A stretch of DNA of 42,753 nucleotides, taken from NCBI GenBank assembly GCA_016177915.1, contig JACOUI010000132.1, forward strand, positions 1 through 42,753, written 5' to 3'. Position 1 is the first letter of the stretch. Each line of letters starts with the position of its first letter. Positions 1-42,753 of the stretch are shown here, piece by piece. Under the pieces are notes generated by a model, which was not told the DNA's origin, made no database searches, and saw only the letters and a list, made by a program, of their open reading frames with translations. The DNA comes from Planctomycetia bacterium (GTDB taxonomy: Bacteria > Planctomycetota > Planctomycetia > Pirellulales > S012-138). A program made the translations under genes and the position numbers.

Positions 1-1
1 G

Positions 2-439
2 GCCGTGCTGCTGTTGGCCGCCAAGGTGCTGCACGCCTCCTATGTAAGCGAAACCCGGCAGTGGCGGGACGTGTACCGCGAAGTACTGTTGCTGGGCATC
101 GGCCTGGCGCTCATGGCCGCCGTGCAGACGTTAATGTCCCTCGGCGTGGGACTGGGCCGTGGTCGCCGCTTTTGGCCGGGCCTCGTCGCTGCCGTGGGCA
201 TCGCCATGAGCTGGCCCCTTGCGCTCGCCTTCGCGCCCGATTCGGAGATCCTCGGCCTCTCCGCCCTGTCGCTGACGGTGGGCGACATTCTGCTCTTGTC
301 GTTCCTGATTCTGCGGCTCGCAGGTTACCGCATCGCCTGGGTTCGCAAGCCCGACCAACGGCAAGCGGGCGCCGCCGCTACGACCGCCGCCGAGCCGATC
401 GAGGCGGAAATCCTTGCGTCGCCGCAGGACGGGCCGTAG
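2..439 (+). CDS. Membrane protein, C-terminal part (cut by window edge)
   Basis: Unrecognised integral membrane protein. The frame is open to the left edge, so the true start lies outside the window. The visible 145 residues hold about three hydrophobic segments (residues 1-10, 30-50 and 63-80) and a last one near 90-106, followed by a hydrophilic tail ending in EILASPQDGP. It is a tandem paralog of the next gene: AAKVL near the beginning, the GLGRGR/ALGRGR turn, LLLSFLILRLAG versus LLISFLILRLVG, and nearly the same last ten residues. No catalytic motif is seen. Function unknown; the duplication itself is well supported. Confidence 0.7.
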   Translation, partial: AVLLLAAKVLHASYVSETRQWRDVYREVLLLGIGLALMAAVQTLMSLGVGLGRGRRFWPGLVAAVGIAMSWPLALAFAPDSEILGLSALSLTVGDILLLSFLILRLAGYRIAWVRKPDQRQAGAAATTAAEPIEAEILASPQDGP

Positions 440-505
440 TCTGTCGGTGCCGGAAAGGCGCTGCCGTTCTTCGTCCGCCTCATTGCCGCCGCGCCATACG
501 TATCG

Positions 506-1411
506 ATGCTCCACTCCCTGCGCCGCATACTCGCGATCTCGCTTTTGGTGGCATTGCACGCCGCCATCCCCTCCGCGCTGGCACGCGTCTGGGATAATGC
601 TTGGTCGCCTCAGCAACGGGCGGACGTGCTAGTTGGCATCACCACCGCACAGGTCGGCCTCGTCGCGGCTTGGACTTCGTTGTCCGTGACGCCTTGGTAT
701 TTCCGCTGGCCGATCATCGCCCCGCTGCTCGTTGTGTTCGCGCCCTGGGCGCCCACGAGTTCACAGTGGCGCGAGAACGTCGCCTTTTGGATCATCGTTG
801 GCCTCTGCGTAACGATGCCAGTCTGGTCACTACGCGAGGTCGGCTTGCGGATCGTTGTGCCGCGGCACGGGAGCTGCGCGGGTGGATCTCGAAAGTGGCA
901 ATTCTCGATTCGATTCGCGCTCGTGTGGATCGCGGCAGCGGGGACTTTGTTGCTGTCGGCGAAAGTGCTTTACGTCGCCTATTGGGAGAGAGGAGGTTGG
1001 TTCAACGAACTCGCGCGACTCATCCTTTCGTGGTACATCGGCGTCGGCGTGACGGCGGGCGTTCTGACGCCGATCTGCCTGTGGTTTGCCCTGGGACGCG
1101 GGCGATGCGGCTGGCGCAGCGCGCTTGCGGCAGTGATCGCGACAGGCGCCGCGTTCATTCCTCTGGCCGCCCTTGCTCTGCAGCCGTTCGACATCAATAC
1201 GAAAACGCTGCCGCTATGGCTCTCCGGCGCGGTCGCGACGGCGACTGTCATTGCACTCACGCTGCTGATTTCATTCCTGATCCTGCGTCTTGTGGGTTTC
1301 CGCCTCACCTGGGCGGCACACGTCGGCAAGGCCGATGCGCCCCAACAACCGCAAAAGGCCGACGATCGCTCGCCGAACGAAATCCTTGCGTCGCCGCCGG
1401 ACGGGCCGTAG
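506..1411 (+). CDS. Multi-pass membrane protein, tandem paralog of upstream gene
   Basis: A 301-residue protein with about seven hydrophobic segments (residues 8-24, 46-64, 69-84, 92-110, 138-158, 172-195, 205-225, 240-265) and a short hydrophilic C-tail ending in ILASPPDGP. The ATG at 506 gives a hydrophobic N-terminus typical of a first membrane helix. The C-terminal half matches the preceding gene, and a 43-bp stretch running through the stop codon (409-451 versus 1381-1423) differs at only two positions, so the copy included 3' flanking DNA. No known family is recognised and no active-site residues stand out. Confidence 0.75.
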   Translation: MLHSLRRILAISLLVALHAAIPSALARVWDNAWSPQQRADVLVGITTAQVGLVAAWTSLSVTPWYFRWPIIAPLLVVFAPWAPTSSQWRENVAFWIIVGLCVTMPVWSLREVGLRIVVPRHGSCAGGSRKWQFSIRFALVWIAAAGTLLLSAKVLYVAYWERGGWFNELARLILSWYIGVGVTAGVLTPICLWFALGRGRCGWRSALAAVIATGAAFIPLAALALQPFDINTKTLPLWLSGAVATATVIALTLLISFLILRLVGFRLTWAAHVGKADAPQQPQKADDRSPNEILASPPDGP

Positions 1412-1468
1412 TCTGTTGGTGCCCGTTACCATCGACCGCATCCCGCGCCCTTTCGACGGAGACCCGCC

Positions 1469-2536
1469 ATGCGCACCGCCCGCCCGCTCTTTGCCGCCTT
1501 GCTGTTCCTCCTCGCTCCCGCCGCTTTCGCCGCCGACCTGGCGCCGCCGACCGGCAAAGGGATCGTGCCCGAGGGCGCCAAGCTGGAGCTGCTCTTCACG
1601 CGCACCGTTTCCATCAACGGCGGATTGACGGAGGGACCCGCTGTCGCGCCCGACGGCTCGATCTACTTCACCGACATCCCCAGCGGCCGGGACAAGGGCC
1701 TGATCATGCGCTTCGACCCCAAGACGAAGAAGACGACCGTCTTCTCCGACGACAGCGGCAAGGCGAACGGGCTGGCCTTCGACCGCGAGGGGCGGCTCGT
1801 GGCCTGCGAAGGGGCCGACCAGGGCGGCCGCTGCGTCTCCTGGTGGGACACGAAGACCGGCAAGCGGATCAAGAAGGTCGATAACATCGGCGGCAAGAAA
1901 TTCAACGCCCCCAACGACCTCTGCTTCGACCGCGCAGGAAACCTCTATTTCACCGACCCCCGCTACCTGGGCGACGAGCCGCGCGAGCTTGAGCACCGGG
2001 CGGTCTATCGCATCAACACCGGCGGGCAGGTCGAGGAGATCACGCACGAAGTCTCCAAGCCCAACGGCATCGCCCTCTCGCCCGACGACAAGACCCTCTA
2101 CGTCGCCGACCACGACAACGGCACGGACAAGATCGACCCCAATAACCCGCCCGCCAAGAAAGGCCCGATGACGATCTACGCCTTTCCGCTCGGGCCGGAC
2201 GGCAAAGTGGCCGGCAAGCGCGTGACGCTGGTCGATTTCGGGACCGAGGACGGCTGCGACGGCATGTGCGTCGACAGGAAAGGCAACATTTACCTCACGG
2301 CCCGCGGCCTGAAGCGGCCGGGCGTGCTGGTCATCAACGCCAAGGGGCAGGAAGTGGCGTTCATTCCCACCGGGGCGGCGGACCAGAAGGAAGGGGCGCC
2401 GCCGGTCGGGTTGCCGAGCAACGTGGAGTTCGGCATCGGGGCGGAGAGCAAGGTGCTTTACGTGACGGTGGACAAGAGCCTGTACCGGATTCCGCTTTTG
2501 GTCGAGGGGCTGCACGCGCACAGCGCCGCGAAATAG
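1469..2536 (+). CDS. Secreted SMP-30/gluconolactonase-family protein
   Basis: A 355-residue exported beta-propeller of the SMP-30/gluconolactonase/LRE family, whose members open sugar lactones using one bound divalent metal. Residues 1-21 form a signal peptide (RPLFAALLFLLAPAAFA). Family signatures follow in order: LTEGPAVAPDGSIYFTDIP (about 54-72), KANGLAFDREGRLVACEG (about 97), NAPNDLCFDRAGNLYFTDP (about 147, with the Asn-Asp of the metal site) and SKPNGIALSPDDKTLYVAD (about 196). Length is slightly above the usual 300 because of the leader and a Lys/Pro-rich insert near 225. It starts 57 bp after the previous stop. Substrate cannot be told; in planctomycetes such secreted copies are many and usually uncharacterised. 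Confidence 0.88.
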   Translation: MRTARPLFAALLFLLAPAAFAADLAPPTGKGIVPEGAKLELLFTRTVSINGGLTEGPAVAPDGSIYFTDIPSGRDKGLIMRFDPKTKKTTVFSDDSGKANGLAFDREGRLVACEGADQGGRCVSWWDTKTGKRIKKVDNIGGKKFNAPNDLCFDRAGNLYFTDPRYLGDEPRELEHRAVYRINTGGQVEEITHEVSKPNGIALSPDDKTLYVADHDNGTDKIDPNNPPAKKGPMTIYAFPLGPDGKVAGKRVTLVDFGTEDGCDGMCVDRKGNIYLTARGLKRPGVLVINAKGQEVAFIPTGAADQKEGAPPVGLPSNVEFGIGAESKVLYVTVDKSLYRIPLLVEGLHAHSAAK

Positions 2537-2606
2537 AATGCGGATGCCGGCCGCAAGGGGAGGTGCAACGGCGCGACTTCGAATGCGTTGCCGGCGGGGG
2601 TGATCT

Positions 2607-3833
2607 GTGGACGACGCCGGCCTCGTTTCACCATCGCCGAGCGGCGGGCGAGGCGCCATCGACGCGCTTTGCTATTACGTCGCCACGAGCGCCGTCGTTT
2701 TCGGCGCGATCGTGTTCGGCGCGGCGTTCCTGCACGAGCGCGCCACGCCCACTTCCTACGCCGATTATTCCGGCGCGGTCTTCAACTGGGACGGGCGGCA
2801 ATACGTCGACATCGCCCGCGACGGCTATTCCTATGCTCCCGGCGCGCGCTCGAACGTGGCGTTCTTTCCGGCCTATCCGTTGGCCGGCCGCTGGCTGGCG
2901 GCGGCCACGGGCCTGTCGATCGAAGCGTCGCTGTTTTTGATAGCGCAACTGTCGCTGGCCGGCGCGTTCGTGCTCCTGGCGCGTTACGTGGGGTGGCGAT
3001 TTCCCTCCGCGGACGGCGACTTGGCGGAGCACACGCTGTTGGCGTTCGGCCTCTGGCCGATGGCGCTCTTTTTCCGCGTGGCCTACACCGAGGCGCCGTT
3101 CGTTCTGATTCTGCTTCTGCTTCTGCTTGGAATTCACCGTCGCTGGCCGCTGGCGCTATTGGCGGTCCTGGCCGGACTGGCGACGGCCACGCGCTCGGTC
3201 GGGGTGGCGGCGCTCGCGCCCCTCTGGTGGCACATGTGGCGCACTTCGTCGAGCGTGCCGGCGTGGCTACTTCGCACGCTGCTCTGGACGCCGGTGGCCT
3301 GCTGGGGGATCGGCGCCTATGCGGCGTTTCAGTGGCACGAGTTCGGCGATCCGCTGGCCTTCGCCAGGACGCAGGCCGATTACGCCGTTCGCCCCCCCGG
3401 CCCTCTGGCCAATCGAATCCTGGCGCAGGCGACGCTGCGGCCGATCTGGGGCTCGTACGTCCCGTCGGACCCGGCGTATTGGGCGCGGCGCGAGACGCAC
3501 GGCATCGCCGCCTTCAGCCTGTACTTTGCCAACCCGCTCTTCTTCTGCGCGGTGGCGGCACTCGTGGGCCTGGGCGCGTGGAAGTGTTGGCTGACGATGG
3601 AGGAAACGCTGCTGGGCGCTCTCCTCGTGCTGATCCCCTACGTGCTGCAGAGCTACACGCACTTCATGGCCGGGGCGGGGCGACACGTCTCCGTCGCCGT
3701 CCCGGCCTACCTCGTTTTGGGGCACGTGCTGTGGCGGATGCCGCGCGCCGTGTCGGCGCTCGTCCTGGCGATGATGGCGGCGCTGTTGGCACTCTATGCG
3801 GCGCTCTTCGCGGGACACTACAAGATCATCTAG
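2607..3833 (+). CDS. PIG-V-like (GT-C fold) mannosyltransferase family membrane protein
   Basis: A 408-residue polytopic protein resembling the PIG-V family of polyprenyl-phosphate-sugar dependent glycosyltransferases. The family pattern is clear in the first extracytoplasmic loop: FNWDGRQYVDIARDGY at residues 59-74, with Asp62 as the probable catalytic base, then VAFFPAYPLAGRW about ten residues on. Later helices follow, with WPMALFFRVAYTEAPF near 150 being another family-like segment. Roughly 9-10 membrane helices are visible. Start is GTG 2607, the first start that keeps a short cytoplasmic N-tail before the first helix. It probably transfers a sugar from a lipid carrier to a glycan or protein outside the membrane; donor and acceptor are unknown. 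Confidence 0.8.
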   Translation: MDDAGLVSPSPSGGRGAIDALCYYVATSAVVFGAIVFGAAFLHERATPTSYADYSGAVFNWDGRQYVDIARDGYSYAPGARSNVAFFPAYPLAGRWLAAATGLSIEASLFLIAQLSLAGAFVLLARYVGWRFPSADGDLAEHTLLAFGLWPMALFFRVAYTEAPFVLILLLLLLGIHRRWPLALLAVLAGLATATRSVGVAALAPLWWHMWRTSSSVPAWLLRTLLWTPVACWGIGAYAAFQWHEFGDPLAFARTQADYAVRPPGPLANRILAQATLRPIWGSYVPSDPAYWARRETHGIAAFSLYFANPLFFCAVAALVGLGAWKCWLTMEETLLGALLVLIPYVLQSYTHFMAGAGRHVSVAVPAYLVLGHVLWRMPRAVSALVLAMMAALLALYAALFAGHYKII

Positions 3834-3980
3834 CGCGCTCTGTCAATCCGCCGTAGGACGCATTGGGAAATCGTGCAAGGCGAGCAAGTCGCCAGGCGCC
3901 GTCCACGTCCCGCTCAGCCGCCACGTTCGATCTCCCGGCGAGCGACACGTCACTCTCGCTGCGTTCGAACAGGCACGCGG

Positions 3981-4355
3981 CTACTGCGAGCTCATATTCG
4001 ACTTGCAACCATCCCAGCACGTCTTGTGCGTGTACGATTCCATTGGATCACTGCAGGGCGCACCCGACATCGCGTGCGTATCCGTCGGCGTGCAAGGGTT
4101 GGAAGCCGTGCCGTACTCCTCGACGGTCATCGGCGCTGATGCGCCGTCCGTGGTGGTGTTGATGTTGGTGGTATACCGGTAGAACGCGTTGCACGCCGGG
4201 TCGTCGATCACGTTCCAAACTTCGTCGTTGTTCTGCGTGCGCCAGCACTGCGCGTCGCGGCAATCCGAGTAGCAAGCGAACAGCGCGGTTCCAAACGGGA
4301 CGGAAATCACAGCAGCCAGCAGAGCCAATCCGCAGCGGGCAAACGTCGGCATCAT
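3981..4355 (-). CDS. Small secreted Cys-rich protein, unknown function
   Basis: A 124-residue protein with a signal peptide (ARCGLALLAAVISVPFGTALFA, residues 6-27) and a mature part rich in Cys, Thr, Ser and Asn. About seven cysteines occur after the leader, including CYSDCRDAQC, one in DPACNAF, one in NPCTP, one in APCSD and CWDGC at the end, suggesting disulfide bonds or metal binding. It is the last gene of a minus-strand operon behind the DUF1573 protein and the 398-residue secreted protein, 56 bp after the latter. No family is recognised. Planctomycetes encode many small secreted Cys-containing proteins of this kind without known role. Confidence 0.72.
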   Translation of the reverse strand: MMPTFARCGLALLAAVISVPFGTALFACYSDCRDAQCWRTQNNDEVWNVIDDPACNAFYRYTTNINTTTDGASAPMTVEEYGTASNPCTPTDTHAMSGAPCSDPMESYTHKTCWDGCKSNMSSQ

Positions 4356-4411
4356 TGCATTCTCCTTTCAGCAATAGTCGTGAAAACGAACCCCTTCACC
4401 TATCGACTACG

Positions 4412-5608
4412 TCAACTGCCCCGACGATTCAACCGTTGGCGGCGCAGACGCAGCGCGAGTACGACCGTGACAATCGCCAGCACCCCCAGGACTGCGGCCG
4501 TCACGGGGTACGACAACGCGTTGCGCCGGCGCGCGAGATCTCCAGATTCCGTCGCCAGAACGTCCTCGAATCGCTGTGGAGTCATTCGTTCCTCCCGCGT
4601 AACCACGCGATTCGGTCGCCCCTCGCGAACGACGTACACCTCCGGCTTTGGCCCCTTGGTAAGATCAACAACTTCGGTTCCCACCGGGAACTCAAACGAA
4701 AAGTCGCCGGCTGTCGCCGGCGCGTTGACTGCAAATTCGCGCATCGCCACGGCGAATGACCACCTCACGGCAACGCCGTCGGCCTGAAGCAAGACGTAAC
4801 GCCAACTCTTTGGAATCGTTTCGCCGGAACGATCGGTTTCGTAGTGAACCTCCACGTGCATCCGCTGGCCCAGTTCGAGGCGCACAATCCGACAGCCAAG
4901 CGACGGAGCCACCCAGCAGCGCTTCGTTCGCGCCGGATCCAGCACGTGTGAAAAACTGAGGGCCATGCACTTCATTCCATCGACCGTGCCGCCATCGGAA
5001 AGCGACGTAGCGCTCCACTCGTCGCGGCGGAAATGGCCGAAACCAGGCGCCAGCGCCCGGTAATTCGCCATGATGGGCGCCAGAACCGGCCACTCCCGCG
5101 TCCCTGATCTCGTCCGCATCGTAATCCATCCGTTGTCGTGCCCCACATTCTTGTCGTGAAAGTCCACTCCCAGGAATCGGAGGTATCGTGTTCCGTCAAA
5201 CAACTCGAGAACGTGTTCGGGGGCAACGGCCTCGACCCGGTCCACCCAATTCTCCCCCTGAAACTCGTAGCGGTATCGCTCTCCGTCGACCCGCAGAAGC
5301 GATTCCAGCGAAACGTCGATCGGGCGCGACGGGAATGGCCGTCCCTCGTCGTCGGAACCGCGCGTCTCCTTGCCGCACCTGCTGCCAATCTCATAGTGCC
5401 GCTGCTCCGTCCACTTGGCTAGGATCGACTTCGTTGCCGCCTCGCGTTCTTCCCAGACTTTGAGGATCCGCTCGATCGTCACGTTGGGTTCGTCGGCCAA
5501 CGCCGGCCCAGCCGAGAGGACGGCCGCCAGGCCGGCCACGAGACAAACTGCCCAGCTTGGGAGCGACCGAGGAGCGACTTGCCCGAAAGCGCATTTCTTG
5601 GCATTCAT
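4412..5608 (-). CDS. Secreted, C-terminally membrane-anchored hypothetical protein
   Basis: A 398-residue protein. An upstream start at 5680 would overlap the preceding gene by 68 bp and give a charged N-terminus, so ATG 5608 is preferred; it begins 4 bp after the DUF1573 stop and places a normal leader (WAVCLVAGLAAVLSAGPALA) near residues 19-38. The mature part starts with a helical stretch (ITIERILKVWEEREAATKSIL-like) and continues as a beta-rich domain about 260 residues long that recalls LolA/outer-membrane lipoprotein-sorting folds (residues describing a WTEQRHYE strand, LLRVDGERYRYEF, YVLLQADG). A single C-terminal helix (AAVLGVLAIVTVVLALRL) and an Arg-rich tail anchor it. Function not known; the LolA resemblance is only by eye. 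Confidence 0.72.
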   Translation of the reverse strand: MNAKKCAFGQVAPRSLPSWAVCLVAGLAAVLSAGPALADEPNVTIERILKVWEEREAATKSILAKWTEQRHYEIGSRCGKETRGSDDEGRPFPSRPIDVSLESLLRVDGERYRYEFQGENWVDRVEAVAPEHVLELFDGTRYLRFLGVDFHDKNVGHDNGWITMRTRSGTREWPVLAPIMANYRALAPGFGHFRRDEWSATSLSDGGTVDGMKCMALSFSHVLDPARTKRCWVAPSLGCRIVRLELGQRMHVEVHYETDRSGETIPKSWRYVLLQADGVAVRWSFAVAMREFAVNAPATAGDFSFEFPVGTEVVDLTKGPKPEVYVVREGRPNRVVTREERMTPQRFEDVLATESGDLARRRNALSYPVTAAVLGVLAIVTVVLALRLRRQRLNRRGS

Positions 5609-5612
5609 GGGA

Positions 5613-6733
5613 TCACTTCTCATGGCGCGTTTCCGTTTGCGGCTGGAAGACCACCGTAACCGACACGTCGTACGCTTCACCGTTCTCCTGCGATCGAACT
5701 TGAAAACGCGCTGGGGTCGCTTTGAACTGCGTAGCTTCGATGGCGCCGGTCAGCTTGTAGACGGCGCGCCCAGGCGATTCTCCTGCCGGCGTTATCTTCA
5801 AGCTCTCGCCGGCGCACGACGAATCCACGACCACGAACCCGCGCCCCGTGCGCGAGACGAGCGACACCTCGCGCTCGAACCGCTCGCCGGGCGCGCCCGT
5901 GACGATGATAATGCTCGGCTCCGCGCGGACGTCGGGCACCACCTGACCCGCCACCTGGTAAGGAATCGCCGGCATCGAGCTGCCGTCGGCCAGCGTCCCC
6001 GTCAGCGTCACGAAGAACTCGACATAGCCGGGCGTGTCGAACGACCGCGGCACGACGGTCAACTCGTAATCGCCCGGCCGATCGGCAAGCTTCCGCAGCC
6101 GGACCTCCCCGTCGTCACGGTGGCAGTGCGCTTGAAGATCGCTGACTTGCCACAAGCACTCCACGCGCACAGTGTGCGCCGCCGGCGCGGGATCGTCCAT
6201 CGCCACCTCGCCTAGCGAAAGCGCCGTGGGTGTGAACAGAAACGGCGACCGCACCTTGCCCGTGATCCGCCAGCGCGGAGCGCGCATCCCTTCGGGCAGG
6301 GCCTTTACGATCGGCGCGACCTCCACCGCCACTCCGCGCAACGCGCTGGCCGCGTCCTGGCGGTCGGCGGCCGCGAGGTTCAATCGCAATTCCAGCTCGC
6401 AAACGCCCCGCGCCGGAACCGTGAACTTCCGCGGCTCGGCCACGGTGCAGGTACAGGAGCTTTCCACGCCCACGACCTCCACAGGCCGGTCCGTCAGGTT
6501 CCGCACCGGCAGCTTCCAGCGAAAGTCCGGCGTGACCCAGACTTCGCCGAAATCGAGCGCCAAGCGCGGCACGCTCAAAAGCTCGGCGGCCGGAGCGCGG
6601 CTTTCCCCGCGCGGCAGAAAGAGAAAGCCTACCCCCCCCCGACGGCGAGGAGCAGCGCTCCCGTGAGCAGGCGCCCGCGGGTCACGCGCAAGGGCACAGT
6701 TCGCGACAGAGCTTCCCAGTGGGTTCCCGGCAT
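5613..6733 (-). CDS. Anchored DUF1573-family protein, split by a frameshift in a 9-G run
   Basis: Two adjoining frames make one protein. The first (ATG 6733, with GGAGG seven bases upstream) encodes about 34 residues ending in the start of a membrane helix, LLTGALLLAVGGG, then hits a stop. The second carries on the helix (VGFLFLPRG) and the whole DUF1573 domain: LDFGEVWVTPDFRWKLPVRN, then VESSCTCTVAEP with the family Cys-x-Cys. The join lies in a run of nine Gs (complement of 6632-6640); ten would restore the frame. The rest, to residue about 370, consists of two or three immunoglobulin-like ASH-type beta domains. It is likely a single-pass anchored surface protein, first gene of the operon with the two genes after it. 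Without repair, only a fragment starting at TTG 6578 would be predicted. Confidence 0.8.
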
Positions 6734-6818
6734 GGCCGAACCTCCGCCAGCCCGACGCCGCCCGGTTGCGAATTGAAACGACGCGAAGACAAAAGGCGCC
6801 GGGCGAGAACCACCGCGC

Positions 6819-6846
6819 ATTATCCGGCGCGCAAAAGCGATGTCAA
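6819..6846 (-). promoter_or_regulatory. Sigma-70-like promoter of the DUF1573 operon
   Basis: On the minus strand TTGACA (6846-6841), a 16-base spacer and GATAAT (6824-6819) match the consensus at 11 of 12 positions. It sits about 85 bases before the ATG at 6733 in one of the few AT-rich patches of this region. The rest of 6734-7026 shows no coding frame with planctomycete-like codon use; apart from this promoter I see nothing in it. Confidence 0.65.
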
Positions 6847-7026
6847 CAAAATGCGCGCGATTTTTTCAAAACGGCGGCCTGCCGCACGACCCATAACCAA
6901 CAGGGCGCGCCAAATCCGCCCACTCCACGACGGGCGAGCTTGCCAGGCTGCCTATTTTCTCAAATTCCATCAACGTTCGTACATCCGAATGAGTTCGAGC
7001 GAAGTGCAGTGAGATGGCGTCCCAAA

Positions 7027-7057
7027 GAATGGCAGGCGAGACGCCTACCCCACGAGG
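7027..7057. repeat. Palindromic repeat family A, copy 1 (after the sensor kinase)
   Basis: A 31-bp element with core GTAGGCG-TCT-CGCCTGC on the minus strand, beginning two bases after the stop of the sensor kinase gene. The same unit occurs at 10624-10654 and, as two tandem copies, at 10888-10947. The imperfect hairpin could act as a 3' end stabiliser or weak terminator for the kinase mRNA. Confidence 0.75.
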
Positions 7058-7058
7058 T

Positions 7059-9020
7059 CTACGCGGCGGGCAGCGTGAGCACGAAGCTCGCCCCCTGGCC
7101 GTCGTGCGCTTCGTAGCGAAGGTCGCCGCCGAGCTGACGCGCGAGCCGCCGGCTGAGCGCCAGGCCCAGGCCCACGCCCGGCGCCGAATGCGCCGCCTCG
7201 CTGGCGCTTTTCGTGAACGGCCGGAAGAGACGCGACCGGACGGCCGCCGCGAGGCCGGGACCATGATCGCGCACGCGCAGCTCGACGTGCTTGCCCGAAG
7301 CGGCCGCCGACAGCGATATCTCGCGCGGCTGGGCCGTGGCCGCGTACTTGCAGGCGTTGTCCACGAGGTTGAAGAGCACTTGCTCGACGGCTGCGGGGTC
7401 CGTCACGACCGCCCGCTCGGCGACCTCGTCGGGCAATTCCAGCGCCAGTTCCATTTCCGCCTGGACGGCGCGCTGCTTGAGCCGGGGGGCAAGCTGCGCC
7501 AAAAGGTCGCGGACGGCGATCGGTTGCCGCGGCCGCGCGCCCCGGCCGCGCTCCAGGCGCGCGTAGGAGAGCACGTTTTCCACGAGGTGCGTGAGCCGCT
7601 CGGCCTCGATGCGCAAGGTGTCGAGATAGCGCTTTTGCTGCTCGGGCTTCTGGACCATGCCTTCGGAGAGCATTTCGGCGTACATGCGGAAGGTCGTCAG
7701 CGGCGTGCGCAGCTCGTGCGTGACGGCGGAGACGAACGCCGCCCGCCGCTCGCTCAAGCGAACGACGCCCAAGAGCAGCCCGGCCACGGCCAGCGCCGCG
7801 CCGGCGACGCAAAACCAGGCGACGGCGAGCGAGACGCGCATCGGCGACCAGAAGTCGCGCGGCTGCGCGATCGCGGCCGCTGCTTCGAGACGAACGGGGA
7901 TCACCGACGACATGCGTTGCAGAGCGCTTTGCGTCTCGCCGCCGTGGACGGCCACGAGCTTGGCGCCGGGGAACAAATCGTGAATGCTCGCGAGCAATTC
8001 CTGCCGCAGCGAGGGCCAGTCCATCCACACGCCTTGCAGATACTCGTCGGACCCGATCGTCACCCACCGCGCGAGCAACAGTTCGTCGCCGATCCAGACG
8101 GGCTTGACGGCGCCGACGGAGACTTCGGGAACGGGTTCGGCGCGGGGAAGAGCGCCGCCTCCGCCGGGCGGTTGCGCGGGCGGGTGCGGCTTCGGCGGCG
8201 TTTCGGGCTTGGCTTGCCCCTGGCCACGGCCGGAATTCTGGTCGCCGCCGCGCGCGTCTCCGCCCCTCGGTTCGCCGCCTCTTCGCCCTGCCCCTTGCTG
8301 GCCAGGCTGGAAGAGCGTCTGCGGCGCAGTATTGGCGGTGGCCTGCTGATAGGACTGGCTGCGCGCATTGAATTCCCAATTGGCCCGATTGAGTTGCTGC
8401 GCCGGCGTGTCGCGGCGGCGATCGCTCCAGGGCGCCTGCTGTGGTCCGGCCGAGTTCTGGGCCATCAGCGACAGCGTCTCGCCGGACAGCACGTCGCGCG
8501 GCAGGACCTTGGCCACTTCGTCCGGAAGAAAGAACCGCTCCAGCTCCGAGAGGCGCTGCCGGGCCAATGCATAGACGTCGTCCGGCACCACAACGGGGTT
8601 GATCTTGGCCAGCAGTTTTTCGTCGGGCGCCTGGGGCGAGACGAGCTTTCCGCCGTGGACGGGAATCTGAAAGTGCAGCCGCACGTGCGGCGGCATATAG
8701 AGCAACAGCGGCGACGGCAAAAGCAGCTCGCTGTCGGTGGCGCGAGTCTCGTTGAGCATGTTGCCGTAGGCCCGCTCCGCCGGGTACAGCGGCGTATAAG
8801 CGAAATAGGGCCGCGAGCCTTCCTGAACCAGCATGTTCGACAGGAAGGAGTCGATGCGCCACAGCGCCAGGCGGACGTCCTCTTCGACGGCCGCTTCGTC
8901 GCGGGCCTGGATTTGTGCGTCGTCCAGCTCCAGTCCCTTGTGGCTGATCCAGCCCATGGCGGACACGACGACCGCCAGGGCCACGAGGAACACGAGCCAG
9001 ACTTGCCAGGGACGCTTCAT
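7059..9020 (-). CDS. Membrane sensor histidine kinase
   Basis: A 653-residue two-component sensor. Residues 7-28 form the first membrane helix; 29 to about 395 is a large extracytoplasmic domain; a second helix follows (SLAVAWFCVAGAALAVAGLL, about 398-420). The kinase core then has the H box SAVTHELRTPLTTF with the phospho-acceptor His435, the N box NLVDNACKYA, the G1 box DHGPGL and the G2 region GVGLGLALSRRLA. No HAMP or PAS domain is visible between helix 2 and the H box. The sensory domain holds an unusual low-complexity stretch of about 60 residues rich in Gly, Arg, Gln and Pro (GQQGAGRRGGEPRGGDARGG and on into a Pro-rich part). The partner is almost certainly the OmpR-type regulator encoded upstream in the same direction, with one small secreted protein in between. 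Confidence 0.93.
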   Translation of the reverse strand: MKRPWQVWLVFLVALAVVVSAMGWISHKGLELDDAQIQARDEAAVEEDVRLALWRIDSFLSNMLVQEGSRPYFAYTPLYPAERAYGNMLNETRATDSELLLPSPLLLYMPPHVRLHFQIPVHGGKLVSPQAPDEKLLAKINPVVVPDDVYALARQRLSELERFFLPDEVAKVLPRDVLSGETLSLMAQNSAGPQQAPWSDRRRDTPAQQLNRANWEFNARSQSYQQATANTAPQTLFQPGQQGAGRRGGEPRGGDARGGDQNSGRGQGQAKPETPPKPHPPAQPPGGGGALPRAEPVPEVSVGAVKPVWIGDELLLARWVTIGSDEYLQGVWMDWPSLRQELLASIHDLFPGAKLVAVHGGETQSALQRMSSVIPVRLEAAAAIAQPRDFWSPMRVSLAVAWFCVAGAALAVAGLLLGVVRLSERRAAFVSAVTHELRTPLTTFRMYAEMLSEGMVQKPEQQKRYLDTLRIEAERLTHLVENVLSYARLERGRGARPRQPIAVRDLLAQLAPRLKQRAVQAEMELALELPDEVAERAVVTDPAAVEQVLFNLVDNACKYAATAQPREISLSAAASGKHVELRVRDHGPGLAAAVRSRLFRPFTKSASEAAHSAPGVGLGLALSRRLARQLGGDLRYEAHDGQGASFVLTLPAA

Positions 9021-9223
9021 GGGCCAGGAGTTGGGGATCAGGGAACAGGAGTCAGGAGTCAGAAGAGGAAGATCAAGTCAGCGCCGACCGGCGCGGGGGG
9101 CCAAGGAGTCAGTAGTTTCTGCCGTGCTCTTCGGTTTCGTGCAGGTCGGGCGGGGGCGTGAACGAGCGGCCATTGACCTCGATCGTCTGCAGACGCCGGC
9201 CGTCGAATGAGAGCGTCGTCCCA

Positions 9224-9715
9224 TCATTCTACGCCGCCCTCGACGAGCTTGAGTGAGCCAGCGCCCAGCGTGTCTTCCGTCGCGGTTGATGTCCCGGCGT
9301 CGATCCCCTCGCCCAGGAGCGGCCTGCCGTCGGCCAGCCAGAAGGCATGGAGCTTCAGCGTGGCGCCGGAAGAGGCTTCACCCCTTGCGCGTCGCGGCCG
9401 CTCGGCCACGACGACGTACAATCGCTCGCCGTCGCTGGCCGCTCCCGCCGGAACGACGCTGACGCGGCCGCGCGCCGACGCGCGAAGCGGCTCCTGCGGA
9501 GGCGCGATCGTCAGCAGCGGCTTCATGACGCCGGAGCTTTTCACGGTGTGCACGAACACATAGCCCGGCCCAAGCGGAACCGCGTGAACAAAGTAATCGT
9601 CTCCCGTGGCGAGCTGCGGTGCCTGTCCCGATCGCGGGCGCTGGGCATGGGCAGTATCGCAACAGAGCACGGCCGCCATCGCCGCGCAGGCCATAGATGC
9701 GAATGCGTGTCGCAA
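9224..9715 (-). CDS. Small secreted protein between response regulator and sensor kinase
   Basis: A 163-residue protein with a signal peptide (SMACAAMAAVLCCDTAHA, cleavage after about residue 24). The mature part is beta-rich (DYFVHAVPLGPGYVFVHTV, RVSVVPAGAASDGERLYVVVAE, ATLKLHAFWLADGRPL) and lacks cysteines. No family is recognised. Its position between the regulator and the kinase, all on the minus strand, suggests it belongs to the same signalling unit, perhaps as a periplasmic accessory or ligand-binding partner of the kinase; this is inference from context. The 203 bp between it and the kinase hold short CAGGAGT-type direct repeats but no gene. Confidence 0.7.
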   Translation of the reverse strand: MRHAFASMACAAMAAVLCCDTAHAQRPRSGQAPQLATGDDYFVHAVPLGPGYVFVHTVKSSGVMKPLLTIAPPQEPLRASARGRVSVVPAGAASDGERLYVVVAERPRRARGEASSGATLKLHAFWLADGRPLLGEGIDAGTSTATEDTLGAGSLKLVEGGVE

Positions 9716-9790
9716 GGTCTGTTCCTCCCTTCCCCACTCCTCTTCTTCTCGTCCTCGGTCGACGGGCGGAAGTCGAGTCCGCCCTCGCGC

Positions 9791-9848
9791 TGCCTCACGC
9801 GGAGCGTGAGGGCTACGTTGGCTGCCTCACGCGGAGCGTGAGGGCTAC
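9791..9848. repeat. Palindromic repeat family B, two tandem copies
   Basis: Two identical 26-bp units (9791-9816 and 9823-9848), each with the hairpin CCTCACGC-GGA-GCGTGAGG followed by GCTAC, at a 32-bp period. They lie between the response regulator and the small secreted protein. The core CGCGGAGCG recurs at 18916-18941, 20239-20339 and 20531-20557 with different stem ends, the mark of a REP-like family. Confidence 0.8.
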
Positions 9849-9866
9849 TTTCGCGGGCGAAGATGG

Positions 9867-10559
9867 CTACGATTCGGCGAACATGTATCCCTTCCCCCGC
9901 ACCGTCCGAATGACGCTCTCCGTCTCGTCCCCCAGCTTCTCCCGCAGCCGCGCCACTTGCATGTCGATCGTGCGCGTGGTCAGGCCGCGCGGGTCGATGT
10001 GCCAGACGTGGGCCAGAAGCTCCTCGCGCGAAATGGCCCTGCCCGCGTGCGCCGCCAGGTAGCGGAGCAATTCCGTCTCGCGCTCGGAAAGCTCCGCGCG
10101 CTGGCCGCCGGCGAAGCGCACCTCCTGGCGCTCCAGGTCGGCCGTGCCGCCCTTGAACGGCACGCGCTTCACCGCGTGCGGCCGCTGCGGCGAGCGGCGC
10201 AGCACCGCCTCGACCCGCGCCAATAGCTCCTTCACGCTGAATGGCTTGACGACGTAATCGTCCGCCCCCAGACGCAGCCCGCGGACGCGGTCTCCTTCTT
10301 CGCCGCGGGCGGTCATGATGATGACGGGCAGCGTGGCGTGCGTGCGGCGAACCTCGGCCAGCACGTCCAGTCCGTCCATCTCCGGCAGCACCAGGTCCAA
10401 CAGCACCAGGTCGCACGGCGCGAGGAGCGCTTGCTTGAGCCCCGCCGAACCCGATCCTGCCTCGCGCGTCACGTATCCCTCGAATTGCAGCGCATCGACG
10501 ATTCCGCGCCGAATCGAGACGTCGTCTTCGATGACCAGGACTTGTTTGCGTTCGGGCAT
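9867..10559 (-). CDS. OmpR/PhoB-family response regulator
   Basis: A 230-residue two-component regulator. The receiver domain (residues 7-120) shows VLVIEDD, the phospho-acceptor in LVLLDLVLPEMDG (Asp55), the switch IIMTARGE, and DDYVVKPFS with the conserved Lys. The C-terminal winged-helix domain (about 135-228) ends in the typical VIRTVRGKGYMF. The ATG at 10559 is chosen because the receiver begins right after it; a longer frame upstream to 11216 runs antisense through the neighbouring hydrolase gene and is not real. First gene of a unit with the secreted protein and the histidine kinase. Confidence 0.93.
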   Translation of the reverse strand: MPERKQVLVIEDDVSIRRGIVDALQFEGYVTREAGSGSAGLKQALLAPCDLVLLDLVLPEMDGLDVLAEVRRTHATLPVIIMTARGEEGDRVRGLRLGADDYVVKPFSVKELLARVEAVLRRSPQRPHAVKRVPFKGGTADLERQEVRFAGGQRAELSERETELLRYLAAHAGRAISREELLAHVWHIDPRGLTTRTIDMQVARLREKLGDETESVIRTVRGKGYMFAES

Positions 10560-10623
10560 GGGGAAGAGGCCAGAGGCGATCGGCTGAAGGCTGGAGGAAG
10601 GTGCGGTCGCGGCGATTGCCGCG

Positions 10624-10654
10624 GAATGGCAGGCGGGCCGCCTACCCCACGAGG
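10624..10654. repeat. Palindromic repeat family A, copy 2
   Basis: A 31-bp copy of the unit seen at 7027, here with loop GCC instead of TCT (GTAGGCG-GCC-CGCCTGC on the minus strand, with compensating sequence). It lies in the 310-bp divergent intergenic region between the response regulator and the hydrolase, which must also hold both promoters; no clear -35/-10 pair could be assigned there. Confidence 0.7.
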
Positions 10655-10869
10655 AATCGACTACGAGCCATCCAGCTCGGGGCCTGCCACCTGTCGCCAT
10701 TGTATCGTACCCCGACCAAGGCTGCCCCTGCGCAACACGCCGGTAACGTAATACCGCAGGTTGCCGCGTTTTTCTGGTCCGGCGGCGGGCAACTGCTTGC
10801 CGCCTGCTTGCGGCGCGACTACGCTCTTGGTTTGCCTTGCATCCTGCGTCGCCGCCGGGAGTTATCGAC

Positions 10870-12978
10870 ATGATCCGCCGCCGTTCATGGGGCAGGCGTC
10901 TCGCCTGCCATGGCTCGTGGGGCAGGCGTCTCGCCTGCCATGGCTCGTTGCTGCTTGCCGCCTCCTTCGTTGCTGGTTCCGCCATCGCCGACGAAACAGA
11001 TGACATCAAGAAACTCCTCGCCGCCCCGATCATCGGCCCGGACCTGGCGCTCGCGGAAGTCCAGGACTTCTGCGAGGCCCGCGTGCCGCGCATGCCGCAG
11101 CCTAAGACGGCCCAGGAGTGGCAGCAGGAGGCCGACGGTATTCGCAAGGACGTTCTGGCGAAGGTCGTCTTCCGCGGCGAGGCGGCCGCCTGGCGCGACG
11201 CCAAGACCGACGTCAAGTGGGACGAGGCGATCGAGGGCGGCCCCGGCTATCGCATCCGCAAGCTCCGCTACGAGGCCCTGCCCGGCCTGTGGATCCCGGC
11301 GCTGCTTTACGAGCCGGAGAAGCTCGCCGGCAAGGTGCCCGTCGCCCTGGCGGTCAACGGCCACGAAGGCAAGGGCAAGGCCGTCGACTACAAGCAAATC
11401 CGCTCGATCAACATGGCCCAGCGCGGCATGATCGTGCTCAACACGGAGTGGCTGGGGATGGGCCAACTTCGCGGACCAGGCTTCGTACACTACAAGATGA
11501 ACCAGCTCGACCTCTGCGGCACCAGCGGCCTGTCGCCGTTTTATCTGGCGATGAAGCGCGGGCTGGACGTGCTCCTCGCGCACGAGAACGCCGACCCGAC
11601 GCGGGTGTGCGTCTCGGGCCTTTCGGGCGGCGGCTGGCAGACGATCATCATCAGCTCGCTCGATACGCGCGTCACGCTGGCCAACCCCGTCGCCGGCTAC
11701 AGCAGCTTCTTGACCCGCATCCACAACCACTCCGACCTGGGCGACTCCGAGCAGACGCCGGCCGACCTGGCGACGGTGGCCGACTACGCCCACCTGACGG
11801 CCATGATGGCGCCGCGCGGCCTCCTGCTCACGTACAACGTGAAGGACAACTGCTGCTTCGCCTCGGGGCACGCCCTGCCGCCCCTCTTGGAGTCGGCCGG
11901 CCCGATCTACAAGCTCTTCCAGCAGGAAGGGAAGCTCCGCTCGCACGTGAACCACGACCCGGGCACGCACAACTTCGAGCGCGAGAACCGCGAGGCGCTG
12001 TACGCGATCATTGGCGACCTCTTCTTTGCAGGCAGCGAGAGCTTTCCCAAGCAAGAGATCGACTGTGAAAAGGAAGTGAAGACGGCCGAGCAGCTCGACG
12101 TGCCGCTGCCCGAAGACAATCTCGATTTTAACAAGCTGGCGCTGGGCCTGGCCAAATCGCTTCCCAAGGACGGCCAGTTGCCCGGCACGAAGGACGAAGC
12201 CGTGAAATGGCAGGCGGCGCGGGCCGAAATGCTGGCGCGCATCGTGAAGTATCAGAAATGGGAGGCCAAGGCCCAGGCAGCCGGCGGGGCGACGGCCGGC
12301 GGGGCGCCGGCCGACGAGATCAAGGCCGCGTCGTGGCGGTTGCGGATCGGAGATGCGTTCACGGTGCCCGCCGTCGAGCTAACGCGCGGCGAGCCGAAGG
12401 GCACGGTCATCCTGGTCGCCGACGCCGGCCGGGCCGAAGCCGCCGGGACGGCGCAGAAGCTTCTCGCACAGGGCAACCGCGTCGTGGCGATCGACCCGTT
12501 CTATTTCGGGGAGTCGAAGATCAAAAGCCGCGACTTTTTGTTCGCGCTTCTCGTGTCGGCGGTCGGCGAGCGGCCGCTGGGAGTTCAGGCCAGCCAGGTG
12601 GCGGCGATCGCGCGCTGGCTCGCGGCCGAGCGGAAAACGGGACCGGTGACGGTCGTCGCCGTCGGCCAGCGGAGCAGCCTCTACGCGCTGGTCGCGGCCG
12701 CGCTGGAGAAGAACGCCATCGCCGGCGTCACGCTGCACGGCTCGCTCGGTTCGCTCAAAGAGGTGATCGAACAGAACGGCCAGGTCGACAAGACGCCGGA
12801 GCTGTTCTGCTTCGGCCTGCTGGAGCGGTTCGATATCAAGCAGCTTGCGGCACTGGCGGCGCCGGGCCGCGTTCAGCTCGTTGCGCCCAGCGAGCGCGCC
12901 CGAGCGGAATTGGCCGATCTCAAGAAGATCTACGACCTTCTCGGCAAGCCGTTTGATCCGCTGGCCGAGGCACCCTGA
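10870..12978 (+). CDS. Secreted alpha/beta hydrolase (acetyl-xylan-esterase-like)
   Basis: A 702-residue exported serine hydrolase. ATG 10870 follows GGGAG by eight bases. The leader is MIRRRS, two identical decapeptides WGRRLACHGS, then LLLAASFVAGSAIA. The mature part has an alpha/beta hydrolase core: strand VPVALAVNGHEGKG, the segment GMIVLNTEWLGMG, the nucleophile elbow GLSGGGWQT (Ser252), and the candidate histidine in PGTHNF (His367); the acid is probably in the region just before it. A second, shorter alpha/beta-like domain (about 480-700: KGTVILVADAGRAEAAGTAQ, VVAIDPFYFGESK) lacks a Ser elbow. Such proteins in planctomycetes are grouped with acetyl xylan esterases and dienelactone hydrolases; the substrate is likely a plant or algal polysaccharide ester, unproven. 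Its stop lies six bases before the inverted repeat at 12984. Confidence 0.85.
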   Translation: MIRRRSWGRRLACHGSWGRRLACHGSLLLAASFVAGSAIADETDDIKKLLAAPIIGPDLALAEVQDFCEARVPRMPQPKTAQEWQQEADGIRKDVLAKVVFRGEAAAWRDAKTDVKWDEAIEGGPGYRIRKLRYEALPGLWIPALLYEPEKLAGKVPVALAVNGHEGKGKAVDYKQIRSINMAQRGMIVLNTEWLGMGQLRGPGFVHYKMNQLDLCGTSGLSPFYLAMKRGLDVLLAHENADPTRVCVSGLSGGGWQTIIISSLDTRVTLANPVAGYSSFLTRIHNHSDLGDSEQTPADLATVADYAHLTAMMAPRGLLLTYNVKDNCCFASGHALPPLLESAGPIYKLFQQEGKLRSHVNHDPGTHNFERENREALYAIIGDLFFAGSESFPKQEIDCEKEVKTAEQLDVPLPEDNLDFNKLALGLAKSLPKDGQLPGTKDEAVKWQAARAEMLARIVKYQKWEAKAQAAGGATAGGAPADEIKAASWRLRIGDAFTVPAVELTRGEPKGTVILVADAGRAEAAGTAQKLLAQGNRVVAIDPFYFGESKIKSRDFLFALLVSAVGERPLGVQASQVAAIARWLAAERKTGPVTVVAVGQRSSLYALVAAALEKNAIAGVTLHGSLGSLKEVIEQNGQVDKTPELFCFGLLERFDIKQLAALAAPGRVQLVAPSERARAELADLKKIYDLLGKPFDPLAEAP
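10888..10947 (+). repeat. Repeat family A, two in-frame 30-bp units inside a signal peptide
   Basis: Two identical tandem 30-bp units (10888-10917, 10918-10947), each containing the perfect hairpin GGCAGGCG-TCT-CGCCTGCC. Because 30 is a multiple of three, each adds ten residues (WGRRLACHGS) to the n-region of the hydrolase leader. Removing both leaves MIRRRS joined to LLLAASFVAG, a normal short signal peptide. Confidence 0.85.
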
Positions 12979-12983
12979 AAAAT

Positions 12984-13197
12984 GGGTGGCACGCCCTGAG
13001 CGTCGCGGCGACACGACAAAGCGCCGAGCCGCCAGCAAGCCTGGCCAGCGCAAACAGGTTGCCACACTTTTGCGAAGGGCGTGCCTGCGGGCTCAGCGCG
13101 CACGCCCTTCGCCACGGGCGCAACCGACGTCGTGTGCCAACGCCCCGTGCGATTCGACCGTGGACGGCATAGCCACGACGCTCAGGGCGTGCCACCC
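12984..13197. repeat. Nested inverted repeat between convergent genes
   Basis: A perfect 22-bp inverted repeat (12984-13005 and 13176-13197) encloses 170 bp, which itself contains a perfect 13-bp inverted repeat (13072-13084 and 13100-13112, 15-base loop). The left arm begins just after the hydrolase stop; the right arm supplies the antiporter stop codon. Contents are noncoding. It may be a two-way terminator, a MITE-like non-autonomous element, or both. Confidence 0.8.
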
Positions 13198-14638
13198 TTT
13201 TCTGGTGCGCCGCTCGCCGTTGCATTTTTCACCCCCAACATCCGCAGCACCGGGCTGGTCGCCATCGTCGTCGCGAGCGCCATCAGGACCATCATCGCAA
13301 ACAGCGCCGGCGAAATCACCTTCAGGTCCAGGCCGATGTTGAGCACCACCAGCTCCATCAGGCCGCGCGTGTTCATCAGCGTCCCCAGCGCCGCCGAATC
13401 GCGCCAGGAAAGGCCCGTCAGCCGCGCGGCAAAAAGCGTCCCGCCGAATTTTCCGGCCGTCGCTACGACAATGATGAGCCCGCACATCAGCCACATTTCC
13501 CCGCCCGACACGAGGTCGATCCGCGTCCGCATGCCCGTGTAGGCGAAAAACGCCGGCAACAGCAGGACCGTCACGACGTGCTCGAGCTGCCTCGTGAACG
13601 TGCGGGCGATGGCGCTGTCGTGCGGAATCACGGCCCCCAAGAGGAACGCCCCAAAGATCGCGTGGACGCCGATCAGCTCGGTCGCCAGCGCCGATAGCAA
13701 CAGCGCGATGAACACGATGGCCACCGCGCCGCGGGGAAGCTGCTCGCTGTCCCATCGGCTGGCGACGCGCGCCGCGACGGGCCGCACGAGCAGGAACATG
13801 ACGGCGATGTAGGCGACCGTTCCCGCGCCACGAGGAGTCCCTCGCCGACGTTCGCCCGCGCCACGCCCACGACCAGCGCCAAAAGGCACCAGGCGGTCAC
13901 GTCGGCCATTGCGGCGCAGATCATCGCCGCGCCGCCCAGTTCCGTCCGCGTCATTTTCCGATCGGTCAGGATTCGCGCCAGCACCGGAAACGCCGTCACA
14001 GACATCGCCGCACCGATGAAAAGCGCAAAGTTGGTAAACAGCACGTCGCGGCTGGAAACGCGCGGATAGAGATACAGGGCAACGGCCGCACCGAGCAGAA
14101 ACGGCAGCAGAATTCCCGCCTGCGACATCGCCAACGTCGACCGGGCGCGCCGTCGCAGCAGCTCCGCGTTCAGTTCCAGGCCCACGATGAACATGTACAG
14201 GATCACCCCGACCTGCGCGATGATGCCGAGGTACGGCGCGACCCCCTGCGGCAGGATCCACGCCGATGCTGTCGCGCCACAAAGCGACGGACCCAGCAGG
14301 ATTCCGGCGACGACCTCGCCGATCACCGGCGGTTGGCCGATAAACGCAAACAGCTTCGCCAGCACCTGCCCCAGAAGGACCACGGCCGCCAGGGCCAACA
14401 GAACACGGGGGAGGATTTCGACGTCGCGAAGTTTCTTGGCATCGCCGGCGGCAGGTGTCGTGACCGCCGGCGCGGCCTTTTCGCCGGGCGGAGCGGCCGG
14501 GGCCGTCAGCTTTTCGCCGTAGTAGCGCACGACGAAAAACCCGCCCACGGTGGCGGCCAGCATCAGCGCGTAGGCGACGGCGGTCCACAGGACCGACGGC
14601 CGGCGAGGTTCCGGGAGCGTGCTTTCGGAAGGACCCAC
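13182..14638 (-). CDS. Cation/H+ antiporter (CPA2, KefB/NhaS type), one frameshift
   Basis: A monovalent cation:proton antiporter-2 family protein with about 13 membrane helices. After a first helix (SVLWTAVAYALMLAATVGGFFVV) and a Pro/Ala-rich linker comes the exchanger core: PPVIGEVVAGILLGPSL, IAQVGVILYMFIVGLEL, FALFIGAAMSVTAFPVLARIL, ICAAMADVTAWCLLAL, and, in the other frame, GVHAIFGAFLLGAVIPHD, FAYTGMRTRID and LMNTRGLMELVVLNIGLDL. The frames join around a GGG run (complement 13822-13824); one more G gives LVARGTVAYIAVMF and restores the protein at about 485 residues. No C-terminal TrkA domain. The start is GTG 14638, ten bases after the small gene upstream. The stop lies inside the inverted repeat described at 12984. 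Confidence 0.82.
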
Positions 14639-14648
14639 GCGGGCGGTC

Positions 14649-14879
14649 TCACCGGGTTACGCGTCGGACCCTTCGTGTCCGCGCCTTTTTGCGATCCGCC
14701 TTGCGAAGCCGCATCGCCTCCCGCAAGATCTCCTGCATCCCTTCGTCGCCGGTGAAAGCCCCGATCGTCCGCCGCCAGTCCTTGCCGTTCTGCCGCACGG
14801 TACGGCGCAGCTCGCCCTGGATCTTCGTAACTTCCGCCTCAAGCGCATCGACTCGCTGTTCCAGGTTGCGTGGCGACAT
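14649..14879 (-). CDS. Small coiled-coil protein, antitoxin-like
   Basis: A 76-residue charged protein: heptad-like N-half (NLEQRVDALEAEVTKIQGEL) followed by DWRRTIGAFTGDEGMQEIL, then a basic tail (RLRKADRKKARTRRVRRVTR). ATG 14879 has GGAGG five bases upstream, which decides the start over a longer frame. The arrangement (coil, Trp-Arg-x-x-Ile-Gly, then Ala-Asp-Arg) recalls small proteins that in planctomycetes often precede PIN-domain toxins, but no toxin gene follows here; the next gene is the antiporter, ten bases on. Antitoxin identity is a guess from resemblance. Confidence 0.6.
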   Translation of the reverse strand: MSPRNLEQRVDALEAEVTKIQGELRRTVRQNGKDWRRTIGAFTGDEGMQEILREAMRLRKADRKKARTRRVRRVTR

Positions 14880-14995
14880 TGGCGCCTCCGAACACAGACG
14901 GCAAAGGTCCCCTGGTTCAATCTTACAACTTTCCAGCGCGAATTGCCCACATCGGTTCGTGAATCGTTCGCACGACGACGCTGCCGCCGCGTCCC

Positions 14996-15390
14996 TCACG
15001 GCTCAAACCGCATCACCATCATCTGGCCTTCCGGGCTTTCCCGGTAGAACACCTTGATCGGTCTTTCGAGAATCTGCGACAACACCGACAGCGCCTCCTC
15101 GCTGAAGTTGCTCGGCCGGCCGCCGCTCGACCACCGGCCGTCCAGGTAAAAGCTGATCCCTGGCTGGTCCCAGATGTGCTGTCCGGACTGAATCAGCTTC
15201 ACCACCAGCCGGATGAAGGCTTCTGGCTGCGGTTCGGGCGTCTGCGGTCGAGCCATTTCTCCATCGCCGAGACGCCCTCGGCCTGGAGGAAGTCCGTGAA
15301 CCGCACGCCCGGCCGGTGGCAAAGGTCATTACAGAAGGCCTCATAGTCGGCCTGATAAGAACCCCGTGGGTCTCCGGCGGTTACGGAGAT
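14996..15390 (-). CDS. Small hypothetical protein, frameshifted
   Basis: The downstream part (from 15256 if read alone, ATG) encodes PEAFIRLVVKLIQSG, ISFYLDGRWSSGGRPSNFSE, ILERPIKVFYRESPEG and ends MVMRFEP. A coding-like stretch upstream in the next frame reads YQADYEAFCNDLCHRPG and VSAMEKWLDRRRP, and joins smoothly if one C is added to the CCC at the complement of 15236-15238 (giving RRRPEPQPEAF). The frame is open back to 15390, directly after the methyltransferase stop, but has no ATG there; GTG 15306 is the only in-frame start seen, so the N-terminus is uncertain. No family recognised. Confidence 0.55.
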
Positions 15391-16085
15391 TCAGGCGCAT
15401 TTGGCCTGACGCGTGTCGCAGGCACTGCGGGCGCCGGCGGCAAGGGCTTGGTAAGATTCAGCGTCAGCGCCAGCCACGAGCCAAACTGCCGGTCCAGCCG
15501 GAACCCCGCCGCCCCGGACAGGCGGAGCACGGTCCTGCGAGTTTGGTAATGCGGGTCGCCAAACACTTCGGTGACGGACAGGACGCCGCCGGGTTTGAGG
15601 GCGGCGAAGATTTCGCGCAGGGCCGCCTCGCGGTCCACGATCTCGCCCAGCGTCGTCACCAACAGGGCGCGATCGAAGGCGTCGTGCTCCAAGAGGCCCT
15701 GTCCGATCCCGCCGTGAACGGCCTTGATGTTCGTGAGCTTGTTCTTCTCGGCCCGGCGCATCAGCTTCCGCAGCATGCCCTCCTGCATGTCGATGGCGAC
15801 GACCTGTCCCTCCGGCCCGACTCGCCGCGCCGCTGGAATCGTCAACCGGCCCGGCCCGCTCCCCACGTCCAGCACGCGCATGCCAGGCGCCAGATCGAGC
15901 CGATCCAAAAGCAGCGCGCTGCCGGCGAAATACCCGATGTACGGATTCTCCAGGCCAAACGCGAACCACGACGGGCAGGGGAGCGGCCAGCGGCGCGAGG
16001 CGTAGCGCCAGACGATGCCGATGATCGCGGAAAGGGCGACGACGGCCGCTACGACGACAATGGCTATTTTCGTTGCGGGACTCAT
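15381..16085 (-). CDS. Membrane-anchored SAM-dependent methyltransferase
   Basis: A 234-residue class I methyltransferase with an N-terminal membrane helix (residues 6-29). SAM-binding motif I is VLDVGSGPGRLTIP (about 70-83), followed by GQVVAIDMQEGMLRKL with the acidic residue that binds the ribose, and the motif GGVLSVTEVFGDP. The region before motif I (NPYIGYFAGSALLLDRLDL) resembles the UbiE/Methyltransf_11 and arsenite-methyltransferase-like groups. Substrate unknown; a short tail after the domain is Pro-rich. It is divergent from the DUF4143 ATPase, with 98 bp between the two starts. Confidence 0.85.
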   Translation of the reverse strand: MSPATKIAIVVVAAVVALSAIIGIVWRYASRRWPLPCPSWFAFGLENPYIGYFAGSALLLDRLDLAPGMRVLDVGSGPGRLTIPAARRVGPEGQVVAIDMQEGMLRKLMRRAEKNKLTNIKAVHGGIGQGLLEHDAFDRALLVTTLGEIVDREAALREIFAALKPGGVLSVTEVFGDPHYQTRRTVLRLSGAAGFRLDRQFGSWLALTLNLTKPLPPAPAVPATRVRPNAPESP

Positions 16086-16147
16086 GCGTCTTCACGCGGG
16101 GGGGGCCTGAAATCCAGTGTAACCGGTCTCGGCCGGCGGCCGGCGTT

Positions 16148-16181
16148 CTTGCAAAATAGAAATTAAGTTCTATATTGCAAG
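16148..16181 (+). promoter_or_regulatory. Palindrome with built-in promoter before the DUF4143 ATPase
   Basis: Arms CTTGCAAAATAGAA and TTCTATATTGCAAG pair at 13 of 14 positions around a 6-base spacer (ATTAAG). Inside it, TTGCAA (16149-16154), a 16-base gap and TATATT (16171-16176) resemble a -35/-10 pair. The ATG at 16184 lies about where transcription would begin, suggesting a leaderless mRNA and an operator that overlaps the whole promoter. Confidence 0.6.
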
Positions 16182-16183
16182 AG

Positions 16184-17338
16184 ATGATCCCTCGCCGAAT
16201 TTCCCGGATTGTGAAGCAGCGGCTGGCGGCGTACCCCGCCGTGGCGGTGGTCGGCCCGCGCCAGTGCGGCAAAACGACCCTGGCCCGCGCGCTTGGGGGC
16301 GAGTACTTCGACCTGGAGCAAGAAGCCGACCGCCTGCGCTTGGACGTCGCCTGGCCGGAACTCGCCGCCGGCCGGTCGCTCGTCGTCCTCGACGAAGCGC
16401 AGGCCTGGCCGGAGGTCTTTCCGCGCTTGCGCGGCGCCGTCGATCAGCGCCGCAGCCTTCGGGGGCGGTTCCTGCTCTTGGGCTCCGTTTCGCCGTCGCT
16501 GATGACGCAAGTTTCCGAGTCGCTCGCCGGCCGGCTGTCCGTCGTGGAGTTGACGCCCTTTCTGTGGAACGAGCTGCCCACGCAAGCGTCGCAGAAGCGC
16601 CTCTGGTGGTGCGGCGGATATCCCGACGGCGGCGTCTTGGCCCCGCGGCGTTTTCCGCGCTGGCAGCTCGACTATCTCAACCTGCTGGCCCAGCGCGATC
16701 TGCCCACCTGGGGACTGACCGCCGCCCCCCAGCTCACCGACCGCCTGCTGCGGATGCTGGCCGCCATCCATGCGCAGAGCCTCAATGCCTCCCAGCTCGG
16801 GCAGAGCCTGGGCATCTCCTACCACACGGTCAACGGGTACTTGGATTATCTGGCAGGCGCGTTTTTGATCCGTCGCCTGCCCCCCTACTTCGCCAACATC
16901 GGGAAGCGCCTGGTCAAAAGCCCCAAGGTCTACTGGCGCGACAGCGGGCTTCTGCACGCGCTGCTCAACGTGCAAAGCGCGAAGGAACTGCTCAACCAGC
17001 CCTGGGTCGGCGCAAGCTGGGAGGGATTTGTCGTCGAGCAGATTCTGGGCGTGCTCGGGCAGTGCGACTGCGCGTTTCAGCCGTACTACTTCCGCACCAG
17101 CGACCAGCACGAGATCGACCTGGTGCTCGATTTCGGCAAGAGCCTGTGGGCGATCGAGATCAAGCTGACCTCGGCGCCGGGAGCGCGCGACATGGAGCGG
17201 CTCAACCGGACGGCGGACCTCGTCGGCGCCAAAACGCGGTTCCTCGTTTCGCAGACGCCGACCGTCGTCGAAGGAAAAAACCAGGCGTCGTGCAATTTGC
17301 CCTGGCTGATCGAGCGGATCGAACAGGAGTTTGCGTGA
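16184..17338 (+). CDS. ATP-binding protein, AAA_14 plus DUF4143
   Basis: A 384-residue ATPase. The N-terminal AAA_14 domain has Walker A GPRQCGKTT (residues 24-32) and a Walker B-like SLVVLDEAQ (about 66-74), with sensor-like FLLLGSVSP. The C-terminal DUF4143 domain includes a winged-helix-like LGQSLGISYHTVNGYLDYL and ends with EIDLVLDFGKSLWAIEIK, which matches the D...ExK arrangement of PD-(D/E)xK nucleases. ATG 16184 is used; a TTG nine bases upstream lies inside the palindrome. This family is widespread, patchy and often transferred; its cellular role is not established, with suggestions ranging from stress response to defence. Confidence 0.88.
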   Translation: MIPRRISRIVKQRLAAYPAVAVVGPRQCGKTTLARALGGEYFDLEQEADRLRLDVAWPELAAGRSLVVLDEAQAWPEVFPRLRGAVDQRRSLRGRFLLLGSVSPSLMTQVSESLAGRLSVVELTPFLWNELPTQASQKRLWWCGGYPDGGVLAPRRFPRWQLDYLNLLAQRDLPTWGLTAAPQLTDRLLRMLAAIHAQSLNASQLGQSLGISYHTVNGYLDYLAGAFLIRRLPPYFANIGKRLVKSPKVYWRDSGLLHALLNVQSAKELLNQPWVGASWEGFVVEQILGVLGQCDCAFQPYYFRTSDQHEIDLVLDFGKSLWAIEIKLTSAPGARDMERLNRTADLVGAKTRFLVSQTPTVVEGKNQASCNLPWLIERIEQEFA

Positions 17339-17371
17339 ATGAAAGGAAGGCGTTTGGCGTTCGCCCCGCTC

Positions 17372-18895
17372 TCACGCCCCAAACAGCCTCTTCAGCGGCT
17401 CGCCCGTCGCCAGGCGGTGCGGCCGGCCGGCCTGGTCGCGGATCTCCGTCGCCGGGTCGATGCCGAACCGCCAGAAGATCGTCGCCGCCAGGTCGCCGGG
17501 CGTCACCGGGTCGGCCGCGGGATAGGCCCCGATGCGGTCGCTCTGGCCGTAGACTGCCCCGCCCTGAACTCCGCCGCCGGCGAAGAGCACGGTGTAGCAA
17601 TCGGGCCAATGGTCGCGGCCGCCGTCGCCGTTGATCTTGGGCGTGCGTCCGAACTCGCCCATCGCCACGACCAGCGTCGATTCCAAGAGACCCCGCGCGT
17701 CCAGATCCTCGACGAGCGCCGACAGCGACTGATCGGCCTGCGGCAGGAGGTGCGTCTTGTGCTGGTTGGCGCATTTGAAATGCGCGTCCCAGTTCTGGCC
17801 CTGCTGCTTGAAGTCGTAGACGTTCACGAACGGCACGCCCGCCTCCACCAGCCGCCGCGCCAAGAGCACGTTCTGCCCGCGCATCTGCCGGGCGTATCCC
17901 ATTTCGGCGCCGTTGCCGCCACCGCCGCCCTCGCCGACGGCCACCGCGTCCGTCCCGAAGCCGTAACGCTCGCGGACCTGCGGGCTTTCCTGGGCGATAT
18001 CGACGGCCTGGCGCAGGGCGTCGGACTTGAGCAGGCGGTAGGCGCGGTCGTAGAGGGCCTCGGTTTTTCGTTCGGCCGGCAGGGCGAGGTCGAGCTTCTC
18101 CAGCAGCCGCCGGCGCTCGCCCAGGCGCGGCCCATCGACGCCCTCGGCCGGCTTGAGCATTTCGACTTGAAACTGCCGCGTGGCGGGATTCGCCTCGACG
18201 GGCATGGGGTCATAGGCTGCGCCGAGAAACCCGCCCCCCTGGCAGGGCACGTCCACGACGTTGTGAAACGTGAAGGGGAGCGAGGCGAAGGGGACTTCCG
18301 CGCCCTGGCCGCGGCCGACGGAGGTCATGCTGCGGTCCAGAGCGTGGGTAGCCGCGTAGGCCACCGCGCTGCCGTAGCTAGGATAAACTTGCGCCTGCGG
18401 CGCGAAGAGCTCGCGGTCGGGCCCTTCGAGCGGCCTGCCCGTGAGGGCGTGAATGGCCGCCGAATCGTGCAGCCGGGCATTGTGGGTCACGCTGCGGACG
18501 AGGGCCACCTTGTCCATGACGCGCGCCATGCGCGGCAGGTGCTCGCAAATCGTGAGGCCCGGCACGGCGGTGGCGATGGGCTGGAACTCGCCGCGGACCT
18601 CGGCCGGGGCGCCCGGCTTAAGGTCGTAGGTGTCAAGCTGGCTCGGCCCGCCGTAGTAGAAGATGAGGATGCAGCTTCGAATCGGCCGCAGCGCCGGCGG
18701 CGGTTTCCCAGAAGATGAATTCGCAGTTGAACCCGAAGATGAACTCGCGGGCGAGAGCGCGGTGGATGGAGGCCCTTCCGACGCGGCCGCCTGTGCTCGC
18801 CAGAGACCGCCGAGGTTAAGCCCCAGCCCAGCGCCCGCGCCGGCGGCGAACTGCAAGAGCCGCCGTCGCGTGAGGAGGGTGACAGGATCGATCAT
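17372..18895 (-). CDS. DUF1501 domain protein with Tat-type signal
   Basis: A 507-residue exported protein of the DUF1501 family (alkaline-phosphatase-superfamily fold), abundant in planctomycetes. The leader has the twin-arginine type pattern TRRRLLQFAAGAGAG (residues 9-23). Then comes a Ser-rich spacer unique to this copy (residues 45-65), and the domain: SCILIFYYGGPSQLDTYDLKP, HNARLHDSAAIHALTGRP, VNVYDFKQQGQNWDAH, and the C-terminal VVAMGEFGRTPKINGDGGRDHW, where Asp/His residues would hold metal in the superfamily. It usually sits beside a DUF1549/DUF1553 cytochrome partner; none is adjacent here. It ends 34 bp from the convergent ATPase gene. Confidence 0.92.
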   Translation of the reverse strand: MIDPVTLLTRRRLLQFAAGAGAGLGLNLGGLWRAQAAASEGPPSTALSPASSSSGSTANSSSGKPPPALRPIRSCILIFYYGGPSQLDTYDLKPGAPAEVRGEFQPIATAVPGLTICEHLPRMARVMDKVALVRSVTHNARLHDSAAIHALTGRPLEGPDRELFAPQAQVYPSYGSAVAYAATHALDRSMTSVGRGQGAEVPFASLPFTFHNVVDVPCQGGGFLGAAYDPMPVEANPATRQFQVEMLKPAEGVDGPRLGERRRLLEKLDLALPAERKTEALYDRAYRLLKSDALRQAVDIAQESPQVRERYGFGTDAVAVGEGGGGGNGAEMGYARQMRGQNVLLARRLVEAGVPFVNVYDFKQQGQNWDAHFKCANQHKTHLLPQADQSLSALVEDLDARGLLESTLVVAMGEFGRTPKINGDGGRDHWPDCYTVLFAGGGVQGGAVYGQSDRIGAYPAADPVTPGDLAATIFWRFGIDPATEIRDQAGRPHRLATGEPLKRLFGA

Positions 18896-18915
18896 CGGAG
18901 CCTCGATGATCCACG

Positions 18916-18941
18916 GTAGCCGTCTCGCTCCGCGAGACGGC
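18916..18941. repeat. Palindromic repeat family B, copy upstream of the DUF1501 gene
   Basis: Hairpin with a perfect 9-bp stem, GCCGTCTCG / CGAGACGGC, around loop CTCCG, preceded by GTA. It contains the family B core CGCTCCGCG and lies between the DUF1501 start and the left att-like repeat at 18962. Confidence 0.75.
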
Positions 18942-18961
18942 GCCTTTCATGGGCAAACGAG

Positions 18962-19002
18962 GAAGTGGACAGGGCCGGGATTGAACCGGCGACACCAGGA
19001 TT
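18962..19002. repeat. Left copy of 41-bp tRNA-Phe 3'-end direct repeat (att-like)
   Basis: Identical over 41 bp, same orientation, to 20145-20185, which is the 3' half of tRNA-Phe plus four bases of its downstream flank. This is the form of an attachment site left by an element that integrates into a tRNA 3' end. Confidence 0.8.
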
Positions 19003-19048
19003 CACAGGTGATTCTCAGTCGGTGCCTCGCCGTCCGGCCAAGCCCGCC
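18966..19048 (-). pseudogene. tRNA-like remnant with a tRNA-Phe 3' half
   Basis: Read on the minus strand, the last 37 bases (T arm and acceptor 3' strand) equal those of tRNA-Phe. The 5' portion starts GGCGGGCTTGGCCGGACGGC and also looks tRNA-like, with CTGAGAA in the anticodon-loop position, but it pairs with neither the acceptor 3' strand nor a proper anticodon stem. I therefore read it as a chimeric remnant made at an integration junction, not a working tRNA. A scan with a covariance model could overturn this. Confidence 0.6.
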
Positions 19049-19103
19049 AAAGTGTAGACGCGGCAAGCGATTGCAGCAACAGGGGCGCCGACGCCCGCGG
19101 CGG

Positions 19104-19256
19104 CGCGCAGCAGAAATCGCAGCATTTTGGGGCTTCAAGCGGCCCGATCGACCGGAACTGGCCGCGCTCATCGACGCCTGGCCACGGCTGACGGGCGAGG
19201 CCCGATCGCGCGTCCTGGCCATCATGCGTCAGGCAGGAGAAGCGGGGGCGGCCTAG
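19104..19256 (+). pseudogene. Short coding remnant, possibly tail of an integrase-associated gene
   Basis: An in-frame stretch without ATG, reading FWGFKRPDRPELAALIDAWP, then RLTGEARSRVLAIMRQAGEA to a stop at 19256. The pattern (Leu-x-x-Leu-Ile-x-Ala-Trp-Pro...Arg-x-x-Val-Leu-Ala-Ile) resembles short peptides that I recall next to tyrosine recombinases in planctomycetes. It lies just inside the left att-like repeat, which fits. Identity is tentative. Confidence 0.4.
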
Positions 19257-19281
19257 GGCGGCGCCCCGACAAAGCGCGCGA

Positions 19282-19310
19282 TTGACAACCGTTCAGCATA
19301 AACATATCAT
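19282..19310 (+). promoter_or_regulatory. Promoter of the toxin-antitoxin pair
   Basis: TTGACA (19282-19287), a 17-base spacer and TATCAT (19305-19310) match the sigma-70 consensus at 11 of 12 positions, 10 bases before the ATG at 19320. TGACA and TGTCA (19283-19287, 19310-19314) form inverted half-sites around the promoter, a plausible site for repression by the downstream HTH protein. Confidence 0.65.
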
Positions 19311-19319
19311 GTCAACATC

Positions 19320-19583
19320 ATGCCCAACGTAACCTTGCTGTACGACGCGGCGGTGCAGTTGGGCAACTTGCCCAGGCCGATCAAAGCCCGAATGGTCGAA
19401 TGGATCGTGAGGCTGGCCGATTGGCCAGAAGTGAGCGGGGCAAAGCCACTTTGGGGCAACCTGGCGGGGCATTATCGGTTGCGTACGGGCGACTACCGCA
19501 TGCAATTCCGCATCGAACGCGGACAAGTGCTTGTGGAGCAACTCGGGCATCGCGACGGCTTTTACGACGAGGGTGGCGCATGA
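19320..19583 (+). CDS. RelE/ParE-superfamily toxin
   Basis: An 87-residue protein of the RelE/ParE/HigB-like toxin superfamily. It shows the usual order: an N-terminal strand, two helices (LGNLPRPIKARMVEWIVRLA), then the beta sheet with LWGNLAGHYRLRTGDYRMQF and a final strand VLVEQLGHRDGFY. Conserved features include Gly-x-Tyr-Arg-Leu-Arg, Gly-Asp-Tyr-Arg and the C-terminal His-Arg...Tyr. Such toxins usually cut ribosome-bound mRNA or poison gyrase; which one applies cannot be told. The toxin comes before the antitoxin (HigBA-like order), and its TGA overlaps the antitoxin ATG by four bases. Confidence 0.88.
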   Translation: MPNVTLLYDAAVQLGNLPRPIKARMVEWIVRLADWPEVSGAKPLWGNLAGHYRLRTGDYRMQFRIERGQVLVEQLGHRDGFYDEGGA

Positions 19584-19951
19584 TCGGGCTACAACGGATC
19601 CAAGTGGCTGGCCAACCGTTCGTGCTGTTGCCGGAACGCGAATACGAGCGTCTCTGTTCGCGGGCTGCGGAAACGGTGCCGCTGAACGACGACGACTTGC
19701 CGCCGTTGCCCAAGCCCGACAAGCACGGGAATTTTCCGGCGTTGGAATACGCCCGCATTTCGCTGGCGCGCGACATCATCCGCGACCGGCGGGTCGCGGG
19801 TTTGACGCAACGGGAATTGGCCAAGTTGGCGGGCACGCGGCAGGAAACCATTTCGCGGATCGAATCGGGCAGATACACGGCATCGGTCAGGCTGATCGAC
19901 AAGATCGACCGTGTTCTGCGCATCGCGATCGCCAAACGGAAAGGCAACTGA
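19580..19951 (+). CDS. Xre-family HTH antitoxin
   Basis: A 123-residue antitoxin partner. The N-terminal part (residues 1-35, IQVAGQPFVLLPEREYERL) resembles the toxin-binding or Phd-like start found in related pairs; the C-terminal part (about 60-118) is an Xre helix-turn-helix: GLTQRELAKLAGTRQETISR followed by IESGRYTASVRLIDKI. The ATG at 19580 overlaps the toxin stop (ATGA), showing translational coupling. It probably represses its own promoter at 19282-19310 alone and together with the toxin. Confidence 0.88.
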   Translation: MIGLQRIQVAGQPFVLLPEREYERLCSRAAETVPLNDDDLPPLPKPDKHGNFPALEYARISLARDIIRDRRVAGLTQRELAKLAGTRQETISRIESGRYTASVRLIDKIDRVLRIAIAKRKGN

Positions 19952-19960
19952 GCATGGCCT

Positions 19961-20167
19961 GTGAAACTCGGCAACGGCAAGCAGCCCCCGCGGGGGATTG
20001 ACTTTGTTGACCCGGCCGACGGCGAGCGGCTGCGGCTGGGGATCGTGGCCCACGATGACGCCGGCACGGCCCGCGGCTACGTCGAAAAGCTGCTGGTCGC
20101 AAAGGGGCAGAGCCGTCGTCTTGCGAAACGGTGCGGCCGAAGGCGAAGTGGACAGGGCCGGGATTGA
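19961..20167 (+). pseudogene. Probable N-terminal fragment of a tyrosine integrase
   Basis: An open stretch from GTG 19961 that reads into the tRNA-Phe gene on the other strand. The sequence RGIDFVDPADGERLRLGIVA followed by ARGYVEKLLVAK resembles the N-terminal arm-binding region of planctomycete site-specific integrases (D-G-x-R-x-x-L-G, then a helix ending LLxAK). After about 55 residues the match is lost in repeat and tRNA sequence. No catalytic domain remains. The call rests on remembered family pattern and position at an att-like site. Confidence 0.45.
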
Positions 20168-20185
20168 ACCGGCGACACCAGGATT
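20145..20185. repeat. Right copy of the 41-bp att-like direct repeat, within tRNA-Phe
   Basis: Matches 18962-19002 exactly. It covers the 3' half of tRNA-Phe from the anticodon-stem 3' side through the discriminator base and four flanking bases. The distance between copies is 1183 bp. Confidence 0.8.
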
Positions 20186-20221
20186 TTCAGTCCTGTGCTC
20201 TACCAACTGAGCTACCTGTCC
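20149..20221 (-). tRNA. tRNA-Phe (GAA)
   Basis: A 73-nt cloverleaf on the minus strand: acceptor GGACAGG/CCTGTCC with discriminator A, D arm GCTC/GAGC, anticodon stem CAGGA/TCCTG around the loop CTGAAAA (anticodon GAA), variable loop GTGTC and T arm GCCGG/CCGGC with TTCAATC. All stems pair perfectly. CCA is not encoded. The 3' end adjoins the 1.2-kb toxin-antitoxin segment. Confidence 0.97.
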
Positions 20222-20238
20222 GGACGACAACGGGCACC

Positions 20239-20339
20239 GTAGCCATCACGCTCCGCGTGATGCGGCCACCGTAGCCGTCGCGCTCTGTGCGACGGAGCCG
20301 CATCACGCGGAGCGTGATGGCTACAGCGAGACGGCTACC
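20239..20339. repeat. Cluster of palindromic repeat family B
   Basis: Three successive units in about 100 bp: GTAGCCATCACGCTCCGCG..., GTAGCCGTCGCGCTCTGTG... and the inverted ...CGCGGAGCGTGATGGCTAC, ending in GAGACGGCTACC. Units 1 and 3 can also pair with each other over about 20 bases, so the cluster can form a large cruciform. It starts 18 bp upstream of the tRNA-Phe 5' end. Confidence 0.8.
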
Positions 20340-21054
20340 GTGCGTCGCTCGCATTTTGCAAAACCCCCGATTCCTTGTCCAGCCGGGGCCAGCCACCATC
20401 CGCCACAACCCCCTTCTCTCGGCCGCCGTCGAATCGATTCCTCGCACCCTGGCCAGCGCAGCGATGCATCGGCTGAAGCGGCCACGCGCGGCACACCGTA
20501 AGGAGCGGCCGAAAAATAACTTCCCGAATTGTCGCCTTTCGCGGAGCGAAAGACGACATTTATTCTTCGTTCGACCGTAAGACGTTGCGATTCGGGCCGC
20601 CAATCGCAGCATGGCGTGCCCAAAGCATGTGCACGGCCGCCGCCGCCAAGCAAGAACCGGATGGATTCCAGAAAAACGCAGACGGAACGCAAGCTCAGCA
20701 TCCGCCTATGGATTCGCCGCGCCTTGTCGCTCGTGTCGTGGCCGCCCGTGTGCCGGCACGCCATTTGCGGCCCCTACAGCGGCAGCACGAACCGCATTCC
20801 GTCGACTCGCACCGTGGTGAATCCCATGTAGGCGCACTGGAACTGTTGCGCATGGATTGCGCACCTGCCGGGCCGCCCCGCCCCGCCCTGGCTCGGCAGG
20901 AACCGTTCGCTCTTCTGTTGCGCCGCACGTCCGCTGGCTTCAGGCCGCTCGCCCAGCCTGACTGATTTTTTCCCGTTCTGCCGCCGGGAAGCTCGGTCGC
21001 TCTTCGCGCCCGCGCCCAGCCGGCGTGTGAGACCCTGCGCCCAAGGAACGCATC
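20340..21054. other. Long intergenic region before the nitrate operon
   Basis: About 715 bp with no convincing gene: frames here are short, on both strands, and rich in rare-looking Cys/His/Arg runs. It holds one more family B hairpin (20531-20557, CTTTCGC-GGA-GCGAAAG) and two leader hairpins near 20864-20971 (separate entry). The promoter and nitrogen control sites of the operon are expected here, but I could not assign a clear -35/-10 or -24/-12 pair. Confidence 0.5.
20864..20971 (+). terminator. Leader hairpin and terminator-like stem before nirA
   Basis: First stem: CCTGCCG (20864-20870) with CGGCAGG (20894-20900). Second: TCAGGC (20940-20945) with GCCTGA (20956-20961), followed after four bases by six Ts (20966-20971), 83 bp before the nirA start. 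An intrinsic terminator inside a nitrate-operon leader would fit attenuation control, but the stem is short. Confidence 0.4.
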
Positions 21055-22839
21055 GTGAGTTTTGCGGAAGTCCAATCCCCGCCGCCTGCCGAACCTGCAT
21101 TGCGGGGTCTCGCGCCCAGCCACGATGTCTCAGTCTCAGTTCCCGACCACGGCGACGAAGTCTGCCGCTGCCATCGCGTCACAAAATCGCGCGTCCTTGA
21201 GTGCATCCGCGACGGCTGCGGAACGCTCAAGTCGATCGGCGCACGCTGCCAGGCCGGCACGGGCTGCGGAAGCTGCCAGGGGTTGCTGGGCGATCTGATC
21301 ACCGAGTGCCGTCGCGGCGACGCCGCCGAGCGAAAACAAAACAAGGTCGAGCTTACCAAGCAGGAAAAAGACGGCCTGGACATCCTGCCCGATGTTTATC
21401 GTTACGCCGAGACCGGCGACTGGACGCAGATCTCCGAGGACGACGCGCAGCGCATGAAGTGGTACGGCCTGTTCCTTCGCAAGCCCACGCCGGGCCATTT
21501 CATGCTCCGGATCCGCGCCACCTGCGGCCAGATGACCGCCCGGCAGTGGCGCGTCATCGCGGACCTGTCGGACCGTCACGGGAAAGGATTCTGCGACCTG
21601 ACGACCCGGCAACAGGTCCAGATGCGCTGGTTCACGATCGGCCACGTGCCGGAGATCCTGGAGCAGCTTGCCGAGGCGGGACTCGACACGTTTCAGACGG
21701 GAATGGACAACGTGCGCGGCGTCTGCGGTTGCCCCGTCGGCGGACTGACGCCCAGCGAACTCTTCGACGCCACGCCGGTCGCCCGGCAGTTCACCGAGAT
21801 GCTGGTGGGAAACAAGGAGTTTTCCAATCTTCCGCGCAAGTTCAACGTCACCATTAGCGGGTGCCTGGAAAACTGCTGCCACGCCGAGACGCAGGACCTG
21901 GCGCTCGTGCCCGCGGTGGCGGACATCGATGGAGAAACGCGCTGCGGCTTCAACGTCCTCGTCGGGGGCAAGCAGGGATCGGGCGGCTACCGGCCGGCCA
22001 CGGACTTGGACGTATTTGTCCTTCCAGAGGATGCGCCGGAAGTCTGCCAACAGATCGCGTTCATTTTCCGCGATCATGGTTCGCGAGAGACGCGGACCCG
22101 CGCGCGACTGGCCTTCCTCGTCGAAGACCGGGGCGCCGCCTGGCTGCGCCGCGAACTGGAGCGGCGCTGCGGCGCGCCCCTGCGCGCCGCCGGCGCCGAT
22201 CAGCGCAAGAAAACGCACAACGATCACGTCGGCATCTTTCGGCAGAAGCAACCGGGCCTGAACTACGTCGGGCTGCTCGTGCCGGTGGGTCGCATTTCCA
22301 CGGACCAGATGCGGGGCGCGGCCGACCTCGCCGAGCGGTATGGCGACGGCTCGATCCGCCTTACGACCGGCCAAAACGTCATCGTCGCCGGCGTACCCGA
22401 CTCCAAGATCGGCGGCCTCACCGAAGAGCCGCTGCTCAGAGAGCTGCGCTACGATCCCACGCCGATCATGCGCGGACTCGTGTCGTGCACGGGCAACGAC
22501 TATTGCCATTTGGCGCTCATCGAGACCAAGGGCTGGGCCATCGAAGTTGCAAGGCAGCTTGAACAGCGCCTGGGGGATGAAGCGGCGAAGGTCGCTCCTT
22601 TGACGATCCGTTGGTCGGGCTGTCCGGCGGGGTGCGGCCTGCACCAGGCGGCGACGATCGGCCTGCAGGGCTGCCGCATGCGCCAGGCCAACGGCCAGAT
22701 TGCCGACGCGGCGCACGTCTACGTGAACGGCGCGTCCGGCCCGGCCGCGCGCGTCGGGACAGAGCTTCTCAACGACGTCCCGTGTGACGCTCTGGCCGAT
22801 GCACTTCTCCCGCTCGTGAAGCACCTGCCGAGGAAATGA
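21055..22839 (+). CDS. nirA: Ferredoxin-type nitrite reductase with N-terminal BFD domain
   Basis: A 594-residue assimilatory nitrite reductase. It reduces nitrite to ammonium with six electrons at a siroheme coupled to a [4Fe-4S] cluster. The cluster/siroheme cysteines are Cys478 and Cys484 (SCTGNDYC) and Cys523 and Cys527 (GCPAGC), the C-x5-C...C-x3-C pattern. The two NIR_SIR half-domains are visible (RIRATCGQMTARQWRVIADL; TTRQQVQMRWFTI; VGLLVPVGRISTDQM). Residues 37-74 form an extra BFD-like [2Fe-2S] domain with C-x-C-x31-C-x2-C spacing, normally found inside NasB/NirB-type enzymes. GTG 21055 has AAGGA eight bases upstream. First gene of the nitrate operon; its stop overlaps the next ATG (ATGA). 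A sulfite reductase is less likely given the neighbours. Confidence 0.92.
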   Translation: MSFAEVQSPPPAEPALRGLAPSHDVSVSVPDHGDEVCRCHRVTKSRVLECIRDGCGTLKSIGARCQAGTGCGSCQGLLGDLITECRRGDAAERKQNKVELTKQEKDGLDILPDVYRYAETGDWTQISEDDAQRMKWYGLFLRKPTPGHFMLRIRATCGQMTARQWRVIADLSDRHGKGFCDLTTRQQVQMRWFTIGHVPEILEQLAEAGLDTFQTGMDNVRGVCGCPVGGLTPSELFDATPVARQFTEMLVGNKEFSNLPRKFNVTISGCLENCCHAETQDLALVPAVADIDGETRCGFNVLVGGKQGSGGYRPATDLDVFVLPEDAPEVCQQIAFIFRDHGSRETRTRARLAFLVEDRGAAWLRRELERRCGAPLRAAGADQRKKTHNDHVGIFRQKQPGLNYVGLLVPVGRISTDQMRGAADLAERYGDGSIRLTTGQNVIVAGVPDSKIGGLTEEPLLRELRYDPTPIMRGLVSCTGNDYCHLALIETKGWAIEVARQLEQRLGDEAAKVAPLTIRWSGCPAGCGLHQAATIGLQGCRMRQANGQIADAAHVYVNGASGPAARVGTELLNDVPCDALADALLPLVKHLPRK

Positions 22840-24560
22840 CGATGACCGCGACAGGCGCCTTGGCAGCGGAACCCCGGGCCGCAGGCGACGACACCGCCAT
22901 CGAGCCGGTGCTCGTCGAGCGGTCGCTGGCACAGCAGCAGACTCTTACCGCCGTCGAGCAGTTCGCCGCCCTTCACGACTCGCCGCTCCGGCCCGCAAAC
23001 GCCTCGCGCTACGCCGCACTGCTCCCCGCCCGCTCCCCCGCCGATGGCGAGCAGTACGCCTTCGAAGTCGATCTGGATCGCTGCTCCGGCTGCAAGTCGT
23101 GCGTGACGGCGTGCCACTCCCTCAATGGCCTGGCGCCGGGCGAGACGTGGCGCGACGTGGGGCTGTTGCACGGCGGGACCGATGAGCTGCCGGTTCTGCA
23201 GCACGTCACGGCGGCGTGCCATCATTGCCTGGAGCCGGCGTGCCTGTCCGCCTGCCCCGTGAAAGCCTACGAAAAAGACCCGCGGACCGGCATTGTCAAA
23301 CACCTCGACGACCAGTGCATCGGCTGCCAGTACTGCATCTTCGCCTGCCCCTATGACGTGCCCAAGTACAACCGCCAGCTCGGCATCGTCCGCAAGTGCG
23401 ACATGTGCAGCACGCGGCTGGCCGCCGGCGAGCCGCCCGCGTGCGTCCAGGCCTGCCCCACCGCCGCCATCCGCATCACCCTCGTGCGCCGGCAGGAGAT
23501 CATCGAAGGCTGCGAGACGGGCGTCTTTCTGCCCGGCGCTCCTGACTCGGGGCTGACCCTCCCCACGACGCACTACAAAACGCGCCGTGCCTTTCCGCGC
23601 AATCTCCTGCCCGCGGACTACCACTCGATCAAACCCGAACGCGCGCACTGGCCGCTCGTGCTGATGCTCGTCTTGACGCAGTTGGCGGTCGGCGCCTTCG
23701 CCGTTGGTTTTGTGCTGGATCGCTTCGCCGGCAACCCGCTCGCGGTGGACGCCGCGCGCGTGCACGCCGTCAGCTCGCTCGCCTTCGGCGCCCTGGCGCT
23801 GGCCGTCAGCGTCCTTCATCTCGGGCGGCCGCTGTATGCGTTTCGAGCCGTCTTGGGCCTGCGCACGTCCTGGCTCAGCCGAGAAATTCTGGCCTTTTCC
23901 CTGTTTGCACCGCTCGCTGCTGCCTACGCCGCGGCGCTGTGGCTGGCGCCGACGCAGACCGCTTCCGGGACAACGGTCCACGACGTTCTCGGCGCCACCG
24001 TGGTTGCCAGCGGACTGTGCGGCGTGATCTTCTCCATCAAAGTCTACCAGTGCACTGGACGCAGCTTCTGGAATGGCGTCTCCACGAGCCTCAAGTTTCT
24101 CCTTACGACGCTGCTCCTGGGCATCGCCACGGTGCTGCTTACATCGGCGGTCACTTCGGCCAGCTCGCCGCCGTCCCTTCCGCACGCACAGACCCCGCAC
24201 GATTTCATTTTGCTTTACGGCCTGATCGCGGCCTCGGCTGTGAAACTCCTTACGGAATTGGCCTTCTTCCTGCACCTTGGCGACCGGAGGAACAACCCCG
24301 CCAAGCGGTCCGCCCTCCTCATGGCCGGACCGCTCAGGAGCATCACCAGATCTCGATTCGCCTTGGGGGTCGTCGGCGGGCTTTGGGCCCCGGCGTACTT
24401 GCTCCTGTCCGGCCCGTCCGCGGCAGCCGGCGACGCCGGTTACCGGGTGGTCGCCGCCGCGGTCGCTTTCGTCGCGCTCGTGCTGGGCGAACTGCTGGAG
24501 CGCTACTTGTTCTTCGCGGCCGTGGTGCCGCCCAAAATGCCCGGGAGGTTTGCCGCGTGA
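22836..24560 (+). CDS. Fused DmsB-DmsC electron-transfer subunit
   Basis: A 574-residue fusion of an iron-sulfur subunit and a membrane anchor of the DMSO-reductase family. Residues about 75-215 hold sixteen cysteines in four ferredoxin-like groups ([11 protein letters not shown] from Cys83; [30 protein letters not shown]...CVQACP), enough for four [4Fe-4S] clusters. From about residue 270 there are eight membrane helices of DmsC type, with the signatures [17 protein letters not shown] and SWLSREIL, and [16 protein letters not shown] at the end. The likely role is quinol oxidation and electron delivery to the molybdoenzyme encoded next. No Tat leader is seen on either subunit, so the iron-sulfur domain should face the cytoplasm. 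Confidence 0.92.
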
Positions 24561-26785
24561 CGCACGAGACATCGCTTCCGGCCGGCTCGCTCATCGCTGG
24601 CCTGCGATCCACGTTCCACCAACCTCATGGACCGTTGACGCGCCAATTGCAGCTCGCGCCGGCCGGCTTTGGGCTGGGGCACGTGCCCGCGGACTCAAAG
24701 CCCGATGCCACCACGGCGATGGTCTGCGGCTATTGCTCGACCGGCTGCGCTTTGGAAATCCATCTTAAGGAGGGCCAGGCGGTCGGCTTGACGCCGGCCC
24801 AGAGCTACCCCGTCAACCGCGGGATGGCGTGCCCCAAGGGGTGGGAAGCGCTTGCCGTCTTGAATGCCCCGGATCGCGCCACCGCACCTCTGCTACGCAG
24901 CGAACGCGGAAAACTGCAGCCTGTGACGTGGGACACGGCGCTAAGCACCTTCGCCGCGCGCTTCAAGGATATCCAACAGAGGCATGGGCCGGAGTCTGTC
25001 GCTTGGCTTGGCACCGGGCAAATGCCGACGGAAGAGCTGGCCCTCTTGGGAGCCGTGGCCAAGTTCGGCATGGGCATCGTCCACGGAGACGGGAACACGC
25101 GGCAATGCATGGCCAGCGCCGTCGTCGCCTACAAGCAGTCCTTCGGCTTCGACGCTCCGCCGTATACGTATCAGGACCTGGAAGAGTCCGACGTGCTGGT
25201 CCTCGTCGGCGCGAACCTGTGCATCGCGCATCCGATCCTTTGGGACCGCGTGATGCGCAATCCTCACCGGCCGGCCGTCGTGGTCGTCGACCCGCGCCGC
25301 ACCGAGACCGCGATGTACGCGACGCAGCACGTCGCGCTTCGCCCCAAGACCGACCTGGAACTCTTCTACGGCGTCGCGCACATCCTCATCGACGGGGGCT
25401 GGATCGACCGCGACTACGTCGACGCGCACACCGCAGGCTTTGAGGAGTTCGCCGCGCATGTTCGGGAGTACGCGCCGGCGCGGGTCGCCGAAGTCACGGG
25501 AATTCCCTGCGAAGACATCTACCGCCTCGCGCGAACGATCCACGAAGGGCGACGCGTCTCGTTCTGGTGGACCATGGGCGTCAACCAGAGTTACCAGGGA
25601 GTTCGCACGGCGCAGAGCCTGATGAACCTGGCCCTCATGACCGGGAGCATCGGGCGGCCCGGCACAGGCGCCAATTCGATCACCGGCCAGTGCAACGCGA
25701 TGGGTTCGCGGCTGTTCAGCAACACGACCAACCTTCTGGGCGGCCGCGACTTTGGAAATGCCACGCATCGCGACGAGGTGGCGCGCATCCTCGGCATCGA
25801 TCCAGCGCGAATCCCAAAGCGCGATAGCTGGTCCTACCCTGAAATCCTCGAAGGCATCCTCGCCGGGAAGATCCGTGGCCTGTGGGTCGTGGGCACCAAT
25901 CCCGCTCACTCGTGGATCAATCAAAACCAGCTCCGCGACATTTTCAGCCGCCTGGAGTTCCTCGTCGTTCAGGACATGTACGACACGACGGAAACGGCGC
26001 AACTGGCCGACCTGGTCCTTCCCGCGGCCGGTTGGGGCGAAAAGGACGGCTCCTTCATCAACTCCGAGCGACGCATTGGTCTCATCAAGAAAGTCGCCCG
26101 GGCGCCGGGCCAGGCCCTGGCCGACTTCGCCATCTTCCGCCTGATTGCCGACTACTGGGGCTGCGGCGAAATGTTGCAGGCCTGGAATTCACCCGAGGCG
26201 TTCTTTCAGACCCTCAAGCAGCTCTCGCAAGGTCAGCCCTGCGATTTCAGCGGCATCCGCGACTATCGCATGATCGACGAGGAGGGAGGCATTCAATGGC
26301 CGTTTCCGGTCGACAGACCGCCGCAAGGGACCCACCGGCGATTGTTCGAGGACGGCCGGTTCTATCACAGCGACGGCCGTGCTCGCTTCCTCTTTGAATC
26401 TCCGCGGTCGATGCCCGAGCCGCCCGGCGAGAAGTTTCCCTTCCTGCTCCTGACGGGCCGGGGGAGCGCCGCCCAGTGGCATACGCAAACGCGCACCGGG
26501 AAGTCCGCCGTCCTGCGGAAGCTGTATCCGGCCGGCGCCTACGTCGAGGTGCATCCGGCCGATGCGCGCGAGCTGGGCATCCAGCCGCAGGAGCGGATTC
26601 TCGTCGAGTCGCAGCGCGGCAGCGTGCGGGCCAGGGCGTTCGTCACGCCGCTCGTGCAACGCGGGACGGTATTCATGCCCATGCACTATGAAACCGTCAA
26701 CCAGCTCACGCACGCCTCGTTCGACCGTTATTCGAAACAGCCCTCGTACAAGGCCTGCGCGGTCCGCCTCAGCCGCGAAGCCTGA
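24557..26785 (+). CDS. nasA: NasA-type assimilatory nitrate reductase, catalytic subunit
   Basis: A 742-residue molybdopterin oxidoreductase. Start GTG 24557 overlaps the previous TGA (GTGA) and follows GGGAGG. A [4Fe-4S] site is formed by CGYCSTGC (Cys57, Cys60, Cys64) and Cys92 in GMACPKG. The segment [13 protein letters not shown] offers Cys184 as molybdenum ligand, as in NasA/NapA nitrate reductases. Further family marks: [44 protein letters not shown], and the C-terminal dinucleotide-binding domain with [19 protein letters not shown] and [11 protein letters not shown]. No Tat signal, so cytoplasmic. Nitrate rather than formate is favoured by Cys (not Sec) and by the NirA and NarK neighbours. 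Confidence 0.88.
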
Positions 26786-26835
26786 CGCCGCCGGCGGCGC
26801 ACTTTTGGCGAGATCGTTCCGACTGACTCGTTTGG

Positions 26836-28089
26836 ATGACGACACCCATGCACCTTCGAGCTTTCCTGCGGTCCGGTCATACGCCGACGCTCGCCTGCGC
26901 GTTCTGGTACTTCGACGTGAGCTTCATGGTCTGGATGCTCATCGGTGCGCTGGCCAACTCCATCGCTCCGGAGTTTAGCCTGTCCGACGCTCAGAAAGGA
27001 CTGCTCGTTGCAGTTCCCGTCCTGGGTGGCGCGCTCCTGCGGCTGCCGCTGGGCTACCTTGCCGACCGTTTCGGTCCGCGGCGCACGGCCCTCGCGGGCC
27101 TACTGCTGACACTCGTTCCGCTGCTCCTGGGATGGCTCTGGGCAGCCAGCTTCGCCCGGCTGCTGTGCGTCGGCTTCCTGCTGGGCGTCGCGGGCGCCAG
27201 TTTTGCCGTGGCGCTGCCCATGGCCAGCCGGTGGTATCCGCCGCGGCATCAGGGTCTGGCCTTGGGAATCGCCGGAGCGGGCAACAGCGGCACGGCCCTG
27301 GCTACGTTTTTCGGACCACGGGTGGCCGAGGTCCTGGGGTGGCGCGCCGTCTTTGGACTTGCAGCCCTGCTCGTCGCGGCCTCCCTGCTCATCGTGATGG
27401 TCTTTGCCAAGGAAAGCCCGCAGCAACCGCCGCCCAAGCGCCTCCGCGAGTATTTCTCCGTGCTCCGCCAGCGCGACGCCTGGTGGTTTTGTTTTTTCTA
27501 CTCCGTCACCTTTGGCGGGTTTGTCGGGCTCGCGAGTTTTGTAAGCATCTTCTTCAAGGACCAGTACGACGTGAGCCGGGTGGCGGCCGGAACGCTGGCC
27601 ACAGCCTGCGTGTTTGCCGGGTCCCTGCTGCGGCCGGTGGGCGGCTACCTCGCCGACCGTCTCGGAGGGACGCGAGTCCTGGCGATCGTGTTTGTTGCGG
27701 CGGCCGTGGTCACACTCTCGTTGGCGGCCCTGCCTGTGCTTTCGGTCGCGACCGCGGCTCTGATGGCCATCATGGGGCTCCTGGGCATCGGCAACGGCGC
27801 CGTGTTCCAGCTTGTGCCTCAACGGTTCGCTGCGCAGATTGGCGTCGTGACGGGGATTGTCGGAGCGGCCGGCGGCCTGGGCGGATTTGTGCTGCCCAGC
27901 GTCTTGTCCGGCTTGAAAGAAACCTCCGGCAGCTTCTCCGGCGGGTTTGTTTTTGCAGGGCTGATCGCAATGGGTGCGTCCGTGGCGCTATTGCGGCTCG
28001 ACCGTGCCTGGAGAGCCGCCCTGGCTCAAGCAGAGGCTCTTTCGCCTTCCGCCGTCCCGGCGCCAAGTCCGTCGTCCGCCGACATTTGA
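26836..28089 (+). CDS. narK: NarK-type nitrate/nitrite transporter (MFS)
   Basis: A 417-residue major facilitator with 12 predicted helices. Family hallmarks: FWYFDVSFMVWMLIGALA in helix 1, LPLGYLADRFGPRR in the loop after helix 2, the first nitrate signature GIAGAGNSGTALATFF in helix 5, and the second, GIGNGAVFQLVPQRF, in helix 11. ATG 26836 lies 50 bp after the nasA stop, in the same operon. It should import nitrate, possibly in exchange for nitrite or with protons. A second in-frame ATG lies four codons later. Confidence 0.9.
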   Translation: MTTPMHLRAFLRSGHTPTLACAFWYFDVSFMVWMLIGALANSIAPEFSLSDAQKGLLVAVPVLGGALLRLPLGYLADRFGPRRTALAGLLLTLVPLLLGWLWAASFARLLCVGFLLGVAGASFAVALPMASRWYPPRHQGLALGIAGAGNSGTALATFFGPRVAEVLGWRAVFGLAALLVAASLLIVMVFAKESPQQPPPKRLREYFSVLRQRDAWWFCFFYSVTFGGFVGLASFVSIFFKDQYDVSRVAAGTLATACVFAGSLLRPVGGYLADRLGGTRVLAIVFVAAAVVTLSLAALPVLSVATAALMAIMGLLGIGNGAVFQLVPQRFAAQIGVVTGIVGAAGGLGGFVLPSVLSGLKETSGSFSGGFVFAGLIAMGASVALLRLDRAWRAALAQAEALSPSAVPAPSPSSADI

Positions 28090-28301
28090 TCGGCCCTGTC
28101 AAAATCGTTCCGCACCGCACGTCGTCCGGCAGTCACACGTTCTTGCGAATCCAGTTCGCATTTCCCTGCCGTCGGCCAATCTGGCCGCGCCGCAGGTTGA
28201 AAATTCTCGCGAACGTGTCATTCTGGCAGGGAATGCCGCCGTGCAACCGCCATCCACGACGGCGGCCGCTCCGCTCGACACGAAAGACGAGACGCCTCAA
28301 C

Positions 28302-31300
28302 ATGAGAATCACCGCCCACCTCGCCGCCGTCGCCTGCCTTGGTCTTTTCACGGTCCCCGCGGCGCGGGCCGCCGATCTGTGGGCAGCCTACGAGGGGAAA
28401 GACGGGCCCGGCGCGGGCAAGCACGTCGTGCTCGTCAGCGGCGACGAGGAGTACCGCTCGGAAGAGGCCCTGCCGCAGCTTGGCAAAATCCTGGCCGTAC
28501 ACCACGGCTTCCGCTGCACCGTGCTCTTTGCCATCGACCCCCAAACGGGCGAGATCGACCCCAACAACAAACAGAACATCCCCGGCCTGGAGGCGCTGGA
28601 AAAGGCCGACCTCATGATTATCGCCACGCGCTTCCGCGACCTGCCCGACGCGCAGATGCAGTACATCGACGCCTATCTCAAGTCGGGCCGGCCGGTGATC
28701 GGAATGCGGACCGCGACGCACGCCTTCGCCACCTCCAACCCCGCCTGGGCCCACTACGCCAACGACTACAACGGCGAGAAGAAGGAATGGAAGGAGGGTT
28801 TCGGGCGGCTCGTGATCGGCGAAAAGTGGATCAGCCACCACGGCGGGCACAAGACGGAATCGACGCGGGGCCTCGTCGCCCGCGGCGCGAAGGACCACCC
28901 GATCGCCCGCGGCATCAAGGAAGGCGACATCTGGGGCGACACCGACGTGTACGGCGTGCGGCTGCCGCTGCCGGGCGACAGCCGGCCGATCGTGATGGGA
29001 CAGGTGCTCTCGGGCATGAAGCGCGACGACCCGCCCGTGGCCGGCAAGAAAAACGACCCGATGATGCCGGTGGCCTGGACCAAAACGTATCAGGTCCCCG
29101 GCGGCAAGAAGGGGCGCGTGTTCGCCACGACGATGGGCGCCGCCACGGACCTTGCGCCCGAAGGGACGCGGCGGATGCTGGTGAACGCCGCTTACTGGTG
29201 CGTGGGGCTGGAAGACAAGATTCCCCAGGGCGGGACGAAGGTCGATCTGGTCGGCGAGTACAAGCCCAGCGCGTATGGCTTTGGCGGGTTCAAGAAGGGC
29301 GTCAAGCCGGCGGACCATGCGCTGAAGGCGGAAGGCAGCGCCGCGGCGACGCCGGGATCGGACAGTATCCGTCTGCCGCGCGGGACCGCCGTCGCCGCCG
29401 TCGTCGCGCAGGCCCGCGCCGCTGCGAACAATCGCCTTGCGCTCAACCGCGGCGACCACATCAGCATCATCGGCAACACGCTGGGCGAGCTGATGCAGCA
29501 CGACGGGCACCTGGAGACGCTGATCCACAGCCGCTTCCCGCAGCACGAGCTGTCGTTCCGAAATCTCGCCTTCTCCGGCGACGAATTGACGACGCGCTTC
29601 CGCTCCGAAGGTTTCGGCACGCCGGAAGAATGGCTCACCAAAACGCAATCCGACGTGATCTTCGCGTGCTTCGGCTTCAACGAGTCGTTCGCCGGCGAGC
29701 CGGGCCTGGCGAAATTCAAGGCCGACTTGGAAAACTTCATCAAGCAGACGCTGGCGCAAAAGTACAACGGCAAGAGCGCCCCGCGACTCGTGCTCTTTTC
29801 GCCCATCGCGCATGAGGACCTGGGCACGCCCAACCTGCCCGACGGCAAGGAGAACAACGCCCGCATTGCGCTCTACACAAAAGCCATGGCGGAGGTCGCC
29901 GCGGCCCAGGGCGTTTTGTTTGTCGATTTGTTCGGCCCGTCGCAGCGGCTGTATCTCCAATCGCAAAAGCCACTGACCGTCAACGGCATCCACCTCAACG
30001 ACGAGGGCAATCGCCTCTTGGGCGAGGCGATCGACACAGTCGTTTTCGGCGGTCGCTCGGCGCCTGTTGAGTGGAAGTCGCTGGAAAAGCTGCGGCAGGC
30101 CGTGCTCGACAAAAACTTCTACTGGTATCACCGCTACCGCACGACCGACGGCTATTCGTCGTACGGCGGCCGGTCCTACTTGAAGTTCGTCGACGACCAG
30201 ACCAACCGCGAAGTGATCATGCGCGAGCTGGAAGTGCTCGACGTGATGACGGCCAACCGCGACAAGCGCGTCTGGGCCGTCGCGCAGGGAAAGGACGTCG
30301 AGATCGACGACGGCAACACGCCGCCCTTCATTCCCGTCAAGACGAACAAGCCCGGCGAGGGTCCCGGCGGGGCGCACCTGTTTCTCGGCGGCGAGGAGGA
30401 AATCACGCGGATGACCGTACCCAAGGGGATGAAGGTCAACCTTTATGCCTCGGAGGAGACGTTCCCCGAGTTGGTCAATCCCGTGCAGATGGCGTGGGAC
30501 ACGAAGGGCCGCCTCTTCGTCGGCGCGTGGCAGAGCTATCCGCACTGGAAGCCCAAGGACGAGATGAACGACAAGCTCTTGATCCTGGAAGACACGGACG
30601 GCGACGGCAAGGCCGACAAGTGCCGGACCTTCGCCGACCATCTGCACAACCCGACGGGCTTTGAATTCTGGGGCGGCGGCGTGCTCGTCGCGATGGCCCC
30701 GGACATCTTGTTCCTCAAGGACACGAACGGCGACGACGTGGCCGACGTGCGCATCCGCGTCCTGCACGGCATGGACACGGCCGACACACACCACACTTCC
30801 AACAGCTTTGTCCTCGATCCGGGCGGGGCGCTTTATTTTCAGGAAGGGGTCTTCCATCGCACGCAGGTGGAAACGCCCTACGGCCTCGTGCGAAACACCG
30901 ACGCCTGCGTCTGGCGCTTCGAGCCGCGGACCTGGAAGTTCGAGCGCTACGTGGCCTTCGGCTTCGCCAACCCGCACGGCCACGCCTTCGACCGCTGGGG
31001 GCAGGACATCGTCCACGACGGCACCGGGGCGCAGCCCTATCACGCGGCGTTGTTCTCGGGGTACATTCCGTTCCCCGACAAGCATCCCGCCCCGCCGCAG
31101 GTCTATCAGCAGCCGACGCGGCCCTGTCCCGCCACGGAGGTCCTCTCCAGCCGGCACTTCCCGGAGGACATGCAGGACACGCTGCTCGTGGGCAACGTGA
31201 TCGGCTTCCAGGGCATCTTGCAGTACCGGATTGTGGACGACGGCGCGAGCTTCAATGGCATTCGCATGGAGCCGCTCGTTTCTTCCAGCGATCCGAATTT

Positions 31301-34300
31301 CCGCCCGGCCGACATCGAGGTCGGGCCGGACGGCGCGATCTACTTCACCGACTGGCACAATCCGATCATCGGCCACATGCAGCACAACCTGCGCGACCCC
31401 AGCCGCGACCGAACGCACGGCCGGGTGTATCGCATCACCTACGAGGGCCGGCCGCTCCTCAAGCCGGTGAAAATCGCCGGCGAGCCGATCGCGCGCCTCC
31501 TGGACCTTTTGAAGGAGCCGGAGAACCGCGTGCGTTATCGGGCGCGGATCGAGTTGAGCGGCCGCAAGCCTCAGGACGTCCTGGCGGCCGTCGAGCGCTG
31601 GCTCGTGGCGCTGCCCAAGGACGACCCGAACTACGCGCATAGCGTGCTCGAAGCATTGTGGATCTACCAGCAGCACAACGTCGTCAACGAGCCGCTCCTG
31701 CGGAGCGTGCTGCGATCGCCGGACTTCCACGCCCGCGCCGCGGCCACGCGCGTCCTTTGCTATTGGCGGGACCGCGTGCCCGAGGCGCTGGACCTTTTGC
31801 GCCTTCAGGCGGCCGACGAGCACCCGCGCGTGCGGCTGGAGGCCGTGCGGGCGGCGAGCTTCCTGGAGGTCCCCGAAGCGGTCGAAATTCCGCTCATCGC
31901 GGCCGAGCTGCCCAGCGACAAGTATCTCGACTACACGCGCGGCGAGACGATGCGGACGCTGGAGCCGATCTGGCGGAAGGCGCTGGCCGAGGGGAAGGAG
32001 ATCGCGATTGCTTCCGAGGCCGGGGCGCGGTTCCTGCTGCGGAATATTCCCGTCGAGCAGCTTCTCAAGCGGCCGCGGACGCCGGTCGTCTGCCGCGAGC
32101 TGCTGCTGCGGCCGGGCGTGCAGGACACCCTCCGCAACGAGGCCCTCGCCACGCTCGCCCGTTCCGAGGGCAAGAGCGAGCTGGATACGCTCTTGGAGAT
32201 CATCGGCGGAATCGACCAGCAAGAAGCCGCGGAAGAGTCCGTCGTGCTCGACTTGGTTCACCTCCTGGCCGGCCGCAAGGGATCGCAGCTTGTCGCCGCC
32301 CGCGGGCAGATCGAGCGGCTGGCCACGTCGGCCTGGCAGCCGGCCCTGCGGCAGATCGCCTTCGCAACGCTCGTCGAGGTCGATCGCTCGGCCGACAAGG
32401 CCTGGGCGCTTTCCACGCGCTCCGTCGCCTCGCTGGGCGATCTTTTGAACGCCGTGGCGTGGATCTCCGATCCCAGCTTGCGGGCGAGCCTCTATCCCAA
32501 GATCGAGCCGCTCCTCGATGAGCTGCCGCCGAACCTGGCGTCCGGATCGGGCAGCAAGCCGGCAGCCGTCGGCCGCTATGTGCGCATCGAGCTGCCGCGG
32601 CAGGGCACGCTCACGCTGGCCGAGGTCGAGGTCTCTAGCGACGGCCGCAACGTCGCCCGCAGCGGCAAGGCCACGCAAAAGAACACCGCCCACGGCGGCG
32701 AGGCGTCGCGGGCCATCGACGGCAACACGAGCGGCATGTTTGGCAACGGCGGCCAAACGCACTCCCGCGAAAGCACCGACAATCCCTGGTGGGAGGTGGA
32801 CCTGGGCGAATCGCTGCCCATCGAGTCGATCGTCGTCTTCAATCGCACGGACGGCACGCTCGGCAAGCGGCTCGACGGCTTCACGCTGACGGTGCTCGAC
32901 GGCAGCCGCGGCGAAGTCTTCCGCCAGGAGAAAATCCCAGCGCCCGACGTCAAGCTGCAAATCGACCTGGCGGCGGCCAGCCCGCAGTCGCGCATCCGCC
33001 GCGCGGCGATGAACGCGATGACATTTGTGCGGGGCGAGGAGGCCAAGACCTTTGCGACACTGGCCGAGTTCGTGCAAAAGGACGTGGACCGGCTGGCGGC
33101 CGTCCGCGCGATGCAGCGCATCCCGAAAACCTACTGGCCCGCCGACCAGGCGCCGGCGCTCTTGAAAGTGCTCACGGAGCACGTCCGCAAGACGCCCGTG
33201 CCGGACCGCACCTCGCAGGCCGTGCTCGACGTGTTGGAGCTGGCCGACGGCCTGGCGTCGCTCCTGCCGATCGACGACGCCCGCCGCGTCCGCGTCGAGC
33301 TGCGCGAATTGGGCGTGCGCGTCGTGCGGATCGGCACGCTGCCGGAGCGGATGTCGTACGACCAGGACGTGATCGCCCTTGCTGCCGGCAAGCCCGTCGA
33401 GTTCGTCTTCGAGAACTCCGACTTCATGCCGCACAATTTTGCGATCGTGCAGCCGGGCGCCCTCGAGGAAGTCGGCCAGCTTGGCGAGGCCACGGCCCAG
33501 CAGCCGGACGCCGCCGCACGGCATTACATTCCACCGTCGAACAAGATCATGCTCGCCAGCCGGCTGCTTTTGGCGCGGCAGTCGCAAAAGCTGAGCTTCA
33601 CGGCTCCCGCGCAGCCGGGGGTTTATCCCTACGTCTGCACCTATCCCGGCCACTGGCGGCGGATGTACGGGGCGCTCTACGTCGTCGAAGACCTCGACGA
33701 TTACTTGTCGAACCCGGAGGCGTATCTGGCCGGCCATCCGCTGCCGATCCGCGACGACCTGTTGAAGGACCGCCGGCCGGTGACGCAATGGAAGGTCGAG
33801 GACCTGGCCGCACCGGTCGAGTCGCTCCGCGAGGGCCGGTCGTTCGGCAACGGCAAGCAGATGTTCACGGTCGCAAGCTGCGTCTCCTGCCACAAGCTGG
33901 GCGGCGTCGGCCGCGAGTTCGGTCCCGACCTGACCAAGCTCAACCCCCCCCGCAAGCCGGCCGAATTCCTCAAGGAACTGATCGAGCCCTCGTTCAAGAT
34001 CGAGGAAAAGTACCAGTCGTACACGTTCCTCATGGACGACGGCGTGGTCTACACGGGCATGGTGCTGGAGGAGACGCCGCAGGTCGTGAAGATCATCGAG
34101 AACCCGCTGGCCAAGGCCGACCCGCGCGTGCTCAAGAAATCCGAGATCGCCCAGCGCGAAAAGGCCGCGGCCTCGCTGATGCCCAAGGGACTTTTGGACA
34201 AGCTGACGCGGGACGAGATTCTGGACCTGATGTCCTACGTGATTGCCCAGGGGGACGAAAAGCACGCGCTCTTCCAGGGCGGGCACGAGCACGGGCATGA

Positions 34301-34310
34301 GCACAAGTAG
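28302..34310 (+). CDS. Giant secreted multi-domain PVC-type heme- and copper-binding protein
   Basis: A 2002-residue exported protein; the leader is residues 1-21 (RITAHLAAVACLGLFTVPAARA). Domains in order: ThuA-like (about 38-298; GKHVVLVSGDEEYRSEE); SGNH/GDSL-hydrolase-like (about 384-580; IIGNTLGELMQHDGH, FACFGFNESFAG, VNGIHLNDEGN); a membrane-bound-dehydrogenase type propeller (about 704-1040; MTVPKGMKVNLYASEE, NPTGFEFWGGGVLVA, ADIEVGPDGAIYFTDWH); HEAT-like repeats (about 1050-1400); a discoidin/F5-8C-like module (about 1424-1555); a second helical stretch; a cupredoxin (about 1670-1797) with likely copper ligands His1711, Cys1779, His1784 and Met1788; and a cytochrome c domain with Cys1860-x-x-Cys1863-His1864. 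The tail ends in a His-rich GGHEHGHEHK. The ATG at 28302 is set by the leader. It probably oxidises a sugar-like substrate outside the cell, passing electrons to copper and heme; substrate unknown. Confidence 0.9.
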   Translation: MRITAHLAAVACLGLFTVPAARAADLWAAYEGKDGPGAGKHVVLVSGDEEYRSEEALPQLGKILAVHHGFRCTVLFAIDPQTGEIDPNNKQNIPGLEALEKADLMIIATRFRDLPDAQMQYIDAYLKSGRPVIGMRTATHAFATSNPAWAHYANDYNGEKKEWKEGFGRLVIGEKWISHHGGHKTESTRGLVARGAKDHPIARGIKEGDIWGDTDVYGVRLPLPGDSRPIVMGQVLSGMKRDDPPVAGKKNDPMMPVAWTKTYQVPGGKKGRVFATTMGAATDLAPEGTRRMLVNAAYWCVGLEDKIPQGGTKVDLVGEYKPSAYGFGGFKKGVKPADHALKAEGSAAATPGSDSIRLPRGTAVAAVVAQARAAANNRLALNRGDHISIIGNTLGELMQHDGHLETLIHSRFPQHELSFRNLAFSGDELTTRFRSEGFGTPEEWLTKTQSDVIFACFGFNESFAGEPGLAKFKADLENFIKQTLAQKYNGKSAPRLVLFSPIAHEDLGTPNLPDGKENNARIALYTKAMAEVAAAQGVLFVDLFGPSQRLYLQSQKPLTVNGIHLNDEGNRLLGEAIDTVVFGGRSAPVEWKSLEKLRQAVLDKNFYWYHRYRTTDGYSSYGGRSYLKFVDDQTNREVIMRELEVLDVMTANRDKRVWAVAQGKDVEIDDGNTPPFIPVKTNKPGEGPGGAHLFLGGEEEITRMTVPKGMKVNLYASEETFPELVNPVQMAWDTKGRLFVGAWQSYPHWKPKDEMNDKLLILEDTDGDGKADKCRTFADHLHNPTGFEFWGGGVLVAMAPDILFLKDTNGDDVADVRIRVLHGMDTADTHHTSNSFVLDPGGALYFQEGVFHRTQVETPYGLVRNTDACVWRFEPRTWKFERYVAFGFANPHGHAFDRWGQDIVHDGTGAQPYHAALFSGYIPFPDKHPAPPQVYQQPTRPCPATEVLSSRHFPEDMQDTLLVGNVIGFQGILQYRIVDDGASFNGIRMEPLVSSSDPNFRPADIEVGPDGAIYFTDWHNPIIGHMQHNLRDPSRDRTHGRVYRITYEGRPLLKPVKIAGEPIARLLDLLKEPENRVRYRARIELSGRKPQDVLAAVERWLVALPKDDPNYAHSVLEALWIYQQHNVVNEPLLRSVLRSPDFHARAAATRVLCYWRDRVPEALDLLRLQAADEHPRVRLEAVRAASFLEVPEAVEIPLIAAELPSDKYLDYTRGETMRTLEPIWRKALAEGKEIAIASEAGARFLLRNIPVEQLLKRPRTPVVCRELLLRPGVQDTLRNEALATLARSEGKSELDTLLEIIGGIDQQEAAEESVVLDLVHLLAGRKGSQLVAARGQIERLATSAWQPALRQIAFATLVEVDRSADKAWALSTRSVASLGDLLNAVAWISDPSLRASLYPKIEPLLDELPPNLASGSGSKPAAVGRYVRIELPRQGTLTLAEVEVSSDGRNVARSGKATQKNTAHGGEASRAIDGNTSGMFGNGGQTHSRESTDNPWWEVDLGESLPIESIVVFNRTDGTLGKRLDGFTLTVLDGSRGEVFRQEKIPAPDVKLQIDLAAASPQSRIRRAAMNAMTFVRGEEAKTFATLAEFVQKDVDRLAAVRAMQRIPKTYWPADQAPALLKVLTEHVRKTPVPDRTSQAVLDVLELADGLASLLPIDDARRVRVELRELGVRVVRIGTLPERMSYDQDVIALAAGKPVEFVFENSDFMPHNFAIVQPGALEEVGQLGEATAQQPDAAARHYIPPSNKIMLASRLLLARQSQKLSFTAPAQPGVYPYVCTYPGHWRRMYGALYVVEDLDDYLSNPEAYLAGHPLPIRDDLLKDRRPVTQWKVEDLAAPVESLREGRSFGNGKQMFTVASCVSCHKLGGVGREFGPDLTKLNPPRKPAEFLKELIEPSFKIEEKYQSYTFLMDDGVVYTGMVLEETPQVVKIIENPLAKADPRVLKKSEIAQREKAAASLMPKGLLDKLTRDEILDLMSYVIAQGDEKHALFQGGHEHGHEHK

Positions 34311-34608
34311 CGATGCCCTTCTTTCGCAAACGTAATCGATTGCTACGCATTTCATTTCAGCGCTCGTCGCCGACACCGCGTCGCGCGCCCTGATAACTAT
34401 CGGCAATCCCGCAGACAGTGCCGCGGCGACGACGATTCTCGCTCTTGGTGAGACTCAGCCGGCGGAAGGTATGAACGGGTCAATAGTTGCGCCCCGGACC
34501 TATTCAACGTGGCGGAATCCTGGTAGCATAATGAACTAATGCACACTGACGGCTTGCAACCGTGGCATTCGGCCCAGTCAGAATGACCCGTTTCGCAGGA
34601 TCGAAGCA
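34311..34608. other. Intergenic region
   Basis: About 300 bp without a gene. GC falls in places, and TAGCATAAT near 34525 could be a -10 element for the downstream gene, but no good -35 partner was found. No repeat or hairpin of note. Confidence 0.4.
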
Positions 34609-35520
34609 ATGTTGACTTGGGTGCAATACCGAGCTCATTTGAGCCGCGTGACGCTTCGGCAGCACGGCGCCGGGCCTGAAATCAGAGGCTGCGAATCGCA
34701 CCACCTCGACGTGCGCTTTCCGCAATACGAGGAGTTCTGGCGCCACCACATCGTTCCCTGCACGAATCGCCCGACTAACATCTACTTTAGGGACGGCCTG
34801 TCTCCGGTGATGGAGCGCATTGCCTGCGTGAACTTCGGCATCTGGAATGACCTCGTCCACGCTTGCGACCTGATCGCGCGGGTTAAACAAGGCGAATTCG
34901 GCTACGACTATCGCAACTGCATCGACGCCATGAAGTGCGGGGGCGACGCCATTCAGAAATTCGCCGACCTGCAAGAGATCGTCACGGGGCGCAAGAACGA
35001 TGGTAACCCCAGCCGACGCACCTCACTCGCGGGGTGCCTTGCAACCGGGATTACAGTCTTCACGCGCCAAGATAAGCTTGTGTCGGAAGCCTGGCGCAAA
35101 ACCAATTCTGCCTATCGGCACCAACTAACTCATGACTCGCCTCTGGCGGTTTTCATCGACGGCAGCACTGGAACCAAGAAGCATCTCATTTTGAAGCCGG
35201 AGCACGTCGCTCATAAGAACGCCGTTAGCTGGCGAGATTTGGCGAGCCAGTACAGGAGCAATCAAGCGCGCTGGGATCGAATCGAGACGGTCTGCGACGA
35301 ACTCAACGCCAACACCGTCGACTGGCTCAACACCGTTTACGGCAAACTAAATGCCGCAATGCACCGGCTGTGGAGAGGCGCGAGCTACATCGCGCTCTTT
35401 GGTGTGCCGCCAACTCGCCTGCCGGTTGACACGACCACGATCTCTCGAAGATCATTTCCCTCCGAATCGATTACGGGAGTGACCTGTGTTCAGGAGGCTC
35501 GACTCATCACTACAGATTAA
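34609..35520 (+). CDS. Hypothetical protein with a HEPN-like R-x4-H motif
   Basis: A 303-residue soluble, mainly helical protein with no leader or membrane helix. The middle contains WNDLVHACDLIARVKQGEFG and, near residue 168, AYRHQLTHD, an Arg-x4-His arrangement like that of HEPN-fold ribonucleases; the C-terminal third has long amphipathic helices (ASQYRSNQARWDRIETVCDE and TVYGKLNAAMHRLWRG). It is not a recognised family. It is followed within 6 bp and 5 bp by two further genes on the same strand, forming a cassette with lower GC than its surroundings. HEPN identity is only suggested by one motif and the helical look. Confidence 0.65.
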   Translation: MLTWVQYRAHLSRVTLRQHGAGPEIRGCESHHLDVRFPQYEEFWRHHIVPCTNRPTNIYFRDGLSPVMERIACVNFGIWNDLVHACDLIARVKQGEFGYDYRNCIDAMKCGGDAIQKFADLQEIVTGRKNDGNPSRRTSLAGCLATGITVFTRQDKLVSEAWRKTNSAYRHQLTHDSPLAVFIDGSTGTKKHLILKPEHVAHKNAVSWRDLASQYRSNQARWDRIETVCDELNANTVDWLNTVYGKLNAAMHRLWRGASYIALFGVPPTRLPVDTTTISRRSFPSESITGVTCVQEARLITTD

Positions 35521-35526
35521 CAGTTC

Positions 35527-35904
35527 ATGACCAACTTCCACGAAGAAGAGCGCCGCGAGAAGGCCGCCCGGATTATCGGCCTCGTGGACATCTTACGAGC
35601 GGTCGAAGAGCGCCTTGCCTACGCAGCGACGGTGCCCGATGGCGGGCAAGCCATGGACATCGCGGACCACGCGCTGGACAGGCTTGTAGCCCTCCTCAGT
35701 TTGTGCAGTCCCCTCGCCAATCGCCGCGAGTGCAACGGTCGCATAGCATTCATGTGGATTCAGCCGCGAGACGAGCAGGAACCGCTGTACCGATGGATCG
35801 TCTGCAACCGTGACGGTTCATTCCAACGCGGAAGCGAGTTATCACAGCGAGCGTGTGAGGACCGCGTTGAGCGCCTTTTGCAAGGCGGCCCCGATCAACA
35901 GTGA
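35527..35904 (+). CDS. Small hypothetical protein, middle gene of cassette
   Basis: A 125-residue protein with no leader. The N-terminal half is helical and charged (NFHEEERREKAARIIGLVDI), the C-terminal half has a short beta-like segment (IAFMWIQPRDEQEPLYRWIV) and ends in a helix (SQRACEDRVERLLQGG). No family recognised. It starts six bases after the previous stop and ends just before the HNH gene, so the three are probably co-transcribed and may act together. Confidence 0.65.
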   Translation: MTNFHEEERREKAARIIGLVDILRAVEERLAYAATVPDGGQAMDIADHALDRLVALLSLCSPLANRRECNGRIAFMWIQPRDEQEPLYRWIVCNRDGSFQRGSELSQRACEDRVERLLQGGPDQQ

Positions 35905-35909
35905 ACACA

Positions 35910-36592
35910 ATGGACCGCATTGATAAGGTTGCACTTACTGTGGCATTGAACAGGGTCTGACAACCGATCACATCCCGCCGAAATGCATCTTTACCAAACC
36001 GCTCCCAAGTAACCTCATTACCGTACCCGCGTGCGAAGACTGCCACAGAACGACGTCGCAGGACGACGAGTACTTTCGCATCCGCCTGTGCCTGAACGAT
36101 CAGACAAGAGGGCACCCGGACGTCAAAGGTAACTTGCCGTCGATTTTCAGGTCCTTGGAACGACCGCAGGCTGAAGGCCTCAAGCGCGCGCTGTTGGCAG
36201 ACTGGGTTAACGTCCCCATCACAATGAAGTCCGGCCTCTACATTGGTACGCGCGGGGCGTTCAAGACCGATCTCGGGCGCATTTTTCGCGTTGTCAAAAG
36301 GACCGTTCGCGGTCTCTTTTTTCACGAAACTGGCCAACGGCTTCCCAGCGATTACGAAGTCGGAGTCTGGTCAGACGAGACAATTGTCGAGTGGGGGCAG
36401 GAATTTGTTGAAGAAGTCAAGAACAATTTCGTGCTTCCGCTGATGAAAGTCGAGCCGACGATCGTCGGACCAAGCACATTCGCGTATCGCTACTTGCGCA
36501 CTGAGAGACAATTCGCTTCCGCGTGGCTCGTGACGTTCTACGAGAGAGTTTCCTTTCTCGCGCTTACTTTGACAGACCCGACTGACCACTGA
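35910..36592 (+). CDS. HNH-type zinc-finger protein, one frameshift near the start
   Basis: ATG 35910 begins MDRIDK, but the frame then ends at a stop after 16 codons. The next frame, from 35930, reads CTYCGIEQGLTTDHIPPKCI, then VPACEDCHRTTSQDDEYFR and goes on to 36592. The two join if one base is added around 35927-35930. The result (about 227 residues) has a treble-clef HNH start: CxxC, Thr-Thr-Asp-His-Ile-Pro-Pro-Lys and a second CxxC, a common pattern in HNH-like endonuclease families. The rest, with FRVVKRTVRGLFFHETGQRL, has no known assignment. If taken alone, gene finders would start it at ATG 36134 and miss the finger altogether. Confidence 0.72.
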
Positions 36593-36837
36593 TCTGTCAC
36601 CTCTGGGGAGCCCATCGACACTTACGGGGAGCAGATTGTCTCCGCAGCGAGTAGACAATTGACTGCGGGGTACGGACGCGGGTGTGACCTGTCCAACCGC
36701 TCGCTCCTGGTGAAATCCGCGCACGTATTTCCCGAACAGCAACTTGTTGCGTCAGTGTCGCAACAATCGAGTTGAATCGCGATCGCTGGACGAACTCCCC
36801 AGAGAATAAGCGGCCAGCCATCGCCGCCGAGGCCATC

Positions 36838-37917
36838 ATGCCGGAAGTGCTGCTTTTGGGCGCCACCGGCGGGATGGGGCGGCGGATCGCGGCCCTGTGG
36901 GCGTCGGAGGTTCAGGGCGCTTCGCTGCGCCTGGGAGTGCGCCGGCCGGAGGCGATCGAAGAACTCGGCAAGGTCGCGCCGGCCGTCGTCGTTCGGCTCG
37001 ACGACGCCCCGTCGCTGCACGCCGCCCTGGCCGGCGTGGCCGTGGTCATCAACGCCATCGGCCCCTTTGCCTATGACCCCCATCCTCTGCTCGACGTTTG
37101 CCAGGCGGCGGGCGTCCATTACGTGGACCTGGCCAGCGAGCCGGAATTCCTCGCCGGGGTGCGCGCGTGGTGCGACCGCAATGAACCCAAGATCGCCGTT
37201 TGTCCCGGCGCCTCGACCGTGCCCGGGCTGATCGAACTTTCCGCCGCTCATCTCAGCGAGCAAATCGGCGGCGTGCCGTCGCCATTCGATGTGTTTCTCT
37301 CGATGGGGAGCGCGAACCGGCTCACGCCCGGTCTCCTGGCCAGCCTCACGCTGCAACTGGGCGTGCCGCTGCGCTCGCCCGAGGGCGGCGTGTCGTTCCG
37401 AAAACTGCGCCGGCGGAAGTTACGGGGCCTGGGGCGGCGGCTCTTCGGGCGCTATCCATCGCCCTTCGACGAACACGGCCTCGACCTGGGCGAGCGGCGC
37501 ATCCCCGCGCGGTTCTGGGTGGGTCTGGACCGCGGCTGGATCGTCCACGCGCTGCGTTGCCTCAGCTACCTGCGGCCGCGCTTCCGCGACCGCGCCTGGA
37601 TCAGGCTCACGGAAATGGCCCGGCCGGTCGTGCGCTGCGCCAATTGGATGGGGGGCTATGCGGGCGGGATGCGCATCGAAGCCTTGGATGCCGCTGGAAA
37701 TGTTCTCCGGACGGTCGATGTCCGCGCGGCGCGCGAAGCCCTCAACATCCCCGCGCTGCCTTCCGTGTGGGCCGCACGCGCGCTGCTCACTGGTGCGCGA
37801 CCCGGTCTTCGTCCGCTGCGCAGCCTGCTGACCTTCGACGAGGCCGCCGCGTCGCTGCGCGGGCACGGCTACGAAGTTCTTGTGGAGACGTCGCCAACGG
37901 CGAGCGGGACCGGCTAA
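36838..37917 (+). CDS. Saccharopine-dehydrogenase-like NAD(P)-binding protein
   Basis: A 359-residue protein with an N-terminal Rossmann fold: VLLLGATGGMGRRIA (residues 4-18) carries the Gly-x-x-Gly-x-x-Gly dinucleotide-binding loop, then DDAPSLHAALAGVAVVINAI and GPFAYDPHPLLDVCQAAGVH, as in the saccharopine dehydrogenase/trans-acting enoyl reductase group. CPGASTVPGLIELSA marks the start of the second domain. ATG 36838 is used because the Rossmann strand begins two residues later; a TTG 66 bp upstream would add unmatched residues. Substrate unknown. Confidence 0.85.
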   Translation: MPEVLLLGATGGMGRRIAALWASEVQGASLRLGVRRPEAIEELGKVAPAVVVRLDDAPSLHAALAGVAVVINAIGPFAYDPHPLLDVCQAAGVHYVDLASEPEFLAGVRAWCDRNEPKIAVCPGASTVPGLIELSAAHLSEQIGGVPSPFDVFLSMGSANRLTPGLLASLTLQLGVPLRSPEGGVSFRKLRRRKLRGLGRRLFGRYPSPFDEHGLDLGERRIPARFWVGLDRGWIVHALRCLSYLRPRFRDRAWIRLTEMARPVVRCANWMGGYAGGMRIEALDAAGNVLRTVDVRAAREALNIPALPSVWAARALLTGARPGLRPLRSLLTFDEAAASLRGHGYEVLVETSPTASGTG

Positions 37918-37989
37918 ACTATCTCGCGTACCGGCGGCGCGCCGGTTCCACGCTTGGCGCCCGCGCCATTTGTATCGGCAAATCGCCCG

Positions 37990-38667
37990 ATGAATCGCCC
38001 CAACGAGCTCGCCGTCTTCATCTCCCACCGCGACTCGGTCTGCGGCGAGTGCGGCGAGGGTCTCGGCAGGAAGGCTTGGATCGTCCTGGCCGGGGACCGC
38101 AAAGCGCTGTGCCTGGAATGCGCGGACCTCGATCACCTCGTGTTCCTGCCGACGGGCGACGCCGCGCTGACGCGACGCGCCAAAAAGAACTCGCGGTTGT
38201 GGGCGGTGGTGCTCGAGTGGAGCCGCGCCCGCAAACGGTACGAGCGGCAAGGGGTGCTGGTCGAAGAGGCCGCGCTGGCCAAGGCCGAGGGAGAGTGCCT
38301 GGCCGACGCCGAAGCGCGCGAGCGGCGCCGCGAGCGCGACGAGATCCGCCGGACAGGCGTCGATCAGGAGTTCGTGGCCCGCTTCGCGGACGCCGTTCGC
38401 CGACTCTTTCCCGGCTGCCCGAGCGGACGTGAGCGTGCGATCGCCGAGCACGCCTGCCGGAAGCACAGCGGCCGCGTGGGGCGGAGCGCCGCGGCCAAAG
38501 CGCTCGCCGAAGAGGCGGTCCGGCTGGCTGTGATCGCGCACGTGCGGCACGCGGAGACGAACTACGACGAGCTTCTGCTGGGCGGAACGGAGCGCGACGA
38601 GGCGCGGCGCGAAGTGGCCCCGGACGTCGATCGCTTCCTGGCCGCCTGGCAGCGGCCCACCGAGTAA
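37990..38667 (+). CDS. DUF2293 family protein
   Basis: A 225-residue soluble protein. The N-terminus has a CxxC pair (VCGECGEGLGRKAWI) and another in ALCLECADLDHL, which may hold zinc. A charged helical middle (RERRRERDEIRRTGVDQEF) leads to the DUF2293 domain: FADAVRRLFPGCPSGRERAI, EHACRKHSGRVGRSAAAKAL, IAHVRHAETNYDELL. ATG 37990 is preferred to a start 36 bp upstream as it opens directly before the conserved region. The family occurs from bacteria to fungi and plants without assigned function. Confidence 0.8.
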   Translation: MNRPNELAVFISHRDSVCGECGEGLGRKAWIVLAGDRKALCLECADLDHLVFLPTGDAALTRRAKKNSRLWAVVLEWSRARKRYERQGVLVEEAALAKAEGECLADAEARERRRERDEIRRTGVDQEFVARFADAVRRLFPGCPSGRERAIAEHACRKHSGRVGRSAAAKALAEEAVRLAVIAHVRHAETNYDELLLGGTERDEARREVAPDVDRFLAAWQRPTE

Positions 38668-38735
38668 GTCGGCCGGACCGTGGACGGGCTGCCCTATTCG
38701 CAATCCCATTTTTCTCAGGCCCCCGGATCACAGGC

Positions 38736-38906
38736 CTAAAGCAGGCGTTCGCACTCGTGGAGTTGCGGATCGTCGGGAGCGACTTTCCGCCACATCTCCA
38801 GCCAGGTCCTTACGGAGTCGTACTGGCCGCGCGCGCCCAAGAGCTGAACATGGCCCTGCCAGATGGCGTCGATCGCCCCATTTGAGTGATCGGCGGCATG
38901 TGTCAA
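38736..38906 (-). pseudogene. Short coding-like remnant downstream of the sialidase gene
   Basis: Fifty-six codons from a possible TTG start, too short to be noticed as a normal gene. The translation NGAIDAIWQGHVQLLGARG then QYDSVRTWLEMWRKVAPDDP and ends LHECERLL, a regular amphipathic helix pattern like the end of a TPR-type protein. It begins 52 bp after the sialidase stop, in the same frame and direction. It could be a small gene or the remains of a larger one. Confidence 0.4.
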
Positions 38907-38957
38907 TCGGAATCGCCCGGAGTTCGGCCGAGGTTCTCGATCCGCATGGCGCCATTG

Positions 38958-40151
38958 TCACAGCTTCCACCGCACAACCTGCACGTACGTCTGCCCATCG
39001 GCTGCGCGGTAGGAATAGCACGAGATAAGCCCGCCGTCGTGAAGTTGGACCGTGTTGCCAAAGCCGCCGCCCTGCTGCGCGCCCCAGGGCGTCTTGCCTT
39101 CGATCACGATCTGGTCGTGCTCGAAGTCCCAGGTCGCCCCGTCGTCGTAGCTCACCATCGCCCGCAGGCCGATCGGGTAGACCAGGCTCCGCTGCGTGTA
39201 CGTCATGAGCAGCCGGCCGTCGGACAGCCGCAAGACGCGCGGATACATCCGCCCATACTCGCCGAAGTCGCGGACGTCGCCCCAGGTCCGCCCCCCGTCG
39301 CTCGATTCGCAGTACATCGTGCGGTCGATGGAGTCGTCGCCCGCGGGCACGGGGCGACGGTCGTTCATGGGGTGCATGGGGCTGGGCGGGCCGCAACGAA
39401 TCCAGTGCAGGAGCTTGCCGCTCTTGGTCAGATAGGTGAAGTCCTCAGTGAAAAAGCAATCGAAATTGTCGTAGTCGCGGCCCTGGTAGCGGCCGAGCGT
39501 GACGGCCGGCCCGCCCTCCCACGTTCGCCCTTTGTCCTTGGAGGTCCAAAGATACGCCACGCGGCCGGGCCGCTCGTTGAGCCCCACGCCCAAGAGCAGC
39601 GTTCCGTCGGTCATCTCGACGACGTTTCGCGAGCACATGGCGTACGACTTCTCGCTGAACTCCTTGCCGAGAATCCGCGTGCGCTGCCACGTGCGGCCGC
39701 GGTCGGTCGAGCGGTGGATGTAGCTGTGCGTGACGCCGTTCTTGTTGTTGGCGTCCTGGGCCAGGAGGTGGCAGTTGGCAAAGAGCGTGCCGTCGGAGAT
39801 CGAGGTCAGCCACTGCTCGCGGCCGATGAGGTCGTTCACGCGCTCGCGCTCCGTCCAAGCCCGCCCGCCGTCCGTCGAGCGCCATAGACCGGTCCACTCG
39901 CGCAGTTTCCCCTCGTGCTGCTCCTGAAAGAGCGCAACCATGACGAGTTCGCCGTCGGGCAGCATCGCCAGGCTTGGCTTGTAGCCCGGCCCGATGGCGA
40001 TCCGCTCGGCGGCGATCTGCCACGTGCCGAGGCGCTTGGGGTTGTTGACGCGGATGGGTAGCGCGGTATCCGGATCGCCGGCCGACACGCCTGGTTGGGG
40101 CAGTGCGAGCGCGGTGCAACCCACGGTGAAAAGCACCACAAACGATTTCAT
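38958..40151 (-). CDS. Secreted sialidase-fold (BNR/Asp-box) glycoside hydrolase-like protein
   Basis: A 397-residue exported six-bladed propeller of the sialidase superfamily. The leader is residues 1-24 (VVLFTVGCTALALPQPGVSA). At least five Asp-boxes are present: STDGGRAWT, STDRGRTWQ, SKDKGRTWE, SSDGGRTWG and SYDDGATWD. The region KPSLAMLPDGELVM stands where true sialidases have the Arg-Ile-Pro motif, which is missing, so activity on sialic acid is doubtful; many planctomycete copies are of this kind. It is the second gene of an operon with the Kelch protein, 34 bp after it. Confidence 0.88.
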   Translation of the reverse strand: MKSFVVLFTVGCTALALPQPGVSAGDPDTALPIRVNNPKRLGTWQIAAERIAIGPGYKPSLAMLPDGELVMVALFQEQHEGKLREWTGLWRSTDGGRAWTERERVNDLIGREQWLTSISDGTLFANCHLLAQDANNKNGVTHSYIHRSTDRGRTWQRTRILGKEFSEKSYAMCSRNVVEMTDGTLLLGVGLNERPGRVAYLWTSKDKGRTWEGGPAVTLGRYQGRDYDNFDCFFTEDFTYLTKSGKLLHWIRCGPPSPMHPMNDRRPVPAGDDSIDRTMYCESSDGGRTWGDVRDFGEYGRMYPRVLRLSDGRLLMTYTQRSLVYPIGLRAMVSYDDGATWDFEHDQIVIEGKTPWGAQQGGGFGNTVQLHDGGLISCYSYRAADGQTYVQVVRWKL

Positions 40152-40185
40152 GCCAATTCTCCGACAGCGGTCCTTCCTTCTCCTG

Positions 40186-41193
40186 TCACTTGTCCTGCAA
40201 CGACTCCTCCGGCGCCTCCAGCGACCAGACCTCGCTCGACAGCGGCTGCGCGTGACCGCCGGCGATCCAGATCTTGTCCTGGAAGACGTAGGCCGAGTGC
40301 TCGTGCCGCTCCTTCCACATCGCGCTCGACTCGAGGCGCTCCCAGCTCTTGCCGTCGCGCGAGTGCCAGACGTCGCCCCAGTTTTTCGAGGGGTTGTTCG
40401 ACCAGCCGCCCAGCACCCAAATCCGGCGGCGATAAACGACCGACGAAAACCAGATCCGCTCGTGCCAGGGGGCCTTCTCGATCACCTGCTCCCAGTGGAC
40501 GCCGTCGGACGAGCACCACACATCGCTTCGCGCCTCGTACTTGGGCACGTAACTCCCGCCGCCGAGCACAAAGATCTTTCCGTCGTGAACCACGGCCGCG
40601 TGATACGCCCGTGGCGACCAGGGGGCGCTTTCGGTTTCGAGCCTCCACTCCTTCCCGTCGGCCGATGACCAGACGTCGTTCTTCAGGCTCCGCTCGTCGC
40701 CGAAGTAGTAATTCTCCGTCCCGCCCAGAATCCACATCCGGTCCTGGAAGGCGACCGCCCCGGCCGCGATGCGCGGGCTCCAGCCGGCGCTTTTTGCCGC
40801 CAGCTCCCAGTTCGCGCCGTCGTCCGACGACCAGACTTCGCTCGTGGCGCCGTGCCCGGCGAGCCGGCCGTTGGTCCAGCCGCCCATAATCCACATCCGG
40901 TCCTTGAACGCGAGCGTCATCGGCAGGTCGCTGTATTTCCAGGGGGCGTCTTTCGCGACCAGCTCCCAGGTCTTGCCGTCGGCGGAGGACCACACGTCGC
41001 GCGGCGGCGGCGAAAACGAATCGAACCAGCCGCCCATGATCCAGAGCTTGTCTTTGAAGACCACTTCGCCAGCCGAGTCGCGCGGCTGCCAGGGGGCCTT
41101 GTCGGTCACTTTCACCCAGCGGGGGGCCTTCTCGTCGGCGGACGCGAGAAAGGGCGCGAGCAAAAGCGCGGCGACGATCAGGGGTCGTTTCAT
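40186..41193 (-). CDS. Secreted Kelch-repeat beta-propeller
   Basis: A 335-residue exported protein. ATG 41193 starts a clear leader (RPLIVAALLLAPFLASA); a longer frame from 41376 adds non-leader sequence. Six Kelch-like units follow, each ending in a Gly-Gly strand: LWIMGGWFDSF, MWIMGGWTNGR, MWILGGTENYY, IFVLGGGSYVP, IWVLGGWSNNP and IWIAGGHAQPL, alternating with VWSSADGK/VWSSDDGA turns like Asp-boxes. This gives a six-bladed propeller, most similar in layout to the sialidase downstream. Role likely in binding or hydrolysis of a glycan; no catalytic residues assigned. Confidence 0.88.
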   Translation of the reverse strand: MKRPLIVAALLLAPFLASADEKAPRWVKVTDKAPWQPRDSAGEVVFKDKLWIMGGWFDSFSPPPRDVWSSADGKTWELVAKDAPWKYSDLPMTLAFKDRMWIMGGWTNGRLAGHGATSEVWSSDDGANWELAAKSAGWSPRIAAGAVAFQDRMWILGGTENYYFGDERSLKNDVWSSADGKEWRLETESAPWSPRAYHAAVVHDGKIFVLGGGSYVPKYEARSDVWCSSDGVHWEQVIEKAPWHERIWFSSVVYRRRIWVLGGWSNNPSKNWGDVWHSRDGKSWERLESSAMWKERHEHSAYVFQDKIWIAGGHAQPLSSEVWSLEAPEESLQDK

Positions 41194-41434
41194 GCGGAGA
41201 GTCCGTGCGCGTGGGTTGTTGTGGCAATCGGGGCTCTGGATACGGTGGAGTAGCCAGACCCAAACTGTGAATCGCGCGCCTGCGGCTCGCCTGCATTCTC
41301 GACGAGAATTTCCTTGAAGTCTATCTGCCGACTCGGTAGATTCGCGCTTACGGGCGCAGGCTGCAAGAGGCATCATTTCACGCTTTCGCGCGCGTGCGAC
41401 GGATTGCTCCCCCTTCTCGCTGGGGAGAAAGACT

Positions 41435-42706
41435 ATGCGTAGCCTCGTAGTCGATTGCTGGGAGAGCGTTTGCCGGTTCGTACGCTCGCTCTTCGAGCCG
41501 GAGCCGGAACGGCCGCGGGCTGAGCGGCTCAGGAAGCGGCTGTGTTTTGAACGGCTGGAAGACCGGAACCTGCTGGCGGGCGACTTTTATATCAGCGACG
41601 CGACCGCCCTGGAGGCCCCGGGAGCGCTAATGACGTTCACCGTCACCCGTGATGGGGTGAACAACCCTGCCGGCACGGTCGATTTCGCCAGCGCAGACGG
41701 CTCAGCCCAGGCCGGCATCGACTACACTGCCGTCAACGGCACGCTCTCGTTCGATGCGGGCGAGTTGCAGAAGTTCATCCAGGTGCCGATCCTGGACGAC
41801 GCTGTTTGGGAGCCGGCCGAATCGTTCTTCGTGAACCTGTCCAACCCGTCCAATGGAGCGATCATCGACGGCCAAGGCGAGGGCACGATCGACGACGGGC
41901 CGCCGGGACCACCCCCGCCGAGCGGGACGCCCGAGATCGAAGTGCTGGATCAGTTTGCGGCCATCGTGGAAGACGACATTGGATGGATTAATGTTGCATT
42001 TACGCACGTCGGCTCGCCTGTCGAGTACACGTTCACGATCACGAACATTGGGGACGGGACGCTTGAACTCGATCCGCAGTCGCTGTCGCTTCCCGAGGGA
42101 TTCAGCCTGATTGGCTCGTTCCCCGCGACGATCGCCCGCAGCGATTCCGCCCCGTTCGTGGTCGAACTTGATGCGACCGCGCCAGGCTTCTTCTCCGGCG
42201 AGGTCGTGTTTCTCAACAACGACTTGGACGAGAATCCGTTCAATTTCGCGCTGGAAGGGGAGGTCTGGAACCTCCGTCCTGTGGCGCTCGATGACGTTTA
42301 CAGCACGCTCCAGGACACGCCGCTCACGGTTTCAGCGCCAGGTGTTCTGGCAAACGACGTGGATCCGGATGCGCACCCCCTCACCGCGACGCTCGTTCAA
42401 GGCCCAGCGCACGGCACACAGTTCAGCCTCAATTCTGATGGGTCATTCTCCTACGAGCCGGAATCCGGCTGGACCGGCGTCGACAGTTTTACCTACACGG
42501 TCAACGATGGTTTTGAGTCGAGCGAAGACGCGGCCACGGTGACCATTGGCGTCCTGAGTTCGTTCGGACCCGAGATTGAAGTGCGTTACGACAACGGCAT
42601 TTCAGTGCCGGATGGCACGGGCCTCGTCGATTTCGGGGAGACGAGTCTGGGCGAGGGTGTCTTAGCGCGGGGTTCAACTGGAATTTTTCTGCCCGATTTT
42701 GTGTAA
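41435..42706 (+). CDS. Planctomycete extracellular protein, apparently truncated
   Basis: A 423-residue surface-type protein. GGGGAGAAAG precedes ATG 41435. The start carries the planctomycete export-associated motif LCFERLEDRNLLAG (about residues 36-49). Domains: a Calx-beta motif (about 50-150; VNNPAGTVDFASADGSAQAG, AGIDYTAVNGTLSF), a Pro-rich hinge, a choice-of-anchor/ASH-type domain (about 165-280), a cadherin-like Ig domain (about 288-375; VLANDVDPDAHPLTATLVQG) and the first strands of another ASH domain (PEIEVRYDNGISVPDGTGLV). The frame stops in the middle of that last domain with an unrelated-looking tail (RGSTGIFLPDFV), so the gene is broken or the sequence is misjoined near the window end. 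Confidence 0.8.
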   Translation: MRSLVVDCWESVCRFVRSLFEPEPERPRAERLRKRLCFERLEDRNLLAGDFYISDATALEAPGALMTFTVTRDGVNNPAGTVDFASADGSAQAGIDYTAVNGTLSFDAGELQKFIQVPILDDAVWEPAESFFVNLSNPSNGAIIDGQGEGTIDDGPPGPPPPSGTPEIEVLDQFAAIVEDDIGWINVAFTHVGSPVEYTFTITNIGDGTLELDPQSLSLPEGFSLIGSFPATIARSDSAPFVVELDATAPGFFSGEVVFLNNDLDENPFNFALEGEVWNLRPVALDDVYSTLQDTPLTVSAPGVLANDVDPDAHPLTATLVQGPAHGTQFSLNSDGSFSYEPESGWTGVDSFTYTVNDGFESSEDAATVTIGVLSSFGPEIEVRYDNGISVPDGTGLVDFGETSLGEGVLARGSTGIFLPDFV

Positions 42707-42753
42707 GGCTCCCTTCGGTACCTTCGCTTTCCTCCCACCCCCGGAAAAGAGAA

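Follow-up and report, generated by a model that had tools for sequence, protein, structure and literature searches.

A single exported planctomycete chain that may join glycan oxidation and built-in electron carriers to a ThuA-like sugar-processing module

Can one secreted polypeptide hold a glycan, oxidise it and carry away the electrons by itself? This question is raised by a gene in the window, the whole stretch of 42,753 nucleotides of Planctomycetia bacterium DNA analysed here, in which a single frame of 2002 residues runs on the plus strand from an ATG at 28302 to a stop at 34310 with zero internal stops. The first-pass annotation read it as one exported chain joining enzymatic domains to two electron carriers, and the single open frame holding all of them is borne out by its uniform codon structure. 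The modules follow in the order ThuA-like, SGNH, TIGR02604/DUF7133 propeller, HEAT, F5/8-type, cupredoxin and TIGR02603 cytochrome; Pfam, TIGRFAM and phmmer searches of the translation, in line with the check proposed at the time, recovered all of them except ThuA, which Pfam misses. The N-terminal signal peptide agrees with the predicted export, and the first 24 residues are of low confidence in the structure model. The features are as follows.

28302 to 34310, plus strand: whole gene, 2002 residues plus stop, with an intact frame and codon-position structure
28302 to 28373, plus strand: predicted signal peptide MRITAHLAAVACLGLFTVPAARAA, residues 1–24, from the sequence; relatives have one too
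28374 to 29336, plus strand: ThuA-like module, residues 25–345, from similarity to stand-alone ThuAs, PF06283 scores of relatives and fold
29337 to 29432, plus strand: fusion linker, residues 346–377, varying in length and sequence among fused proteins
29433 to 30101, plus strand: SGNH-fold module without nucleophile, residues 378–600 (G391-N392-T393, G458, N460, N561, H564)
30102 to 30392, plus strand: helical segment linking SGNH to the propeller, conserved in relatives, residues 601–697, helices in the model
30393 to 31445, plus strand: TIGR02604/DUF7133 beta-propeller, sugar-dehydrogenase-like, residues 698–1048
31488 to 31988, plus strand: HEAT-repeat helices, residues 1063–1229 (PF13646; model pLDDT mostly above 95)
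32571 to 32936, plus strand: predicted F-type (fucose-binding) lectin, residues 1424–1545 (H1487, R1515, R1523)
33309 to 33689, plus strand: cupredoxin, residues 1670–1796 (H1711, C1779, H1784, M1788; auracyanin A by phmmer, 1.4e-12)
33849 to 34241, plus strand: TIGR02603 monoheme cytochrome c, residues 1850–1980 (C1860, C1863, H1864, axial M1960)
34260 to 34307, plus strand: His-rich tail, residues 1987–2002

A chain of this length could have arisen artificially, if a stop had been missed or the frame misread so that a ThuA gene ran on into a six-module gene; the window genome is a draft of 387 contigs, and ThuA is mostly a separate gene elsewhere. The error, which the first-pass annotation had named as a possible refutation, was not found, and we reject it because seven-module homologues with the same layout occur in three further genomes from this order, where the frames measure 2009–2105 residues. 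The closest full-length relative (G008/L021) is 67% identical across residues 11–2001. The codon structure is also continuous, with third-position G+C of 0.84–0.93 and second-position G+C of 0.36–0.52 holding steady along the whole gene including the ThuA-SGNH junction, and the downstream half lacks the signal peptide of its own that six-module relatives have at this point. Such an artefact is thus scarcely credible. An antisense overlapping frame of 2062 residues (28218–34406) is a by-product of high GC.

The first-pass annotation held that these domains occur elsewhere only as separate proteins or smaller fusions, and this has to be given up for all but ThuA. Six modules (SGNH, propeller, HEAT, lectin, cupredoxin and cytochrome c) are commonly found in one chain of about 1650–1900 residues, and the C-terminal modules share one frame in about 60 of the 199 sampled genomes of the class. 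In Zavarzinella formosa, for example, a 1704-residue frame (L052) aligns end to end with residues ~360–1995 of the window protein, and the best segments against chains of this type are 47–67% identical; the chain lacks ThuA and carries its own signal peptide before SGNH. The helical segment between SGNH and propeller is likewise 33–80% identical in relatives. The PVC-type heme-binding CxxCH proteins (TIGR02604 plus TIGR02603; DUF7133) share the propeller and the terminal cytochrome, the window protein passing both cut-offs, whereas ThuA, the degenerate SGNH, the F-type lectin and the cupredoxin are additions of the window protein. Its own genome holds 42 stretches that match it, and most paralogues there match at propeller, HEAT and cytochrome only. 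Our literature search for this architecture found no description, so that the six-module chain is common in relatives and yet, as far as could be found, apparently undescribed. The earlier proviso that the same architecture might already be a common family therefore holds for the six modules and fails once ThuA is added, a fusion that is rare; what is new is the ThuA module at the N-terminus, on a chain of a type common in relatives.

The propeller scores 213.8 bits against TIGR02604 (curated cut-off 122.2), and D828, H830, H831, N890, R1001, D1017, W1018 and H1025 are near-invariant, H831 being found in 60 of 61 alignment rows and D828 in all 61. The top PDB matches to the model of propeller and HEAT repeats (pLDDT 92.1) include PQQ dehydrogenases for glucose and for pyranose, and the likeness to the soluble PQQ glucose/aldose dehydrogenases (PF07995, 1C9U) and to PQQ pyranose dehydrogenase (6jt5) lies in propeller topology and the position of the catalytic His. 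Profile-profile comparison with planctomycete GSDH proteins (probability 96.9%) places H831 at the catalytic HxGG motif and N890 at the RN motif of the latter; we take H831 to be the equivalent of sGDH His144, a residue whose role is known from 1C9U. In contrast to these dehydrogenases, the Arg-Asn pair that contacts PQQ reads A889-N890 here, the Asn kept and the Arg gone, and Pfam GSDH (PF07995) gave no row at E 0.1 on the window protein. PQQ may therefore not bind. The fold matches also include hydrolases, the lactonases and DFPase. Oxidation by the propeller is an inference, the catalytic-His equivalent being retained and the PQQ-contact Arg lost.

The same fold matches (xylonolactonase, DFPase, regucalcin and luciferin-regenerating enzyme) and the replaced pocket Arg would also suit a glycosidase or lactonase that works independently of redox, its cupredoxin and cytochrome serving sensing, structure or scavenging. 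A purified protein of TIGR02604-HEAT-TIGR02603 layout, Lac161_ORF7, expressed in E. coli BL21(DE3), cleaved lactose with a Km of 1.8 mM and released glucose, the reaction being reported as hydrolysis and not oxidation (PMC5342196). It resembles the window protein in propeller, HEAT repeats and cytochrome, is reported without ThuA, SGNH, lectin or cupredoxin, and has its function from one lactose assay (PMC5342196). Against this reading, copper and heme ligands are kept in every relative that has those domains, and the catalytic His of GSDH type hardly ever varies. E. coli BL21(DE3) is believed to be lacZ+, and contamination by host LacZ is possible in the Lac161_ORF7 work. We regard a redox-independent propeller as unlikely, though as a serious competitor.

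The two electron carriers have intact ligand sets. The residue numbers given in the first-pass annotation for the copper ligands (His1711, Cys1779, His1784 and Met1788) and for CxxCH (1860–1864) are correct, the former making a full His-Cys-His-Met set for type-1 copper. The cytochrome scores 91.5 bits against TIGR02603 (cut-off 68.15), possesses both CxxCH and the distal Met M1960, and is homologous to Kustd1711 (7ZS0), whose hemes are of high potential, about +350 mV (PMC11791136). Intact copper and heme sites thus stand on one chain beside a sugar-dehydrogenase-like propeller, as had been proposed, and the His-rich tail noticed at the same time is GHEHGHEHK, with similar tails in most six-module relatives.

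A domain earlier called discoidin, of a protein whose substrate was left unnamed, is better read as an F-type lectin by its matches to FBP32 (phmmer 1.5e-29) and Sm-hPAF (6e-23), and it shares with these and eel AAA a His/Arg/Arg triad conserved in 26, 27 and 27 of 27. The published motif is HX24RXDX4(R/K) (PMC5712786); the window lectin has the His, Arg, Asp and basic residues with a spacing of HX27R instead of HX24R. It further differs from known F-type lectins in sitting inside a redox chain and in its strand order, 'RYVRIEL..LAEVEV' coming first as in a circular permutation. The conserved triad points to fucosylated glycans.

Deacylation, which the first-pass annotation had assigned to the SGNH module, is unsupported because the catalytic Ser of block I and the DxxH Asp are both lost, and an active SGNH esterase is rejected. 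The module passes the SGNH/GDSL family score (PF13472, 49.7 bits against 32.9), and the GDS serine position is Thr, Ala, Gly or Asn in 51 of 51 rows of the clade alignment (T393 in the window), the DxxH Asp position being Asn in 45 and Asp in 5 of the 51 (N561 in the window). The lost nucleophile would fit a chain whose main role is to conduct electrons or to serve as a scaffold for adhesion, with propeller, SGNH and ThuA as degenerate binding domains; HEAT repeats and lectin are binding modules, and the electron carriers vary, some relatives being without cupredoxin, lectin or cytochrome. The near-invariant propeller pocket and a ThuA module that departs at a single position (Leu172 changed to Ile) from the residues that never vary among stand-alone ThuAs speak against it, and we consider it distinctly improbable.

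This ThuA module is 60–70% identical to proteins of a stand-alone exported ThuA family, which also have signal peptides. PF06283 (gathering score 33.4) gave no ThuA row at E 0.1 on the window protein, and of its aligned relatives L028 scores 38.9 bits, above the cut-off, and L021 29.2 bits, below it. Foldseek with the ThuA model, whose pLDDT is only 72.6, finds ThuA-like 4e5v and 4jqs on top (E 4e-6 and 4e-5). By sequence and model, then, the module is a distant relative in the ThuA-like superfamily and not a PF06283 member by score; its likeness lies in fold and in homology to relatives from planctomycetes that the Pfam model does pick up, and it differs in falling below Pfam reporting, in export and in fusion. 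ThuA is normally a separate exported protein, and fusions are rare: roughly a dozen genomes have one, the cores come in two or more layouts, and their ancestry is separate. The ThuA modules of the window and of the sister genome G008 differ in ancestry in the trees. A single origin of the fusion is not supported because core and ThuA trees disagree; such chains have, to judge from these trees, been joined by ThuA repeatedly. In the window genome, G008, G427 and G317, no close family member besides the fused copy was found; in G018, G009 and G172, a separate ThuA gene adjoins the chain gene. A fusion so rare and yet repeated suggests that ThuA and the six-module part act on the same sugar. ThuA and ThuB act in 3-keto-trehalose metabolism, and to our knowledge ThuA chemistry is documented from trehalose catabolism only; the ThuA branch of the window protein is distant.

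A conserved operon naming the substrate was not seen in the neighbourhoods of the window gene and its relatives, and we rejected this route, the nitrate-assimilation cluster beside the window gene not being seen to recur beside relatives. Some relatives lie near a recurring gene of about 500 residues that appears to be DUF1501, and some also near one of about 1100 residues; the window's member of the DUF1501-linked cluster overlaps its DUF1501 gene.

Our preferred reading, held tentatively and at a little short of an even chance, is an exported enzyme that oxidises glycans, has its electron carriers built into the one chain and is coupled to sugar processing of the ThuA type. The secreted chain would be periplasmic or at the surface, the lectin would hold a fucosylated or galactose-like glycan, and the propeller would oxidise a sugar hydroxyl through His831 and a bound two-electron cofactor; electrons would depart one at a time by way of the heme and copper domains and pass to an oxidase chain outside the protein. 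ThuA may process the oxidised (keto) sugar or an adjacent glycosidic bond, as in 3-keto-trehalose metabolism; SGNH would be a non-catalytic scaffold or binding domain, and the fusion would mainly tether a partner that is a separate exported protein elsewhere. Support for glycan oxidation comes from the TIGR02604 and TIGR02603 scores, propeller fold, H831, conserved copper and heme ligands, the high-potential hemes of Kustd1711, the lectin triad and the lactose-cleaving Lac161_ORF7, and support for the coupling from repeated fusions, adjacent ThuA genes, the sole fused copy in four genomes and the signal peptides of stand-alone ThuAs. On the other side stand the lost pocket Arg, the hydrolases of like fold, the hydrolysis reported for Lac161_ORF7, the neighbourhoods that gave no substrate-naming operon and the distance of this ThuA branch. 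A bolder form, which we find on balance unlikely, is an oxidation-assisted glycosidase on one chain: while the lectin holds the glycan, the propeller would oxidise a ring hydroxyl and hand the electrons over to the heme and copper of this same chain, and ThuA would cleave or rearrange the keto-sugar. Where a species lacks the fusion, the stand-alone ThuA that is widespread in Planctomycetia would take part in this same reaction as a separate protein.

Planctomycetes carry dozens of propeller/heme proteins without known role, and a repeated natural fusion now links one large group of them to a widespread and equally unexplained exported ThuA family. With its F-type lectin the chain also offers a first concrete pointer to a substrate, namely fucosylated glycans. 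Should the oxidation step prove true, the chain would represent a redox route of polysaccharide breakdown that is missed by glycoside-hydrolase annotation.

The gene at 28302-34310 (+) comprises 2002 codons in a frame that is open throughout, with a signal peptide at the N terminus, and the G+C content by codon position follows a single pattern along the whole gene, including the ThuA-SGNH junction. The first-pass annotation had described one 2002-residue multi-domain chain, and with the same fusion present in other genomes this is confirmed: the fusion is real. An antisense frame of 2062 codons (28218-34406, -) spans the entire gene and is a by-product of GC-rich third positions. Family scans of the protein returned TIGR02604/DUF7133, SGNH PF13472, HEAT, F5/8-type and TIGR02603 domains, and a PDB sequence search added F-type lectins, auracyanin-type cupredoxins and the anammox diheme cytochrome Kustd1711 (PMC11791136). 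No N-terminal ThuA domain was detected in the Pfam scan; this module is taken as ThuA-like because one aligned relative (L028) scores above the Pfam ThuA cut-off and another (L021, full-length, from genome G008) slightly under it, and because its predicted fold, of moderate model confidence, has two ThuA-like proteins as top PDB matches.

The same annotation had supposed that the modules occur elsewhere only separately or in smaller fusions, which is not the case. Residues ~360-1995, the six-module core from SGNH to cytochrome c, match single frames of 1640-1820 aa end to end in many planctomycetes, the isolate Zavarzinella formosa among them, and the lectin-cupredoxin-cytochrome part lies in one frame in ~60 of 199 genomes sampled across the class (E below 1e-140, counting matches that span almost all of the query). 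Planctomycetes thus have the six-module chain as a standard protein, and the seven-module architecture elaborates on it in a way that is rare but has recurred. Split versions (L062-L065, L068) encode an SGNH-propeller-HEAT protein of ~930-1040 aa, with the cupredoxin/cytochrome part farther downstream on the same contig.

In relatives, ThuA is mostly encoded separately, as a protein of ~350 aa that has a signal peptide as well. Stand-alone exported ThuA (L075, L078, L079, L080; most Planctomycetia genomes searched) is widespread in the class and strongly conserved, often with 60-70% identity to the module studied here. ThuA and SGNH share one frame with all modules in the present genome (G000), G008, G275 and G427, and a ThuA-SGNH frame is cut by a contig end in G339 and G416. 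A shorter fused layout without lectin and cupredoxin occurs in G015, G374, G424, G317, G252 and G574; in the last three the locus lies within single contigs of over 7 Mb, and therefore the fused state there is not an assembly effect. Fused and stand-alone copies are both present in G275, G015 and G339, while genome searches found no second close ThuA copy in G000, G008, G427 and G317 (completeness 93%, 99%, 89% and 100%), an absence that is weaker for the less complete G000 and G427. A ThuA gene adjoins the core gene in G018 and G009 and, from match coordinates, lies ~155 bp downstream of it in G172. Such fused and neighbouring genes are the pattern expected of functional partners.

A core tree built by a quick method makes our protein and that of G008 sisters (support 96), and the fused label is scattered over it, the starred branches requiring at least two changes. 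The ThuA tree places our ThuA among stand-alone ones (100/92) and groups that of G008 with the ThuAs of shorter fused proteins (97/90); the linkers of fused proteins are unlike one another. Either ThuA was fused to the core on at least two occasions, or its module was exchanged.

Deacylation by the SGNH module, as first proposed, is not supported. The GDS serine position is T393, and among 51 rows of its clade this column holds Thr (34), Ala (10), Gly (6) or Asn (1) and never Ser, which occupies it in 7 of 10 members of a related clade. The DxxH Asp is Asn, as also in the sister SGNH-propeller clade; Gly458, Asn460 and His564 are still present. From these residues we take the module for an SGNH fold without catalytic function. 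The block I Ser is mostly kept in the sister clade (L034-L036, L157, L158, L169) and lost in the clade of our protein.

The propeller region (residues 600-1240) is modelled with very high confidence (pLDDT 92.1), and its closest PDB folds are PQQ sugar dehydrogenases mixed with lactonase/regucalcin-type enzymes. Profile alignment with same-order proteins of the GSDH family aligns H831 with the catalytic His, and A889-N890 with the Arg-Asn pair that contacts PQQ, the residue roles being those in the GSDH structure 1C9U. H831, D828, N890, R1001, D1017, W1018 and H1025 are near-invariant in relatives; together with this alignment, they make an active propeller pocket likely, with PQQ itself uncertain as cofactor. 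The oxidation first proposed is plausible but unproven.

The presumed discoidin domain (32571-32936) can be specified as an F-type lectin, since its best matches are fucose-binding and its triad is conserved among relatives (His1487 in 26/27, Arg1515 and Arg1523 in 27/27). The His-Arg spacing is longer than in the motif HX24RXDX4(R/K) (PMC5712786). The lectin also seems to be a circular permutation: it begins with the strand GRYVRIEL..LTLAEVEV, which in single-domain F-lectins lies at the C terminus. The copper and heme sites are intact, as annotated, and their cupredoxin and cytochrome ligands are conserved in relatives.

Upstream of the fused gene lie:

21055 (+), nitrite/sulfite-reductase-type protein (NIR_SIR)
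22836 (+), fused 4Fe-4S/DmsC protein
within 23939-26785 (+), molybdopterin oxidoreductase
26836-28089 (+), MFS transporter

The stretch 21055-28089 (+) is likely a nitrate-assimilation cluster. In the neighbourhoods compared, relatives of the fused gene were not accompanied by this cluster, and so we do not link it with the fused protein. At 41435-42706 and 38961-41376, a surface-type protein (Calx-beta, cadherin-like, weak planctomycete extracellular signal) stands beside a Kelch/BNR pair.

ThuA proteins are associated with trehalose 3-keto chemistry. Our literature search found only one tested protein with a propeller-HEAT-cytochrome layout, Lac161_ORF7; it liberated glucose from lactose (Km 1.8 mM) and was expressed in E. 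coli BL21(DE3) (PMC5342196). This host is probably lacZ+, and its LacZ may have contributed to the activity. In freshwater Verrucomicrobia, related cytochrome c proteins of planctomycete type have been described that bear carbohydrate-binding modules, and it was suggested that they may take part in carbohydrate metabolism (PMC5615132). Taking Lac161_ORF7 together with the 3-keto chemistry of ThuA, the lectin and the presence of two one-electron carriers, we consider one model the most economical, with every step after binding inferred: a sugar hydroxyl of the bound glycan would be oxidised, the electrons would be exported via heme and copper, and the keto-sugar would then be processed by ThuA.
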